From NCBI RefSeq assembly GCF_000613125.1, contig NZ_HG964497.1, positions 4,489,127 to 4,553,126 of the forward strand: DNA of 64,000 nucleotides, in the 5' to 3' direction. Positions within the stretch are counted from its first letter, which is position 1; each line of letters starts with the position of its first letter. Shown here in pieces: positions 1 through 64,000 of this stretch. A model generated the notes under the pieces. That model saw nothing but the letters and a program-made list of their open reading frames with translations. It was not told the DNA's origin and did not search any database. This DNA is from Bacillus sp. EB01 (lineage in GTDB: Bacteria > Bacillota > Bacilli > Bacillales > Cytobacillaceae). Both the position numbers and the translations under genes were made by a program.

Positions 1-200
1 ATAAAATTCTGGTTAAGCCTGCTATTTGTCTGTTGGTATACAGAAAATCCCAACCCTGCAGGCTGGTTTGGCCTGTCCAAGATTGATACTGGATTTTCTA
101 TGGCCCATAGTAGCAGGTATTTTAACGCAATCGCCAGGTAAAATCCGGTATAGAGTGCCACCCAGGCATTTATGTCATATAATTCAGCTGAAAAGTCCAT
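1..200 (-). CDS. Hypothetical membrane-associated protein, N-terminal part (cut by window edge)
   Basis: An open frame runs on the minus strand from an ATG at 200 to the window edge without a stop (66 codons seen). A strong ribosome-binding site (AAGAGGAGGTG) lies about 8 nt upstream. The visible N-terminus is one amphipathic-to-hydrophobic stretch (residues about 10-32, rich in Ala, Leu, Tyr and Trp) followed by a polar Pro/Gln/Asn-rich part, compatible with one membrane segment. I do not recognise the family. A plus-strand frame over the same bases has no ribosome-binding site and is judged a shadow. Confidence 0.6.
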   Translation of the reverse strand, partial: MDFSAELYDINAWVALYTGFYLAIALKYLLLWAIENPVSILDRPNQPAGLGFSVYQQTNSRLNQNF

Positions 201-378
201 ACCTGGATACACCTCCTCTTATATAAAAATTATACGTGAGAAAGAGGGAAAGAGCAATGAGAAGCAATGGAAGAGGAGGGGGAAAACTGCCTAAATTTTA
301 TTGTGGAAAAAGAGTGTTTGAACTTAACTAGCTAGAGAAGTAACACAGCTGTCGAATGTCTGAAGGATGAGCATTAGT

Positions 379-411
379 AAGAGGCAGACAATAGCCTGCC
401 TCTTGTTTTTT
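379..411 (+). terminator. Orphan rho-independent terminator reading rightward
   Basis: A 9-bp stem (AAGAGGCAG with CTGCCTCTT) and 8-nt loop is followed by a T-run on the plus strand that overlaps the bioY stop codon. The U-tract is only on the plus-strand transcript, yet both flanking genes are on the minus strand. It may serve bioY as a weak hairpin, or end an unannotated plus-strand RNA. Confidence 0.55.
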
Positions 412-988
412 AAGCTCCATGATCAATTTTTCCAGTAGGGATTGATATAAGGTTTGAGGCTGATAGTCTTTTCCTTACATTTATTCCCACAACAGATGCA
501 AGGTAGGCTTTTAGCAAACCAAGAGGAATGAACGGATAAAAGCCTGCTTTCATTGCTCCCTGCCACTCAAGGCTTAGTGCGATTTTCAGCCATGCTGTCC
601 CGAATGCAAGTGTGATAAACATGCCGATAATATTGGCAATCAATGCATTTTTGACTGAGAAGCTTGTTTTTTCAAGTATGAGTCCAATTATAAAAGCTGT
701 AGGGATGAATCCGACAAGGAATCCTCCGGTAGGGCCGATCAAAACCGCCAGTCCTGCTTTCATCTCTGCAAACACCGGGACACCTGCAGCACCTAAAGCC
801 AAATACAATAAAACAGATAAAGTGCCATAACGGGCTCCAAGAATAGTTGCTGCAAGCCCAATTGCAAGTGTCTGGCCTGTAAACGGCACAACTGGCATTG
901 GAATGCTTATTTGTGCAAGAACAGCAATAATTGAAGCAAATAATGCAGCCATAATCATTTTTCTTAGTCTTTGTTGCTCAGTTGACAT
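410..988 (-). CDS. bioY: Biotin transporter BioY (ECF S component)
   Basis: A 192-residue integral membrane protein with the BioY pattern: a basic N-terminus, a first membrane helix, then PMPVVPFTGQTLAI near residues 31-44, a GARYG turn around 51-55, and GPTGGFLVGFIP near 85-96. BioY is the substrate-binding subunit of biotin ECF transporters and works with the shared EcfAA'T module, which is not encoded here. The ATG at 988 has AAGGGGG at good spacing. The gene is monocistronic. The BirA-type palindrome directly upstream shows biotin-responsive repression and supports biotin as the substrate. Confidence 0.95.
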   Translation of the reverse strand: MSTEQQRLRKMIMAALFASIIAVLAQISIPMPVVPFTGQTLAIGLAATILGARYGTLSVLLYLALGAAGVPVFAEMKAGLAVLIGPTGGFLVGFIPTAFIIGLILEKTSFSVKNALIANIIGMFITLAFGTAWLKIALSLEWQGAMKAGFYPFIPLGLLKAYLASVVGINVRKRLSASNLISIPTGKIDHGA

Positions 989-1007
989 ACGTTTTCCCCC
1001 TTATGTA

Positions 1008-1036
1008 TGTTAACCTATGATTAGATTTGGTTAACA
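1008..1036 (-). promoter_or_regulatory. BirA (biotin repressor) operator in the bioY promoter
   Basis: A perfect inverted repeat TGTTAACC-N13-GGTTAACA lies between bioY and its likely promoter. It fits the Bacillus BirA box GTTAAC-N15-GTTAAC. On the minus strand a consensus -35 (TTGACA, 1071-1066) sits about 17-18 bp before an AT-rich -10 (around 1047-1042), so the operator covers the transcription start region and would block initiation when BirA-biotinyl-AMP binds. Confidence 0.88.
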
Positions 1037-1089
1037 TATATAAAATAAATCAGAGATATATAGATTGTCAACTATGTTGGAAAATAAAA

Positions 1090-1114
1090 AATCCTTCATG
1101 CTGAATGAAGGATT
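1090..1114 (-). terminator. Terminator of the CcdA-like gene
   Basis: An AATCCTTCAT/ATGAAGGATT hairpin is followed on the minus strand by a run of Ts, directly after the stop of the 1121-1849 gene. Confidence 0.85.
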
Positions 1115-1120
1115 GTGGTT

Positions 1121-1849
1121 TTACCAATAGGTTATTGTATCGAATATACCTATGATGATGAGAAAGAAGCCTGCTGTTTTCTGGAACGCACTTCCTATTT
1201 TCCTGCTTTTTCGAACTAACGCCCCGTCCATTCCCATAAACCAAACTACACCCAGGAAGAGAATGAGCGGCAGTGATGTGCCAATTGCGAATACAGGAGG
1301 GAGGACAAACCCATAAGAAGTCCCCAGTACTATAGGCATCAAGGTCATGAAAAATAAAATGAACATTGTCGGGCAAAAGGAGATTGAAAAGGCCGCACCC
1401 ATCAAAAATTGCCCCCACTTGCCAACAGCCTTTACTTCCGGGACAAAAGAATACAGCTTATTTAAAAAAGGTAGTTTTAAATAACCAGCCAAATAAATTC
1501 CTAGAATAATAATGAACGGGCCAATTGCTTTCCGGGCAGCGGCAAAAAAGCTGATAATCCCGTCCTGAAATTCCCTGCCCGCGAACCATACAAGTAAGCC
1601 TAGGCTTGAAAAGACGGCAATTTTACCAAGGATAAAGAAAAGGGCATCAACGAGTTGTCCGGCTGTCTGCATACTTTTATTTCCATAGAACGTAATCGCA
1701 CTAATATTTCCGGTTAATTGGCAGGGAGCCAGTGCACCGACAATTCCAAGAATGAATGCAGCCAGCAGCGGAATTGACTCAGTTCCACTCACCATAGCAT
1801 GGAAAGGGGAGCTGAGGAAATTGCTGATATCACTTAATATTTGGTACAT
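1121..1849 (-). CDS. CcdA/DsbD-type transmembrane protein (thiol transport-like)
   Basis: A 242-residue protein with about six membrane helices. Helix 1 carries APCQLTGN (Cys43) and a later helix carries SFCPTM (Cys159). One Pro-flanked cysteine in each half is the hallmark of CcdA/DsbD transmembrane domains, which pass reducing equivalents across the membrane. Related proteins are also annotated as TauE/SafE or UreH-like, so the substrate is uncertain. The ATG at 1849 has GGAG about 10 nt upstream. It has its own terminator and no partner gene beside it, so its reductase client (cytochrome c, copper or another thiol protein) cannot be inferred. Confidence 0.7.
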   Translation of the reverse strand: MYQILSDISNFLSSPFHAMVSGTESIPLLAAFILGIVGALAPCQLTGNISAITFYGNKSMQTAGQLVDALFFILGKIAVFSSLGLLVWFAGREFQDGIISFFAAARKAIGPFIIILGIYLAGYLKLPFLNKLYSFVPEVKAVGKWGQFLMGAAFSISFCPTMFILFFMTLMPIVLGTSYGFVLPPVFAIGTSLPLILFLGVVWFMGMDGALVRKSRKIGSAFQKTAGFFLIIIGIFDTITYW

Positions 1850-1973
1850 CGGTTCATTACTCCAATCATGCTGCTTTATATGTTGAGGATATCATAATTT
1901 TTTGAAGAAACTGTGCAGAAAAAATGTCAGGTTAAAGAAATATATTAATGCGATTTTCTGGCGGTTCTAAAAA

Positions 1974-2086
1974 TATATCGGTCAAAGTAACAAATATATC
2001 CCCTGCTTTTTTGATTATTTATCCCTTGTTCACAAATTTATCGGACGGTTTTCGGAATTTATCGCCTGCTTTTATGATTTTATCGG
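1974..2086. repeat. Helically phased TTTATCSS array (array A, six units)
   Basis: The 320-bp gap between the CcdA-like gene and pflA holds six copies of T(T/A)TATC(G/C)(G/C) starting at 1974, 1995, 2018, 2037, 2058 and 2079. Spacings are 21, 23, 19, 21 and 21 bp, about two helical turns. The linkers are not conserved except that two units are followed by CCTGCTTTT. No ORF covers it. The same design recurs at 31915-32277 and 54411-54461. Confidence 0.75.
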
Positions 2087-2130
2087 AAAAGTTCACAACT
2101 TAGACACAAACGTTAGGCTCCCAAAATCAA

Positions 2131-2155
2131 AAATGCTGCCCACGGGGACAGCATT
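2131..2155 (-). terminator. Terminator of pflA
   Basis: An AATGCTG/CAGCATT hairpin followed on the minus strand by TTTGATTTT, shortly after the pflA stop. Confidence 0.8.
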
Positions 2156-2169
2156 TTACCTCGACACTA

Positions 2170-2916
2170 TTAAACTGTTGGAGCTAACCAATGTTTGGTG
2201 ATAAGCTCATAGGCTTCTTGAACTTTTTCCTCGTTCGGAGGTTCAACATCGTTCAATTGATACTCGAGCCCGAGTGTTTCCCACTTATAGACACCGAGTT
2301 TATGATAAGGCAGAATTTCAATCTTATTGACATTTTTCAGTGTGCCAATGAATTCACCGAGTTTAGCCAGATCAGCCGGGTCGTCTGTAACTCCAGGAAC
2401 AAGCACGTGCCTGACCCATATTGGTTTATTTTTGTCGGACAAATATTTTGCGAATTCAAGGATATGGTCATTGGCCATTCCTGTCAGGCTAATATGCTTT
2501 TTCCTGTCAATATGCTTTAGGTCAAGCAAGATAAGATCGGTATAGTCCATCAACTCATCAAGAGGGTCAAGGAAATGCCTTGAACTGGAGAAACAGCCGC
2601 CGGATGAATCTATAGTCGTATGGATTCCCTCAGCTTTGCATGCTTTAAACAATTCGACGAGGAAAGGGACCTGAAGGAGGGGCTCACCGCCGCTGATAGT
2701 GATACCTCCGCCAGATGATTCAATGAAAGGGAGGTATGAACGGAGGTCATCCATTATTTCGTCAACAGTGATTTTTCGTCCTGTGCCAATTTCCCAGGTA
2801 TCGGCATTGTGGCAGAACTGGCAGCGCAGCAGGCATCCTTGTGTGAAAATAACGTAGCGGATACCAGGGCCATCGACTGTTCCAAACGTTTCAATTGAAT
2901 GTATGTTTCCGTTCAT
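2170..2916 (-). CDS. pflA: Pyruvate formate-lyase activating enzyme (radical SAM)
   Basis: A 248-residue radical SAM protein. The cluster motif C-x3-C-x2-C is seen as [11 protein letters not shown] (Cys28, 32, 35), followed by the SAM-binding ISGGEPLLQ segment. It uses a [4Fe-4S] cluster and SAM to place the glycyl radical on PflB. It lies downstream of pflB on the same strand, as is usual, but the genes are 262 bp apart and a dispersed repeat fills most of the gap. A terminator follows. Expression is probably by readthrough from the Fnr-type pflB promoter. Confidence 0.96.
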
Positions 2917-2984
2917 AAAAATTACCCCTTTCGATTTAAAACAGGAGCCGGGATAAAATGCCCGGCTTCCCTGGATTCGTGCTT

Positions 2985-3180
2985 TTGTTGTCCAGCTACA
3001 GCGCTAAACGGGCGCTTTCGCTTTTCTATTGTCCAGCTACTGCGCCCAGCCCTTAGTGTCCTTCGGTCCTCTCAGATTCGATAAGTCAACATCGATTCGC
3101 TAGCGCTCTTCGTGTTTCCTTTATCTCATATCGAGGCCCTCCAGGCCATACAGCGCTAAACGGGCGCTTTCGCTTTTCTT
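2985..3180. repeat. Dispersed intergenic repeat, copy 1 (between pflB and pflA)
   Basis: GC-richer than its surroundings. It begins with TTGTCCAGCTAC.GCGC units, contains GATAAGTC..CATCGATTCGC..GCTCTTCGTG..TCCTTTATCTCA, and ends with GCGCTTTCGCTTTTC. The same ordered blocks recur at 24418-24690 and 27518-27663, and partially at 46041-46108. The unit ACAGCGCTAAACGGGCGCTTTCGC occurs twice in this copy, in the first and last 40 bp. The end overlaps the pflB stop codon. Confidence 0.7.
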
Positions 3181-5431
3181 ATAGAGATTCGTGGAATGTC
3201 CTATTGATAACATCCATTTGCTGTTCTCTTGTCAACTTTATGAAGTTAACAGCGTAGCCGGAAACCCGGATTGTCAATTGCGGGTACAGTTCTGGGTGTT
3301 CCATAGCATCCATCAATGTTTCTCTGTTAAAGACGTTAACATTCAAGTGGTGGCCATCTTTTTTGGCATAGCCGTCAAGGATGGATACAAGATTGTTGAT
3401 TCTAGTTTCATCTTCCTTGCCAAGAGCTTTTGGTACGATCGAGAAGGTATTTGAGATACCGTCAAGTGAATATTCGTATGGAAGCTTCGCGACAGAGGCA
3501 AGGGAAGCAAGTGTACCTTTTGTATCGCGTCCGTGCATTGGGTTCGCACCTGGTGCGAATGGTTCGCCAGCACGGCGGCCATCTGGAGTGTTGCCTGTTT
3601 TCTTACCATAAACAACGTTTGATGTAATGGTCAATACGGACATCGTTGTCATTGAATTGCGGTAAGTCTGGTGTTTTTTCAGCTTAGTCATGAATGTTTT
3701 GACAAGCTTGACTGCAATGTCATCCACACGGTCGTCGTTGTTGCCGTATTTAGGGTAGTCGCCGTTAATTTCAAAGTCAACTGCAAGACCATTTTCATCA
3801 CGAATGACTTTAACTTCGCCATACTTGATTGCGCTGAGTGAGTCAGCTGCTACACTTAGGCCGGCGATGCCAGTTGCCATGGTACGCAGGATTTCGGAAT
3901 CATGAAGCGCCATTTCAATCCGCTCATAGCTGTATTTGTCATGCATGTAGTGAATGATGTTCAATGTGTTGATGTATAGGCCAGCGAGCCAATCCATCAT
4001 GCCTTCAAACTTCTTCAATACTTCATCATAATTTAGGACATCGGAAGTGATTGGAGTAAATTCTGGTCCAACCTGGATTTTAAGCTTTTCATCGACACCG
4101 CCATTGATTGCGTAAAGCAATGCTTTCGCAAGGTTGGCGCGGGCGCCGAAGAATTGCATTTGCTTGCCGATTTCCATTGCGGATACACAGCATGCGATTC
4201 CGTAATCATCTCCCCATTCAGGTCGCATGATATCGTCATTTTCATATTGGATCGAGCTAGTTTTGATTGACATGTTCGCACAATACTTCTTGAAGTTTTC
4301 GGGAAGCTGAGTGGACCAAAGAACTGTCAGGTTTGGTTCCGGAGCAGGGCCCAGGTTATCAAGAGTATGCAGGAAGCGGAACGAGTTCTTTGTTACAAGA
4401 GGGCGTCCGTCCAAAGCCATACCGCCGATTGATTCAGTTACCCAGGTTGGGTCGCCGCTGAATAATTCGTTATAATCCGGTGTACGTGCGAATTTTACAA
4501 GGCGAAGCTTCATTACGAAATGGTCGACTAATTCTTGAGCTTGAATTTCAGTCAAAGTGCCATTTTTCAGGTCGCGTTCCATATAAATATCAAGGAATGT
4601 TGATACGCGGCCAAGGCTCATTGCTGCACCATTTTGTTCTTTGATTGCTGCAAGGTAGCCGAAGTATAGCCATTGGAATGCTTCCGCTGCGTTTGTAGCC
4701 GGGCCTGAGATATCGTAGCCATAACTCTTTGCAAGTTCTTTCAATTCGCCAAGCGCACGAATTTGTTCGGAAAGCTCCTCGCGATGGCGAATGTTGTCCT
4801 CAGTCATTACTGGGCTAGTGTTTTTCTTGTCTTTTTTCTTTTCTTCAATCAGGAAATCAACGCCGTAAAGCGCAACCCTGCGGTAGTCTCCGATGATACG
4901 GCCGCGGCCATATGCATCAGGAAGGCCAGTAATGATACCTGCTTTACGGGCAAGCTTCATTTCATCAGTATAAGCATCGAAAACACCAGCATTGTGTGTT
5001 TTGCGGAAATCAGTGAAGATTCGTTCGACTTCTTCATTTAACTTATAGCCATATGATTCACAGGCAGCTTTCGCCATGCGGATACCGCCAAAAGGCTGCA
5101 TTGATCTATTGAAGGGTTTGTCAGTCTGGACGCCGACAACCTTTTCGAGGTCTTCGTTTAAGTAGCCTGCGCCATGGGAAGTGATGGTTGAAACAGTTTC
5201 TGTGTCCATATCAAGGACACCGCCGTTTTCACGTTCCTGTCCAGTTAATTCCATTACCTGCTCCCAAAGCTTGTTAGTAGCTTCAGTAGCACCTGCTAAA
5301 AAGGAGTCATCTCCGCTATATACTGTGAAGTTGCTTAAAATAAAATCGCGTACATTAACTTCGCTGGACCATTTGCCTTTTACGAACCCTTTCCAAGGTT
5401 CTGCTTTTGTTTTTTCAATAAATTGAACCAT
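3179..5431 (-). CDS. pflB: Formate C-acetyltransferase (pyruvate formate-lyase)
   Basis: A 750-residue glycyl-radical enzyme splitting pyruvate with CoA into acetyl-CoA and formate during anaerobic growth. The active-site cysteine pair is in the [12 protein letters not shown] segment (near residue 410), and the glycyl radical loop RVSGYAVNF is about 20 residues from the C-terminus. The ATG at 5431 is preferred because AGGTG lies 6 nt upstream; an in-frame GTG at 5440 lacks a ribosome-binding site. An Fnr box and matching -10 lie just upstream. The cognate activase follows. Confidence 0.97.
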
Positions 5432-5478
5432 CCTGGTCACCTCATCGAATAATTTAGGTTAATCTGTTTCCTCTGTAT

Positions 5479-5521
5479 ATCATACTCCGAGTATAACAGG
5501 TAGCCAGTGACAAAAATCACT
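5479..5521 (-). promoter_or_regulatory. Fnr-activated promoter of pflB
   Basis: On the minus strand the perfect palindrome AGTGA-TTTTTG-TCACT (5521-5506) is followed after exactly 21 nt by TATGAT (5484-5479). That places the box centre at -41.5 from a start near 5472, the known position of Fnr sites in Bacillus (consensus TGTGA-N6-TCACT). The leader would be about 41 nt. The fnr gene itself is at 14.7-15.4 kb, and fdhF has the same arrangement. The remaining upstream bases to 5730 show AT-rich sequence and no further gene. Confidence 0.85.
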
Positions 5522-5736
5522 TTAATTAAGGCAATTTTGTTAACATCTTAGAATTTAAGGGTTTCATGCTTTCTCATTGATTTTTTTCTGAGAGAGTTTT
5601 TTAGGTTGGTTCGAAAACTGTACTATAATTAATTAGTAATATAGCAAAACTGTTATATAAGAAAAAACTACCGATATCAAGGTATTTACTATATTCATAG
5701 GGAAAACAGCATATATGGAAAGAGTACAACAAAAAA

Positions 5737-5762
5737 GCTGTGCACCAGATTGGCAGCACAGC
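5737..5762 (-). terminator. Terminator of the cupredoxin gene
   Basis: A GCTGTGC/GCACAGC hairpin followed on the minus strand by TTTTTTG. Confidence 0.85.
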
Positions 5763-5773
5763 GTCTAAATTAA

Positions 5774-6220
5774 TTAATCGACAATAATATAGGCAATCAT
5801 TGGGCCATTGTGTTCTTTATCAGGATGGACTTCGCAAATGAGCCTATATACGCCTTCCTTTGTAAGGGAAAGGTCCACAACTGTTTCAGCACCCTTTTTT
5901 ACAGTTCCTTTAATATCTGTATTTTCAATATGGAATGGATGCTCTTCGCCATTGACTCCATATATGACGAGTCGGACTTTTTCTCCTTTTTCCATAAAAA
6001 TCGTACCCGGATCCCAGCGATATGCTTCAATCTTTTTCCCGTTTTTCAGTGTTGTAGAAAATTCTCCAGTAACCATGTGGATTTCCCTTATCTCAGTCTG
6101 CTGGTTAATCACAACAGCATCACCGGATTTTAAAAGCCACCAGGATGCGGCTGATACCAAAGCCAAGCCAATCACAAGAATAAAAATGACTGTATTCTTT
6201 TTAATCGTCCAAAACTGCAT
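5774..6220 (-). CDS. Membrane-anchored cupredoxin-domain protein
   Basis: A 148-residue protein starting at the ATG at 6220, which has AGGAGGG at ideal spacing; a longer frame upstream adds 34 residues without support. Residues about 10-30 form one membrane anchor, with the remainder outside. The C-terminal domain has type 1 copper ligands in order: EEHPFHIEN (His), then CEVHP (Cys, His) and NGPMIAYIIV (Met). This matches the cupredoxin fold used in electron transfer or copper handling. No oxidase genes adjoin it, so its partner is unknown. Confidence 0.82.
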   Translation of the reverse strand: MQFWTIKKNTVIFILVIGLALVSAASWWLLKSGDAVVINQQTEIREIHMVTGEFSTTLKNGKKIEAYRWDPGTIFMEKGEKVRLVIYGVNGEEHPFHIENTDIKGTVKKGAETVVDLSLTKEGVYRLICEVHPDKEHNGPMIAYIIVD

Positions 6221-6354
6221 GCTTTCCCTCCTATAGTTTGTCCTTCTATAATTTATGCAGTATAGGGGGTGAAACTTGTCTATTTTTTCTGAAGGTTCCA
6301 TTATAATAAAATATAGGTACAATTTTGCCAGTTAAGGGAAGGGGAGGTTGATTT

Positions 6355-8040
6355 ATGAAAGCGGATACAAAAGGATTTATTAAACGGTACCGAGGAACTG
6401 AGCTGCATACTAAAGGATGGATTCAGGAAGCTGCTTTACGGATGCTTATGAACAATCTTGATGAAGAAGTCGCGGAAAACCCAGCCGAGCTTGTGGTTTA
6501 TGGCGGTATTGGAAAGGCGGCAAGGAATTGGGACAGCTTTCAAGCCATCACAGAATGCCTGCAACGGCTTGACAATGATGAGACATTGCTCATTCAATCC
6601 GGAAAGCCAGCAGCCATTTTTAAATCACATACGGATGCTCCAAGAGTGTTGATAGCGAACTCCAATCTTGTTCCTGCCTGGGCAAACTGGGACACATTCC
6701 ATGAACTTGATAAAAAAGGATTGATGATGTACGGCCAGATGACTGCTGGGAGCTGGATTTATATAGGCAGCCAGGGGATAGTCCAAGGAACATATGAAAC
6801 ATTCGCCGAGCTTGCAAGACAGCATTTTTCAGGAAGCTTGAAGCAAACCATTACACTGACTGCCGGTCTGGGTGGAATGGGCGGGGCACAGCCTCTTGCT
6901 GTAACCTTGAATGGGGGAGTTTGCATTGCTATTGATGTTGACAGGCATCACATCCAGCGAAGAATTGATACAAAATATCTGGATGAAGTAGCAACTTCAT
7001 TGGAAGATGCGATTGCAAGGGCGAGACAAGCAAAGGAAAAAGGAATTGCGCTTTCAATCGGCCTTGAAGGTAATGCAGCAGAACTTTTGCCGGAAATGAT
7101 AAAAATAGGGTTTATTCCTGATATTCTTACTGATCAAACATCGGCACACGATCCTCTAAATGGATACATACCTGTCGGATATTCACTTGAAGAAGCATCC
7201 GTACTAAGGCGAAATGACCCTGATGCGTACGTGCAAAAATCGTGCGAGAGCATGGCCGTGCATGTGAAGGCCATGCTTGCCATGCAGGAAAAAGGATCGA
7301 TAACGTTTGATTATGGAAACAACATCAGACAGGTTGCCAAGGATGCCGGTGTTGAAAATGCTTTTGACTTTCCTGGATTTGTCCCGGCCTATATCCGGCC
7401 GCTCTTTTGCGAAGGGAAAGGCCCGTTCCGCTGGGTGGCACTTTCGGGAGATCCTAATGACATTTATAAAACCGACGAAGTCATCTTAAAGGAATTTGCC
7501 TATAATGAGCACTTATGCAACTGGATCAGGATGGCCAGGGAAAAAATCCAATTCCAGGGGCTTCCATCAAGGATTTGCTGGCTGGGATACGGTGAAAGAG
7601 CCCGTTTTGGCAAAATCATCAATGATATGGTGGCCAGCGGAGAACTTTCAGCCCCTATTGTCATTGGTCGCGACCATCTTGATTCCGGGTCAGTTGCATC
7701 CCCAAATCGTGAGACGGAAGGAATGCAAGACGGGAGCGATGCGGTTGCTGACTGGCCAATTCTTAATGCAATGATTAATGCTGTTGGCGGGGCGAGCTGG
7801 GTTTCGGTCCACCATGGAGGTGGTGTAGGCATGGGATATTCGCTGCATGCAGGCATGGTCATAGTGGCTGATGGTACCCCGGAAGCGGAAAGAAGGCTTG
7901 AGCGGGTTTTGACTACTGATCCCGGAATGGGAATAGTCCGTCATGCGGATGCCGGTTATAGTTTGGCTGCCGATGCTGCCAGAAAAAATGGCATCGATAT
8001 CCCAATGCTGAACAAAACCAGAGGAGGGACGCAATGTTAA
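6355..8040 (+). CDS. hutU: Urocanate hydratase
   Basis: A 561-residue urocanase, the second step of histidine breakdown (urocanate to imidazolonepropionate, using tightly bound NAD+). Seen motifs: [11 protein letters not shown] near the start, the NAD-binding [13 protein letters not shown] (about residues 170-185), [13 protein letters not shown] (about 405) and [14 protein letters not shown] (about 485). The ATG follows GGGGAGGTTG. First gene of hutUIG, overlapping hutI by 7 nt. Histidase (hutH), hutP and hutM are not beside it. A TATAAT lies at 6302-6307, but no well-spaced -35 was found. Confidence 0.97.
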
Positions 8041-9311
8041 CTGAAAAACCTATTCTGATAAAAAATGCTGCTCAAATTGTGACGGTAAAAGGACATTCTG
8101 AACAGCCAGCAAGGGGAAAGAGGATGGGCGACCTATCAGTTATGGAAGGGGGTTCGCTTTTTATCCGTGAAGGGAAGATTGAAGCAATCGGTATGGAGGC
8201 TGAAATAGAGAAGCATGCCGATCACTATCCGGAGTTTGAGATTATTGATGCCACTGGAATGATTGTCCTTCCAGGCTTTGTTGATCCGCATACCCATCTT
8301 GTCCATGCCGGGAGCAGGGAAGATGAATTTGGGATGAGGCTGAACGGAGCTACCTATATGGAAATTATGGAGGCAGGGGGCGGCATCCATGCGACTACGT
8401 CCAAAACCAGGGAAGCGTCTCAGGAACAGCTTTTTGATGAAGCGTGGACTAAGTTAAATGCCTTCCTTAAGCATGGTGTCACGACTGTTGAAGCAAAAAG
8501 TGGCTATGGACTCGATTGGGAAACAGAATACAAACAGCTGCGAGTAGCAAAGCAATTAAACGAGAAGCATCCAATAGACGTAATCAGCACCTTCATGGCT
8601 GCCCATGCTGTGCCTTCTGAATATAAGGGAAATCCTGATGACTTCATTACCTTTATCATTAACGAAATGCTCCCGCGCGTCGCTGAGGAAAAACTTGCTC
8701 AGTTTAATGATGTATTTTGCGAGAGAGGGGTTTTTACACCTGAACAATCCAGGAGACTGCTTGAGGCGGGGAAACAATACGGTCTGATTCCAAAAATCCA
8801 CGCAGATGAAATAGAGCCCTATGAAGGCGCGGAGCTTGCAGCAGATGTTGGGGCGATTTCCGCGGACCATTTATTAAAGGCAACCGATCATGGGATAGAA
8901 CGTATGGCGGAGGAGGGAGTCATTGGCGTCCTTTTACCGGGGACAGCATTTTTTCTGATGGCTGAAAGTGCGAATGGCAGAAAAATGATTGATGCCGGTA
9001 TGGCTGTAGCACTTTCAACTGATTTCAATCCTGGATCTTCCCCAACGGTTTCAACGCCTCTAATCATGAACCTTGCCTGTATGAAAATGGGAATGTCGCC
9101 CGAGGAAGCGATAATTGCTGCGACGATTAATGCTGCACATGCGATTGGAAAAGCATTAGAGATTGGGAGTCTTGAAGCGGGGAAACAGGCCGACATATTG
9201 ATTGCTGATGTCCCGAATTATAAACAGCTTCTATATTATTATGGAATGAACCATACCCATTCTGTTATTAAAAAAGGCAAGGTAGTTGTTAGGGGTGGAG
9301 TACTTTGCTAA
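8034..9311 (+). CDS. hutI: Imidazolonepropionase
   Basis: A 425-residue amidohydrolase opening the imidazolone ring to N-formimidoyl-glutamate. Metal-site motifs are [12 protein letters not shown] (about residues 81-92), a later HADEIEP (about 258) and [11 protein letters not shown] (about 330). The ATG overlaps the hutU stop and has GAGGAGGG 6-7 nt upstream. Its own end overlaps the hutG start by 7 nt, so the three genes are almost certainly translated from one message. Confidence 0.97.
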
Positions 9312-10288
9312 ATGAATATATATCTTCTGTCTCAAGTTATTGGAATCGTGACGAAGCAACAGGGGATCCAAAGCTGAAGGATTGGATTAGTCAACGGACC
9401 GAGCAGGATGACCTTGAAGGGGATTGGGATGTAATAATCCTTGGCGTACCTCTGTCACGATCATCGATATCCGTTTCGGGGGCATCCGAGTTCCCGGATG
9501 CCTTCAGGAGGGCATGGGGCGGTTTTTCTACTTATAATCTTGATTACGGAGTGGATTTGCGGCACTTGAAGGTCCTGGATCTTGGGAACGTCAGGATGCA
9601 TTTTACCGATATCCTAAAATCCCACCTCACGATCAAGAACGCAATAAAGTCGGTTCATAGTCAATTTCCAAACTCCTTCCCGATTTCAATTGGCGGCGAC
9701 CATTCAGTGACAGCGATGTTGATTTCTGGATTGAAGGAAGCTCAGCCAGAAAAAGAGATCGGTATTCTCCAGTTTGATACACATCTCGATTTGAGAGATT
9801 TGTCAGAACACGGCCCTACAAATGGCACCCCAATCCGTAATCTATTGGAAAATGGGGTGGTGAAGGGCGAGAATGTATTTAATATAGGGCTGCATGGGTT
9901 TTTTAACGGGCAATCACTCCTTGCGTATGCCCAGGAACAAAACGTCAATATGATTACATTGAGAGAAGCAAGAAAACAAGGAATCACAGAAATGGTAAGG
10001 CGTGTTATTGAAATGCTATCAAGCAAGGTTGATTCTATATATGTAACCGTAGATATGGATGTGCTTGATATTGCTTATGCCCAGGGTGTTCCCGCTTCAA
10101 CACCCGGCGGGATGATGTCCTTTGAGTTGTTTGAAGCAGTACATGAGGCTGCGCTTCATCCGAAAGTACAGGCGATGGACATCGTCTGCCTGGACCCAAC
10201 AAGGGATACATTAGCCCAGGCAACGGTGAAGACTGGCGTGTATACATTTTTAAGCTTCCTTACTGGCCTTGAGCAGAGGAGGGGCTGA
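9305..10288 (+). CDS. hutG: Formimidoylglutamase
   Basis: A 327-residue arginase/agmatinase-family hydrolase converting formimidoylglutamate to glutamate and formamide, the last step of this hut route. Mn-site signatures are present: GGDHSVTA, FDTHLDLRD and DMDVLDIAYAQG. The start is a TTG at 9305 with GGTGGAG upstream; the nearby ATG is out of frame. The 3' end overlaps the convergent YetF-like gene by 29 bp, leaving no room for a separate terminator. Confidence 0.95.
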   Translation: MLNEYISSVSSYWNRDEATGDPKLKDWISQRTEQDDLEGDWDVIILGVPLSRSSISVSGASEFPDAFRRAWGGFSTYNLDYGVDLRHLKVLDLGNVRMHFTDILKSHLTIKNAIKSVHSQFPNSFPISIGGDHSVTAMLISGLKEAQPEKEIGILQFDTHLDLRDLSEHGPTNGTPIRNLLENGVVKGENVFNIGLHGFFNGQSLLAYAQEQNVNMITLREARKQGITEMVRRVIEMLSSKVDSIYVTVDMDVLDIAYAQGVPASTPGGMMSFELFEAVHEAALHPKVQAMDIVCLDPTRDTLAQATVKTGVYTFLSFLTGLEQRRG

Positions 10289-10967
10289 TTGATTTTTTTA
10301 CAGTACCCAATAGGGTGCCCTGGGAGGAAAGAACAGCATATGCGACATCCTCTTTTGTGTACCCCAGTCCGTAAAGATAGCCATCAAGCCATGAATAGAG
10401 CTCGGGAGCTGTTTCGGCTGTGACGATATTTCCATCAATAATAAGTTCGGATGGCCCTATTAAACCTTTTAGATAGGATAAAGGTATCTGAGTCACGAAA
10501 TTGCCCTCTTTAGGGGGCTCTTTTTTTTGAACTGAAAGCACTCCGCTTGGTTCAAGAATAGCTGTCTGAACATCTTTAATGGAAAAGATGTCCTTTTCAC
10601 GAAGCTGCTGCAGCAGGCTTTCCTCTGTATATTTGGCGGCCGCTAAGTTCCGGGAGTTGATTTGGCCGTTTTCTATCAGGATACTAGGCGTTCCGGATAG
10701 CCATTTTTCCAAAATTCTTGCCCGGAAACTGACATTTGCGGCTGCATAATAAATCAGGACCGTGGTGACAAATGACCAGACCATTGGCCAGAATTTCAAG
10801 TTAATGTTGAAACCCATATTGGCAACCAATGAACCGATTGTAATCGCCATAGCCATATTGAAGTGGTTTCTGTGTGCATTAATTTGTCTTCCGAAAAAAT
10901 AGGAAATAACCAATAAAAGGATGAACGAAACTGCAGTTCTTAAGATGGATGAAAATGTAGCTTCCAT
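10260..10967 (-). CDS. DUF421 (YetF/YdfS-type) membrane protein
   Basis: A 235-residue protein with three N-terminal membrane helices followed by a cytoplasmic DUF421-type domain: an SILIENGQIN segment, then KYTEESLLQQLREKDI and VQTAILEPSGVLSV, the characteristic order. Members are widespread in spore formers; several affect spore coat or membrane properties, but a general function is not settled. The ATG at 10967 has GGAGGGG 9 nt upstream; an earlier TTG at 10988 is poorly supported. Convergent with hutG and overlapping it by 29 bp. Confidence 0.88.
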   Translation of the reverse strand: MEATFSSILRTAVSFILLLVISYFFGRQINAHRNHFNMAMAITIGSLVANMGFNINLKFWPMVWSFVTTVLIYYAAANVSFRARILEKWLSGTPSILIENGQINSRNLAAAKYTEESLLQQLREKDIFSIKDVQTAILEPSGVLSVQKKEPPKEGNFVTQIPLSYLKGLIGPSELIIDGNIVTAETAPELYSWLDGYLYGLGYTKEDVAYAVLSSQGTLLGTVKKSISPSSAQGQ

Positions 10968-11087
10968 GCCTGGCATCCCCTCCGGCAAAAAGAGTCATTG
11001 TTCTAAGTTTGCCTAAAGGGGAGAGAAAGAATTCAAAAGTATAATTGCCAGATTTCATTACGTGCTGAAAAGCCAAATTAGTTCAAC

Positions 11088-11747
11088 CTATTTACGGAGC
11101 AAAGAGGCGGCATACAGCATAATAAAGGATATGATCACCATAATTGCTACAAGGAACCAGGCGGTGTCTATATTCCCCGATTCCATTGCTACATATATGG
11201 CCGTTGGAACAGTTTGGGTACGACCGGGAATATTGCCGGCAAACATAAGTGTTGCACCGAATTCCCCGAGTGCCCTGGCAAAGCTGAGGATTGCCCCAGT
11301 GATAAGGGCACGTGCCGAAAGAGGGAGGGTAATATAATAAAAGATTTTCAGAATGCCTGCGCCATCCATTTTAGCAGCCTCTTCAATTCCGGGATCGATT
11401 GATTCGAAGCCGCTCTTTGCGGATTGATACATAAGCGGGAAAGCAACAACCGTGGACGCTATTGCCGCAGCCCAGGGTGTGAACATTATGCCGCCCCCAA
11501 AAAAGTCATAAACCAGTTTTCCAATTGGGCTAGATTGGCCAAATAATATAATCAGCAAAAATCCACTTACAGTCGGGGGGAGTACGATTGGCAATAAAAA
11601 GAAGGTCTCTGCCACTAATTGGCCCCTGAATTTTTTCCCGGCCATCAGCCTGGCAAACAGAATTCCGAACGGAAACGCCAGCGCAAGTGCAATCACTGCA
11701 GTTTGCAATGAAAGAAGAATTGGGTTTACTAAATCAGTTTGAAACAC
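11088..11747 (-). CDS. modB: Molybdate ABC transporter permease
   Basis: An approximately 219-residue ABC permease with five or six helices. The family region RALGEFGATLMFAGN and the coupling loop EEAAKMDGAG mark it as ModB. It would carry molybdate for the Mo cofactor, which the formate dehydrogenase in this window needs. Neither the binding protein (modA) nor the ATPase (modC) is adjacent. The frame opens as far as a GTG at 11846, directly behind a terminator and without a spaced ribosome-binding site; the GTG at 11747 gives the usual family N-terminus. A weak promoter (TTGATA-N17-TATTCA) lies between. Confidence 0.88.
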   Translation of the reverse strand: MFQTDLVNPILLSLQTAVIALALAFPFGILFARLMAGKKFRGQLVAETFFLLPIVLPPTVSGFLLIILFGQSSPIGKLVYDFFGGGIMFTPWAAAIASTVVAFPLMYQSAKSGFESIDPGIEEAAKMDGAGILKIFYYITLPLSARALITGAILSFARALGEFGATLMFAGNIPGRTQTVPTAIYVAMESGNIDTAWFLVAIMVIISFIMLYAASLLRK

Positions 11748-11863
11748 AGCTTTCCATCCTGTCGAAATATATTCGGTATCCCTGTTGAATAGGTAAATTG
11801 AATACCATGACAGTCTAAATTTATCAAAGTTTGATGCCTGTGTCACACCTTATAAAAAGAAAA

Positions 11864-11885
11864 GTCCAGAGTGTAAGCTCTGGAC
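11864..11885 (-). terminator. Terminator of ykuS
   Basis: A GTCCAGAG/CTCTGGAC hairpin followed on the minus strand by TTTTCTTTTT, separating ykuS from modB. Confidence 0.88.
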
Positions 11886-11891
11886 AAGTGA

Positions 11892-12134
11892 TTATGAAAG
11901 TCTATTTTCCACAAGTGAACAAACTTCATCTGCTGACAGGCCATTTGCTTCTATAACAGAGGCCTTTGTCACTGTATCCTGCATTCCCATTACATTGGAA
12001 TCAAAACCAGTAATCACGCAGCAAGCGCAGTCTGCCGCGTCCGACTCCTGTTTCAACTCAACGACATCATGTCCACGTTCCCTTAATGCCTGTTGTACAT
12101 TAGTCAGGGATTGTTCAACTCCTACTTTTGCCAT
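11892..12134 (-). CDS. ykuS: UPF0180 family protein YkuS
   Basis: An 80-residue acidic protein matching the YkuS/UPF0180 family: MAKVGVEQSL at the start, LRERGHDVVELK, then DCACCVITGFDSNVMGMQD in the middle and SADEVCSLVENRL at the end. The paired cysteines and the CVITG..D.NVMG core are family features. Function is unknown. The ATG has AGGAGGTG upstream, and a terminator follows. It is a single gene, not co-transcribed with modB. Confidence 0.88.
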   Translation of the reverse strand: MAKVGVEQSLTNVQQALRERGHDVVELKQESDAADCACCVITGFDSNVMGMQDTVTKASVIEANGLSADEVCSLVENRLS

Positions 12135-12240
12135 TAAGAACTACACCTCCTATGTCCATATCATGCCTAGGGGAAGTGAAATTATTCCTAATTGTATAAG
12201 TTAACTTATAAGGAAACGCTAAGAATAGGAGGTGGATATG

Positions 12241-12372
12241 ATGGGAAAGCGAAAGCATGACCCCTCGACAATCGGTTTGAATTCGTCACAGGTTGAGGGA
12301 CAGGGAACTACCAATCAGGAAACAGGAAAAGTGAAGGCCCCATCTTCAAGGAACAAACAGAAAAGGCATTAA
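12241..12372 (+). CDS. YuzL-like small basic protein
   Basis: A 43-codon gene whose ATG at 12241 lies 6 nt after AGGAGGTG; an ATG at 12238 is too close. The peptide is basic at both ends (MGKRKHDPS at the start, RNKQKRH at the end) with SSQVEGQGTTNQETGK in the middle, which resembles the YuzL family of short Bacillus proteins associated with sporulation. Family assignment is from memory of the motif. A strong terminator follows directly. Confidence 0.68.
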   Translation: MGKRKHDPSTIGLNSSQVEGQGTTNQETGKVKAPSSRNKQKRH

Positions 12373-12380
12373 ACACGAAA

Positions 12381-12407
12381 AGAAACAGGGGTTGTGGCCC
12401 CTGTTTC
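12381..12407 (+). terminator. Terminator of the YuzL-like gene
   Basis: GAAACAGGGG/CCCCTGTTTC stem with a 6-nt loop and a following T-rich tail. The next 235 bp, to the ABC-F gene, hold only faint traces of the dispersed repeat (CCAGCTGCC near 12433, CAGCGCCAAGGC near 12620). Confidence 0.88.
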
Positions 12408-12641
12408 TTTCTATATAGCCTTTGTTAAAAAGTCCAGCTGCCTAATGTCCTCAGTTTATTGTGGTGGAATGGAGTTGTCTGTAAAATTTAAAATCTGTCC
12501 TGAATATTTTAAAAAATGTACTGATCCAAGGAACTAAAAAATGGTATCAACTTTTCTAAGGTTGCCTTCCACTATTAAAGCCCTGTTTAAGCGTTTTTAG
12601 CGTGGCTATATCTAACTTCAGCGCCAAGGCACTGGAGCTAT

Positions 12642-14300
<1,659 letters not shown>

Positions 14301-14499
14301 TTACTGGTTTCAAGCGAACTTTTTGAAAAAAAGAGGGTTTTTCCACCGTTTCCGATGGGTAAAAAGGAAAGCGGACCTTTCAAAATATTTTTTTCCAGCT
14401 TTTAAAATTTTTCTAAGAAAATTATAATTTTTTCACACTTTATTCATAATTTTGTTGTAGAATTGGTTTAGGAAATGCCTAGAAGAGAAGGTGAACCTT

Positions 14500-14637
14500 A
14501 TGGCTAAACAGAAAATTACAGAGTTGGTCAATAAACTGAAGGAATCGGGCATCAATGCCAGTTTGACTAAACCAAAGGCCGATTATCTGTCCAATCTGCA
14601 GCACCTCAATAATACTCCTTCGACAGTTCATAGCTAA
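14500..14637 (+). CDS. Small hypothetical protein, 45 residues
   Basis: ATG at 14500 with AGAAGGTG upstream; the frame ends at a TAA just before a strong terminator. The peptide starts with MAKQKITELVNKLKESGI, an amphipathic helix, then a short basic turn (TKPKADYL) and a polar tail with HLNNTPSTVH. The clean start signal and terminator argue that it is real. I do not recognise the family. Confidence 0.65.
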   Translation: MAKQKITELVNKLKESGINASLTKPKADYLSNLQHLNNTPSTVHS

Positions 14638-14641
14638 ACAC

Positions 14642-14672
14642 AAAGCGGATACCTGATAAGGGTATCCGCTTT
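14642..14672. terminator. Bidirectional terminator between the small gene and fnr
   Basis: A 12-bp stem AAAGCGGATACC/GGTATCCGCTTT with T-runs on both strands, serving the plus-strand small gene and the minus-strand fnr gene. Confidence 0.88.
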
Positions 14673-14689
14673 AATTTTATCTTCTCTTG

Positions 14690-15415
14690 TTAATCAATAT
14701 TGCAATATTCTATCGGACAATTATCACAATTATTTTCCCTTTTAAGAAAGGCGATATCATGAATGATGATTTTCTTTGATTCGACGCTTATAATTTTCTT
14801 CCTTTTTAGCTCCGAAAGAAGCCTGCTGACAATTTCACGGGCGGTTCCGCAAAAATTCGCGAGTTCCTGTGTGGTGAGCTGCACCGAAATATGGATGCCA
14901 TCCTCCTGCTCGACCCCATAACTATTGCTGATCCGGATAAGTGTCGAGTAAAGTGCCCCCTTTTTTCCATTGAGTACCAAATCTTTGAATTTGGTCATCG
15001 TTTTCCGCATATGGTCATTCATCCAGCGAAGAAATTCATAGGAAAGTTTGCTGTTATTGATAAGTGCGGCTTCAAGTTCCTTGATATGAACTGCGGCAAT
15101 ATTTGCACTTTCATTCACCATTGCATTAAATATATACTTTGGTTCCTGAGTAAAAAGGGTAAGTTCACCCACAATGTCGTTATGGCTAGCGAGACGAAGG
15201 ACAAGCTCCTGTCCCTCTGCGTTCATTTTTGATATTTGCACCTTGCCTGAAAGGATAATATAAATCTCTTCCGCATCCTGACCTTCCCGGAACAAATAGG
15301 ACCCTTTGTTGCTTACGAAGGTTCTTGATGCATATCTCAGCAATTCATTCATTTCGTATGAAAGCGATGGGTTTTTGAAAGTTTGTTCCATGTAAATCAC
15401 CTGGACTTTCTCCAT
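14690..15415 (-). CDS. fnr: Anaerobic regulator Fnr (Bacillus type, C-terminal Fe-S site)
   Basis: A Crp/Fnr-family activator. The N-terminal cyclic-nucleotide-like beta barrel (LFREGQDAEEIYIILSGKV) is followed by a dimer helix, a winged helix with TTQELANFCGTAREIVSR, and a C-terminal CDNCPIEYC motif. C-x2-C-x4-C at the very C-terminus is specific to Bacillus Fnr, where it holds a [4Fe-4S] cluster with one aspartate. The ATG at 15415 (241 residues) has AAAGGTG at 8 nt; an ATG at 15391 is also possible. Likely targets in this window are pflB and fdhF. Confidence 0.95.
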   Translation of the reverse strand: MEKVQVIYMEQTFKNPSLSYEMNELLRYASRTFVSNKGSYLFREGQDAEEIYIILSGKVQISKMNAEGQELVLRLASHNDIVGELTLFTQEPKYIFNAMVNESANIAAVHIKELEAALINNSKLSYEFLRWMNDHMRKTMTKFKDLVLNGKKGALYSTLIRISNSYGVEQEDGIHISVQLTTQELANFCGTAREIVSRLLSELKRKKIISVESKKIIIHDIAFLKRENNCDNCPIEYCNID

Positions 15416-15580
15416 TTTGGGTTCACCTTTCATTTTACAGTAAAAATGAACAGCAATTTTGCCGTTTTTCTTACAAATATAAGAAACATTTTAGGGAAAG
15501 GGTAAATTTCTCAATAATTCCTGGTAAAAAGAGCATACTAGCTAACAGGTTAGTTCTGAATCTGGAAAGGGAGGATATGT

Positions 15581-15766
15581 ATGTTTTTTGGGAAAAAGCT
15601 TCCACTAGAAAAAGAAGTGGAACCATTTGTTGCGACAGAAGTCTATTCGTGTATAGGGGATGCATGCAATGGCTGGATGAGAAAGGCTTTTGTTTCCGAG
15701 GATCTTCTCTGTCCAATGTGCGGCAGTTCAATGGAAATGGGCGTCCGTGATCTCCCTAAAATATAA
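15581..15766 (+). CDS. YdjO-like cold-inducible zinc-ribbon protein
   Basis: A 61-residue protein with CIGDACNGWMR and CPMCGSSM: a two-knuckle zinc ribbon (C-x4-C-x(24)-C-x2-C). The CNGWxRK..F..CPxCGS order matches the YdjO family, described as cold-inducible in Bacillus. No enzymatic part is present. The ATG at 15581 has GGGAGG about 8 nt upstream. Transcribed divergently from fnr across a 165-bp gap. Confidence 0.82.
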   Translation: MFFGKKLPLEKEVEPFVATEVYSCIGDACNGWMRKAFVSEDLLCPMCGSSMEMGVRDLPKI

Positions 15767-15786
15767 AAGCCGGGTTCGACCGGCTT
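15767..15786 (-). terminator. Terminator of the 61-residue acidic protein gene
   Basis: An AAGCCGG/CCGGCTT hairpin followed on the minus strand by TTTTATATTTT; the plus side lacks a T-run. Confidence 0.75.
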
Positions 15787-15795
15787 CAAAGTAAG

Positions 15796-15981
15796 CTATA
15801 AGTTTTCGTTTTGCTGTTTAATTTCATCGCCTGTCAACATGATATTTGCTTCCTCAAGATGCTTGTGTTCTTCAACTGAATCTCCTGGTATACTTTCGGG
15901 ATTCGGAAAGGTGTCGCCTGTCTCAACAGTCATAACAGGATTCTTTATTGCCGGGGTAGTATAGTTTAATTTTTTTGCCAT
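15796..15981 (-). CDS. Small acidic hypothetical protein
   Basis: A 61-residue polar protein with a basic start (MAKKLNYTTPAIKNPVM) and a strongly acidic remainder ending in TGDEIKQQNENL. No cysteines, membrane helix or known motif. The ATG has GGGAG about 12 nt upstream, which is rather far. It has its own terminator, and the next gene on the strand is 47 bp upstream. Family unknown. Confidence 0.55.
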   Translation of the reverse strand: MAKKLNYTTPAIKNPVMTVETGDTFPNPESIPGDSVEEHKHLEEANIMLTGDEIKQQNENL

Positions 15982-16028
15982 TGATTTTTCAGCTCCCTCA
16001 AATGAAGCTTGTGCTATCAGCGATGACT

Positions 16029-16346
16029 TTATTCGTTAGGCCGGTAAATCTCGTGTGCGTAACGATACGCTTTTCTCTTGCGGTAATGCTCAAAGGTTCC
16101 CATTTCAGTATTCATAAGGATCTCCATCATATCAAGGTCGTCCCTTTTAACAGGAGGATCCAGAAGGTCCCATTTTACTGTGTAAATGAAATAGTAATCC
16201 TTGATTTGCCTAAAAAGGACCGTCGAATTCGGATGGGTATCAAAAATCCCTTTTAGGTTATATCTCTTGGTATAACTCCAATGCAGAAGTTTCATCAGCA
16301 GCACATCCTTCTTTGGGTATGCAAGCTTAATCTGTGCTACATCCAA
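16029..16346 (-). CDS. Hypothetical protein, 105 residues
   Basis: A soluble, basic and aromatic-rich protein starting MDVAQIKLAYPKKDVLLMKLLHWSYTK.. and containing VLFRQIKDYYFIYTVKWDLLDPPV in the middle. No signal peptide or known catalytic motif. Good codon use and a proper ATG make it credible. It may share a transcript with the small acidic protein gene downstream. I do not recognise the family. Confidence 0.6.
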   Translation of the reverse strand: MDVAQIKLAYPKKDVLLMKLLHWSYTKRYNLKGIFDTHPNSTVLFRQIKDYYFIYTVKWDLLDPPVKRDDLDMMEILMNTEMGTFEHYRKRKAYRYAHEIYRPNE

Positions 16347-16436
16347 TGTAGCCTGTTATTACGGTGTTAGGCAAGCCAATTGTATATATAAGTATTTATA
16401 CGACCCAGGAGCATTTCAAACAATCTAATAAAAATA

Positions 16437-16467
16437 AAAACCGGAACCCCATTAGGTTCCGGTTTTT
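16437..16467. terminator. Terminator of the YhfH-like gene
   Basis: ACCGGAACC/GGTTCCGGT stem flanked by an A-run and a T-run, so it can act in both directions. Confidence 0.85.
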
Positions 16468-16473
16468 AAGTTT

Positions 16474-16608
16474 CTATTCCTCACGTTTTGAAAGGCAGCG
16501 ATCGCATTCGTGCAAATAAGATTCTGCCATTTCATGTACTTGCTCTCCACATTCAGGGCACACCTTTTTTGGCAGGCTACGGAAAAATTCAACTGGACTC
16601 ATCATCAT
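16474..16608 (-). CDS. YhfH family small zinc-finger protein
   Basis: 44 residues. It starts MMMSPVEFFRSLPKK and carries CPECGEQ and, later, CDRC, a two-knuckle C-x2-C zinc site. This matches the YhfH family of very short Bacillus proteins, whose role is unknown. GGAGAGGG lies 5 nt before the first of three consecutive ATG codons. A hairpin terminator follows the stop. Confidence 0.8.
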   Translation of the reverse strand: MMMSPVEFFRSLPKKVCPECGEQVHEMAESYLHECDRCLSKREE

Positions 16609-17206
16609 ATTTACCCTCTCCTTTTGTATAACAGTTTTAATTTGTTTATCCTATTATAGTACAGTATAAACACATTTTTAAAAAAAGTGAATAGTTTTTT
16701 GAAAAATTCTTAAATTTTTTTAAAAGAGAATAGGGAGTATAGAAAAAAGTATTTAACTGAGAAGCAACCGGATGTTATCCCTACTAGTCTTGAATACAGG
16801 GCAAATTTCCTCGGAGTTTGAGATATCAAGAAATTGGGGTGGAGGAGTTAAAGAAAACTTCCGTAGGTATTGAATGGTCAAAAAAGATACGGATAGTGCA
16901 CTTTCATTAATGAAAGAAGTACAGAATTAATCATCAATAGAAGAGGAGATGAAGGTTTTAGTACTTGCCACTAAGCATAAGAATGATTCCCAACAATTAA
17001 GTGAAGTGACGCCAGGGGTTATTGGAATTACGATTTTTTTAGAAAAGTTTTTAAAAAATGAGACTTTCAACCTTTTCATAGTAATAAAGTATAGTTTTGT
17101 AAATAAAGTAGTGATTTTCAACTATATCCTGGGTATTTCTACTATCTTAAATGTGAACTTTCTATTACAATTGTATTATATCTATTAAAAATTCAGGGGT
17201 TGATAC
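16609..17206. other. Long AT-rich intergenic region with a possible gene remnant
   Basis: No intact gene seen. From 16873 a plus-strand frame reads MVKKDTDSALSLMKEVQN, a stop, then SSIEEEMKVLVLATKHK.. and QQLSEVT, and then becomes hydrophobic low-complexity sequence. The heptad-like pattern could be a decayed coiled-coil (chemoreceptor-like) gene, but the evidence is thin. The last 100 bp are very AT-rich and probably hold the promoter of the kinase gene. Confidence 0.3.
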
Positions 17207-19753
17207 TTGACAATGATTGACATGACAGCTTCATTCAGTCCCGTATTGCTCATTATCGCCTTCGCATTGTCAGTGATGGCTTCATATACAGCATTGGACA
17301 TGTTCACTTTAATTCACTCCTCTAAAAAAAATAAAGGCTTGTTGTTCCTTGGCGGTACTCTTGCTATGGGCATTGGCATTTGGATACTGAATTTCCTCGG
17401 ACTTTTGTCAGAGGATTTTGGCAGATTCGCAACTTACCAGATTCCACTAACATTGTTGTCAATCATTATTGGAATTTCACTGACTGGTATGGCATTCATT
17501 CCTTTGACAGGGAGTAAGGTCAGACTGACCGGCCTTGTTTTAAGCAGTTTATTCCTTACAGTAGCGGTGTTTTCAATTCATATTATCGGAATGTACTCAA
17601 TGAATGTCAGCATCGAATTCCATGCGCCAATTTTTATTGTTTCTGGTTTACTAATTTACTGTTCCTTTTTATTCGCACTTTGGATGCTTTTTTACTCCAA
17701 AAGTTTTAATCGTAATACTGCCTGGTTGAAGCCTGTCAGCGCTGCTATCATTACGATAGCTGTTGCCCAGGGGCATTTTCTTTTGAAAAGGGCGTCCAAT
17801 TTTGGTATAGAGACCTCAACTGGGAACGGTTTAATCCCAGATGATTCCTTCATTATATATCTCGTCTTGTTTGTTGCGTTTCTCATATTCGGCGGCCTAA
17901 TCATATCAAGTACATTAATAAGCAAAAAACTTGCTTCTACAGATAGTCATCTAAAGGATATTCTTGCAGCTTTGGATGCGGCTGCCATCGTCGGAATTAC
18001 AGACAGGGAAGGTAATTTGATTGAGGTAAATGATAGGTTCCTTGAAGTAACTAAATATTCGAGGGAAGAAATTATTGGAAAGAATCATCGTCTAATGAAT
18101 TCAGGCTATCATTCCCGTGAATTTTTTAAAAATTTATGGGAAACTGTTCAGTCAGGGAGAATATGGAAAGGTGAGGTTTGCAATCGAGCGAAAGATGGAT
18201 CGCTTTATTGGGTCGACACAACCATTGTTCCATTCCTCGATTCGAAAGGTATGCCGTATCAGTATGTTTCAATCCGTGCTGATATTACTAATAGGAAGAG
18301 AGCCGAAGCTGAACTGCTTGAGAGGCATAAGGAAATAAGCGATATCACGTTTGCTCTCGACCAGTCCTCGATTGTTGCGATAACGGATGCAAAAGGTATG
18401 ATTACCAGTGTAAATGACAGATTCTGTGAAATATCGAAATATAGCCGCGAAGAATTGATTGGCCAGGACCATCGGATTCTCAACTCCGGCACCCATGATA
18501 AAGAATTTTTTAAAAAATTATGGAGAACCATTGGGCAAGGTGATGTATGGAAAGGGGAAATCTGTAACCGTGCAAAGGATGGATCTTTATATTGGGTGGA
18601 CACAACTATTGTGCCCTTTCTGAATTATAAAGGGAAGCCATATCAATATGTAGCGATTAGGACTGATATTACCAATAGGAAGATAGCCCAGCAAAACTTA
18701 AAGGAATCCATGAAGGAAATCAGTGACTTTAAATTCGCGCTTGATCAATCGTCTATTGTAGCGATTACAAATGCTCAGGGCATCATTCAAAGCGTTAATG
18801 ATAATTTTTGTGAAATATCAGGCTATAGCAGGGAAGAATTAATCGGCCGGGATCATAGCATCCTGAATTCGGGTTATCATTCAAAGGAATTCTTTAAAGA
18901 TTTGTGGCGGACAATTGGCCAGGGGAATGTTTGGAAAGGTGAAATTAAAAACTCTGCCAAAGATGGAACCTCTTATTGGGTGGATACAACCATTGTCCCG
19001 TTCCTGAACGATAAGGGGAAGCCGTACCAGTATCTTGCAATCCGCAATGATATTACGGAGAGGAAGAAGACTGAAGAAATGCTGCACAGGCAGGATAAGC
19101 TTGCTGCTGTAGGTCAGCTTGCTGCAGGTGTTGCCCATGAAATCCGGAACCCGCTTACTTCGATGAAAGGATATGCCGAATTCCTCCAGCTTGATGAGAA
19201 AGATCCAGAGCGTTTGGAGTTCCTAAATATTATTCTTGATGAAATTGACCGGGTAAATGGTATTGTTGAAGACTTTATGGTTCTTGCAAAACCAAAAGCG
19301 GTCGAACTTGAAGAAAAGAATGTCGTTCCGGTATTACGCAATGTAGTTTCCTTGCTGGAGTTTGAAGCCCGCAAGAAAAATGTTAGATTGCATTTTGACT
19401 GCAACAGTGAAATTATCCAGATTGAATGTGATGAAAACAGGCTAAAGCAGGTTTTTCTTAACTTCATTAAAAACGGTATTGAAGCTATGCCGAATGGGGG
19501 AGACCTTCACGTTAAAACTGTAATTGTCCAAGGAAATGTACAGATTTCCATCCAGGATACAGGGGTTGGGATACCGGAAGAAAAGTTAAAGAAGCTAGGT
19601 GAACCTTTTTATACAACGAAGAAGAACGGAAATGGCCTTGGCCTCATGGTCAGCTTTAAAATTATTGAGAGCCATAATGGAAAGGTATTTGTCGAAAGTG
19701 AGCAAAATAAAGGAACAACCTTCAATATTGTCCTTCCGGCAAAGACTGCATAA
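17207..19753 (+). CDS. Membrane sensor histidine kinase with MHYT-like domain and three PAS domains
   Basis: An 848-residue sensor. Residues about 1-240 hold seven membrane helices arranged like an MHYT sensor domain, although most metal-binding His are missing. Three PAS-PAC units follow (about 250-370, 375-495, 500-620); each contains (V/E)NDxF.E(V/I), a SG.H..EFFK.LW block and WVDTTIVPFL. Next are HisKA (VAHEIRNPLTSMKG, phospho-His) and HATPase (NFIKNGIEAM, DTGVGIPEE, NGLGL). The TTG at 17207 has AGGGG at 7 nt; an ATG follows at 17213. No response regulator is adjacent, as in Bacillus sporulation kinases. Confidence 0.9.
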   Translation: MTMIDMTASFSPVLLIIAFALSVMASYTALDMFTLIHSSKKNKGLLFLGGTLAMGIGIWILNFLGLLSEDFGRFATYQIPLTLLSIIIGISLTGMAFIPLTGSKVRLTGLVLSSLFLTVAVFSIHIIGMYSMNVSIEFHAPIFIVSGLLIYCSFLFALWMLFYSKSFNRNTAWLKPVSAAIITIAVAQGHFLLKRASNFGIETSTGNGLIPDDSFIIYLVLFVAFLIFGGLIISSTLISKKLASTDSHLKDILAALDAAAIVGITDREGNLIEVNDRFLEVTKYSREEIIGKNHRLMNSGYHSREFFKNLWETVQSGRIWKGEVCNRAKDGSLYWVDTTIVPFLDSKGMPYQYVSIRADITNRKRAEAELLERHKEISDITFALDQSSIVAITDAKGMITSVNDRFCEISKYSREELIGQDHRILNSGTHDKEFFKKLWRTIGQGDVWKGEICNRAKDGSLYWVDTTIVPFLNYKGKPYQYVAIRTDITNRKIAQQNLKESMKEISDFKFALDQSSIVAITNAQGIIQSVNDNFCEISGYSREELIGRDHSILNSGYHSKEFFKDLWRTIGQGNVWKGEIKNSAKDGTSYWVDTTIVPFLNDKGKPYQYLAIRNDITERKKTEEMLHRQDKLAAVGQLAAGVAHEIRNPLTSMKGYAEFLQLDEKDPERLEFLNIILDEIDRVNGIVEDFMVLAKPKAVELEEKNVVPVLRNVVSLLEFEARKKNVRLHFDCNSEIIQIECDENRLKQVFLNFIKNGIEAMPNGGDLHVKTVIVQGNVQISIQDTGVGIPEEKLKKLGEPFYTTKKNGNGLGLMVSFKIIESHNGKVFVESEQNKGTTFNIVLPAKTA

Positions 19754-19761
19754 GACTAAAC

Positions 19762-19797
19762 AACAGGGAATGGAAAAACCATTTCCTGTTTTTTTTA
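19762..19797 (+). terminator. Terminator of the histidine kinase gene
   Basis: AACAGGGAATGG pairs with CCATTTCCTGTT over 12 positions (one G-T), followed by a T-run. Confidence 0.88.
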
Positions 19798-19927
19798 TAG
19801 TGATAATTAGTGAGGTGGTTGTTTAAACAAAGTTGAAATACAGAGGAAGACGAAAATTCTCAATTATCTTTTGCAGCTGAAATCAACAGACTTTTTTTAA
19901 GGTATTACCCAGTTTGCCACTATGCAA

Positions 19928-19970
19928 AGTGACACGAATCACTGCATATTTAAAGATTCTTTGCCATACT
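19928..19970 (+). promoter_or_regulatory. Fnr-activated promoter of the formate dehydrogenase gene
   Basis: AGTGA-CACGAA-TCACT (19928-19943), itself inside a wider TGCA..TGCA palindrome, is followed after exactly 21 nt by CATACT (19965-19970), a 4/6 match to a -10 hexamer. The centre therefore lies at -41.5 from a start near 19977, the same geometry as the pflB promoter. The leader to the ATG at 20091 would be about 114 nt. Confidence 0.82.
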
Positions 19971-20090
19971 TTTGAGGAAGGAAAGTTTTCATTAAAACGT
20001 CACAAACGCCTGGAAAATATGAGTCATTCACAACTCATTTGGATTATTATATTTATACAGGGAAAATATTAGTAAATTGGAGGGCGGAAA

Positions 20091-22148
20091 ATGGGAGAAT
20101 CGAATTTCGTCAAAACAGTCTGTGGCTATTGCGGAACAGGATGCGGCCTGGTTCTTGAAGTGGTGAATAATAAAATTGTGAAAATTCGCGGTGATAAAGA
20201 CGCACCTGTCAATAAAGGCCAGACATGTGTAAAGGGCTCCTTCGCATATGAGTATGTTCATGCACCAAACAGGCTAAAGGCCCCGATGGTTCGCAAGGCT
20301 GGAGAACTTGTGGAGGTTTCCTGGAATGAAGCTTTGAATTTCATTGCTGAAAAGCTAGGATCAATAAAATCTGTATTTGGCCCCGAAGCCATTTCCATGT
20401 TTGCCTGTGCAAGGACTACAAACGAATCAAATTATGTTACTCAAAAATTTATGAGAACGGCAATTGGCAGCAATAATATCGACGGTTGCAACCGAACGTG
20501 ACACGCTCCTAGTGTTGCCGGTCTGGCAACTGTGTTCGGAAGCGGATTTCCAACAAATACGCTTGAGGATTTTGATAAGGCGGAAGTGCTTCTCCTGATG
20601 GGCTCAAATACGTCAGAAGCGCATCCGATTATTGCAAATCGCATCAAGAAAGCGGTTAAATCAGGCTTAAAGATGATTGTAATCGACCCAAGAAAAATAG
20701 ATATGGTCAAACAATCTCACCGTCATCTTCAGCTTAATGTCGGTTCTGATATTGCATTAATTAACGCCCTCATGAATGTGATTATTAATGAAGGTCTATA
20801 TGATACTGGTTTCATTTTAAGGCATACTGATGAGTTTGAGGCATTGAAGGAACGTGTGAAATTGTATACGCCTGAATTTGCTTCTGAAATCACCGGTGTA
20901 CCGGCTGAAGATATCAGGGAAACAGCTCGTGAATATGCGGGCTCTAATGGCTCAATGATTGCATATACTCTTGGGATTACTGAACATCATTGCGGAGTAA
21001 ATAATGTATTTGACATCGCCAACCTTGCTCTTTTAACAGGCAATATCGGAAAAGAAGGCACTGGGATTATGCCTTTGCGCGGACAGAATAATGTTCAGGG
21101 TGCCGGAGATATGGGCTGCCTTCCTAACCAGCTTACAGGAGCGATCAGCCTTGCCAATGAAGAATACCGGGCACGTTATGAGAGTGAATGGGGCATGGCG
21201 ATCAATCCAATAGCGGGAGATACACAAACAAGAACGTTCGATCGGATTGAGAATGGAAGCTTGAAGGCTCTTTATGTTATCGGAGAAAATCCGCTGTTGG
21301 CGGATGTTCATATGAATCATACTCGAAAACTGCTGGAAAACTTGGAACTTTTGATTGTTCAGGATATTTTCCTAACCGAAACAGCACAGATGGCAGATGT
21401 AGTCCTTCCCGCCCGTTCCTGGGGAGAGGTGGATGGAACATTCACGAATACAGACAGAAGGATTCAGCGTGTCCGTACAGCTGTTGAAGCACATCCGAAT
21501 ACGAAGGAAGATTGGCAAATCCTTTGTGAATTGTCCACATTGATGGGCTACCCAATGAGTTATGAAAGCAGTGAAGAAATCTGGAATGAGGTAAGAAAAC
21601 TCGCATGGGAAATGTATGGCGGGATATCTTATCAGAGGCTTGACGAGAATTACTCTTTGCATTATCCTTGCCCGGACGAAAGCCATCCAGGAACGTTCGT
21701 GATGCATGAACGTTTCCACACGGAAGCAGAGAATATCCGTAAGTCGCCGTTTGTTCCAGTTGATTATACTGAACCGCTTGAATTGCCGGATGAGGAGTAT
21801 CCATTTACACTGACAACCGGCAGGAGGTACGAATCCTATAACACTCATACACAAACCCGCCACTATGCTCCGGGAGTTAAAATTAAACAGACCGAGGAAA
21901 CTGTTGATATCCACCCGTCAGATGCCGAGAAACTTGGCATTGAAAATGGTGACCTTGTCCATGTTAGCTCACGGCGGGGTGAGTTGACAGTTAAGTGCAA
22001 AGTAACCGAACAGGTAGTTCCTGGTCTTGTGTTCATGAGCTTCCACTGGCATGAAACACCGACCAATGTGCTGACATTAAATGAATATGACCCAATATCC
22101 GGAACAGCGGAATTCAAGGCATGTGCACTTGCCATCCGCCCGGCTTAA
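20091..22148 (+). CDS. fdhF: Selenocysteine-containing formate dehydrogenase, catalytic subunit (TGA read through)
   Basis: One frame of 685 residues if the in-frame TGA at 20499-20501 is read as selenocysteine (residue 137). The N-terminus has the [4Fe-4S] site C-x2-C-x3-C..C (VCGYCGTGCG, then GQTCVKG). The recoded codon lies in DGCNRT-U-HAPSVAGL, the position of Sec140 in E. coli FdhF (RV-U-HGPSVAG), with the invariant His next to it. Mo-bis-MGD signatures follow: PLRGQNNVQGAGDMG and VVLPARSWGEVDGTFTN. The ATG has GGAGGG upstream. A SECIS hairpin follows the TGA. It would oxidise formate to CO2 in the cytoplasm; its electron-accepting partner is not adjacent, and the Sec machinery is not in the window. 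Confidence 0.93.
20499..20530 (+). promoter_or_regulatory. UGA-Sec codon and bacterial SECIS hairpin
   Basis: The UGA (20499-20501) is followed 12 nt later by a perfect 6-bp stem GUUGCC (20514-20519) and GGCAAC (20525-20530) enclosing a GGUCU loop (20520-20524). The same GGUCU is in the apical loop of the E. coli fdhF SECIS, where the G-U is contacted by SelB. The loop begins 19 nt after the UGA, within the usual spacing window of bacterial SECIS elements. Confidence 0.9.
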
Positions 22149-22171
22149 TAAAAATTTTAAACTAATGAAGA

Positions 22172-22220
22172 AAGCTGTCCGAAAAGGTCGTTACCTAACG
22201 ACTTCTGGGACAGCTTTTTA
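22172..22220 (+). terminator. Terminator of the formate dehydrogenase gene
   Basis: AAGCTGTCC/GGACAGCTT outer stem with an inner GTCGTT/AACGAC stem, ending in a T-run. Confidence 0.85.
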
Positions 22221-22332
22221 TATACCATTTTTTTCGATATTGTGTGCCATAGGATGAACTAAAGAATCTAACCTGAAGTGGAAAGCAAAGGATAAACTCA
22301 TAATTTGATCCTATATAGATTTTATAAATTAA

Positions 22333-23331
22333 TTAAGCAAACCTATAATAAATTAGCAGAAATGTCGAAAGGACGAATATAAAATTCAGAAATACAAAAA
22401 CAACCCGATCCATAACGGTTTTATGAATTGTAATTGGCGGCTTGTAAAAAGATACACCTTCAATAATGAAGATAATCAAAATAACATGAATCATAAAATG
22501 CCCCACCAATTCAAGCCAACCGAACAAGGTGGTTGTTAAAACAAAAATGATAGTCAAAACAAAAGCCAGCAGCCTGTTCAATACCCCCACAACAAGGAGA
22601 TACCCTACAACAAATTCAATAAATGCGCTCAGGATAATAAACACTTCTGGTGGAAAACCAAAAGTAGGGACGTTGTGCCCTGAAATAATATCAAGAGACA
22701 TTCCCGGGAACACCCATTTTTCAACGGCTACCCAGCAGAGGGAAAGACCAGTACCAAGATACAAGAATGGAAATCCCCACTCTTCCCATTTAGTATTTCC
22801 TATTAATAAAACGAAGATGATAGCAAGATAAAACCCATAATCAAGCATATGGAAAAAGCCGTATTGAGGGGTTAAGTATATAAATAAACCAAGTAAAAAT
22901 AGTGCACCTGCTTTAGTTGCGTAATGGTGTGGTATGAGAAGCAAGGCGATTGCAATCCAGGAAATAATGGCAATTGAAGTTGATGGAATGATAACTTCTG
23001 GCGCAAAAATTGTTCCAAAAGAAACCTGGATTATTAGCGCTACGGCTGTACCATATTTCAGTATTTTCCGTGAATACTTCCTGAAACCTTCAAGATATCT
23101 GTCAATCCTTGCGAGCGGTTCCCATTTCATAATCCAGGGAAGCAACTGGGGAAGTGCTGCTAAACCAAGGGCGACAACTAAAGAAATGGAAATAAATAAT
23201 GGTGATAATATTTCCTCAATAGGTACCTTTTTAGGTTCAACATCAGTAAACCATTTAACATGGCCGAAAACCAAAATGGGAGTCAGTAATATAACAAGTC
23301 CTATACCTGCAGCTGAAATTCTTTTTTTCAT
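22333..23331 (-). CDS. DoxX-like integral membrane protein
   Basis: A 332-residue protein with about nine membrane helices. The opening FGHVKWFTDVEP, a long central loop (LARIDRYLEGFRKYSRKI) and the terminal four-helix region (FPPEVFIILSAFIEFVVGYLLV, FGWLELVGHF) resemble membrane proteins annotated as DoxX-like. The biochemical role is unknown. The ATG at 23331 has GGAGG 10 nt upstream. Convergent with the formate dehydrogenase gene, with no sign of co-regulation. Confidence 0.65.
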   Translation of the reverse strand: MKKRISAAGIGLVILLTPILVFGHVKWFTDVEPKKVPIEEILSPLFISISLVVALGLAALPQLLPWIMKWEPLARIDRYLEGFRKYSRKILKYGTAVALIIQVSFGTIFAPEVIIPSTSIAIISWIAIALLLIPHHYATKAGALFLLGLFIYLTPQYGFFHMLDYGFYLAIIFVLLIGNTKWEEWGFPFLYLGTGLSLCWVAVEKWVFPGMSLDIISGHNVPTFGFPPEVFIILSAFIEFVVGYLLVVGVLNRLLAFVLTIIFVLTTTLFGWLELVGHFMIHVILIIFIIEGVSFYKPPITIHKTVMDRVVFVFLNFIFVLSTFLLIYYRFA

Positions 23332-23568
23332 CTATCTATATACCTCCTTTTCGTTCTTCGTATCTTATACCCACTGGGAGGAATACACATCCTTTTTTCG
23401 CACAAAATCGGTTGGATTAAATAAGAATATTCTGTCAATTAGTCACCGGAATGTAAAGTTCCGGTCATTCTTGTTACTCATTTATCATGTCCCTGTTCTT
23501 TGGATTTTATTTTTTCGTGCTACTATTAGTTTTGTTAGCCAAAAGAACTTTGGGAGGAATGATTGATT

Positions 23569-24339
23569 ATGAAAAAGAAGCTTGGAAGTTTACTAGCGGC
23601 GGCTGCACTCTCTGGAACGATTGGCGTCAATGTACAGGCTGAAGAAATTACAGTACAAAAAGGCGACACCTTATCGGGACTTGCACAAGTACATAATGCA
23701 ACAGTTGATGATATCATAGCTTGGAACGGGCTTACATCAGATATGATTTATGCAGGTGAAATGTTAAACATTCATCCAGAAACAATGTACGTTGTGAAAA
23801 AAGGTGACACTCTTTGGAATATTGCAGAGAAGCATTCTATATCCCTGCAGAAATTAGTAGATTGGAATGATCTGAAAGGGGACTTAATTGTACCCGGAAT
23901 GAAACTATCAATTACAGGTCCAACGACAGGTACAAATGCGATAGCTGCGAAGCAGGAAAAGAAAGTGAATAATGTTAAGGCTGTATCCAAACCAGCTGTT
24001 AAGCAAGTTAAACAAGTCAAAAAGGAAGCGCCAGCGAGTGAAGTAGCAGGAAAACAGCTTGTTGCCACAGCGACCGCTTATACAGCCTACTGTGAGGGCT
24101 GTTCCGGAACAACTGCTACCGGAATTAACTTAAAAAATAACCCAGGTGCAAAGGTGATCGCCGTAGATCCATCCGTGATTCCACTTGGCAGCAAGGTCTA
24201 CGTTGAGGGTTATGGTTATGCAGTTGCCGGCGACACAGGCGGCGCTATTAAAGGAAATAAGATTGATGTATTTATACCTTCCAGGGATGCTGCTCTTAAA
24301 TGGGGAGTCAAAACGGTGAAGGTCACAATAGTAGAATAA
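23569..24339 (+). CDS. Secreted cell-wall protein with two LysM repeats and a 3D domain (YocH-like)
   Basis: Starts MKKKLGSLLAAAALSGTIGV.., a clear signal peptide cut near VQAEE. Two LysM modules bind peptidoglycan (VQKGDTLSGLAQVHN at about residue 30; VKKGDTLWNIAEKHS at about 77). After a Lys-rich linker comes a 3D domain with three conserved Asp: AVDPSVIPLG, AGDTGG and IDVFIP, as in YocH-type muralytic proteins. The ATG at 23569 lies 11 nt after GGGAGG; a TTG at 23563 is the alternative start. A terminator follows. Confidence 0.92.
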   Translation: MKKKLGSLLAAAALSGTIGVNVQAEEITVQKGDTLSGLAQVHNATVDDIIAWNGLTSDMIYAGEMLNIHPETMYVVKKGDTLWNIAEKHSISLQKLVDWNDLKGDLIVPGMKLSITGPTTGTNAIAAKQEKKVNNVKAVSKPAVKQVKQVKKEAPASEVAGKQLVATATAYTAYCEGCSGTTATGINLKNNPGAKVIAVDPSVIPLGSKVYVEGYGYAVAGDTGGAIKGNKIDVFIPSRDAALKWGVKTVKVTIVE

Positions 24340-24346
24340 TCAAATG

Positions 24347-24368
24347 CCGCCTGAGGGCGGTTTTTTTT
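24347..24368 (+). terminator. Terminator of the LysM/3D gene
   Basis: A CCGCC/GGCGG hairpin followed by eight Ts. Confidence 0.8.
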
Positions 24369-24417
24369 TAGGAAATAACAAATTTCGCGACTGTGATAAC
24401 TTTTTTACTGAGCGTAT

Positions 24418-24690
24418 CTACGTCTAGCTCCACAAGGAAAACTTCCTCGAAATTCCATCGCACGAAATTACGCGATAGCGTAATGAGGAGCGCCTACGCG
24501 TGCGCAAACTTCAGGCCTCCTCCCTACGATAAGTCATGCACGAATGCGCTAGCGCTCTTCGTGATTCCTTTATCTCAGTCGAAGTCCCTCCAGTTTGTAC
24601 GGCGATGACCACTAAGGAAAGCTTCTGAGAATAATCATCGCAGGGACAGGCGGTTTTTGCCTGTCACGAAGGCGCTTGCGCTTTTGTTCT
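24418..24690. repeat. Dispersed intergenic repeat, copy 2 (longest)
   Basis: Fills most of a 434-bp gap. It carries CTAGCTCCA, CTTCAGGCCTCCTCCCTACG, GATAAGTCATG, GCGCTCTTCGTG, TCCTTTATCTCAGTCGAA, CCCTCCAGTTTGTAC and GGCGCTTGCGCTTTTG in the same order as copy 3 (27518-27663). Extra inserted units are an ACGCGATAGCGT palindrome, and CTTCTGAGAATAATCATCGC, whose reverse complement is shared with 34945-34964. Confidence 0.7.
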
Positions 24691-24773
24691 GAAGCATATC
24701 ATCTTATTGAATTTGTTTTTAATACATGAGTAGTGGGTAAACTACTATTAAAACAGATGAAAGGAAGATTAAT

Positions 24774-24920
24774 ATGCTCTGGACCATTGTAGGGCTGCTG
24801 GTACTCTTCTGGATCGTCGGATTACTATTCGACATCGCTGGCGGTTTAATTCATTTACTACTTGTAGCAGCTGTTGTAGTGTTTTTATTCAATATGTTTA
24901 AAAACAGGGCAAACCGGTGA
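24774..24920 (+). CDS. Lmo0937-type small membrane protein (48 residues)
   Basis: An ATG at 24774 with AAGGAAG upstream opens a 48-codon gene. The protein has two hydrophobic helices (TIVGLLVLFWIVGLLFD and GLIHLLLVAAVVVFLF) separated by AGG and a short basic tail (KNRANR). The GGLIHLLL pattern matches the lmo0937 family of very small membrane proteins common in Firmicutes, often stress-linked. A strong terminator follows. Confidence 0.8.
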   Translation: MLWTIVGLLVLFWIVGLLFDIAGGLIHLLLVAAVVVFLFNMFKNRANR

Positions 24921-24937
24921 CTGTAAGTAAAACAATA

Positions 24938-24971
24938 GGGCTGCATCCACTTTTGGATGCAGCCCTTTTTG
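24938..24971. terminator. Bidirectional terminator between the small membrane gene and the NarK-PAS gene
   Basis: GGGCTGCATCC/GGATGCAGCCC stem, 11 bp, with TTTTT on the plus side and TATTG-type tail on the minus side. Confidence 0.88.
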
Positions 24972-24972
24972 T

Positions 24973-26460
24973 TCAATCTGTCTCCCTAAACATGCCTACA
25001 TAATTTATTGTTTTTCCGTTTTCATCCTTAATTGCTCTGATGATCAAATATTCCTGATAAATGTCACCATTTTTTCGCTTGTTCCAAATAAGCCCTTCCC
25101 AATGGCCTTTAATTTTGAGGTCTTGCCACATTCTTTTGTAAAATTCAATATCATGTTCACCAGACTGGAGGACGCTTGGGGTTTTTCCATGTACCTCGTC
25201 AATCGTGTATCCGGTAATCCTTGTGAAAGCTGGATTGATTTTTAGGATGATTCCATGCGGATCTGTCAATGTGATTCCTTCATTCATGAGGGAAATAATC
25301 TCTTCAGAAACGCGCAGCTTTTCATAACTGATTATCCACCAAACAAAGATAAGTGCAGCAAGTGCAAACTGCGACAATACCATGAAACCGAACGTATATT
25401 GGTGTGTATACTGATACATTGCACCAACAACTATTGGAGGAAATGTAGCTCCAAGACCGCCAATTGCTGTAACCACGCCATTTACAATACCCGGCTGCTT
25501 ATAAAAATGAAGCGGCACCAGCTTGAATATTGCTCCACTTCCTAATCCTGAACAAATCGCTACGACTAAACAGCCAAAAGAAAAAATCGGCAGGGATGGA
25601 GTAAAGGATAGAAGGACGCCTGAAAGCATTAGACCTAAGAAACTAATCATTAGGATATGCCAGGGATTGAACTTATCAGCGAGCCAGCCACCGACAACAC
25701 GGGATACAATACTGGTGAATATAAACAAAGCAGTCCTTAAACCTGCATCTATCTCTAGCAAGCTAAAGTTCCTAACCATGAAGATCGGCAAGTACATAGT
25801 GAAGGTTAGAAATACCCCAAAGGTAATGAAGTAAAAAAAGCTAAGCAGCCAGAGCCTTTTATTCTTGTATACTTTAAAAAATTGGTCTCTTAAAGGTTCC
25901 TCTTCAGTCTTTTCATATTTGTCACCCAATAGGAAGTTTAGCAACGCTAAAAATAGTACTAAATAAAGATAAATTTCTACCGTATCTCTCCAGCCAATTT
26001 TTGAAGCAAGAACTGGTGCGATAAAGGCAGTCAAGGCAGTACCGATGGTGCCGATTGCATAAATTCCATTGACCATTCCATGCTTTGTATCCGGAAAATA
26101 CTTTGGCAAGGATGTTGTTCCCACTGAGAAAACCGCTCCTCCGAAACCTAGAAACAAGCCAGCAGCGAGCAGGGGAAGCACTGAATTGGAATATTGGACG
26201 AGCAATATAGGAACAATCAATATGAAGAAACTGACACTAAACAATATTCTTGCCCCAAATCTCCCTGTCAAATATCCGGCAGGCAACCTGAATAGAGACC
26301 CAAGAAAAACAGGGAGGGCAATAACCCAAGCTGTTTGAGTTGTAGTTATGTTTAAATCAACCTCAATAAAGGGCATTAATGAGGCAATAATCACCCACAC
26401 CATAAATCCGCCGATGAGGCTAGCTGTTTGCAAAACTAATTGCCTTACTCCCTGATTCAT
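24973..26460 (-). CDS. NarK-type nitrate/nitrite MFS transporter fused to a C-terminal PAS domain
   Basis: A 495-residue protein. Residues 1-376 form 12 membrane helices of an MFS carrier close to Firmicute NarK/NasA proteins: RLPAGYLTGRFGAR between helices 2 and 3, and a glycine-rich GTIGTALTAFIAPVLA like the nitrate signature. The last about 110 residues are a PAS domain: EGITLTDPHGIILKINPAF, ITGYTIDEVHGK, SGEHDIEFYKRMWQ and WNKRKNGDIYQEYL, with no kinase or cyclase after it. The joint is continuous in frame. Transporters of this family are normally near 390-420 residues with no sensor. The ATG is at 26460 with AAAAGGGG upstream. Confidence 0.9.
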   Translation of the reverse strand: MNQGVRQLVLQTASLIGGFMVWVIIASLMPFIEVDLNITTTQTAWVIALPVFLGSLFRLPAGYLTGRFGARILFSVSFFILIVPILLVQYSNSVLPLLAAGLFLGFGGAVFSVGTTSLPKYFPDTKHGMVNGIYAIGTIGTALTAFIAPVLASKIGWRDTVEIYLYLVLFLALLNFLLGDKYEKTEEEPLRDQFFKVYKNKRLWLLSFFYFITFGVFLTFTMYLPIFMVRNFSLLEIDAGLRTALFIFTSIVSRVVGGWLADKFNPWHILMISFLGLMLSGVLLSFTPSLPIFSFGCLVVAICSGLGSGAIFKLVPLHFYKQPGIVNGVVTAIGGLGATFPPIVVGAMYQYTHQYTFGFMVLSQFALAALIFVWWIISYEKLRVSEEIISLMNEGITLTDPHGIILKINPAFTRITGYTIDEVHGKTPSVLQSGEHDIEFYKRMWQDLKIKGHWEGLIWNKRKNGDIYQEYLIIRAIKDENGKTINYVGMFRETD

Positions 26461-26766
26461 AAAGATCCCCTTTTTTTAACATACAGCACTTGGGAATGAC
26501 TGTATTTACTTTTTATAAGCTAACAATAATATAAGTATATTAAATCGGTGTCCAAAAAACCATTAAGTAAATAGAAATATCCAGTTGCAAGCAGATTAGG
26601 AAGCCTTAATAAAACACAAATGAATAGTTTCTCTTGGTTTTTTTAAAAGCTGGATTTATGATTATAAAGAAATTGAAGGTGGTATACGATTAGGTATCAA
26701 TCAAGCCTATGAAAACCGAAAGAGAAAAGATTATAAATTGTTTGGCCACCAAAGGAGTGAAAAAAA
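26461..26766. other. Divergent intergenic region, no gene seen
   Basis: 306 AT-rich bases between the divergent NarK-PAS and RCK genes. They must contain both promoters, but no consensus pair stands out. No Fnr-type palindrome and no riboswitch-like structure was found. Confidence 0.4.
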
Positions 26767-27420
26767 GTGATTAATCAGTACGCTGTAATTGGCTTAGGCA
26801 GGTTTGGCATGGGGCTTGCGGAAAGTTTAGTTGAAGCAGGACAAGAAGTGATGGGTGTTGATACAAATGCAGAACGGGTTGAGGACGCCCAGGCTCTACT
26901 TACACATGCGGTTATTGCTGATTCCACTGACCCGGATGCACTTAAATCAATTGGGATCCGGAACTTCGATACTGTTGTTGTAGCAATAGGAAATGATATT
27001 CAGGCGAGTATCCTTAGTGTTCTTCTTTTAAAAGAAGAAGGAGTAAAAAAGGTTATTGCTAAGGCAATCAATAAGCCGCACGGACAGGTGCTGGAAAAGG
27101 TTGGGGCAGATTGGGTGATATTCCCTGAACGTGATATGGGGGAACGGGTAGCCCATATGCTGCTTTCCCCTAATGTGTTGAACTTTATCGAATTATCCAA
27201 GGATTATAGTGTCGAGGAAATGAAAATCCCTGGTTCAATGACCCATAAAACATTGAGGGACCTGGACCTCCGCGCAAGATTTAATCTAAGTGTCATTGCA
27301 ATCAGACATGGAAAGAAAATAAATATATCACCTTCTCCTGATGAAGCCATCCTGGAAGGTGATGTCCTTGTCGTAATCGGTGAAAAAAAGGATCTTGAAC
27401 GATTTGGAAATCTAACATGA
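26767..27420 (+). CDS. Potassium uptake RCK subunit (KtrA/KtrC-like)
   Basis: A 217-residue cytosolic protein. Residues 1-130 are a TrkA-N/RCK nucleotide-binding fold: AVIGLGRFGMGLAE (dinucleotide P-loop), an acidic VDTN at the end of beta 2, and NDIQASILSVLLLKE. Residues about 138-217 are a TrkA-C domain (IPGSMTHKTLRDLDLRA, SPDEAILEGDVLVVIGE), the site of c-di-AMP binding in KtrA/KtrC relatives. The membrane subunit (KtrB/D) is not adjacent, as in the unlinked Bacillus KtrC. GTG start with AAAGGAG 9 nt upstream. Confidence 0.88.
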   Translation: MINQYAVIGLGRFGMGLAESLVEAGQEVMGVDTNAERVEDAQALLTHAVIADSTDPDALKSIGIRNFDTVVVAIGNDIQASILSVLLLKEEGVKKVIAKAINKPHGQVLEKVGADWVIFPERDMGERVAHMLLSPNVLNFIELSKDYSVEEMKIPGSMTHKTLRDLDLRARFNLSVIAIRHGKKINISPSPDEAILEGDVLVVIGEKKDLERFGNLT

Positions 27421-27423
27421 AAG

Positions 27424-27455
27424 AGGAACGGATGCACGTTGGTCCGTTCCTTATT
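27424..27455 (+). terminator. Terminator of the RCK gene
   Basis: AGGAACGGA/TCCGTTCCT stem followed by TATTTATATTT. Confidence 0.75.
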
Positions 27456-27517
27456 TATATTTAGCATGCTATATATTTCACGACTGTGGTAAACTCTATT
27501 ATCAAGCGTTTTCTACC

Positions 27518-27663
27518 TCTAGCTCCAGCGCCTATCGCTTAGCAAACTTCAGGTCTCCTCCCTACGATAAGTCATCATCGATTCGCTTTGCTCTTCGTGG
27601 TTCCTTTATCTCAGTCGAATCCCCTCCAGTTTGTACAGCGATGATCAAGGCGCTTGCGCTTTT
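27518..27663. repeat. Dispersed intergenic repeat, copy 3 (compact form)
   Basis: The clearest copy, about 146 bp: CTCTAGCTCCAGCGCC at the left, then CAAACTTCAGGTCTCC, CTACGATAAGTCATCATCG, GCTCTTCGTGGTTCC, TTTATCTCAGTCGAA, TCCCCTCCAGTTTGTAC, and GGCGCTTGCGCTTTTG at the right. The GGCGC ends are complementary, so the unit can fold on itself. It lies between the RCK gene and the threonine aldolase gene. Confidence 0.7.
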
Positions 27664-27739
27664 GCTCTTCCCATTTCCACTTCCTGTAAGGTAAAATATA
27701 GGAAAGAAATATATATTTTTTAAAAAGGGGATTGGCAGG

Positions 27740-28768
27740 GTGATTGATTTAAGAAGCGATACTGTAACAAAACCGACAGAAGAAATGAGGCTTGCTTCCT
27801 ATAGGGCGGAGGTAGGGGATGATGTATACGGTGAAGACCCGACTGTAAAAAAACTTGAGGAAACAGCGGCGGAAATGCTTGGCAAGGAAGAAGCCCTGTT
27901 TGTGACGAGCGGGACGCAAGGAAATCAGCTTGCAATTTTAGTCCATTGCAAACCAGGTCAAGAAATCATCCTTGAAGAGGATTCGCATATTTTTTATTAT
28001 GAGGCAGCTACTGCATCCGCGCTTGCTGGAGTGCAAACTAGAACAATTAAGGGAAACTTTGGGGCGATGGATCCGGTTCTTGTCGCTGCAGCCATCAGGG
28101 AGGACGATATTCACTTTCCAGAGACAGGCTTGATTTGCCTCGAGAATACGCACAACAGAGCAGGAGGAGCAGTCCTTTCTTTAGTACATATGGAAGCCAT
28201 ACATACTGTTGGAAAAACAAACCTGGTACCGGTACATATTGATGGAGCAAGGCTCTTTAATGCGGCAGTGGCACTTGGTGTTCCTATTGCCGATCTTGCC
28301 CGCCATTCCGATACATTACAAGTGTGCTTGTCCAAAGGTCTGGGCGCGCCGGTAGGGTCTTTGCTGGCTGGGAGCAGCGAGATTATTAGAAAGGCCAGGA
28401 AGTGGCGTAAACGCCTTGGGGGAGGAATGCGTCAGGCGGGAGTCATAGCGGCACCTGGGTTGGTTGCCCTAACACAAATGGTCGATCGACTGGCGGAGGA
28501 CCATGAAAATGCGAGAGTTCTTGCTGAGGGGATAATGAATATTGCTGGGCTGCGCATTGCCAATAATGTCGAAACGAATATTGTTGTGGCCGATGTAAGC
28601 CAGACAGATTTGGACGAAAAGGCGTTTGTAGAGAAACTTAAAGAACAAGGGATCCTTACTGGGTCGGTAGGCTCTGGGCTAATCAGACTTGTTACGAATT
28701 ATGATGTTAGCAAGGACGATATCCAATCAGCATTGACTTCGATTCAGGGTGTAGTTCGAGCAAAATAA
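27740..28768 (+). CDS. Low-specificity L-threonine aldolase
   Basis: A 342-residue PLP enzyme splitting L-threonine (and allo-threonine) into glycine and acetaldehyde. It starts MIDLRSDTVTKPT, the family signature; VGDDVYGEDPTV follows, then the PLP-binding HIDGARLFNAA (Asp) and CLSKGLGAPVGS, where Lys forms the internal aldimine. The GTG at 27740 has AAAGGGG upstream. The next gene begins 28 bp after its stop, so a two-gene transcript is likely. Confidence 0.95.
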   Translation: MIDLRSDTVTKPTEEMRLASYRAEVGDDVYGEDPTVKKLEETAAEMLGKEEALFVTSGTQGNQLAILVHCKPGQEIILEEDSHIFYYEAATASALAGVQTRTIKGNFGAMDPVLVAAAIREDDIHFPETGLICLENTHNRAGGAVLSLVHMEAIHTVGKTNLVPVHIDGARLFNAAVALGVPIADLARHSDTLQVCLSKGLGAPVGSLLAGSSEIIRKARKWRKRLGGGMRQAGVIAAPGLVALTQMVDRLAEDHENARVLAEGIMNIAGLRIANNVETNIVVADVSQTDLDEKAFVEKLKEQGILTGSVGSGLIRLVTNYDVSKDDIQSALTSIQGVVRAK

Positions 28769-28795
28769 AAAGAATGGATTATAGGGGGATGTTGA

Positions 28796-29404
28796 GTGTT
28801 TGCGAATACCGGTGCTGCGGAAGATAAGAATGTTAAAATGGTTGCTTATACTATTATCCTGTTTATTAGCAGCTTATTTGCTCCATTTATAATTGTTGCT
28901 TCAATACAAAGCATGTTCTTCTATAAAAGGGAATATTGGTTTTTTGAAACTCCCGCATCAGCTTATTTGATCTTCATGGGAGGGATGTTTCTAGCTGCGA
29001 TTGTAATGTCCGCTTATTTGATATTGAATTGGAAGTGGGAACATAAACGATTGCCGTGGATTTTAGCTGGAGGACTTGTTTTATGTATTCCTTTGCTTGC
29101 CGCTGGGATTGATCATTATTACTACGCGAATGAAAAAGGTGTTTATTTAAATGAGGCTGCCGGAGTTGGTACAAAGGAATATAAATGGACTAAATTTACG
29201 GCGGTAAAGATGGTTTATGTTAAAAGCAATCAGGGCCAGGTGAGCCTTGATAACTATACCTTTACAACTGAGGGCGGGGAAAAGGTTGTACTGAGAAATT
29301 CCAATAAATTTTATGATGCCAAGCCGCGGATTGACGAGGTTATTGAAGGACAGGGATTAAAGGTTTCAGACAACTTCGATAATCCGATTATGGAAAAACA
29401 ATAA
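28796..29404 (+). CDS. Hypothetical membrane protein
   Basis: 202 residues. Three hydrophobic helices (about residues 16-38, 53-75 and 84-103) are followed by a roughly 95-residue polar domain with GVYLNEAAGVGTKEYKWTKF and a TTEGGEKVVLRNSNKF strand pattern that looks like a small beta domain. I do not recognise the family. GTG start with AGGGGG about 8 nt upstream. Probably cotranscribed with the aldolase gene; no functional link is evident. Confidence 0.7.
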   Translation: MFANTGAAEDKNVKMVAYTIILFISSLFAPFIIVASIQSMFFYKREYWFFETPASAYLIFMGGMFLAAIVMSAYLILNWKWEHKRLPWILAGGLVLCIPLLAAGIDHYYYANEKGVYLNEAAGVGTKEYKWTKFTAVKMVYVKSNQGQVSLDNYTFTTEGGEKVVLRNSNKFYDAKPRIDEVIEGQGLKVSDNFDNPIMEKQ

Positions 29405-29410
29405 TCAAAA

Positions 29411-29443
29411 GAAGCGCCTTCAAAATGAAGTGCGCTTCTTCTA
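29411..29443. terminator. Bidirectional terminator after the membrane protein gene
   Basis: GAAGCGC-CTTC-AAAA-TGAAG-TGCGCTTC hairpin between convergent genes, ending a few bases before the esterase-like stop. Confidence 0.75.
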
Positions 29444-30715
29444 TTAAGAAAGGGTCTCGGGTCCTTTAAATATGTCCAACGGTTCTAGGGCAAAGGATTG
29501 ATCAACATATATAAATGCATCATACCTTTCGGAAATAACCGAAGGAACATAATTACCATAATGCTCGTACTCGGGATTGTAGACAACACCAATTGCGCGA
29601 TGGCCAATACGCTCGGAAAACAGGTTACGGTTCTCCTCGGTAAATAAAAGCCATTTATTATAGTCGCCAGCCTGGTGCAAAGCATCTTCCCAACTGAAAG
29701 CCTGTGCGGGTGGCACGTCCATTTCTTCATAAGGTGAGCCCCAGGCTTCCCCCGCGATGACGGTCCCGCGGTGGGTGCCGAATCCGGTGATGAATACATC
29801 CTTCTTTCGATTTTGTTCCCTGACGATCTGGCCCACATTGATCATACCGGCTTCCCTCATATCGGTGGCCCTTGCATCCCCAACATGAGTATTATGCTCC
29901 CATATTATAGCGCGGGCGTCGGGACCATGAAATTTCAAAATCGCATTCAAAGCTTCGACCATATGCATATCCCGTGTATTCCAGGATTCAGAATCGCTTA
30001 AAACCATTAATCGATAATATTGTTCGGCATTGGCAGCGACAAGCGCGTTCACTTCAAGGCTTAGAGCTGCTTCCGAATCATTTGGGTCTGTTTCAACTGA
30101 CTTACGGATTCTCGACAATAAGTCAACAACTTCATTTGAGCATCCTTCAGACAGATAACCAGCGGAGATTGCGTACGTTTCATTGTTCCGGTTAAAAGGT
30201 TCGAAGCAGGAGAATGCCTTTATGGCAGCCGGCATCTCTGGAGAGTTGATTTTTTTAAGGTACGAGACTACTTCATCCATTGATTCCCACAAACTGTATA
30301 CATCCAGCCCATAAAATCCTGCTTTCTTTCCTTCCTCCAGATTCTTATTATGCTGTTTCAACCATTCGAGCAGTGATACGATTTCTTTGTTAGCCCACAT
30401 CCAGGTCGGCCATCTGTGAAATGCTTTTAAAACTTCTTCAGGGCTTCTATTGTCGGTTTGAGATTTTATATAGGAATTTACGGTGTGGCAAGCTGGCCAG
30501 TCTCCTTCAACAGCAATAAATGAAAATCCTTTCTCCTGTATCAGCCTCTTTGTGATTTCCGCCCGAAGTGTATAAAACTCTGACGTTCCATGTGAAGCTT
30601 CGCCAAGGAGCACAATCCGGGCCTCTCCCATTTTATCAATAAGAGAATTTAGGCCTTCTATATTTTCGAACGGGTGGGACCACTTCTCAATTGATTCCTT
30701 TAAGGGTATTTTCAT
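29444..30715 (-). CDS. Erythromycin esterase family protein
   Basis: A 423-residue protein of the EreA/EreB-like superfamily. Motifs include VLLGEASHGTSEFY (about residue 35, catalytic His/Glu region), FIAVEGDWPACHTVN, IIWEHNTHVGDARAT (second His region) and GFGTHRGTVIAG. Family members hydrolyse macrolide lactones in some bacteria, but many chromosomal Bacillus members have unknown substrates, so resistance should not be assumed. The ATG at 30715 has AGAGGTG upstream; an upstream extension of the frame lacks support. Single gene. Confidence 0.85.
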   Translation of the reverse strand: MKIPLKESIEKWSHPFENIEGLNSLIDKMGEARIVLLGEASHGTSEFYTLRAEITKRLIQEKGFSFIAVEGDWPACHTVNSYIKSQTDNRSPEEVLKAFHRWPTWMWANKEIVSLLEWLKQHNKNLEEGKKAGFYGLDVYSLWESMDEVVSYLKKINSPEMPAAIKAFSCFEPFNRNNETYAISAGYLSEGCSNEVVDLLSRIRKSVETDPNDSEAALSLEVNALVAANAEQYYRLMVLSDSESWNTRDMHMVEALNAILKFHGPDARAIIWEHNTHVGDARATDMREAGMINVGQIVREQNRKKDVFITGFGTHRGTVIAGEAWGSPYEEMDVPPAQAFSWEDALHQAGDYNKWLLFTEENRNLFSERIGHRAIGVVYNPEYEHYGNYVPSVISERYDAFIYVDQSFALEPLDIFKGPETLS

Positions 30716-30911
30716 ATATACACCTCTTTTGGCATAAATCTGTGTTAATACTTGTTGAAAATCAGCATAGTTTGTCTTTGCCTGCCGAAAGTTCCTTATT
30801 TTTATCATCACAATTTGTCAGTACTTGCGCTTGCCTGGGAAATAGATGTAGTAATATTTCCTGTTTTCTCGATTATTTTTCCGTCAGTATCAGGAGAGTA
30901 AATTTAATTTC

Positions 30912-31160
30912 TTAAATGAGTTGTTCGAAAACATTATTCAAGTGTTCAGCTCTGGTATCATCTTGTTCGTCACGGGCATAATTAATTTCCTCTGGCAGGA
31001 TCGTATTCAGGAATTGAATGTCCTTTTCTGATAAAGAACTTACGAATTCTTCCTCTGATGAATAATTTTTTTCGAGCAAGTCGTAAATACGCTTTCCTTG
31101 ACCATGTCCTTCAGTATAGTTCGAAACAATTTCCCTTAAGTATTGCAGTGATTGATCCAT
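30912..31160 (-). CDS. csgA: Sigma-G-dependent spore protein CsgA-like
   Basis: An 82-residue acidic protein matching Bacillus CsgA in length and order: MDQSLQYLREIVSNY, then YSSEEEFVSSLSEKDIQFLN, EEINYARDEQDDTRAEHLNNV and a terminal FEQLI. In B. subtilis the gene is transcribed by sigma-G in the forespore. Here it lies 17 bp downstream of gmhB on the same strand, so it may use readthrough as well as its own promoter. The ATG at 31160 has AAAGGAGG. Confidence 0.85.
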   Translation of the reverse strand: MDQSLQYLREIVSNYTEGHGQGKRIYDLLEKNYSSEEEFVSSLSEKDIQFLNTILPEEINYARDEQDDTRAEHLNNVFEQLI

Positions 31161-31177
31161 GTTTTTTCCTCCTTTAA

Positions 31178-31708
31178 TTACTCTTTTCCTATGAGTTCCA
31201 ATATTGGTTTGACTGCGGAAAGGAGTGTGGGTGCACTGTTGTCCGCGGAAGTGTCACCGTCTCCAATGAATACAGTTTTACAGCCAGCAGCCTTCCCGGC
31301 TTCGATGTCCCGCTCGTGATCTCCCACCATAACAGAAGCTTGCAGATCGATGTTATGTTTTTTCGCCAATTCTTCCAGCATCCCAGGGTTTGGTTTTCGG
31401 CAAATACAGCCTTCGTGCGGTTTATGAGGACAATAAGCAATATCTAAAATAGCTCCACCCTTTTCCTTAATCAATTCAATTAAATGATCGTGTACCTTTT
31501 CCAATTTTTGCTCAGTCATAAACCCAAGGCCAATGCCTCCTTGATTTGTTACGATTAAGACTGGATAGCCTGCTTTTGTAAGTTCAGCTACAGCCTCCGC
31601 GGCACCCTCGAGCAAGAATAATTGCTTTGGGGTATTAACAAATTTCACCCGTGTTGTCAAGACTTCATTTAAAACACCATCTCTATCCAGAAATACTGCA
31701 CTTTTCAA
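31178..31708 (-). CDS. gmhB: D-glycero-D-manno-heptose 1,7-bisphosphate 7-phosphatase-like (HAD-IIIA)
   Basis: A 176-residue HAD phosphatase. Motif I is FLDRDGVLNE (Asp8, Asp10), motif II is VTNQGGIG, the zinc site is CPHKPHEGCICRKP, and motif IV is MVGDHERDIEAG. The zinc loop is typical of GmhB/HisB-N enzymes. In Gram-positives these act on heptose for S-layer glycans or on related sugar bisphosphates; no heptose genes lie nearby, so the substrate is open. The ATG at 31708 has GGAGG upstream. csgA follows in the same direction. Confidence 0.88.
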   Translation of the reverse strand: MKSAVFLDRDGVLNEVLTTRVKFVNTPKQLFLLEGAAEAVAELTKAGYPVLIVTNQGGIGLGFMTEQKLEKVHDHLIELIKEKGGAILDIAYCPHKPHEGCICRKPNPGMLEELAKKHNIDLQASVMVGDHERDIEAGKAAGCKTVFIGDGDTSADNSAPTLLSAVKPILELIGKE

Positions 31709-31914
31709 TGGCCCACCTCCGCACTCTTTTAATAAAATGCCCTGAAGCGTCCTTAAATATTGGGCAAAGAACTTATAAAGTCTGTTCCTTTTTCAGATTA
31801 TGTCTAAACAGAATAAGCTGCAATTATATAAAGAAACCAGCAGGAGAGATGTCCACAATGATCAATTACACTATTCCAGTCATTTTCATTCTAGTATCTT
31901 ATGGACTCCCTTTT

Positions 31915-32066
31915 GTAAAGCCCGCCATATCTTTTCGAGGTTTGCACATTTTTTTTGCTTTATGAGACACTGTCTCGGTTTTATGCGCACTTTTTAAGTT
32001 CTATGTAACACTTCCAAAAATTTATGAAATACAAAATTAGTTTTATCAAGACTTACGGTTAATCAT
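31915..32066. repeat. Duplicated 150-bp block, copy 1, with phased TTTATG motifs (array C)
   Basis: In a 679-bp gap between divergent gmhB and yitT. TTTATG-type motifs start at 31959, 31980, 32000 (TCTATG), 32021 and 32042 (TTTATC), spacings 21, 20, 21 and 21 bp. Copy 2 repeats the block about 212 bp downstream with the phase kept. The flanks from 31709 to 31914 show no gene. Confidence 0.8.
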
Positions 32067-32126
32067 GATCGACCATAAATAAATGGACTAGTCTCCCTAT
32101 CTTGGGTATTCTAGCGTAACTCATCA

Positions 32127-32277
32127 GTAAAGCTTGCAATACTTTTCGGGATTTGCACATTTATTGGGCTTTATGAGACACTGTCTTGGTTTTATGCGCA
32201 CTTTTCAAGTTTTATGTAACACTTCCAAAAATTTATGAAATACAAAATTAAATTTATCAAGACTTACGGTTAATCAT
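32127..32277. repeat. Duplicated 150-bp block, copy 2, with phased TTTATG motifs (array C)
   Basis: Nearly identical to copy 1 from GTAAAGC..GC to GACTTACGGTTAATCAT. TTTATG/C motifs start at 32170, 32191, 32211, 32232 and 32253 (spacings 21, 20, 21 and 21 bp), with an extra TTTATT at 32160 replacing a T-run in copy 1. Copies are direct and 60 bp apart. The remaining 110 bp to yitT hold a TGCCGGCCCCTGGCA near-palindrome (from 32309) and the promoter. Confidence 0.8.
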
Positions 32278-32387
32278 TTAAAGTCTCTTAAACGATTCAG
32301 ACCAATGCCGGCCCCTGGCACCGCTTGTACTATTTTTTTACTTTATTGAATAAAATGGAACATACTTAAGAGCCGGGGAGAACCTAA

Positions 32388-33005
32388 ATGGAAATGATGC
32401 GTTTTATAAGGAAGGGTGGATTAGTTTTTGCTGGTGGTGCGATTCAGGGGATTGGCATGGGCCTTTTTTTGTTTCCTCATAGCATTCCTTCGGGAGGGGC
32501 TGGCGGCCTTGCAGTCCTGTTGCATTACTTTCTCCACTTAGATATGGGAATTGCCCTTTGGGCCGTCAATTTCTCTATGCTAGTATTGGCAATCAAATAC
32601 CTCGGCAATGAAAGTACGATTTGGACAATGGTTTCCATTACAGTGACGTCAGCATCGATATATGTTAGTCAAAAAACAATAGACATCCCATTTCGGAATG
32701 TCTGGTTAGACTTACTGATTGGCTCACTCTTTCTCGGAGTGGGAGTCGGCCTGCTTTTAAGGCAGGGGGTCTCAAATGGAGGAGTTGGAGTCCTTGCTCT
32801 TATTATTTCAAATATAAAAGGAATCTTACCTGGGAAACCGTTGTTTTGGATAAATGGCTGCATCTTTATCCTGACAGCCTCAATCATTGCTTGGGAGATC
32901 ATTATTCAGGCATTGATCAGCCAGTGGATTTCAGCAAAGATTATCGATATCGTCTTCAAAGTCCGTCTTTATAGTGCGTATTCACTTGCATTTAGGAAAA
33001 AGTAA
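32388..33005 (+). CDS. YitT family membrane protein (short form)
   Basis: 205 residues with about five helices. PSGGAGGLAVLLHY (about residue 36) and LRQGVSNGGVGVLALII (about 128) are the two pseudo-repeated YitT motifs. Typical YitT proteins are near 280-290 residues and carry a C-terminal DUF2179 domain; that domain is absent here, so this belongs to the shorter subfamily. Function unknown. The ATG at 32388 has GGGGAG upstream. Convergent with the MFS gene, with only 9 bp between stops. Confidence 0.85.
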   Translation: MEMMRFIRKGGLVFAGGAIQGIGMGLFLFPHSIPSGGAGGLAVLLHYFLHLDMGIALWAVNFSMLVLAIKYLGNESTIWTMVSITVTSASIYVSQKTIDIPFRNVWLDLLIGSLFLGVGVGLLLRQGVSNGGVGVLALIISNIKGILPGKPLFWINGCIFILTASIIAWEIIIQALISQWISAKIIDIVFKVRLYSAYSLAFRKK

Positions 33006-33014
33006 TCCCTGGGC

Positions 33015-34259
33015 TTATACATAATTGTAACGGAAGGAGAATTTGCTTTTATCCTTTTTGTCATCATTACTGGACTTGACATGGATAAGCAGCAAACATA
33101 ATAGACCTACTATCAATGTTAAGGAAGCAATTGTGAGAAACATTCCCGTTCTGGACCATTCTATGAGCCGAGTAAAAATAGGCGGTCCGATGGCTACGCC
33201 AATAAATCTTACTGATCCATATAGCGAGGTTACAAATCCACGCCGTTCTTTTCCAACCGACCCAGTAATTAAACTGTTCAGGCATGGCAGCACAAGGCCA
33301 GTTCCCACGCTGCTTAGTACCAGTACGATTAGGAAAGGAATTAATTTTTCGAAGAAAACGAGCAAAGAATACGAGACAGTCATTAATAATAATCCTAAGA
33401 CGATAAGCCTTTTCATAGCCGTAGTATTTTTTCCTATCTTGCTGCCGGTAATGTAGGATGTTATGCCCATCACCAATAAAGGGATAGCTAGGACAAGCCC
33501 TTTCATCACTCCGTCAAGTTTATATTGCTTTTCAAGTACATCTGATAGGTAAAAAAGGATGCCGAAAAGTGTAAACAAGCAAGTAGCACCTGCTAAATAG
33601 GTTGTTAAAAGCCAGCGTCCCTCAAACTTGAATACACTTGCAAGGCCTCTCATATACTTCCCAAATGGTGGCGGTGCTTGCCGATGGCTTTTTTCTTTAA
33701 TGAAAAATAACGTTAGCAATATGGATATTGCACATATAGCCGGGAAGGCAAAAAAGACTGCAAACCAGGTGATAAGACCGAATAGCGAGCCCAATATAGG
33801 AGAGAGAACCTTTCCCAGTCCATTGGAAGCCTCAACAATTCCGAGAACCCTGCTTTGCTGTCCACCCTTAAAAAGATCTCCAGTCAAGGCCATTGCAATT
33901 GGGGCTGTCCCTGCTGCACCAATCCCCTGAAAGACCCTGCCGACAAGAATCCATATATACGGGTCGTCTAAAGCTGATGAAGCGAAACCGGCTAGAAGCC
34001 CCCCAAGTCCGTAAAGAAGCAACGCAGGCAAAATGATGATTTTCCTTGAATAGCGGTCTGAAAGGTAGCCAAGGATCGGAATAAAGATAGCAGCCGCAAT
34101 CGAAAAAACTGTAATAGTAAGGCTCGCTTGCAGTTGTGATAATCCCAGCTCGGTTTTCATCTGGGGCAATATAGGGATAAGCATTGAATTCCCCAGTGTC
34201 ATAATCAATGGGATTGAACCGATCGCGGCAACTGTCATGCCGTTATTTTTTTTTGTCAC
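33015..34259 (-). CDS. MFS drug-efflux-type transporter
   Basis: A 414-residue, 12-helix MFS carrier. Motif A between helices 2 and 3 is [10 protein letters not shown], and motif C of drug:H+ antiporters appears as [17 protein letters not shown] after [11 protein letters not shown] in helix 5. It resembles Bmr/Blt-type exporters. The substrate cannot be told. The GTG start at 34259 has AAGGAAGTG 9 nt upstream. The DUF3231 gene lies 24 bp upstream in the same direction, so the two may share a transcript. Confidence 0.88.
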
Positions 34260-34283
34260 CGGGATTCACTTCCTTAAAATCAA

Positions 34284-34784
34284 TTATTTTAAGTTTAATG
34301 GAGGCAGAATTAGCCATCCTTTTTGCTTCATGATTTCAGCGAGCTTATCGGCATATTCAGCCTTTTGTGTCAGGAAATCGCCAAACATGGAACGAATATC
34401 TTCCCTGATTGCAAGGCTCATTATATAACTTGCCAACACGTTGCTTCCTCCAATATCCCTGGAAAGGAGGGCGGCAATTTCAGGGTCATTGAAGCGTGCT
34501 CCTGCAGGGATGTCCTCTGCAGATACATTTGGTCTATCCGGAGGAGCAGGGGGGAGACGGATGCCATTTTCTTTTAGTACTGCTTCAACCTGCTGTTCTT
34601 CCTGTTTAACGCAATTTTCCATCAAATCTTCAATAAAAACCTTTAAATCATGGTCCCCTGAATGATTAGAGAACACCTGCAAGGCGACCAGGTATGCCTT
34701 TGTCCCAAGAAGATGTGACCATAGATGAAAAACTTCCCCTGCATGGAGGGGTTCATCCTGGGGGTTGCCACTCATGATTCCCAT
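34284..34784 (-). CDS. DUF3231 family protein
   Basis: A 166-residue helical protein of the ferritin-like DUF3231 group: FHLWSHLLGTKAYLV at the start, HDLKVFIEDLMENCVKQEEQ (acidic, metal-ligand-like helix), then RLPPAPPDRP and a second helical half (LSRDIGGSNVLASYIMSLAIRED). Most family members have two such repeats; this is the single-repeat size. Role unknown, common in spore formers. The ATG at 34784 has GGAG at 8 nt. The MFS gene follows. Confidence 0.82.
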   Translation of the reverse strand: MGIMSGNPQDEPLHAGEVFHLWSHLLGTKAYLVALQVFSNHSGDHDLKVFIEDLMENCVKQEEQQVEAVLKENGIRLPPAPPDRPNVSAEDIPAGARFNDPEIAALLSRDIGGSNVLASYIMSLAIREDIRSMFGDFLTQKAEYADKLAEIMKQKGWLILPPLNLK

Positions 34785-34871
34785 TCAATTCACTCCATTC
34801 TTAAAATCATGTGATTAGTCTTCGTTTAACTGAAAAGAAAATTACGTACCATTTCTTGGTATAGAACAAAT

Positions 34872-34992
34872 GCGGAAGCGCCTTCATGGCAGGCATGGAG
34901 CCGCCTGCTCTTCTATGTTAATTCAAAAGGTGCTTTCCTTTGTGTTTGCGATGATTATTCTCAGAAGTACTATTCTCAGAAGTTTTTTCAAC
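34872..34992. repeat. Degenerate repeat fragment
   Basis: GCGGAAGCGCCTT and GAGCCGCCTGC resemble the ends of the dispersed repeat. GCGATGATTATTCTCAGAAG (34945-34964) is the reverse complement of a block in copy 2 (24418-24690), and ATTCTCAGAAG occurs twice here within 25 bp. Confidence 0.45.
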
Positions 34993-35029
34993 TATTGCCA
35001 AAATAAAAAAGGCGGCATTTTTGCCCCCC

Positions 35030-35302
35030 TTAACTTTTCACGCCATATAAAATACAGCCAACTCCAGCAAATACCCAAAACATTTTTATTAGTGATACCT
35101 TTTCTACTATACCTATTAATCCAATGGTAGTTGTAGACAAAAGAATAATTGGACCTATTAAGGCAAGGGAACTATTAATCAAAAGTGCCTTTTCGATTGC
35201 ATTGAATTTAATCATCAGGAGGGCGGCAAAAATTTCTATCCCTCCGGATACGAGGCGCAGCAACGCCATGGCCAGAACCGTTTTTTCAATTACTGTAAAC
35301 AT
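35030..35302 (-). CDS. yqhV: YqhV family protein (DUF2619)
   Basis: A 90-residue membrane protein with three helices: MFTVIEKTVLAMALLRLVSG at the start, FAALLMIKFNAIEKAL and SSLALIGPIILL in the middle, and IKMFWVFAGVGCILY at the end. Length and order match Bacillus YqhV, which sits next to spoIIIA genes in B. subtilis; here it stands alone. The ATG at 35302 has GGAGG 6 nt upstream; a nominal ATG 12 nt earlier overlaps that site. Confidence 0.85.
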   Translation of the reverse strand: MFTVIEKTVLAMALLRLVSGGIEIFAALLMIKFNAIEKALLINSSLALIGPIILLSTTTIGLIGIVEKVSLIKMFWVFAGVGCILYGVKS

Positions 35303-35439
35303 AACGCCCTCCATTTTCTATGTCTCTACACTATATGCACAAACCTTTGAGACAAGCACCCGCCTTTGGATAAAAAAACATATTAAGGATACATTAGGAA
35401 CGATAAAAATGACTATCTTGCATACGTGGGGTTAGGTAT

Positions 35440-36996
35440 ATGAAACTTAGAAGAAACAAGCCGATAAGTAAAAAGGAAATATTGAATGAGGAAACGTCAA
35501 AGCCAATAAGCAAGGAGTATCAAGAAAATATAGAAACCCTAAAGCGTCTCTTTAAAGATTGTTCGGACATAGTGTTTAGGGAATTTCGAACAGGTGATAG
35601 GCAATCGTGTTTAATCTTTGTGGATGGCCTCATTGATTCTCCAAGCATACAGCTCCATGCCATTAAACAGCTTTTGGACAGCAGTGACCTAAATAACCTG
35701 ACAGCTAAATATGTAATGGATGAAATTGTTTCGATTAACTCAGTAAAAGAAACGGATTCATTGGATGACTCTGTTAAGAAAGTACTCGCCGGAAATACAA
35801 TCCTAATTATTGAAGGATTAGAAAAAGCACTGTCATTTGATTCGAAGGGCGGGGCCAGGAGAAGTGTTGCCGAGCCTGAAAGTGAAACAGCTGTCCGTGG
35901 GCCGCGTGAAGGTTTTACAGAAAGCTTAAGGGTGAACACGTCGCTTGTCAGGCATAAAATCCGTTCTAATCGGCTCAAAATCATTTCGAAGGAAATTGGA
36001 GAAGAAACTGCCACAGGGGTTGCTGTGTTGTATATTGAAGGGCTCGCTGCTCCTGAGCTTGTTAAAGAAGTGGAATCAAGGCTTGATCGGATCAAAATTG
36101 ACGGGATTCTCGAAAGCGGCTATATAGAAGAGTTTATTGAAGATAATCCATGGAGCCCGTTTCCACAAATTCAAAATACTGAAAGACCGGACACGGTTGC
36201 GGCAAACCTATTGGAAGGCAGGATTGCAATTATTGTTGACGGGACACCGTTTGTTTTAATCCTGCCAGTAGTGTTCTGGCAATTTCTGCAGGCAAGCGAG
36301 GATTATTACAATCGCTTCCATATTTCCGTTTTTCTTCGGCTCATCAGGGTTATTTTTATTGTAATTGCTCTTGAGCTACCAGCTTTATATATTGCCGTTA
36401 CAACTTTCCATCAGGAAATGATACCTACTAATTTGTTATTTAGTTTTGCTGCCAGCAGGGAGGCTATCCCATTTCCGGCTTTTATCGAGGCTATGATCAT
36501 GGAGCTTTCTTTTGAGGCATTGCGAGAGGCCGGGATTCGACTCCCGAAAATAGTTGGACAGGCGGTAAGTATCCTTGGGGCACTAGTCATCGGCCAGTCT
36601 GCAGTTGAAGCAGGGATTGTCTCCGCCCCCATGGTAATCATTGTGTCCATAACAGGGATTGCATCATTTACAATTCCACGTTTTAACTTAGCAATTTCTA
36701 TTCGATTGCTGCGGTTTCCTTTAATGATTCTGGCTGGTATGTTTGGCCTTTTTGGTATCGTGATCGGATCAATGATTATTTTTACTCATCTTTGTAATTT
36801 GAGATCATTCGGTGTACCATACTTTTCACCGTTTGCACCCTTGTCCTTCAAGGAGTTAAAGGACGTTTTTCTGAGGGCTCCATGGTGGGCAAACGATTTG
36901 AGGCCTAAACAATTTGTTAAGGAAAATCGTGTTAGAGAAGCATCAAATTTAAAACCTACGCCAGGAAAATTGGGTGAAGAAGGAGGAACTTCATGA
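35440..36996 (+). CDS. Spore germination receptor A subunit (GerAA family)
   Basis: 518 residues. A cytosolic N-terminal domain (1-270) includes the family block RGPREGFTESLRVN with NTSLVRHKIRS, and EGLEKALSFDSKGG. About five or six membrane helices follow (LELPALYIAVTTFH, GISAPMV-like IVSAPMVIIV), then a short cytosolic tail. Together with the B and C subunits it forms a germinant-gated channel in the spore inner membrane. First gene of a four-gene operon; its stop overlaps the C-subunit start by 4 nt. The germinant cannot be predicted. Confidence 0.93.
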   Translation: MKLRRNKPISKKEILNEETSKPISKEYQENIETLKRLFKDCSDIVFREFRTGDRQSCLIFVDGLIDSPSIQLHAIKQLLDSSDLNNLTAKYVMDEIVSINSVKETDSLDDSVKKVLAGNTILIIEGLEKALSFDSKGGARRSVAEPESETAVRGPREGFTESLRVNTSLVRHKIRSNRLKIISKEIGEETATGVAVLYIEGLAAPELVKEVESRLDRIKIDGILESGYIEEFIEDNPWSPFPQIQNTERPDTVAANLLEGRIAIIVDGTPFVLILPVVFWQFLQASEDYYNRFHISVFLRLIRVIFIVIALELPALYIAVTTFHQEMIPTNLLFSFAASREAIPFPAFIEAMIMELSFEALREAGIRLPKIVGQAVSILGALVIGQSAVEAGIVSAPMVIIVSITGIASFTIPRFNLAISIRLLRFPLMILAGMFGLFGIVIGSMIIFTHLCNLRSFGVPYFSPFAPLSFKELKDVFLRAPWWANDLRPKQFVKENRVREASNLKPTPGKLGEEGGTS

Positions 36997-38141
36997 GCAG
37001 GTTGAAACTCCTTTATTCAATCATATGTACAGTCGTTCTTACTGGCTGCTGGGATCGTACTGAAATCAATGACATGGCGTTTGTTATTGCTACTGGTGTA
37101 GATAAGGGAGAGAAGGATAACTACAGTGTCTCGGCGCAGATACCCCTTCCGAGTGCAATGGGGGGAGCTGGATCGAGCGGCGGCGGTGGAGGAACCACTG
37201 GAGGACCATACTTTGTGATAATGGGCAAGGGAAGAAGCATTAAGGAAAGCTATGATGATATGCAAATCAGAATGTCAAGGGAGCTTTACCTCGCTCACCG
37301 CCGAGTAATCGTCATAGGTGAAGATATGGCCCGAGAAGGAATTCGCCAGCCGATTGAAACAATCCTTCTGCAGCCGCAATCAAGGCTTTCTACCTTTTTA
37401 GTGATTTCCAAAGGGAAAGCATTCGATATGTTGTCAACCCAGCCTAAAATGGAAAAGCTTCCTGGGGAGGCAATACGTGAAATGGCGAAAAGTAACCTTG
37501 GAATGACTATAAAAGATGTAATCCTTGATATCGAACGCCCTGGCAAGGTGGCCGTTGTACCAGTTATTAGTACTGCTGATGAAAAGGGTTCAGCAAAAGA
37601 AGGCAAGGAAATTATTATGCAGGATTATGCTGTTTTCTGGCGGGATAGGATGAAATTTATAACAAATAAAAAGGAATCTTTAGGAATTCTTTGGCTTTTT
37701 GAAAAAATGGATACAAAAGCAATCACATTCCCAGTCCAGCCTGGCAGACATATGAGCCTTCAAATAATCGAAAGCAGATTCAGGCCAATCTATGCCTTGA
37801 AGAAGGGAAAGCCTAGCTTCACTATCCGCATAGAGGCTGCAAGTATATTAATGGACAATGATTCAAATATAGAGTTGGATGATGCCAAAACGTACGGACA
37901 TATTAAAAAAATGTTGGAAAAAGAAATAAAAGGGCAAGTCGAGGCAATTCTTAATCGTGCACATAAAGAGAAAGCTGATGTTGCAGGGCTGGGATGGTAC
38001 CTATATAAATCACACCATTCTAGATGGGATTCTGAATGGAAAGAAAATTGGTATGAAAAGCTTCCAGAACTGGATTTTACCGTTCAGGTCGACTGCGACA
38101 TTCAGAGAATGAGTAATTCAGGTCTTCAAGTAAAGGAATGA
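36993..38141 (+). CDS. Spore germination lipoprotein, C subunit (Ger(x)C family)
   Basis: 382 residues. A lipoprotein signal peptide ends in VLTGC (Cys19), followed by the family start WDRTEINDMAFV. Domains I-III of GerC follow, including RMSRELYLAHRRVIVIGEDMA. An uncommon Gly/Ser-rich loop (residues about 56-71, GGAGSSGGGGG) replaces the usual short linker near the N-terminus. It anchors on the outer side of the spore inner membrane and is needed for receptor assembly. Overlaps the A gene by 4 nt. Confidence 0.93.
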   Translation: MSRLKLLYSIICTVVLTGCWDRTEINDMAFVIATGVDKGEKDNYSVSAQIPLPSAMGGAGSSGGGGGTTGGPYFVIMGKGRSIKESYDDMQIRMSRELYLAHRRVIVIGEDMAREGIRQPIETILLQPQSRLSTFLVISKGKAFDMLSTQPKMEKLPGEAIREMAKSNLGMTIKDVILDIERPGKVAVVPVISTADEKGSAKEGKEIIMQDYAVFWRDRMKFITNKKESLGILWLFEKMDTKAITFPVQPGRHMSLQIIESRFRPIYALKKGKPSFTIRIEAASILMDNDSNIELDDAKTYGHIKKMLEKEIKGQVEAILNRAHKEKADVAGLGWYLYKSHHSRWDSEWKENWYEKLPELDFTVQVDCDIQRMSNSGLQVKE

Positions 38142-38145
38142 CGTT

Positions 38146-38370
38146 ATGGGTAAAGGGTTAGCTTTATTAGGAATTGTCCTAATAGTGTATTGCATTGTGG
38201 TTGCCAGGACAAATACGGTAGATAAGAATCTTAAAAAGTGGGCTTTCCTTGCAGCTTTGCTAGCAGGAGGTCTTTCGGTGTTCATATTCATGGACATCTC
38301 ATTTGACGGATTTTCTGTGTTACTTAATAGAACAGTGGGTGATTTTACAAGAATGGTGGTGAAAAAATGA
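38146..38370 (+). CDS. Small two-helix D subunit of a germinant receptor
   Basis: 74 residues with two membrane helices (LALLGIVLIVYCIVV and WAFLAALLAGGLSVFIFMD). Small two-helix D proteins are encoded in many GerA-type operons and modulate receptor activity. It lies 4 nt after the C gene and overlaps the B gene by 4 nt, so it is clearly part of the operon. Family call rests on size, topology and position. Confidence 0.78.
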   Translation: MGKGLALLGIVLIVYCIVVARTNTVDKNLKKWAFLAALLAGGLSVFIFMDISFDGFSVLLNRTVGDFTRMVVKK

Positions 38371-39473
38371 AATTATCTATATCTGTTCTTCAGCTTTCGT
38401 TAATCACCGCTAATTTTGTTTTTACCTCAACCTTAATCAATATGTACCAAATAGCGGTTGATATAGGGGGACAAAATACGTGGACTGTCCCCCTTATCAT
38501 TTTTCCGGTCCAAGTTGTGCTCATATGGGTCATTGTAGGCAAAAAGGCGAATTGGGAAAGATATTGCAAAGTTTTTGCTAACGTTTCGGAAAGGAAAACG
38601 AAATGGACGGAAAAATTATTTGCCGTTTTGTTCCTGCTATTTATCGCGTTAGTTTTTATAAAGGATTTAAGAGCACTGATTGATTTTATGGCAACCAAAT
38701 TGCTGCCAACCACTCCACTCGAAATTTTGACTTTCCTGACTATCCTGACGTTAATTTATATTGTCGCATCAGGTTTTGAAGTTATTGTACGCGTTTCTTC
38801 GGTTAGTTTTGTTTTTTTGACGGTAGTAGTCCTAAGCATACCGTTTATGCTTTTAAATGAAATTGAGTTAGGGAATATACAGCCGATCCTGGCAATGGAA
38901 ATGCTGCCGCCAATGGCTAAATCGATATATATTCAATTCGGCTGGACAGCTGAATTCGTGTTCATACTGTTTGTTTTCCTGTTTATCCATCCAGTAAAAG
39001 AGGCAAGGAAAGGCCTTATTTCAGGGGTAGCATTAGGTTTTGCCCTAATGATTATCCTGCTATTTACTGAAGTGGCGGTACTAGGGGTCAAGCTCGTGTC
39101 AATTTCGGTGTACCCGACTATTACACTTATTCAACAAATCAATATTACTGATTTTCTCGATAGGCTTGATTTATTTTTGGTGACTTTGTGGATGCCGACA
39201 ATTTTGTCAAAAATAGCCTTGTCACTTTATTTGGTCAATAGATGTCTAAGAGTAATAATCGGAAAAAGCACAGATATATTTTTGGTTCCTCTATCCTTGA
39301 TAATGGGCATTTTAACCATTCTTCTTTTTAGCAACAATGTTGAACATTTGAATTTTTCCTTTTTCACATGGCCGACCCTGGGGCTGGCACTAGAGTTAGT
39401 ATTAATTCTTCTGTTCCTCTTAATTAAGAGACAAGCCATTAAGAAATGGAAACCTTCAGAAAATAAAACGTAA
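38367..39473 (+). CDS. Spore germination receptor B subunit (GerAB family, APC fold)
   Basis: 368 residues with about ten membrane helices, no signal peptide. The N-terminal ISVLQLSLITANFVFTSTLI helix and YPTITLIQQINITDFLDRLDLFLV (about residue 250) match GerAB proteins, which resemble amino-acid permeases and hold the germinant-binding site. Last gene of the operon, ATG overlapping the D gene by 4 nt. A terminator follows 5 nt after the stop. Confidence 0.92.
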   Translation: MKLSISVLQLSLITANFVFTSTLINMYQIAVDIGGQNTWTVPLIIFPVQVVLIWVIVGKKANWERYCKVFANVSERKTKWTEKLFAVLFLLFIALVFIKDLRALIDFMATKLLPTTPLEILTFLTILTLIYIVASGFEVIVRVSSVSFVFLTVVVLSIPFMLLNEIELGNIQPILAMEMLPPMAKSIYIQFGWTAEFVFILFVFLFIHPVKEARKGLISGVALGFALMIILLFTEVAVLGVKLVSISVYPTITLIQQINITDFLDRLDLFLVTLWMPTILSKIALSLYLVNRCLRVIIGKSTDIFLVPLSLIMGILTILLFSNNVEHLNFSFFTWPTLGLALELVLILLFLLIKRQAIKKWKPSENKT

Positions 39474-39477
39474 GAAG

Positions 39478-39500
39478 GCCTGCAATCGCAGGCTTTTTTG
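39478..39500 (+). terminator. Terminator of the ger operon
   Basis: A GCCTGC/GCAGGC hairpin followed by TTTTTT. Confidence 0.88.
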
Positions 39501-39654
39501 TGTGATAAAGGAGACGCTCAGGACTTAAAGTAATAATACAATGCCAAGCTTCTAAAACAGTATATTTCTATGAGGGAAGGGATCGAGAATTCCTAAATGT
39601 CTTTCCAATAAGAACTTTTAATTTGGATTAGGCAATTTAACGAATTTTAGCCAG

Positions 39655-39712
39655 AAGTCCCCTTCCTCAAAAATCCGAAAGAGATTTTAGGTGGGGGATG
39701 AATGGTGTGAGT
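39655..39712 (+). repeat. Orphan IS200/IS605-like right-end structure
   Basis: CCCCTTCC-TCAAAAATC..GATTTTA-GG-TGGGGG folds into a stem-loop and is followed by ATGAATGG. It has the layout of the 3' end of TnpB-element guide RNAs, like the genuine right end at 41297-41332, but no TnpB gene precedes it. Otherwise 39501-39838 contains no gene. Confidence 0.4.
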
Positions 39713-39838
39713 TTTCTGTTTTGGTATAAAAATAAAAACGGTTAAAAATATAGCTACCACAAGACAAACATACGTTCTATTTGGTAAAATATTCTTACAT
39801 AGTATGTTCGCTCAAACATGGACAAGGGAGGTGAAAAG

Positions 39839-41182
39839 ATGGCTACCGACAAGAATGGAAACTATATAAAAGGTACCAAAAAAGAACTGCCTGAAGGTTA
39901 GGTTACGTATGGCTTTCGCTATACAATTTTTCCGGCTGAGGAAGATAGAAGAGTATTAGAACGCTCTTTCGGATGCGAACGAAAGGTATACAACGAGTAT
40001 GTAGCTGGACTCTACGAACACTTGGAGAAAATCGGGTTTCAAGGCGGCTATATTCAATATAAGACGCCTAACTACACCACCATCACTCAGAAATATGAAT
40101 TTCTCGATAAATCCAACGATTCGTTTGTTTACAATGATGCGAAAATCCGTTTTCAGGCTGCGGTAAAGAAATATAATGATGGATTCGCCAAAAAGTCGAT
40201 GCAGTACAAAAAAGCGGTCCGGAAAAAGATGCGAACGACTGGTTATGTTCCGACTCTGCGAGACATGAAAGGCCTCCCCAAATTCCACAGCAAGAAGCAA
40301 GGAAAGTTCAGCTACACCACCAATCAAACGAATGGAAATATTAAAATCGTCCAACGTAACGACCAATCCCTGCTATGTATCCCGAAGTTTCGTAATGGAA
40401 TCCCGATTGCCATGCATCGTGAGTTACCTAAAGAAGCGGTTATCAAGAAGGCGACCATTAAACGGGAAGGAAATCGCTATATGGTATAACTGTCTGTGGA
40501 TTTTCCAATGAAACAAGAGCCTTTACGGAGTAACATCATGGCTGATGAAGTGCTGGCTTTGGATTATAGCCAAACTGATTTATACATGGATAGCGAGGGG
40601 GGTAAAGACGGGTATCCCAGGTACCATAAGATCATTGAAAAGCGCCAAAGACGGTTGAACAAGTCATTGGCCAGGAAAAGGAATAAAGCCCTGGTCGATT
40701 CAGAGGGCAGGATTCTTTACTCAACTACTTATCAAAACATGCTTAAGAACTATCAAAAAACCATGGCCAAGGCAAAAAACCAACGGAAAGATTTTCTCCA
40801 CAAAAGAAGCAATCAGATAACCAATGATTATGCCGCTATTGTGGTGGAAGACCTGGATTTGAGCAATTTGGCACAATGCCTGTCCCTGGGCAAGAAATTG
40901 CACGACAACGGGTTCGGCATGTTCCGAACCATGTTGGAGTATAAAGCGAAGAAAAAAGGAAAGCATCTTATCTTCGCAGATAAATTCTTTCCTTCCACAA
41001 AACTATGCAGTGAATGCAATTCAAAAAAGGAAACAGTAAAACTCTCAGAGAGAGTGTATGTGTGCGAGCATTGCCGCACAAAAATGGATAGAGACTATAA
41101 TGCGGCCAGAAACCTAAAACAGTACGGAATCAGGAAACTGTCGGATTTAGGTTTTATGGCTGGGGTACCAGTGCCCGTATAG
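39839..41182 (+). pseudogene. tnpB: TnpB RNA-guided nuclease with two in-frame stops
   Basis: A single uninterrupted frame of 448 codons except for TAG at 39899-39901 (codon 21) and TAA at 40487-40489 (codon 217). Both stops are simple point changes; no frameshift is needed. The catalytic core is still readable: LALDYSQTDLYMDS (RuvC-I Asp), VVEDLDLSNL (RuvC-II Glu), zinc ribbon CSECNSKK..CEHCRTKMDRDYNAARNL (RuvC-III Asp). Translation could restart at the second part (40496), but that would lack the N-terminal guide-binding lobe. GGGAGGTG lies before the ATG. Confidence 0.88.
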
Positions 41183-41340
41183 GCTGTATCCATTTTCAGT
41201 AGTGGCAGGGACGCCACGAATTCAAGGCTAGTGACATAAGGCGTTAGTCTTGTGGATGACCTAGCAATAAAAGAAAAAGGTGAAAGCCTTTGGAAGCCCC
41301 CACTTCAAATTTCGTAGAAAATAAGTGGTGGGTAGTTCAC
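41183..41340 (+). ncRNA. Putative omega (re)RNA 3' region of the TnpB element
   Basis: The 158 nt after tnpB carry several short stems (GGCAGGGACGCC, AAGGCTAGTGAC..GTCTTGTGGAT) and end in the CCCCCACTT..AAGTGGTGGG hairpin near 41297-41332. In IS605 elements this region forms the scaffold of the guide RNA, whose guide is the sequence just past the right end. Confidence 0.6.
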
Positions 41341-41429
41341 TCAGGGACAGGAACCTATCTGTCATTTTTTCATAGGTTAAAACAGGTCGACAATTGCCTA
41401 AAACCTACAGAAAAGGACGGATAGCCCAA

Positions 41430-42398
41430 ATGAAACTAAACGTTGCAAAACCATGGTATATTATGGTGATTTCCCTATTTGCTGTTGTTACTTTTTTATC
41501 TGGCTGCTCTTCAGAAGAGAAGAAAGAAAGCTCCAAGCAAGAACTTACTACAGTTAAAATTGGCTACCAGAAAAACGGCCCACTTGTTATCCTTAAATCC
41601 CTAGGTACTTTAGAAAAACGACTCTCTAAAAAAGGAATTACAGTTGAATGGAAGGAATTCCAGGCGGGTCCCGCTTTGGTCGAGGCTCTGAATGCCGGCA
41701 GCATTGATTTTGGCCGGACGGGTGATTCCCCTCCTATTTTTGCACAGGCTGCCGATGCCCCTTTTGTTTATATTGCAGCCGGAAAGCCGAAATTCAAGGG
41801 AAGCAAAATCCTCGTCCAAGAAATCTCACCAATTAAAACCATCGCGGATTTAAAAGGAAAAACTATCGGATTTGCTAAAGGCTCCAGTTCCCACTACTTA
41901 TTGATAAAAGCATTGGAGAACGCCGGACTAAAATACTCAGATATTACTCCGGCATTTCTTGCCCCGGGTGACGGCAGGGTAGCTTTTGAAAAAGGGAATA
42001 TTGATGCCTGGGTTGTTTGGGATCCATTCACTTCATCTGCGGAAGTGAATTCAAAAGCAAGAACATTAACAGATGGTGAAGGACTGACAACAGATAGAGA
42101 CTTCCTTCTTGCTAGCACGGAATTTGCGAAACACAAGGATATTGTAGCCGAGATTGTTGATGAAATTAAGAAATCATCTGATTGGGCAAACACTCATCAC
42201 CAGGAGCTGGTAGATATGCTCGCGCCCATTTTGAAAATCGATAAACCATCACTTGATATGGCTGTTAAAAGAAGGGTTTACGGGGTAGACGAAATGACGG
42301 ATCTTATTGTGGGTGAGCAGCAGGCAATAGCCGACACATTTTACGAACTTAAAATCATCCCTAAAGAAATTGATGTAACCGAGGCGTTGCAAAAGTAA
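41430..42398 (+). CDS. ssuA: Aliphatic sulfonate ABC transporter, substrate-binding lipoprotein
   Basis: 322 residues from the ATG at 41430 (AAAAGGACGG upstream); the frame extends 12 codons further to a weak TTG. Lipobox FLSGC near residue 28. The mature part is a type II periplasmic-binding fold of the SsuA/TauA group: TVKIGYQKNGPLVILKSLG, LNAGSIDFGRTGDSPP, and AFEKGNIDAWVVWDPF. It captures sulfonates outside the membrane as a sulfur source. First gene of ssuACB. The TnpB element ends less than 100 bp upstream and may have displaced its native control region. Confidence 0.93.
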   Translation: MKLNVAKPWYIMVISLFAVVTFLSGCSSEEKKESSKQELTTVKIGYQKNGPLVILKSLGTLEKRLSKKGITVEWKEFQAGPALVEALNAGSIDFGRTGDSPPIFAQAADAPFVYIAAGKPKFKGSKILVQEISPIKTIADLKGKTIGFAKGSSSHYLLIKALENAGLKYSDITPAFLAPGDGRVAFEKGNIDAWVVWDPFTSSAEVNSKARTLTDGEGLTTDRDFLLASTEFAKHKDIVAEIVDEIKKSSDWANTHHQELVDMLAPILKIDKPSLDMAVKRRVYGVDEMTDLIVGEQQAIADTFYELKIIPKEIDVTEALQK

Positions 42399-42415
42399 AG
42401 AAAGGGGGCATTCCT

Positions 42416-43180
42416 ATGAGGAATGTGTCTAAACGATTTATTAATCAAACCGTCCCCTGGGTATTCCCGTTGCTCCTTCTAAGTGTCTGGCAGGTATTAT
42501 CATCGAAAGGCTTGATTCCATCAAGGATACTCCCTGCCCCTACTTCTGTTTTTAAAGCGGGTATAGAGCTTTTTGAATCTGGAGAACTGGCAAATCACAT
42601 TTCTGTTAGCCTGGGCAGAGCGGTGATAGGTTTTTTAATCGGAGGAACCATTGGTTTTTTCCTGGGACTTTTCAACGGTATTTTTAGGATGTCCGAACTT
42701 CTGTTTGATACGTCCATACAAATGCTAAGGACGATCCCTCACCTTGCTATGATTCCGCTCGTAATTTTATGGTTTGGGATAGATGAATCCTCAAAAATAT
42801 TTTTAGTCTCTCTTGGTGTCCTTTTCCCAGTGTACATCAATACGTATCATGGAATAAAATCAGTCGATAAAGGTCTGATTGAAATGGGAAAGGCTTACGG
42901 GCTTAAGGGGGTATCCTTATTTTCTTCCATTATCTTTCCTGGCGCCCTCTCCTCAATCCTCGTAGGAATCAGGTTTTCACTGGGCGTTATGTGGCTGACC
43001 CTTATCGTCGCTGAAACTATTTCCGCCCATTCGGGGATTGGATATATGGCTATGAATGCCAGGGAGTTTTATCAAATGGATGTAATTGTTTTAAGTATTG
43101 TAATCTATGCCCTGTTTGGGAAATTATCTGATGTAATCGCACGAACACTTGAGGAAAAATGGCTAAAGTGGAATGCCTAA
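42416..43180 (+). CDS. ssuC: Aliphatic sulfonate ABC transporter, permease
   Basis: A 254-residue permease with about six helices. The coupling-helix motif EMGKAYGLKGVSLFSSIIFPGALSS (EAA loop; Gly and Pro in place) near residue 160 and the SLGVMWLTLIVAETI segment are typical of SsuC/TauC. The ATG at 42416 has AAAGGGGG upstream, 17 bp after ssuA. The ATPase gene starts 26 bp after its stop. Confidence 0.93.
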   Translation: MRNVSKRFINQTVPWVFPLLLLSVWQVLSSKGLIPSRILPAPTSVFKAGIELFESGELANHISVSLGRAVIGFLIGGTIGFFLGLFNGIFRMSELLFDTSIQMLRTIPHLAMIPLVILWFGIDESSKIFLVSLGVLFPVYINTYHGIKSVDKGLIEMGKAYGLKGVSLFSSIIFPGALSSILVGIRFSLGVMWLTLIVAETISAHSGIGYMAMNAREFYQMDVIVLSIVIYALFGKLSDVIARTLEEKWLKWNA

Positions 43181-43206
43181 GCTTACCGTTAAAGGGGTGT
43201 TGGGTA

Positions 43207-43935
43207 ATGATATATGGAAAAATACCTTATGTCAGCATACAAGCTATCAAGAAATCATATGGGAACAGGATTGTACTGGATGGAATTAGCCTTGATGCGC
43301 AACAGGGTGAGTTTATTTCAATAGTGGGAAAAAGCGGCTGTGGCAAAAGCACCTTACTTAGGCTTGTCGCTGGACTTGAGAATGCTAAGGAAGGATCTAT
43401 TTTTATTAAAGGAAAGAAGCTGGAGGGTCTGAATCATCAAGCAAGAATCATGTTCCAGGATGGAAGGCTGCTTCCTTGGAAAAATGTGCTCGAAAATATA
43501 GGAATAGGGTTATCTGGCGAATGGAAATCGAAAGCTATTGATGCGTTGCGAAATGTTGGACTTGAGGAAAGACAAAGCGACTGGCCATCGAGATTATCCG
43601 GAGGACAAAAGCAGCGTGTTGCTCTTGCGAGGGCGCTTGTGCATGAACCTGATATTCTTCTTCTGGATGAGCCATTGGGAGCTTTGGATGCTCTAACCAG
43701 GCTCGAAATGCAGGATTTAATTGAAGGGCTTTGGAAGAAGAAGAATTTCACATCCATTCTTGTAACACATGATGTGGAGGAAGCTGTAGCCATTTCTGAC
43801 AGAGTTATTCTAATCGAATCAGGAAAAATTGTCATGAATAGATTGATTGATCTGCCACGGCCAAGGCAGCGTACGCAAAAAGCCTTCCAAACACATGTAG
43901 AAGGATTCTTGAACCAGCCAATGAAGGTGAATTAA
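43207..43935 (+). CDS. ssuB: Aliphatic sulfonate ABC transporter, ATPase
   Basis: 242 residues from the ATG at 43207 with AAGGGGTG 7 nt upstream; the longer frame from 43159 would overlap ssuC and lacks a better start. Walker A GKSGCGKST, Q-loop FQDGRLLPW, signature RLSGGQKQR, Walker B LLLDEPLGALD and H-loop VTHDVEEA are all present. Energises sulfonate import with SsuAC. Confidence 0.94.
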   Translation: MIYGKIPYVSIQAIKKSYGNRIVLDGISLDAQQGEFISIVGKSGCGKSTLLRLVAGLENAKEGSIFIKGKKLEGLNHQARIMFQDGRLLPWKNVLENIGIGLSGEWKSKAIDALRNVGLEERQSDWPSRLSGGQKQRVALARALVHEPDILLLDEPLGALDALTRLEMQDLIEGLWKKKNFTSILVTHDVEEAVAISDRVILIESGKIVMNRLIDLPRPRQRTQKAFQTHVEGFLNQPMKVN

Positions 43936-44092
43936 AACTTGTTAGCAAATAGGGGAAACGTTTGGCGGTACACTGTACCGTCTTTGTTTTTTTCTTGTTC
44001 TTAAATTCAAGGAAGTTTATACTAAGGAAGGTGATATAAAGCAGATAACAAATTGCTATCAAGTGCTAGCAAAGTGATAAAGGAGAATACAT

Positions 44093-44278
44093 ATGGCGGG
44101 AGAGCGGATTCAACTCAATGTAAGAATTACAAAGGAAACATCGGACAAGCTTGACGAAATCGTTGAATATTATCAAGAAAACCTTAAACTTGGCCGAATT
44201 TATAAAGGTGATGTTTTGACCGATATTATTGAAAAGTCCTTTGAGGTAATGAATAAGCAAAAAAGCAGGCAGCGGTAG
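44093..44278 (+). CDS. Small ribbon-helix-helix-like protein
   Basis: 61 residues. MAGERIQLNVRITKETSDKLDEIVEYY gives a beta strand with alternating residues and then a helix, as in ribbon-helix-helix DNA-binding proteins. A second helix (KGDVLTDIIEKSFEVM) follows. It may be a small regulator. The ATG at 44093 has AAAGGAG upstream. The upstream gap (43936-44092) holds TGCTATCAAGTGCTAGCA, an imperfect palindrome that could be an operator. Confidence 0.62.
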   Translation: MAGERIQLNVRITKETSDKLDEIVEYYQENLKLGRIYKGDVLTDIIEKSFEVMNKQKSRQR

Positions 44279-44422
44279 AAAATTAATCATCGAGTTTTGG
44301 CACCAATCATTAAAAATAGAACCTAAAATGGCAATTAAGAAGCAGTATGAATTGATTCTGACGGCAGGATAATAAAAAAGGAATCTTTTCTGATTCCAAA
44401 TCGCCGGAAGGAAGTGTAGCGA

Positions 44423-44692
44423 ATGAATTTCCGTATGATTGGTTCGTTCTTAAGCAACATTGCAAGCGGAAGACAGAACAAAAGGGTGTTCTGGGCTTCA
44501 CTTATTGGCCTGGGAATGAGTACTGCCGCTATGGGATTAAGAAGGACGCGTTTCCGTAACGTACTCCCTAAAATCCAGCATACGGCACAACGGTACCTTC
44601 CAGCATCCAGAGGCAATATCGCAATGGCCGAATTTTCATCGGAGCTATTTACAGGCAATACTTCCAGTCAACAAAAAAACCGGAAACGTTAA
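44423..44692 (+). CDS. Small basic hypothetical protein
   Basis: 89 residues, strongly basic (many Arg). An N-terminal hydrophobic stretch (FWASLIGLGMSTAAMGL) may insert in the membrane; the tail ends NRKR. The ATG has GGAAGGAAG upstream and a terminator follows, so it is a real gene. It resembles short sporulation-era Bacillus proteins such as YrzQ-type, but I cannot assign it. Confidence 0.6.
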   Translation: MNFRMIGSFLSNIASGRQNKRVFWASLIGLGMSTAAMGLRRTRFRNVLPKIQHTAQRYLPASRGNIAMAEFSSELFTGNTSSQQKNRKR

Positions 44693-44697
44693 GCATC

Positions 44698-44724
44698 AAG
44701 GCCGCATTTATTGCGGCTTTTTTG
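44698..44724 (+). terminator. Terminator of the small basic gene
   Basis: A GCCGC/GCGGC hairpin with flanking AAG/CTT pairs followed by TTTTTT. Confidence 0.85.
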
Positions 44725-44814
44725 CCTAAATTCTAAATATAGCTTACTGCCTTTTAACATGGGGTAAAATGGTACATACAGTTTGTGAATGAATTTATAA
44801 AGTGTGGTGGGAAG

Positions 44815-45324
44815 TTGGTACAGGATCATATTAGAAAAAATCTCGACATCTTATTCGTTGGCTTTAATCCGAGCCTTCTTTCTGGAGAAACGGGACATCA
44901 TTTTGCCAGCCCGAATAATCGGTTTTGGAAAATCCTCTTTGAAGCAGGAATTACCCCAAGAAAATACAGTCCCCAGGAAGATGTTCTTTTGCCGGAAATA
45001 GGACTCGGCATTACGAATATTGTGGCCAGGCCTACTAAGGCAGCCGATGAAATTACCAGGGAGGAATATATAGAAGGCAGAGAAATTCTTAGGGAAAAAA
45101 TCCGGGTTAATCATCCTCGTATTGTGTGTTATGTAGGTAAGGGCGTATACCAGGAGTTCAGCCGGAAGAAAAGTCTGCCATGGGGAGTGCAAGAGGAAAG
45201 TGTGGTCCCAGGAACAATTGATTTTGTAGCTCCGTCATCAAGCGGCCTGGTCAGGATGAAATTGAGTGAGATTGTTGAGATTTATAAGGAATTACCTGCT
45301 TTAAGAGAGCAGTATAGAAAATAA
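44815..45324 (+). CDS. mug: G/U (G/T) mismatch-specific uracil/thymine DNA glycosylase
   Basis: A 169-residue Mug-type glycosylase of the uracil-DNA glycosylase superfamily. FVGFNPSLLSGETGHHFASP (catalytic GxNPS motif, residue about 14) and NRFWKIL are the family core; VPGTIDFVAPSSSGL carries motif 2. It removes uracil or thymine from G mispairs. The TTG at 44815 follows GGTGGGAAG, whereas the GTG at 44785 has no ribosome-binding site. The exonuclease and photolyase genes nearby also serve repair. Confidence 0.88.
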   Translation: MVQDHIRKNLDILFVGFNPSLLSGETGHHFASPNNRFWKILFEAGITPRKYSPQEDVLLPEIGLGITNIVARPTKAADEITREEYIEGREILREKIRVNHPRIVCYVGKGVYQEFSRKKSLPWGVQEESVVPGTIDFVAPSSSGLVRMKLSEIVEIYKELPALREQYRK

Positions 45325-45406
45325 AAATGGCGCCCAGCTAGTGAGCGCCAGCCACTTCCGTCCGAACTGGTTAAGTGTCCCGCAACAAGCGATGTTCGGA
45401 AGGGGC
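45323..45406 (-). ncRNA. Predicted 84-nt small RNA opposite the mug-ppiB gap
   Basis: On the minus strand an extended -10 promoter (see 45413-45440) starts a transcript near 45406. It begins with a C-rich CCCCTTCC, can pair CCGAAC with GTTCGG across about 26 nt, and ends in a TGGCGC/GCGCCA hairpin followed by TTTTTATTTT. No ORF or ribosome-binding site lies inside. Promoter plus terminator with no gene makes an independent sRNA likely. It overlaps the last bases of mug and could also act in cis. I do not recognise it as a known family. Confidence 0.68.
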
Positions 45407-45412
45407 AATTTC

Positions 45413-45440
45413 ATTGTAGCATCTCTATGCTTTTTTTCAA
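45413..45440 (-). promoter_or_regulatory. Extended -10 sigma-A promoter of the predicted small RNA
   Basis: Minus strand: TTGAAA (45440-45435) with a 16-bp spacer, or TTTGAA with 17, then TGC-TACAAT (-10 at 45418-45413). Confidence 0.7.
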
Positions 45441-45532
45441 AGTGGATTAACAAATTTTAGGTTCGTATCATTTCATTCTTTTTAAAAGAAATGGTATAGT
45501 ATGGTGTATCCGAATAATAAGGAGTTGTAAAA

Positions 45533-45970
45533 ATGTCAAAAAAAGGCGTAATTACTATGCAAAACGGCGAGAAGATTGAGTTTGATCTTTTCCCGAATGA
45601 AGCACCTGGGACAGTCGAAAACTTTGAAACACTTGCAAATAAAGGCTTTTATAATGGCTTGACTTTCCACCGGGTGATCCCTGGTTTCGTTAGCCAAGGT
45701 GGCGACCCTAATGGAAATGGTACTGGCGGACCAGGTTATACGATTAAATGCGAAACCGAAGGAAATCCGCACCGCCACACTGCAGGAGCATTCTCTATGG
45801 CCCATGCAGGCCGTGATACAGGCGGAAGCCAATTCTTTATCGTCCACGAACCACAGCCGCATCTTGACGGAGTACATACTGTTTTCGGACAAGTGACTTC
45901 CGGCCTTGAAACAGTTAAAGCCATGAAGAATGGCGATGTTATGGAAAAAGTAGAAGTTTTCGACGCGTAA
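45533..45970 (+). CDS. ppiB: Peptidyl-prolyl cis-trans isomerase (cyclophilin)
   Basis: A 145-residue cyclophilin with no signal peptide, so cytoplasmic. [14 protein letters not shown] (catalytic Arg/Phe/Gln), [17 protein letters not shown] and [11 protein letters not shown] form the active site. It accelerates proline isomerisation during folding. The ATG at 45533 follows AAGGAG; a TATAGT -10 lies about 30 bp upstream. Single gene with its own terminator. Confidence 0.96.
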
Positions 45971-45987
45971 GGTACTATACAACGACC

Positions 45988-46019
45988 GGGCTTGCCGCTA
46001 TATAGGCAGGCCCCTTTTT
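45988..46019 (+). terminator. Terminator of ppiB
   Basis: GGGCTTGCC/GGCAGGCCC stem with an 8-nt loop and TTTTT. Confidence 0.85.
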
Positions 46020-46040
46020 GTCATAACAGAAATATTCTGT

Positions 46041-46108
46041 AACGAAGGCGCTTGCGCTTTTCTTGTCTAGCTCCAGCGCCTGCCCAAGGCGCATGCACTT
46101 TTCTTGTA
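46041..46108. repeat. Short copy of dispersed repeat ends
   Basis: AAGGCGCTTGCGCTTTTC, TTGTCTAGCTCCAGCGCC and AAGGCGC.TGC.CTTTTC: the right and left boundaries of the element at 27518-27663 placed side by side without its centre. Immediately upstream of exoA. Confidence 0.6.
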
Positions 46109-46121
46109 GGGGGAATTTATC

Positions 46122-46874
46122 TTGAAATTGGTTTCATGGAATGTAAATGGTATTAGAGCGTGTGTTAATAAAGGGTTTCTGGAATATTTCAGGGAGGTGG
46201 ATGCGGATATTTTTTGCATCCAGGAAACAAAATGCCAAGAGGGCCAAATTGAGTTGGAGCTTGAGGGATATCATCAATACTGGAACTTTGCCGAGAAGAA
46301 AGGCTATTCCGGGACTGCTGTTTTTACAAAACAAAAGCCTTTAAATGTCCGTTATGGACTTGGTGATGATGAGAGTGAGCCTGAAGGACGAATCATCACT
46401 CTAGAATTTGAAGATTTCTTTCTCGTTAACGTGTACACCCCGAACTCCCAGCGTGACCTGGCCAGGCTGCCGTTCCGCCTCGAATGGGAGGATCGCATAA
46501 AAGCCCACCTCCTTGCACTTAATGCTATAAAACCTGTAGTCAAGTGCGGAGATTTAAATGTTGCGCATTCCGAAATTGACCTTAGGAATCCAAAAACAAA
46601 TGTCGGGAATTCCGGCTTTACGCCTGAAGAACGTGGGAAGATGTCCAGCCTGCTTGAGGCGGGCTTTATTGACAGCTTCCGTTATTTTTTTCCTGAAGAA
46701 GAGGGAGCCTACACCTGGTGGTCGTATATGAGCAAGGTCAGAGAAAGAAATATTGGGTGGCGTATTGACTATTTCCTCGTCTCCAAAGATTTTGAGCATA
46801 GACTGAAGGATGCGAAAATTGATTGTTATATAATGGGAAGCGACCATTGTCCGATTATATTGGAGTTAACTTAA
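46122..46874 (+). CDS. exoA: Exodeoxyribonuclease III / AP endonuclease
   Basis: A 250-residue ExoIII-family Mg-dependent nuclease. KLVSWNVNGIR (Asn), FCIQETK (metal-binding Glu), VYTPNSQ, CGDLNVAHSEIDL (Asp/Asn) and GSDHCPI (catalytic Asp-His) are all present. It cuts at abasic sites and trims 3' ends. The TTG at 46122 with GGGGG upstream is the start. No partner is overlapped; the photolyase gene follows about 100 bp on. Confidence 0.96.
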   Translation: MKLVSWNVNGIRACVNKGFLEYFREVDADIFCIQETKCQEGQIELELEGYHQYWNFAEKKGYSGTAVFTKQKPLNVRYGLGDDESEPEGRIITLEFEDFFLVNVYTPNSQRDLARLPFRLEWEDRIKAHLLALNAIKPVVKCGDLNVAHSEIDLRNPKTNVGNSGFTPEERGKMSSLLEAGFIDSFRYFFPEEEGAYTWWSYMSKVRERNIGWRIDYFLVSKDFEHRLKDAKIDCYIMGSDHCPIILELT

Positions 46875-46973
46875 GGCTGATTAAAGGCTGTGTTATAGAT
46901 ATTATTAATCTTTAGCAGAGTTGATTGATACTCAGTAGGCAGTAGGGTATAAACCTTTAGGGAGGGGAGACGG

Positions 46974-48368
46974 ATGAATATAGTCTGGCTAAGAAAGGAT
47001 TTACGGCTTACGGACAATCTTTTGTTTGCCATGGCGTCAAAAAGAGGAGAAACACTCCCCCTTTTTATTATTGAGCCATCTGTCTGGGGTACCGGACCTC
47101 TGTCTTCAAGGCACTTTTCCTTTCTCATAGAGAGCCTTGATGATCTTTCACTAAAACTGGAAGAAATCGGCGGGCACCTGTATGTTGCGATAGGTGAAGC
47201 GGAGGAGGTTTTCCAGCTCCTCTTGGATGCATATGGTTCTTACACAGTGTGGCTGTATAACGACTCAAAGCTGAAACACCTCTTTGAATGGTTTAAGGAT
47301 AAACAAATCGACATCAAAATTCCGATTTCCTTGCCGGGTGAACTCTACAAAGCGACCTCTAAAAAAAGGTGGATATCTATTATCGGTACGCTAAATGAGC
47401 ATGCCCCGCCGGAAAAATTATATTCGCCTCAGGAAATACCAGATTGGCTACTAGAAAGTACTGCCAGGTTTCGCTCTTATCCCATTAAAGGGGAACCTCT
47501 CCGCTTTGGACAATCAGGAGGAGAAACGAATGCATTTGAGACACTGAATTCCTTTATTGATGAAAGAGTAAGGAAGTATAGTGAAGGCATAAGTAATCCT
47601 TTAAAAGCATCTCTCTACTCAAGTGGATTATCCGCATATTTGTCCTGGGGTAATGTTTCTTTGAAAACAGTAGTGCTAAGAACACTTGAAGCATTGCCCG
47701 CAGCTTCAGAATCGGAGGTTAAAGAATATCAATTCTTCTTGGACAAGCTGTACAAGCGATTCCTACTGGTTGAAAAAGAAACTTCTGTAACTCTGTATGA
47801 GGATCCACTTTTAAAAGAAAGAAGGAAGTTGGACCAAGCCACTTTGAATAAAGTCTTTGATGGCAAGGCGGGAATTCCGATTATTGACGCTTCTATGCTT
47901 TGTCTGATGAAATCCGGATGGCTCCCTGAAGGTTTGAGAAGGCTATTGGTATCATTCCTTTGCAATACGCTGCTGCTTGAGCCGCAACTAGTTAAAGAGA
48001 AGCTGGCAGGACTAATGCTGGATTATGAGCCTGCAATGTACGATATTCTATTTCAGGATTGTCTTGCCTTGCCAGGAAAGGTAAAAGCAAAAATCCTTGA
48101 TCCTGTACGGGAAGGGAAAAAAATTGACCAAGAGGGCCAATTTATCGCGAGGTATGTTCCTCAGCTCGGTAACCTGCCTACACGTTACATGCATGAACCG
48201 TGGAAGTATCCCGGCTTTTATACTATCGGTTATCATGTGCCAATTATAGATTGCATTAAAGCTTCCAGGAAAAACAAATCTATAATTTTCGAAATAGAAA
48301 AAGCTGCAGGCATGGTAAAACCGGATAAGATGGCAAATGATTCAGAACAACTCACATTGGATATTTAA
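46974..48368 (+). CDS. Photolyase/cryptochrome family protein, divergent C-terminal domain
   Basis: 464 residues. The N-terminal alpha/beta domain is clear: IVWLRKDLRLTDNLLF (residues 3-18). The FAD domain keeps GIPIIDASM..MKSGWLP and the terminal HEPWKYPGF, but lacks recognisable copies of core features: the usual asparagine-rich NNGGWQW loop is replaced by DYEPAMYDILFQ, and the HNRxRM motif by PEGLRRLL. It may be a photolyase with altered electron transfer, a light sensor, or an inactive homologue. GGGAGGGGAGA lies before the ATG. Ends at a terminator. Confidence 0.78.
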   Translation: MNIVWLRKDLRLTDNLLFAMASKRGETLPLFIIEPSVWGTGPLSSRHFSFLIESLDDLSLKLEEIGGHLYVAIGEAEEVFQLLLDAYGSYTVWLYNDSKLKHLFEWFKDKQIDIKIPISLPGELYKATSKKRWISIIGTLNEHAPPEKLYSPQEIPDWLLESTARFRSYPIKGEPLRFGQSGGETNAFETLNSFIDERVRKYSEGISNPLKASLYSSGLSAYLSWGNVSLKTVVLRTLEALPAASESEVKEYQFFLDKLYKRFLLVEKETSVTLYEDPLLKERRKLDQATLNKVFDGKAGIPIIDASMLCLMKSGWLPEGLRRLLVSFLCNTLLLEPQLVKEKLAGLMLDYEPAMYDILFQDCLALPGKVKAKILDPVREGKKIDQEGQFIARYVPQLGNLPTRYMHEPWKYPGFYTIGYHVPIIDCIKASRKNKSIIFEIEKAAGMVKPDKMANDSEQLTLDI

Positions 48369-48390
48369 TTTCACATATATGTTTTCTGCA

Positions 48391-48420
48391 AAACAAGGCC
48401 TTAACGTAGGCCTTGTTTTT
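48391..48420 (+). terminator. Terminator of the photolyase-like gene
   Basis: AAACAAGGCC/GGCCTTGTTT stem followed by TT. Confidence 0.88.
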
Positions 48421-48425
48421 AATTT

Positions 48426-48907
48426 AGGCTGTGTTAAAGAAAAAGTTGTTTTTTAACAGAGTGATTAGCATATACAAAAGGATTGCCTCAAAAGCCTCTA
48501 TTTCTTCCAAGGAAATCCCCAAAAACAGTAAATTAATCATGTAAAAAAACCTATAAGTCTACTTTTTTACTAATTAGACACAAATAAGTGTGTTTAATTA
48601 TTCCCTTTTTTCGTTCAATGTAATATACTAATTGAGAAAAGATGTAACACATTTAACGCTGTGTTAAACAAGTGTGTTGATTTCCGCTACTGGAGCTTCG
48701 CTTTCCGTGGGGCGGGCGGTGAGCCTCCTCGTCGCTTTGCTCCTGCGGGGTCTCAACTGTCCCGCTGTTCCCACAGGACATTGAATAATCGTCCCTGAAA
48801 AAGCACCGCAGGAGAAAATGCGTTTTTTGCATTTTCGAACGAGTCTTCGCGCCTTTCGCTCCAATCAACATTGCTTAAAAAATTTACAATTATCATTAAC
48901 ACAGCCT
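48426..48907. repeat. MITE-like element with AGGCTGTGTTAA termini, nested inner copy
   Basis: AGGCTGTGTTAA (48426-48437) and TTAACACAGCCT (48896-48907) are exact 12-bp terminal inverted repeats around 482 bp without a gene. A second left end GCTGTGTTAA at 48658-48667 makes an inner 248-bp unit. That unit has TTGATTTCCGCTACTGGAGC on one side and TCGCTCCAATCAAC on the other, the mirrored core of a widespread Bacillus intergenic repeat. The right end stops 46 bp before ccpN. Confidence 0.68.
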
Positions 48908-48953
48908 TCTTTTAAAACACACATTTATTTCGGCGCCAAAGGAGGGAGTTTTT

Positions 48954-49583
48954 ATTAAACTGTCCAAACGGCAGAAGGATATCATCGAAATTGTTAAGAA
49001 TTCAGGGCCTATCACTGGCAAGCAAATTGCTGACAAGCTTTCATTGTCCCGTGCAGCTCTGAGGCCGGACCTTGCTATCCTTACAATGGCGGGAAACCTG
49101 GAAGCACGCCCGAGGGTTGGCTATTTTCTTAACAGTGAAACACCAGACAGTGGCGTAATTCGAAATCAAATTTCCCAAAAGGTTTCGGATTATAAGGCAC
49201 ATCCAATTGTGATTCAAAAATCGGCCTCAGTCTATGACGCAATCGTCCAGCTGTTCCTGGAGGATGTGGGGACTTTATACGTTGTGGATGAAGATAATCA
49301 TTTAACGGGTGTCATTTCCAGAAAGGACTTGCTGAGAGCTTCAATTGGAAATCGGAGCCCGGAAGAATTGCCTGTAAGCATTATCATGACGAGGATGCCC
49401 AATGTTGTCACTATACAGCCGGAAGAAACCTTGATTGAGGCGGCAAGAAAAATGATTACCTATCAAATTGACTCCCTTCCTGTTGTAAAAGCTTCTGGTG
49501 TTGATATAGCTACATATACGGTAATTGGAAGGATTACAAAAACCACCATAACAAAAGCATTCCTGGAACTGTCCGGGCAATAA
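48954..49583 (+). CDS. ccpN: Transcriptional repressor CcpN (gluconeogenic genes), probable ATT start
   Basis: 209 residues. An N-terminal winged helix (KRQKDIIEIVKNSGPITGKQ, LSRAALRPDLAILTMAG) is followed by two CBS domains (about 70-200), with FLEDVGTLYVVDED and GVISRKDLLRASIGN. This is the CcpN arrangement, which represses gapB and pckA on glucose. No ATG, GTG or TTG precedes the winged helix in frame; ATT at 48954 lies 7 nt after GGAGGG and aligns with the B. subtilis N-terminus. A start at 49044 would cut the DNA-binding domain. First gene of ccpN-yqfL-ppdK. Confidence 0.9.
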   Translation: MKLSKRQKDIIEIVKNSGPITGKQIADKLSLSRAALRPDLAILTMAGNLEARPRVGYFLNSETPDSGVIRNQISQKVSDYKAHPIVIQKSASVYDAIVQLFLEDVGTLYVVDEDNHLTGVISRKDLLRASIGNRSPEELPVSIIMTRMPNVVTIQPEETLIEAARKMITYQIDSLPVVKASGVDIATYTVIGRITKTTITKAFLELSGQ

Positions 49584-49606
49584 AAACGCAAGGAGTGAGC
49601 GCAAAT

Positions 49607-50428
49607 TTGGCAGAAAAGGAAGCGGTATATGTCATTTCCGACTCGGTAGGTGAAACAGCTGAGTTTGTTGTAAAGGCGGTAGCAACCCAATTCAATGGCG
49701 GATACGTCGACATCCGAAGGCATTCTTATGTTGAAGACTTCGAGGACCTGGAGGACGTCATCATGCTTGCCAAAAAGGGAAATTCAATCATAGCCTACAC
49801 ACTTGTCATCGAGAACATGAAAGATTATCTCGACAAGAGAGCCGCAGAAGAAGGTATCATGGCAATTGATTTGTTGAATCCACTCATGGAGGCTTTTACT
49901 AAAAAGTTTAACAAGGAGCCCCAGCATCAGCCAAGGCTAATGAGAAAGCTTGATGATGATTACTTCCGCAAGGTCGAAGCAATCGAATTCGCTGTTAAAT
50001 ACGATGATGGTCGTGACTCAAGGGGAATATCCAAGGCTGATATTGTATTAATCGGTGTTTCAAGGACATCCAAAACACCTTTATCGATGTATTTAGCTCA
50101 TCATAGATACAAAGTCGCAAATGTACCGCTAGTCCCGGAAGTACCACCCCCAGATGAAATTTACAGCTTGCCAAAGGGGAAGTGTGTTGGGTTAATCATT
50201 ACCCCCGACAAGCTGAATTCGATAAGGAAAGAACGACTGAAGGCACTTGGGCTGACTTCGTCAGCCAATTACGCAAGCTTCGAGAGAATCCTGGAGGAGC
50301 TTGATTACGCTGAGCGGATCATGAAGCGGGTAGGCTGCCCAATCATCAATGTTTCCAATAAGGCAATAGAGGAAACTGCAAGCCTGATTATTGATGTCTT
50401 GAAAAAAGAGAGGAGTACGAGACGATGA
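49607..50428 (+). CDS. yqfL: Pyruvate phosphate dikinase regulatory protein (DUF299 kinase/phosphorylase)
   Basis: 273 residues from the TTG at 49607 (AAGGAG 11 nt upstream; a GTG at 49595 overlaps the site). YVISDSVGETAEFVVKA opens the family, and GVSRTSKTPLSMYLAH is the P-loop near residue 150. These bifunctional proteins inactivate PPDK by ADP-dependent phosphorylation and reactivate it by phosphorolysis. Its target gene ppdK overlaps its stop by 4 nt, which confirms the role. Confidence 0.94.
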   Translation: MAEKEAVYVISDSVGETAEFVVKAVATQFNGGYVDIRRHSYVEDFEDLEDVIMLAKKGNSIIAYTLVIENMKDYLDKRAAEEGIMAIDLLNPLMEAFTKKFNKEPQHQPRLMRKLDDDYFRKVEAIEFAVKYDDGRDSRGISKADIVLIGVSRTSKTPLSMYLAHHRYKVANVPLVPEVPPPDEIYSLPKGKCVGLIITPDKLNSIRKERLKALGLTSSANYASFERILEELDYAERIMKRVGCPIINVSNKAIEETASLIIDVLKKERSTRR

Positions 50429-53094
50429 CAAAGTATGTTTTTCAGTTCGATGAAGGAAATAGCCAGATGAAGGACCTGCTTGGTGGAAAGGGTGCAAACC
50501 TGGCTGAAATGACCAACATTGGCCTTCCGGTACCATTTGGGTTTACTATCTCCACAGAAGCGTGTAATGCCTATTACCAAGCGGGTGAGGCTATTCCAGC
50601 AGAAGTGACCTCGCAGGTACTGGAAGCACTCCAAAGTCTTGAATCTAAAATGGGGAAAAAACTTGGCGACCCTGCTAATCCGCTGCTTGTCTCTGTCCGT
50701 TCCGGTTCGGTCTTTTCCATGCCAGGCATGATGGATACAATCCTTAACTTGGGTCTGAATGCTGAAACAGCTGAAGGTATGGCGAGGCTTACCAATAATC
50801 CACGATTTGTATATGATTCATATAGAAGGTTCATTCAAATGTTCAGCGATGTAGTCCTTGAAGTAGATGTGTTTTTCTTTGAACAATTCCTTGAGGAAGT
50901 AAGGGAGAGCAAAGGCTATTCTTCAGATCCCGAGATGAAGGCGGAAGATTGGCTCGAAGTCATCGAGGGCTATAAGGCAATTGTCCAAAAACATACGAGG
51001 AAGCCTTTCCCTGAAGATCCAAGGGAGCAGTTATTCCTTTCAATCAACGCAGTCTTTAATTCATGGAACAACCAGAGGGCAATTGTATACAGGCGCCTGA
51101 ATAAAATCCCTGACCATCTGGGGACAGCTGTAAATATACAAAGTATGGTTTTCGGCAATATGGGCGATGATTCCGGCACTGGGGTAGCATTTACCAGAAA
51201 CCCTTCCACAGGTGAAGCGACCCTTTATGGCGAATATCTTATTAATGCCCAAGGCGAAGATGTGGTGGCGGGAATCCGTACGCCATTGCCAATTCGCACC
51301 TTAAAAGAGGAAATGCCTGATGTATACAGCCAGTTTGCCGATACATGTGAAAAGCTTGAAAAGCATTACCAGGATATGCAGGATATTGAATTCACTGTAG
51401 AACGCGGCAAGCTGTATATTCTTCAGACGAGGACTGGAAAAAGGACAGCCCAGGCAGCCATCCGGACTGCGGTCGAGATGGTTGAAGAAGGCCTTATTAC
51501 AAAGCAGGAAGCCCTTCTTCGTGTAGACCCTGACCAATTGAACCAGCTTTTGCACAGAAGGATTGATGATAAATTCGAACGTATCCGTCTGGCCAAGGGA
51601 TTGCCTGCTTCTCCGGGGGCAGCGACCGGTATAGTTGTTTTTGATGCTGATGAGGCAGAAAGCTATGCGAAGGAAGGAAAGAAAACGATCCTGGTCCGGC
51701 CTGAAACAACTCCGGATGATATCCACGGCATCATTGCAGCCGAGGCTGTAGTAACGAGCCGTGGCGGCATGACGAGCCATGCCGCCGTTGTAGCCCGCGG
51801 TATGGGCAAGGCTTGTATATGCGGATGCGAAGCTATGAAAATTGACCTAAGGGAAAAGAAGTTCTATGTCGGCGATACGGTTGTCAATCATAGGGATATC
51901 ATTACAATTGACGGCGGAACTGGTGAAATCATGCTTGGGGAAATCCCTATGATTGAACCAGAGCTCTCAGACGAGTTTCAGCTGCTGCTTGCATGGGCTG
52001 ACCAGGAAAGGGAAATTGGAGTCAGGGCAAATGCAGATAATCCTGTAGATGCGAGAAAAGCACTTGAATTTGGAGCGGGCGGAATTGGATTATGCCGGAC
52101 TGAGCATATGTTTATGGATCCGGAAAGGCATCCGATTGTTCAGGAAATGATTCTTGCCGATGATTACGAGGATCGCATCTCTGCCCTTGAGAAGCTTCTT
52201 CCAATGCAGCAGAGTGATTTTGAGGGAATTTTTGAAGTGATGAAAGATCTCCCAGTAACAATCAGGCTGCTTGACCCTCCGCTTCATGAATTCCTTCCTG
52301 ATAAGGAAGAATTATTAGTGGAGATAACCAAACTTCAAATCCTCAGTCCAGAAGCGCCTGAACTAAAGGAAAAGGAACTTTTATTGAAAAAGGTACGCCA
52401 GCTCGATGAATTTAATCCAATGCTTGGCCACCGGGGCTGCCGGCTTGGTATGATTCATCCTGAAATTTACTCAATGCAGGCAAAAGCAATCTTTTATGCA
52501 GCAGCCCAGGTTGCTGAAAAGGGGATTGAAGTTAAGCCGGAAATCATGATCCCGCTAGTGGGGCATATAAATGAGCTTAAAGAAATGCGGAAACTTGTCA
52601 TCGAAGCGGCAGAACAAATCCAGCAGGAAACAGGCAGGGTTTTTGATTACACCATCGGAACAATGATTGAGATCCCAAGGGCTGCCCTTACTGCCGATGA
52701 AATTGCTCAGGAAGCAGATTTCTTCTCCTTTGGCACAAATGACCTAACCCAAACGACATTTGGTTATAGTCGTGATGATGCAGAAGGTAAGTTTCTCCAA
52801 GCTTATATTGAGCAGAAGGTGCTTCCGGAAAATCCTTTCGCTGTGCTGGACCAGGATGGTGTCGGCAAGCTTGTTGAAATGGGTGTCAAGCTTGGCCGTA
52901 CTGCTAAGCCAACTCTTAAAACCGGGATTTGCGGCGAACATGGCGGCGAAAAGAATTCAATCGATTTCTGTTACAGAACGGGCCTTGACTATGTGAGTTG
53001 CTCTCCATTCCGAGTGCCTTTGGCGAGGCTGGCTGCTGCCCAGGCAACCATTCGCCATGGTAAAACCAAAAAAGCTACCGTTGTCAAAGTATAA
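50425..53094 (+). CDS. ppdK: Pyruvate, phosphate dikinase
   Basis: An 889-residue three-domain enzyme interconverting pyruvate + ATP + Pi and PEP + AMP + PPi. The N-terminal ATP-grasp domain is followed by the swivelling phospho-His domain (RGGMTSHAAVVARGMG, catalytic His) and the C-terminal TIM barrel with GICGEHGG (catalytic Cys). The regulatory threonine precedes the His in the same motif. Co-transcribed with ccpN and yqfL, linking PEP synthesis with gluconeogenic control. Confidence 0.97.
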   Translation: MTKYVFQFDEGNSQMKDLLGGKGANLAEMTNIGLPVPFGFTISTEACNAYYQAGEAIPAEVTSQVLEALQSLESKMGKKLGDPANPLLVSVRSGSVFSMPGMMDTILNLGLNAETAEGMARLTNNPRFVYDSYRRFIQMFSDVVLEVDVFFFEQFLEEVRESKGYSSDPEMKAEDWLEVIEGYKAIVQKHTRKPFPEDPREQLFLSINAVFNSWNNQRAIVYRRLNKIPDHLGTAVNIQSMVFGNMGDDSGTGVAFTRNPSTGEATLYGEYLINAQGEDVVAGIRTPLPIRTLKEEMPDVYSQFADTCEKLEKHYQDMQDIEFTVERGKLYILQTRTGKRTAQAAIRTAVEMVEEGLITKQEALLRVDPDQLNQLLHRRIDDKFERIRLAKGLPASPGAATGIVVFDADEAESYAKEGKKTILVRPETTPDDIHGIIAAEAVVTSRGGMTSHAAVVARGMGKACICGCEAMKIDLREKKFYVGDTVVNHRDIITIDGGTGEIMLGEIPMIEPELSDEFQLLLAWADQEREIGVRANADNPVDARKALEFGAGGIGLCRTEHMFMDPERHPIVQEMILADDYEDRISALEKLLPMQQSDFEGIFEVMKDLPVTIRLLDPPLHEFLPDKEELLVEITKLQILSPEAPELKEKELLLKKVRQLDEFNPMLGHRGCRLGMIHPEIYSMQAKAIFYAAAQVAEKGIEVKPEIMIPLVGHINELKEMRKLVIEAAEQIQQETGRVFDYTIGTMIEIPRAALTADEIAQEADFFSFGTNDLTQTTFGYSRDDAEGKFLQAYIEQKVLPENPFAVLDQDGVGKLVEMGVKLGRTAKPTLKTGICGEHGGEKNSIDFCYRTGLDYVSCSPFRVPLARLAAAQATIRHGKTKKATVVKV

Positions 53095-53105
53095 AGTGAA
53101 TCTTC

Positions 53106-53136
53106 AATCAGTGGGGGGCTTCATCCCCCACTGATT
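53106..53136 (+). terminator. Terminator-like hairpin after ppdK
   Basis: AATCAGTGGGG/CCCCACTGATT, 11 bp, directly after the operon; the T-run behind it is weak. Confidence 0.7.
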
Positions 53137-53148
53137 GTTAGCCGCGCG

Positions 53149-53284
53149 AAGCCCGATTGATTTTTCTAAGGGCTGAAGCCCAAGAAAAATCTTAATTCAC
53201 TAATCGGGCTTTTACGGGCAGTTGATCCCCATATTTCCTTTTCATTTTTACTTGGAAATTTGATGTGAGGGTCTTACTGCCCGT
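53149..53284. repeat. Adjacent nested inverted repeats
   Basis: First unit: AAGCCCGATT (53149-53158) with AATCGGGCTT (53202-53211), enclosing ATTTTTCT/AGAAAAAT and GGGCT/AGCCC. Second unit: ACGGGCAGT (53214-53222) with ACTGCCCGT (53276-53284). The two units lie 2 bp apart between ppdK and the riboswitch. No ORF. Possibly a remnant of a palindromic mobile element. Confidence 0.6.
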
Positions 53285-53368
53285 TAATGCGGGATAAAAT
53301 GTGACAAAATCTTTTTGCTTGAATTTTTCGGAAAGATAGTATACTATTTTTCTATCTTAGGATGAGCA

Positions 53369-53486
53369 TAAAGGGGAGTAGCTTTTACAGCAAAGTCGTC
53401 AGTTCGAGGTATATGCCTCCGGCTTTGTTGGCAACAGTCATGTTGTTAGCAAGACCTTTACCTGTCAAAGGGTAAGGGTCTTTTTT
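53369..53486 (+). promoter_or_regulatory. yybP-ykoY (Mn2+) riboswitch with intrinsic terminator
   Basis: AAAGGGGAGTAGC (from 53370) and the GCAACAGTCATG..AGCAAGACC block are the conserved sequence parts of the yybP-ykoY leader. AAGACCTTTACC/GGTAAGGGTCTT with TTTTTT (53451-53486) is the expression platform. The downstream gene is a TerC/YkoY-type transporter, the standard target of this manganese riboswitch. Confidence 0.9.
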
Positions 53487-53494
53487 GTGGAAAA

Positions 53495-53530
53495 AAAGGG
53501 CCCGAGCCGCTGTCGGGGCCCTTTTCTTTT
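53495..53530 (+). terminator. Second terminator in the riboswitch leader
   Basis: AAGGGCCCGA/TCGGGGCCCTT followed by TTTTCTTTT, only 9 nt after the first U-tract and still 120 bp before the gene. A GATTTTTTTAATTGC stretch between them and the gene may hold a further promoter. Confidence 0.75.
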
Positions 53531-53651
53531 GGGCAAAAATAGTACCGGTTTAGTGAGGGAACCTAAGGGAACATTAATACCATGTTCAACTCTCATTATG
53601 CGGTACAATTGATTTTTTTAATTGCTGCAAGGCACTAAAGGAGGAACTTGA

Positions 53652-54329
53652 GTGGAAATTTTATCAATGGAATTTTTGACAGCACTGTTGTCGATCATCA
53701 TGATTGACTTGGTGCTTGCAGGTGACAATGCAATTGTCATCGGGCTGGCGGCAAGGAATTTGCCTAAGCATCAGCAAAAGAAAGTTATCATCTGGGGTAC
53801 TGTCGGTGCAATCGCTATCCGGGCCCTAGCAACTGTAATCGTGGTATGGCTTCTGCAAATCCCGGGCCTTCTTGTTATTGGCGGCGTCCTCCTTATCTGG
53901 ATTGCCTACAAGCTGCTCGTTGAAGAAAAAGGCCATGATGTTCAGGCTGGCGACAGCTTCTGGGCGGCTATTCGAACAATCATCATTGCGGACGCATTGA
54001 TGGGTCTGGATAACGTCCTTGCTGTCGCGGGTGCGGCGCATGGAAATTACCTGCTCGTCATTCTGGGATTGCTTATTTCAGTTCCGATTGTCGTTTACGG
54101 AAGCACTCTTATCCTGAAATGGGTTGACAGATTTCCAATCATTATTACGATTGGTGCTGCGATCCTTGCATGGACGGCTTCAAAGATGATTGTTGACGAG
54201 CCTTTCCTTGCAGACTTCTTTGTGAATCCAGTTGTTAAATATGGATTTGAGCTGCTTGTTGTCGTAGTCGTTGTAGCAGCTGGAACGATGAAAAAGAACA
54301 AACAAGAGAAAGTGCACGAGGCATCCTAG
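53652..54329 (+). CDS. TerC family membrane protein (YkoY/YjbE-like), probable Mn exporter
   Basis: 225 residues with seven helices. LVLAGDNAIVIGLAARNLP (about residue 20) and ADALMGLDNVLAVAGAAHGN (about 113) are the two TerC motifs, each with the acidic residues that bind metal. TerC proteins of this type export manganese, or help load Mn into secreted proteins. The Mn-type riboswitch supports this. GTG start at 53652, AAAGGAGGAAC upstream. Confidence 0.92.
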   Translation: MEILSMEFLTALLSIIMIDLVLAGDNAIVIGLAARNLPKHQQKKVIIWGTVGAIAIRALATVIVVWLLQIPGLLVIGGVLLIWIAYKLLVEEKGHDVQAGDSFWAAIRTIIIADALMGLDNVLAVAGAAHGNYLLVILGLLISVPIVVYGSTLILKWVDRFPIIITIGAAILAWTASKMIVDEPFLADFFVNPVVKYGFELLVVVVVVAAGTMKKNKQEKVHEAS

Positions 54330-54345
54330 TAGGTTGTGTTGGCGG

Positions 54346-54373
54346 GGACTGGATATGAATCCAGTCCTTTTTT
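54346..54373 (+). terminator. Terminator of the TerC gene
   Basis: GGACTGGAT/ATCCAGTCC stem with TTTTTT. Confidence 0.88.
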
Positions 54374-54410
54374 CGTCGTCATATCTTTTCGAGGAAGGTT
54401 ATTCAACGTA

Positions 54411-54461
54411 ATTTATCGGTCTAATCAGAAATTTATCGGTCCAGGAAAAAGTTTATCGGTC
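54411..54461. repeat. Helically phased ATTTATCGGTC array (array B, three units)
   Basis: TTTATCGGTC starts at 54412, 54432 and 54452, exactly 20 bp apart, with unrelated linkers. Same motif as array A. It lies between the TerC terminator and the helicase promoter region. Confidence 0.78.
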
Positions 54462-54616
54462 AAACAGGTGGGAGACGGCACAGAAGTAAAGCGACGAGGA
54501 GGCTGCCACAAAGAAACTTCCCCGAAATCGTTTGAACGAAATGACGCTCATTCGCTCATTATTCCCCAACTGGGGTAAACTAAGTAAAAAGCAAAATTTA
54601 AAAAGGAGTTACCCTC

Positions 54617-57226
54617 ATGCAGGAAATCGTCGATGCTTATAAATTGGCAGTCGAACAAACTAAAAAGAAAATTAAAGAAGATATAAGCAAATACCTTGAA
54701 ACGAAGGAAGCTCTGCCGCCTTTTAATCAATATGCTGAAGATCGTATGCATTATTTAGAACAGCTCTGGGTGAATGTCTGGCTGAACAAGGCGACAAATA
54801 GCGTTTCCAAGAAAGCCAAAAAGGAATTCCTCGCTGAAAAAGGCTTTGACACCGAGGGAGTGGACCGGAAGCTAATTAATCGCCTTTTCAGAACAGAAAT
54901 ACGTGACTTTTCGCCCTTTGATGTCAATGGGTGGGTGGACTCTGAAATTGGAAAAGCGCCAGAGAAGTGGCGAAAAATGTATGACCGGGCCAGGAAGAAT
55001 TATAAGGAAAGGCTAGAAGCTGAAAAAGTGCAACAGCAGCGTGAAAAAAATACACGAAGTATCGTCGAACACGCTGAAGCAGTTTTTCATGACCATGAGA
55101 TGCTGCTTTACCTGCTAACAAGACATATGGTCGCGCAAGAGCTTAAGAAAGATATGGAGCAGGGGAAAAAATATAAAAGAATTGATAGTTTTAGGCTTGA
55201 GGAAAAGTTAACCGAAATTGGTCCATTCTCTGTAGATGATTATTTACATGTTTATGAATTTTTTGATGAATTTACTGGTGATATTCATAAAACAAACGAC
55301 CGCGGCAGGTATTATTTTGAATACGAAACCTACTATTACCCGTACGAGAGGCTAATAGGCAGTTTTGTGCTAAGGGAATCAGCTAAATTAATATCGGAAA
55401 GTCTCCCTGGCGAACTGGCCGGATTTTTTGTTGGCGGAGATGAAAGACCTCAAAATGGAAATTATGCTTCATTCCTCATTGCTGAAATGGCAGAGGATCT
55501 TTCGAGGGATTTTATTGAACGGATTGCGGATGAATACATGGACGATTTGATAAACCTGACTGACATTCCGTTTGATCCGGAAAAACACCTGGCTATTTAT
55601 GAACAGAACCTGAAGGAAGCCGAGAAAAGGCAGGCTGAAGAAGAAGCTGAGGCTGAGAGACAGGCTGCAGAGGAACAGAGGATGCTTGATGAGGTATTTG
55701 GTGTTGAATACCGTATATCAAGTGTCCGAAATGTAAACTATGTTCTTCATATTGGTGAAACCAATACCGGCAAGACACATCATGCGCTGACAAGCATGAT
55801 GGCGGCATCGAGCGGCCTTTATTTGGCACCGCTCCGTCTACTCGCCCTCGAGGTTTATGACAGGCTGAATTCACAGGGGGTACCGTGTTCACTCAAAACA
55901 GGTGAGGAAGAAAAGCTTGAACCAAATGCCAATCATTTTGCCTGTACGGTTGAGATGTTCCATGAAAAAGATTTTTATGAAGTGGTAGTTATCGATGAGG
56001 CACAAATGGTAGCGGACCGGGACAGGGGATTTTCCTGGTATAAGGCTATCACAAAGGCGAATGCACGTGAGGTCCACATCATTGGCAGCAGGAATATTAA
56101 AGAAATGGTGCTTCATCTGCTTGGGAATGCGGACTACGAGATGATTGAATATACCAGGGATATTCCGCTTCAAGTTGAGGATAAAGAATTTTCCCTGAGG
56201 AACACAAGGAAGGGAGATGCGCTTGTTTGTTTTTCCAGAAAACAAGTCCTTTCAACTGCTGCAGCCCTTCAAGGTAATGGCCATAAGGTTAGTATGATAT
56301 ATGGCAGTATGCCTCCAGAGACTAGAAAGAAACAAATGCAAAGATTCATCGACGGGGAAACTGCGGTAATTGTCGCTACAGATGCAATTGGCATGGGTCT
56401 TAACTTGCCGATTCGCAGGATTGTATTTTTGGAAAATGAAAAATTTGATGGCACATCCAGACGGAGGCTTACTTCACAGGAAATTAAGCAGATTGCCGGG
56501 CGGGCAGGGAGAAAAGGCATCTATAATATCGGTAAAGTCGCATTCGTGTCAGATATACAAAGAATGAAAAGGCTGCTGGAAGCTGAGGATAAGCCAGTCA
56601 ATGTTTTCGCGATTGCACCAACAAACGCAGTCTTTGAGCGATTTCAACGATACAGCCGTAACCTTGGCGATTTTTTTGAGCTTTGGGAAAAATACCAGAG
56701 CCCGCCTGGGACGAAAAAGGCAGAACTGGCCGAAGAGCGCAGCCGTTATGAGTTAATTGAAGGAACCTTTCTTGAATCAAAGTTTCCTATGATGGAGCTT
56801 TATGGCTTTCTCCATTTGCCTTTCTCGGCAAAGGAACCGCAGCTTACCGAACAATGGCTTCAGACTATGGAAGCAATTGCTACTGGAAGGGAGCTTCCTG
56901 AACCCTCGATAAAACGACGCAATCTGGAGGATATGGAACTGACGTATAAGGCAATCGGCCTTCATTTGTTATTTTTATATAAGCTTGGAATGAGGACAGA
57001 AGCTATTTATTGGGAAAGAATGCGTGAGCAAGTTAGCGATGGAGTCCATGAGGAACTGAATGATGTAGGAAAAAGTATTCAAAAAAAATGTAAGATCTGC
57101 GGCAAGCCTCTTCCAGCGGATTTCCCATATGGAATATGCAATGAATGCCACTCACATCAAAAGAACAGAAAATACGGGGGGAGAAAGTTTGGGAAAATGC
57201 GAAGAAGTACAAAGAGAAAACCTTAA
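54617..57226 (+). CDS. SUV3-like DExH RNA/DNA helicase
   Basis: 869 residues. The helicase core (about 370-690) carries GETNTGKTHHAL (motif I), LAPLRLLALEVYDRL (Ia), VIDEAQM (II, DEAQ), VATDAIGMGLNLPI (V) and QIAGRAGR (VI). The spacing and wording follow mitochondrial SUV3 more closely than DEAD-box or RecQ proteins. It has a long N-terminal helical region (1-365) with a charged coiled coil (about 330-360, AEKRQAEEEAEAERQAAEE) and a C-terminal zinc ribbon (CKICGKP..CNEC). Probably RNA turnover or processing. ATG with AAGGAG upstream. Confidence 0.87.
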   Translation: MQEIVDAYKLAVEQTKKKIKEDISKYLETKEALPPFNQYAEDRMHYLEQLWVNVWLNKATNSVSKKAKKEFLAEKGFDTEGVDRKLINRLFRTEIRDFSPFDVNGWVDSEIGKAPEKWRKMYDRARKNYKERLEAEKVQQQREKNTRSIVEHAEAVFHDHEMLLYLLTRHMVAQELKKDMEQGKKYKRIDSFRLEEKLTEIGPFSVDDYLHVYEFFDEFTGDIHKTNDRGRYYFEYETYYYPYERLIGSFVLRESAKLISESLPGELAGFFVGGDERPQNGNYASFLIAEMAEDLSRDFIERIADEYMDDLINLTDIPFDPEKHLAIYEQNLKEAEKRQAEEEAEAERQAAEEQRMLDEVFGVEYRISSVRNVNYVLHIGETNTGKTHHALTSMMAASSGLYLAPLRLLALEVYDRLNSQGVPCSLKTGEEEKLEPNANHFACTVEMFHEKDFYEVVVIDEAQMVADRDRGFSWYKAITKANAREVHIIGSRNIKEMVLHLLGNADYEMIEYTRDIPLQVEDKEFSLRNTRKGDALVCFSRKQVLSTAAALQGNGHKVSMIYGSMPPETRKKQMQRFIDGETAVIVATDAIGMGLNLPIRRIVFLENEKFDGTSRRRLTSQEIKQIAGRAGRKGIYNIGKVAFVSDIQRMKRLLEAEDKPVNVFAIAPTNAVFERFQRYSRNLGDFFELWEKYQSPPGTKKAELAEERSRYELIEGTFLESKFPMMELYGFLHLPFSAKEPQLTEQWLQTMEAIATGRELPEPSIKRRNLEDMELTYKAIGLHLLFLYKLGMRTEAIYWERMREQVSDGVHEELNDVGKSIQKKCKICGKPLPADFPYGICNECHSHQKNRKYGGRKFGKMRRSTKRKP

Positions 57227-57242
57227 TGAATACGAACTTATG

Positions 57243-57272
57243 TTCGTAATTTAGTGGGTTATATGGTATAAT
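57243..57272 (+). promoter_or_regulatory. Extended -10 promoter of the type I toxin mRNA
   Basis: TGG-TATAAT (57264-57272) with a poor -35 (TTCGTA at 57243-57248, 18-bp spacer); transcript starts near 57279. Confidence 0.65.
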
Positions 57273-57335
57273 TAACATAATCGGTGGTTCAAAAGGGTGG
57301 GACAAGCACTCCCGGTGAAAGGGGGTGATGCTTAT

Positions 57336-57419
57336 ATGACGGTCTTTCAAGGTTTGATGTTAGCCATTTCATTTGCAAGCCTGATTGTTGCTGTAATTGC
57401 AGCTGCCCATAAAAAATAA
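57336..57419 (+). CDS. Type I toxin, small hydrophobic (TxpA/BsrG/holin-like) peptide
   Basis: 27 residues: MTVFQGLMLAISFASLIV opens a single membrane helix that ends in a basic HKK tail. The MTVF(E/Q)xLMLxISFASLIV pattern is that of TxpA/BsrG-type and 'putative holin-like' type I toxins, which permeabilise the membrane. GGGGGTG lies before the ATG at 57336. The 5' and 3' flanks pair over 9 nt (AAGGGTGGG at 57293-57301, CCCACCCTT at 57420-57428), the long-range fold that usually keeps such mRNAs stable and poorly translated. Confidence 0.85.
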   Translation: MTVFQGLMLAISFASLIVAVIAAAHKK

Positions 57420-57547
57420 CCCACCCTTCAGCCGGCAAGCGATAAAGGCGGGTTAATTGACTTTAATTCCGATTCCTCAACCGGGAACCATCGATGGGGC
57501 TGTGCATGCTGTAACCATGCATGGCCTTCTTATTTTTATTTCTTCTT
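57408..57547 (-). ncRNA. Predicted antisense antitoxin RNA of the type I toxin
   Basis: Minus strand: a TATAAT hexamer (57559-57554) starts a transcript near 57547 that crosses the toxin 3' region and ends at an AACCC..GGGTT hairpin followed by ATTTTTT, inside the last toxin codons. About 140 nt, fully complementary to the toxin mRNA 3' end, as in TxpA/RatA and BsrG/SR4. The -35 is weak. Confidence 0.6.
57498..57540 (+). terminator. Terminator of the toxin mRNA
   Basis: GGC-TG-TGCATG..CATGCA-TG-GCC hairpin followed by TTATTTTTATTT. Confidence 0.75.
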
Positions 57548-57779
57548 TAGTTCATTATACCTGAAATTCTTAAAAAAGAAAATATCGTTGCCTTTAGGAA
57601 ACCAAAAAGGAAGTATGTTAATAATGTAATTTGGAATTTTATTCAGATAGTTATAACGAAACGGAACAAGCCTTTAGTAGGCCTTTCATAGTATCAGAGT
57701 AAAATAATTGGGTTTCCATATGCTTAAGCTCCGCTGCATCATCGGAGTACCGTTGTTACACTTGGCTTTGGTCACCTTT

Positions 57780-58667
57780 TTATCGTTTTACCTCATTGTA
57801 TCTCCTCGTGACAGCAGGCCAATTGACGACATTCCACCAATTATCTACGTATTTACCGCGGTTGTTTTCGTATTGAAGGTAATAAGCATGTTCCCAAACA
57901 TCAAGTGGCAGAAGTGGAATGACATCCCATTGGCTGAGGTTTTGATGCTTTTCTGCCTGAAGGATTTCGAAGCGCCTTGCCCTTGGCGACCAAACAAGGA
58001 TTGCCCAGCCTGAGCCTTCCACTTTTTTTGCTGCTTCACTAAAATGTGCTTTAAATTTATCGAAACTGCCAAATGCACGGTTTATTTCATTTAAAAGCTC
58101 ACCCTGGGGCCTCCCGCCAGCATTTGGTGCCATCGTTTCCCAAAAGAGTGTATGCAAATAATGTCCCGCTCCATTGAAAGCTGCTTCCCTTTCCCAGTGC
58201 TTCAATAAAGTAAAATCGTTTGTTTCCCTCGCCCTTGCCATTTCAGTTTCTGCCTTATTTAAGCCGTCTACATAAGCTTGATGGTGCTGAGTATGATGGA
58301 GCAGCATGATCCGCCTGTTAATATACGGTTCGAGTGCCCCGTATTCGTATGGAAGTCGTGGAAGCACATGCCTGCCTATCGGTATTTGCCGGGCAAGACC
58401 TCCTCCTGTATGTTGTTCTTCAACCTGCAGCCATTTTTCATAAAGAACATTTGCCTTATTTTCGGCAACCAGTGCATATTCAGGTGATTGTTCACTTCTC
58501 TGTTGTAGGCTGCTCTCTAATTCTTCTAAAAAAAGGTCCAGTGAACGAGTAAAATCAGGCAAGGTACCAGGTGCGGCCCTATCTTGCAGTAAAGCCGTTG
58601 AATGAATTTTCATTCCCACAGCCCAATTCTTAAGTTCGTTAATGTAGTGAATTGCATCTGTTCGCAC
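57780..58667 (-). CDS. sodF: Fe/Mn superoxide dismutase with N-terminal extension (SodF-like)
   Basis: About 295 residues. The first about 95 residues are a helical extension unlike classical SOD. The enzyme part follows with LPRLPYEYGALEPYI, MLLHHTQHHQAYV (metal His), HYLHTLFWE (His) and DVWEHAYYLQYENNR (Asp, His). The order matches B. subtilis SodF. The GTG at 58667 is preferred, since GGGAGGG lies directly against the ATG at 58673. Single gene, minus strand. Confidence 0.9.
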   Translation of the reverse strand: MRTDAIHYINELKNWAVGMKIHSTALLQDRAAPGTLPDFTRSLDLFLEELESSLQQRSEQSPEYALVAENKANVLYEKWLQVEEQHTGGGLARQIPIGRHVLPRLPYEYGALEPYINRRIMLLHHTQHHQAYVDGLNKAETEMARARETNDFTLLKHWEREAAFNGAGHYLHTLFWETMAPNAGGRPQGELLNEINRAFGSFDKFKAHFSEAAKKVEGSGWAILVWSPRARRFEILQAEKHQNLSQWDVIPLLPLDVWEHAYYLQYENNRGKYVDNWWNVVNWPAVTRRYNEVKR

Positions 58668-58673
58668 TACCAT

Positions 58674-59185
58674 CCCTCCCTATTCATCCTGCCAACATAA
58701 ATAGTATGTTTGAATCCAATATTTAGCACTTTTATTTTTTATTTTCTCAGTTGAACTAAATAGTTTTATTTTACTGGAAACGAAGGTACAAAAATCTAAA
58801 CGAAATGCTAGTAAATCTTTCGTGGCAGAGTGTTTCGATGTACTTTACGACAGCATTCTCTTAAACTCTCTCTGATTAGAAGGTCTCTTGAGTGTCCGAA
58901 AATCTGACGAGAAATTATATTTAGATAATATTATTTTATTGAGCACAGGTTTTCTTTTTTAGAAAGTGGGGTATAGAAAAGCTTGGGTATAGTCCGTATG
59001 GAACCGCTTTATAAAAATATTATTAAAAAATAATAAGTTTTCGGATAATTATAAGAGGTTTTTACAGTCGATATGTCGAAAAGTAATGTATGACCTGTAG
59101 GATGGTTATGCAGGAAATAATTATTATGTTTATGCAAGTAATTATAAGGAAACTAGAATACTATTAAAAATGGCAGGTGAACGGG
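58674..59185. other. Long AT-rich divergent region before the glycogen operon
   Basis: 512 bp without an ORF of quality. TTTACA-N17-TAATGT (about 59064-59092) is the best sigma-A-like promoter for glgB. TATGCAGGAAATAATTA and TATGCAAGTAATTA (about 59107-59151) form an imperfect direct repeat of unknown role. Confidence 0.4.
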
Positions 59186-61144
59186 ATGGTATTTCGTCCA
59201 ACAGAATACCAGCTTCATTTATTTCATGAAGGAGCGCTATACAAAGGCCACGAACTATTTGGGGCCCATGTCCTGAATGATGGGGACCAGCCATACACCC
59301 GATTCTGCGTTTGGGCTCCAAACGCTGTTGAAGTCCGACTTGCAGGGGATTTTAATAACTGGAATTCCGCGGGCTACTCATTTGAAAGAGTGAATAAAGA
59401 AGGTGTATGGGTCTATTACGAAAAAGAGGATATGACCGGTGCCATCTACAAATATGAAATAACCTCAAAGACAGGAGAAAAGCTTTTAAAGGCTGATCCA
59501 TACGCATTCTTCTCGGAACTTCGGCCAAATACAGCTTCAGTCGTTCAGCCGCTTGATGGGTATAAATGGAATGACCAGTCCTGGCTGAAGAAAAGGGCGA
59601 AAAAGGAACCCATCGGTGAACCGACAGCGATATATGAAGTGCATCTTGGGTCGTGGAAAAAGAAAGAAGATGGGGAATTCCTCACATACCGGGAAATTGC
59701 TGATGAATTGATACCTTTTGTTCTTGAACATGGGTACTCTCATATTGAAGTGATGCCTGTTACCGAGCACCCCCTGGATATTTCATGGGGCTACCAGACC
59801 ACAGGCTATTTCTCGGTTACTAGCAGATACGGCTCTCCGCATGATTTCATGTATTTCGTGGATAAATGTCATCAGAATGGCATAGGGGTCATTCTTGATT
59901 GGGTTCCTGGACACTTCTGTAAGGATGCCCATGGCCTATACCGGTTCGACGGCGGATTTGCCTATGAATATAAGAAAGAAATCGATAGGGAAAATCATGT
60001 ATGGGGAACAGCCAATTTTGATCTTGGGAGGACGGAAGTAATCAGCTTCCTGATCTCGAGTGCGATTTTTTGGATTGAACACTACCATATTGATGGCTTC
60101 AGAGTTGATGCCGTTGCCAATATCATTTATTGGCCGAACTCTGAAAGGGCGGTCAACACATTTGGGATCGAATTCCTTAAAAAACTCAACTCCGCTATAA
60201 CTAAATTTTCACCTAATATCCTCATGATTGCCGAGGATTCCACGGATTGGCCAAAAGTAACTGAGTCCCCGGACAATGGCGGCCTTGGATTTACTTTTAA
60301 GTGGAATATGGGCTGGATGAATGACATGCTCAAGTACATGGAAACAGATCCAAACCAGCGCAGGCATCATCATAATAAGGTGACCTTCTCACTTATGTAT
60401 GCTTTTTCCGAAAATTTTGTTCTACCTTTCTCTCATGATGAAGTGGTTCACGGTAAGAAGTCGCTTCTCGATAAAATGCCGGGAGATTATTGGCAGAAAT
60501 TTGCCCAACTCCGACTGCTTCTTGGATACCAAACAACCCATCCCGGGAAAAAGCTGACTTTCATGGGAACAGAGCTGGGCCAATTTTCCGAATGGAAAGA
60601 TAAGGAGCAGCTGGATTGGCATCTTCTTGATTATGAGAAGCATGCGGAATTGAACCATTATGTAAAAGAGCTTAACAAATTATATAAGCGATCAAAACCG
60701 CTATATGAATTAGACTCCTCACCCGATGGCTTCGAATGGATTGACCCAAACAACCATAATCAATCTGTTTTCTCATTTCTTCGGATCGGCAAAAGAGATG
60801 ATGAATTCTTAGTTGTGGTTTGCAATTTTACCTGGCAGGCTTATTCCAATTACAGGATAGGAGTTCCCGCTCCGGAAAGGTATCGGGAAATCCTCAACAG
60901 CGATGATGTGGAATTTGGCGGTTCAGGTGTTATCAATAAAAAAGTAATTAAGGCAGAGGAGATTCCGTATCATGGCAAGCCATTTTCGGTTGTTATGGAT
61001 GTACCGCCGTACGGAATATCGATTTTAAGGCCTGTTAAAAAAAGAAAGGGGATAAATGCCAATGTCAAAGAAGAGGATGGTAGCCATGCTTCTGGCGGGA
61101 GGCCAGGGCAGCAGGCTAAACTCACTAACAAAAGAATTGGCTAA
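59186..61144 (+). CDS. glgB: 1,4-alpha-glucan branching enzyme
   Basis: 652 residues. An N-terminal CBM48 domain ([19 protein letters not shown]) is followed by the GH13 barrel with [16 protein letters not shown] (catalytic Asp), AEDSTDW (catalytic Glu) and LPFSHDEV. It makes alpha-1,6 branches in glycogen. The ATG at 59186 has AGGTG at 6 nt. The last 30 codons overlap glgC in another frame, giving a non-conserved tail ([14 protein letters not shown]..). Confidence 0.96.
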
Positions 61145-62207
61145 GCCGGGAGTCCCGTTCGGGGGCAAATACAGAATCATTGATTTTCCGCTTAGCAACT
61201 GCACGAATTCAGGAGTTTATACGGTTGGGGTACTGACCCAGTATCAGCCACTTGTCCTGAACAGTTATATCGGGATTGGAAGCGCCTGGGACCTCGATAG
61301 GATGGATGGGGGAGTAACCGTACTTCCGCCATACAGTGTCTCATCGGAAGTGAAATGGTATGACGGAACAGCAAGTGCCATCTTCCAGAATCTAAATTAT
61401 CTTAGGCAATATGACCCTGAATATGTACTGATTTTATCAGGAGACCATATTTATAAAATGAATTATGAACTTATGCTTGACCATCATATTGAAAATAACG
61501 CTGATGTCACAATATCAGTTATCGAGGTCCCTTGGGACGAAGCCAGCCGATTTGGCATTATGAATACCAATGAGGACTTGTCGATTGTGGAATTCGATGA
61601 AAAACCGAAAAATCCAAAGAGCAACCTTGCATCGATGGGTATTTATATTTTTAATTGGAAGGTTCTTGAGGAATATTTGATTCGCGATGATGAAAATCCT
61701 GAATCGTCCCATGACTTCGGGAAGGATATTATTCCGCTGCTGTTAAGGGATGAAAAGAAACTTGTGGCTTATCCTTTCAAGGGCTACTGGAAGGACGTTG
61801 GTACTGTTCAAAGCCTTTGGGAAGCAAACATGGATTTACTCGATGAAACATCGGAATTGAATCTGTTTGACCAGTCGTGGAGGATTTACTCGGTTAACCC
61901 GAATCAGCCGCCGCAATATATTTGTCCGGAAGCTCGGTTGACGGAATCTCTTGTCAATGAGGGATGTGTTATTGAAGGAGAAGTTGTGAAGACGGTTGTA
62001 TTCCAGGGCGTTTCCATTAAAGAAGGAGCGTTTGTAAAAGAATCTGTTATTATGCCGGATGCAGTGATTGGCTCTGGCAGCGTAATCGAGAAAGCTATTG
62101 TTTCACCTGGCATTTCCATTCCTGAGGGAGCTGTTATTAAAGGCAGCGATGAGGAAGTAGTACTAATCTCTGAAGACACATTGGAAGAACTATTATCTAA
62201 AAAATAG
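61056..62207 (+). CDS. glgC: Glucose-1-phosphate adenylyltransferase, catalytic subunit
   Basis: 383 residues. [15 protein letters not shown] is the nucleotide-binding loop; [27 protein letters not shown] (Asp, metal) and [10 protein letters not shown] (Lys for Glc-1-P) follow, and then a left-handed beta helix. It forms ADP-glucose, the first committed step. The ATG at 61056 follows AAAGGGG. It starts 89 bp inside glgB, in a different frame. Confidence 0.96.
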
Positions 62208-62227
62208 TAGAAAAGGAGGGGCCATTC

Positions 62228-63253
62228 TTGAACAAGGATATGCTAGGTATTATAGATGCAACGACCGTTCATAAAGGTCTTGAAGAACTGACAATTCACC
62301 GTTCCGTCGCCGCTATTCCGTTTGGTGGCAGGTATCGCCTGATTGACTTTATACTCTCCAACATGGTGAATTCTGGCGTTCAAAGTGTCGGGATATTTTC
62401 GAAATACCAATACAGGTCATTGATGGACCATCTTGGTTCAGGAAGAAACTGGGATCTGAATAGAAAGAGGGATGGTCTGTTTTTCTTCCCGTCCACAAGC
62501 CTTGATAAGCCGGTGACGGGCATAGGGCCATTTGAGGATTTTGCTGCAAATATTGACTTTTTTAAACGAAGCAATCAAAAGTATGCCCTGGTCGCCAACT
62601 CCTATACCGTATTCAGTATGGATTTCAGGGAGGTCCTTGAAAACCATATTCGAAATGAAAGTGATATTACTGAAGTTCGGAAAGATGGCGCTTCGCTTGG
62701 GATTTATTTGATGAAAAAGGACCTGTTGCTAGACTTGATCGAAAAAAGGAATGAAACAGGCTATTTAAGCATGCGCGATGCTGTAACAGATTTAAATGCT
62801 CCATTTAAAATCGACTATTTTTCATATGAAGGCTTCGCTATCATGGTTGATTCAATCAGCAGCTATTTTGAAGCTAGCAAAAGCCTGCTTCAGCCTGAAA
62901 TATGGCAGCGCCTTTTCGTAAAAGGAAGACCAATTCTTACCAAGGTTAAAGATGAACCGCCTGCAAGGTACACATCTACCTCTTCTGTCCATAATGCGAT
63001 GATTGCAAACGGCAGCTATATAGAAGGTGTTGTTGAAAACAGCATTATTGCCAGAGGTGTAACTATTGGCAAAGGCTCGATTGTAAAAAATAGCATCATT
63101 ATGCAAAAGACAAAGATTGGTGAAAATTGCGTCCTCGACCATGTTATATTGGATAAAGATGTAAAGATAGCGAATGGCACGGAGCTGAGAGGCGAAGAAG
63201 GTAATCCGAATGTTATCCGCAAGGGCAGAGTACAGGGAGTGTGGAAAAACTAG
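62228..63253 (+). CDS. glgD: Glucose-1-phosphate adenylyltransferase, regulatory subunit GlgD
   Basis: 341 residues, a GlgC paralogue. The sugar pyrophosphorylase fold is retained ([31 protein letters not shown]) but the glycine-rich loop G-G-x-G-S-R is missing, so it cannot be catalytic alone. In Bacillus it pairs with GlgC. Starts at TTG 62228 with AAGGAGGGG; the stop overlaps the glgA GTG by 1 nt. Confidence 0.93.
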
Positions 63254-64000
63254 TGAAACTTCTTTTTGCAGTATCGGAGTGTGTACCATTCATAAAATCT
63301 GGCGGTCTTGCAGATGTTGCTGGTTCCCTCCCGAAAGAATTAACAAAACTGGGCTATGATGTCAGGGTTATGCTTCCTAAATATACACTGATTCCTGATG
63401 AATTCAGGAAAAAAATGCGGAAGGTGACCGATTTCACTGTCCAGCTCGGCTGGCGAAACCAGTATTGCGGGATTGAACAGCTTGAGCATGAAGGGATCAC
63501 ATACTATTTTATCGATAACCAATATTATTTTTATCGAAGCCAAATGTACGGCGATTATGATGAAGGAGAGAAATTCTCTTACTTTAACCGGGCCGTTCTT
63601 GAAAGCATTGAACAGCTTGGTTTTTACCCTGATATCATCCATTGCCACGATTGGCATACAGGGATGATTCCTTTCCTTTTGCAGGAGCAATATCGCCATA
63701 GGGAAGGCTACGAAACCATCAAGACTGTTTTTACGATTCATAACCTGCAGTTTCAAGGAATCTTTCCAAAGGAAGTCATGAATGATCTGCTTGGCCTTGA
63801 TGACAGGTATTTCAATTCTCAACAGCTTGAATTTCACGGAAACATCAACTTTATGAAAGCCGCACTGATTTCCGCTGATAAGATCACCACAGTCAGTCCT
63901 ACCTATAGGGAAGAAATTAAAACAGCTTATTTTGGGGAGCGGCTGGATGGTGTCCTCAGAATGAGAAGCTGGGATCTCGAAGGAATTGTGAATGGCATCG
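63253..64000 (+). CDS. glgA: Glycogen synthase, N-terminal part (cut by window edge)
   Basis: GTG at 63253, sharing one base with the glgD stop. About 249 codons are visible: [20 protein letters not shown] (ADP-glucose loop KTGGL as KSGGL), [12 protein letters not shown] and TIHNLQFQG, all GlgA landmarks, then [13 protein letters not shown]. Frame continues off the right edge. Elongates glycogen from ADP-glucose. Fourth gene of glgBCDA; glgP probably follows outside. Confidence 0.95.

Follow-up and report, generated by a model that had tools for sequence, protein, structure and literature searches.

A NarK-type nitrate/nitrite carrier that ends in a predicted FAD-binding PAS domain is a common form in Bacillales

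Results and discussion

Architecture of the narK-PAS fusion

The window, the whole stretch of 64,000 nucleotides of the Bacillus sp. EB01 genome that we analyzed, contains at 24973-26460 on the minus strand an uninterrupted open reading frame of 495 amino acids in which a NarK-type carrier runs into a complete PAS domain. The features of the locus are as follows.

24973..26460, minus strand: narK-PAS fusion, whole gene including the stop codon; a single open frame, with purifying selection on both parts
25333..26460, minus strand: NarK-type MFS carrier of 12 helices, residues 1-376 (Pfam, TIGR00886, alignment to 4u4t, Foldseek)
25282..25332, minus strand: linker, residues 377-393, a predicted extension of the TM12 helix (AlphaFold2; ungapped in 107 homologues)
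24982..25281, minus strand: PAS domain, predicted FAD type, residues 394-493 (Pfam PAS_9; NifL/MmoS/Aer matches; Foldseek)
26287-26289, minus strand: Arg58 codon, aligned with E. coli NarK Arg89
25699-25701, minus strand: Arg254 codon, aligned with E. coli NarK Arg305
25126-25128, minus strand: Trp445 codon, predicted FAD contact
25081-25083, minus strand: Asn460 codon, predicted FAD contact
24938..24970, no strand assigned: candidate terminator read from the sequence, a GC-rich inverted repeat with a T-run after it (plus strand)

The repeat lies just past the fusion stop codon and is likely a terminator common to the fusion and the preceding small plus-strand gene.

The fusion is real. Pfam places MFS_1 at residues 18-317 (E 3e-46) and PAS_9 at residues 394-492 (E 5e-15), and the AlphaFold2 model of the whole protein (mean pLDDT 88.2, pTM 0.74) shows a helical carrier followed by a PAS fold that extends to residue 493, two residues short of the stop. 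The one-frame fusion put forward in the original prediction thus holds, as does its claim that the carrier is the only covalent partner of the PAS domain: the protein ends with the PAS, so that the carrier is its sole covalent output. CbrA (an SLC5-kinase fusion) and Amt-kinase fusions likewise unite a carrier and a sensor module in one chain, but they have a catalytic signalling output, whereas the catalytic domain that follows the sensor in CbrA-type carrier-kinase transceptors is absent here.

The carrier belongs with NarK and NarT

Arg89 and Arg305 of E. coli NarK bind substrate. In an alignment to 4u4t, Arg58 and Arg254 of the fusion fall at these positions, and both are invariant in 49 sequences. 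The eight top Foldseek matches of the carrier part were all NarK/NarU structures, the best being E. coli NarK (4u4w/4u4v/4u4t). The nearest curated subfamily is TIGR00886 (NarK), whose score of 203.4 bits lies under the 311.7 cut-off, so we file the carrier only with the Bacillales NarK/NarT clade and not under the strict model. These data identify it as a NarK/NarT-type nitrate/nitrite carrier of the NNP/MFS group, in agreement with the nitrate-type assignment made initially; transport itself is a prediction from sequence. Bacillales NarK/NarT proteins (B. subtilis NarK, Staphylococcus NarT) and E. coli NarK (4u4t) share the carrier fold and the arginine pair, and the Bacillales proteins also share linkage to narGHJI and include short forms that fall within the tree of the fusion. 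The difference is that these proteins stop after TM12, whereas the fusion continues into a full PAS domain.

Distribution and history of the fusion

Further genomes of the EB01 genus encode fusion copies at 97, 74, 62 and 61% identity. A scan of public genomes (80 loci), together with these relatives, gave 107 non-redundant full-length PAS-bearing sequences for alignment, at about 47-97% identity and spanning roughly a dozen family-level groups within Bacilli. When the architecture was searched for in a sample of 399 Bacilli genomes, about 67, from at least 11 family-level groups, had the PAS form, and PAS-less proteins of the carrier subfamily were found at 37 places in the same sample. A plasmid search added one full-length copy from Niallia; no feature is annotated at its position. 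At E 1e-45, a sample of 299 Bacillota genomes yielded no full-length fusion outside Bacilli. Copies across the genus and class rule out a fusion peculiar to one strain, a doubt raised with the original prediction, and narK-PAS is common among Bacillales and not peculiar to the genome of Bacillus sp. EB01.

In the carrier-part tree, sequences with the PAS form the background, within which PAS-less proteins occur at five separate places: a pair resembling B. subtilis NarK, directly followed by an fnr-like gene; a large set of small-genome proteins of about 390 aa, which we infer to be staphylococcal NarT; and three single cases. Monophyly of all PAS-bearing sequences was rejected (AU p 1.6e-96), and each short lineage taken alone was compatible with a basal placement (AU p 0.46-0.63, or a clade already present in the quick tree), which is explained by the long outgroup branch. 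The PAS sequences fit a single origin (AU p 0.5), and no PAS remnants were seen past the stop codons of the short genes. These data are most simply read as a single fusion with several later losses, the number and direction of the single losses not being firm. Since PAS-less relatives sit among PAS-bearing ones, the domain looks modulatory and repeatedly lost. Loss has left the carrier nearly unaltered, with 136 of 177 conserved columns the same in all five PAS-less lineages, and in these columns of five short lineages we saw no carrier docking surface decaying upon loss of the PAS; the PAS therefore appears to be an add-on, dispensable for transport. Genome G174 encodes three narK genes of this subfamily, two with the PAS and one without (L133; G174:C23, which is L146), and is a natural setting in which to look for division of labour among narK forms.

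A conserved joint under purifying selection

In the AlphaFold2 model a single unbroken helix (residues 355-391) spans TM12 and the linker, its end near residues 381-390 being modelled at lower confidence (pLDDT 67). From TM12 to the end of the PAS (residues 355-493) the 107 homologues show zero indels, and the joint is intact in the 97%-identical copy from a second genome of the genus. The frameshift or assembly error at about 25330 that could have explained the fusion is ruled out by these 107 intact homologues, and a chance origin by the conserved joint together with selection: in sequence pairs at 86-98% identity the carrier had a median dN/dS of 0.038 and the PAS one of 0.053, so both parts are under purifying selection.

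These values bear on the idea that the PAS is a functionless passenger of a single old fusion. PAS-less forms at several places in the tree show that the domain can be lost, as that idea would have it, but the dN/dS of the PAS, its invariant cofactor residues and the lack of indels over a dozen or so families are not what a passenger should display; purifying selection largely refutes this explanation, which we consider very improbable.

An invariant linker length and a single predicted helix favour mechanical coupling over a loose tether. The PAS could instead be an assembly module that dimerises or stabilises the carrier, or tethers nitrate reductase, without any redox switching; PAS domains are typically dimeric, a rigid linker would suit a fixed assembly, and NifL oligomerisation depends on regions flanking its PAS domains (PMC3466315). 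However, invariance of the flavin contacts and of linker length is not expected of a mere tether, and the linker of NarK1-NarK2 fusions is, by contrast, highly variable in length (PMC5217062). We regard an assembly role as unlikely.

The PAS domain resembles flavin-binding sensors

The PAS domain matches MmoS, NifL and Aer without gaps, and the best PDB match of a PAS-only model was the FAD-PAS of NifL, 2gj3 (Foldseek TM 0.90, rmsd 1.3, 34% identity). Trp445 and Asn460, the counterparts of Aer Trp70 and Asn85, are present in all 107 homologues. In Aer, Trp70 stacks on the adenine and Asn85 hydrogen-bonds the flavin ring (PMC9668731), and the Falpha Trp is the primary determinant of FAD binding (PMC10468136). 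The flavin-facing position of Aer H53 and NifL E70 is Pro428 in 103 of the 107 sequences; with Pro rather than His there, the domain is NifL-like rather than Aer- or MmoS-like, and its redox tuning may differ from that of Aer. By sequence and modelled fold, then, the domain is kin to the flavin-PAS group of NifL, MmoS and Aer, and FAD is strongly predicted as its cofactor, ahead of any other. NifL PAS1, MmoS and Aer share with the fusion the ungapped match and the conserved FAD-contact Trp and Asn; their PAS domains act on a kinase, a NifA-binding protein or a chemoreceptor, whereas the only covalent partner here is the carrier.

Other cofactors fit less well. The query PAS has no Cys, and neither Cys nor His is conserved in the domain across the 107 homologues. 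The absence of an adduct-forming Cys argues against a LOV (photo-flavin) PAS, the lack of a conserved His makes a FixL-type heme unlikely, and the lack of both residues argues against an Fe-S cluster. Between the heme and flavin suggested for this domain at the outset, the evidence thus points to a flavin/redox-type PAS. Conceivably, the domain gates the carrier in response not to FAD redox state but to a different ligand (nitrite, NO, a quinol or a metabolite), given that the cofactor is a prediction and that the Aer H53 position is Pro; but the conservation of W445 and N460, the NifL fold match and the missing heme ligand speak against this, and we give it a low probability.

The original prediction also likened the domain to the triple PAS of the histidine kinase at 17.2 kb. 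The kinship is distant, the identity to the three kinase domains being 29-33%, and NifL PAS1 and the PAS of PAS-GGDEF-EAL proteins are closer. The latter reach 52% identity, linker included, and are the closest outside the family among the sequences compared. A close copy of the kinase PAS is thereby ruled out.

Genomic neighbourhood and regulation

PAS-bearing genes keep the company of nitrate respiration. Among 47 dereplicated PAS-bearing loci, 34 have narG, narH, narJ or narI within about 5 kb, 37 are near nar or nreB-nreC, and 45 are near nar, nre, Mo-cofactor, NasC-like or Fnr-type genes; in these neighbour clusters the NarG, NarH and NarI representatives were named by NCBIfam and the others by inspection or weaker family matches. 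Counting PAS-bearing and short forms jointly, 11 of 126 homologues have a perfect FNR box upstream, where 0.085 would be expected. Upstream of the EB01 fusion gene the strict pattern found no FNR box. An inverted repeat, ATACAG-N13-CTGTAT, occurs at window positions 26477-26503 just before the fusion start codon; it is present in the 97% relative, absent from the other relatives examined, and a possible operator.

The neighbourhood also bears on a transceptor reading, one of those offered in the original prediction, in which the carrier itself would sense nitrate/nitrite flux and the PAS would relay the signal to NreB, to the neighbouring PAS kinase or to nitrate reductase. PAS domains often mediate protein contacts, the fusion PAS is closely related to that of GGDEF-EAL signalling proteins, and nreB-nreC-like genes flank 19 of the 47 loci. 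That is under half, however; within the window no signalling gene is adjacent to or co-oriented with the fusion, and conserved FAD contacts fit sensing better than output. We doubt that the fusion is a transceptor.

In the genus of EB01 the fusion gene stands apart from nar genes. Nearby in the EB01 window are a formate-dehydrogenase-like gene and the gene of an MHYT/three-PAS histidine kinase; of the four relatives examined, two have another NarK-type gene directly after the fusion gene. Neither a complete NarI nor a molybdopterin enzyme of NarG length was found in the EB01 genome, which does encode a NarI-like protein of only 140 aa beside Mo-cofactor genes (L186:9459-9878, minus strand), a NapA above cut-off and, below cut-off, a NasC-like reductase with Rieske and NreBC-like partners. 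With NapA and the NasC-like protein present and no full NarI or NarG-length enzyme, the enzyme that the carrier serves in EB01 is not settled. Encoded alongside the NasC-like cytoplasmic reductase at L193:2751-9257 are a membrane protein, a ferredoxin, a Tat-type Rieske protein and an NreBC-like pair; genes like these adjoin narK at two other loci (L145 and L146) and lie near some PAS-bearing loci, and the set is possibly a quinol-linked alternative nitrate reductase.

A possible redox switch acting in cis on nitrate/nitrite flux

Oxygen or redox inactivation is described as a general property of respiratory nitrate carriers, the signal being the redox state of the cell; the control point of nitrate uptake is the carrier itself, by no known mechanism (PMC3445494). 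M. tuberculosis NarK2 is a respiratory nitrate carrier whose activity tracks cell redox state, and its mutation at F19, P50, R58, G69 or P84 impaired or abolished activity (PMC3445494); these residues bear the same numbers as invariant residues of the fusion, which is a coincidence of numbering between unaligned proteins. Nothing reported in PMC3445494 points to a PAS domain in NarK2, whose redox mechanism is left without explanation there, whereas the fusion carries a flavin-type PAS.

We propose, as the best explanation and at close to an even chance, that an FAD redox switch in the PAS acts in cis on nitrate/nitrite flux; gating of this flux by redox or a ligand was the other function suggested in the original prediction. 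Oxidation and reduction of the putative FAD in a cytoplasmic PAS, rigidly coupled to the last membrane helix of a NarK/NarT-type carrier, would report the redox state of the cytoplasm or respiratory chain, and the continuous TM12-linker helix would carry the conformational change that turns nitrate import and nitrite export up or down. The carrier would probably be closed in the oxidised, aerobic cell, with flux allowed upon reduction. The substrate arginines, nar linkage, FNR boxes, FAD residues and fixed TM12-PAS spacing all speak for such a switch, and a cis-acting flavin PAS is, for the fusion protein, the most economical hypothesis. Points against it are the nearly unaltered carrier of the PAS-less lineages, the Pro at the flavin-facing position, the lower modelling confidence near residues 381-390 and the failure to find a complete NarI or a NarG-length molybdopterin enzyme in EB01. 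It is not a universal mechanism, since some NarK proteins lack a PAS and none is reported for NarK2, which is nevertheless redox-controlled. A broader possibility, which we think rather improbable, is that this carrier redox switch, by shutting nitrate import and nitrite export in the aerobic cell, is the long-sought molecular basis of the control of nitrate transport by oxygen in Bacillales and that its repeated loss marks lineages in which control has moved elsewhere.

If the cis-acting switch exists, the output of its PAS domain would, unusually, be a transporter and not a kinase, cyclase or DNA-binding domain. With a natural carrier whose flavin-type PAS is fused in fixed geometry, and with natural homologues at about 50% identity that lack the PAS, redox control can be tested directly.

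Both the carrier and the sensor module are known; their combination is not described in the searchable literature, where we found no account of an MFS-PAS or NarK-PAS fusion and outside which most subscription journals lie. In Bacillus gene inventories, narK genes linked to nar operons measure 1500, 1503 and 1497 bp, and a shorter narK1 of 1185 bp is listed for B. licheniformis, with no mention of a PAS in the accessible parts of these sources (PMC3475470, PMC4719734). The three longer genes match the fusion in length.

Other features of the window and genome

The formate-dehydrogenase-like molybdopterin enzyme (window 20091-22148, plus strand) contains an in-frame TGA at 20499-20501 (CNRT-TGA-HAPSVAGL), directly followed by a small hairpin that folds no better than shuffled sequences. 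The EB01 genome has a tRNA-Sec (65 bits, above the Rfam cut-off), and the TGA probably encodes selenocysteine. A second molybdopterin oxidoreductase with one in-frame TGA (G000:C1:564693-566324, L197) is probably another selenocysteine enzyme. At window positions 40022-41182 (plus strand), an OrfB/TnpB-type transposase-like coding region, judged by eye, occupies two adjacent frames and looks like a decayed insertion element.
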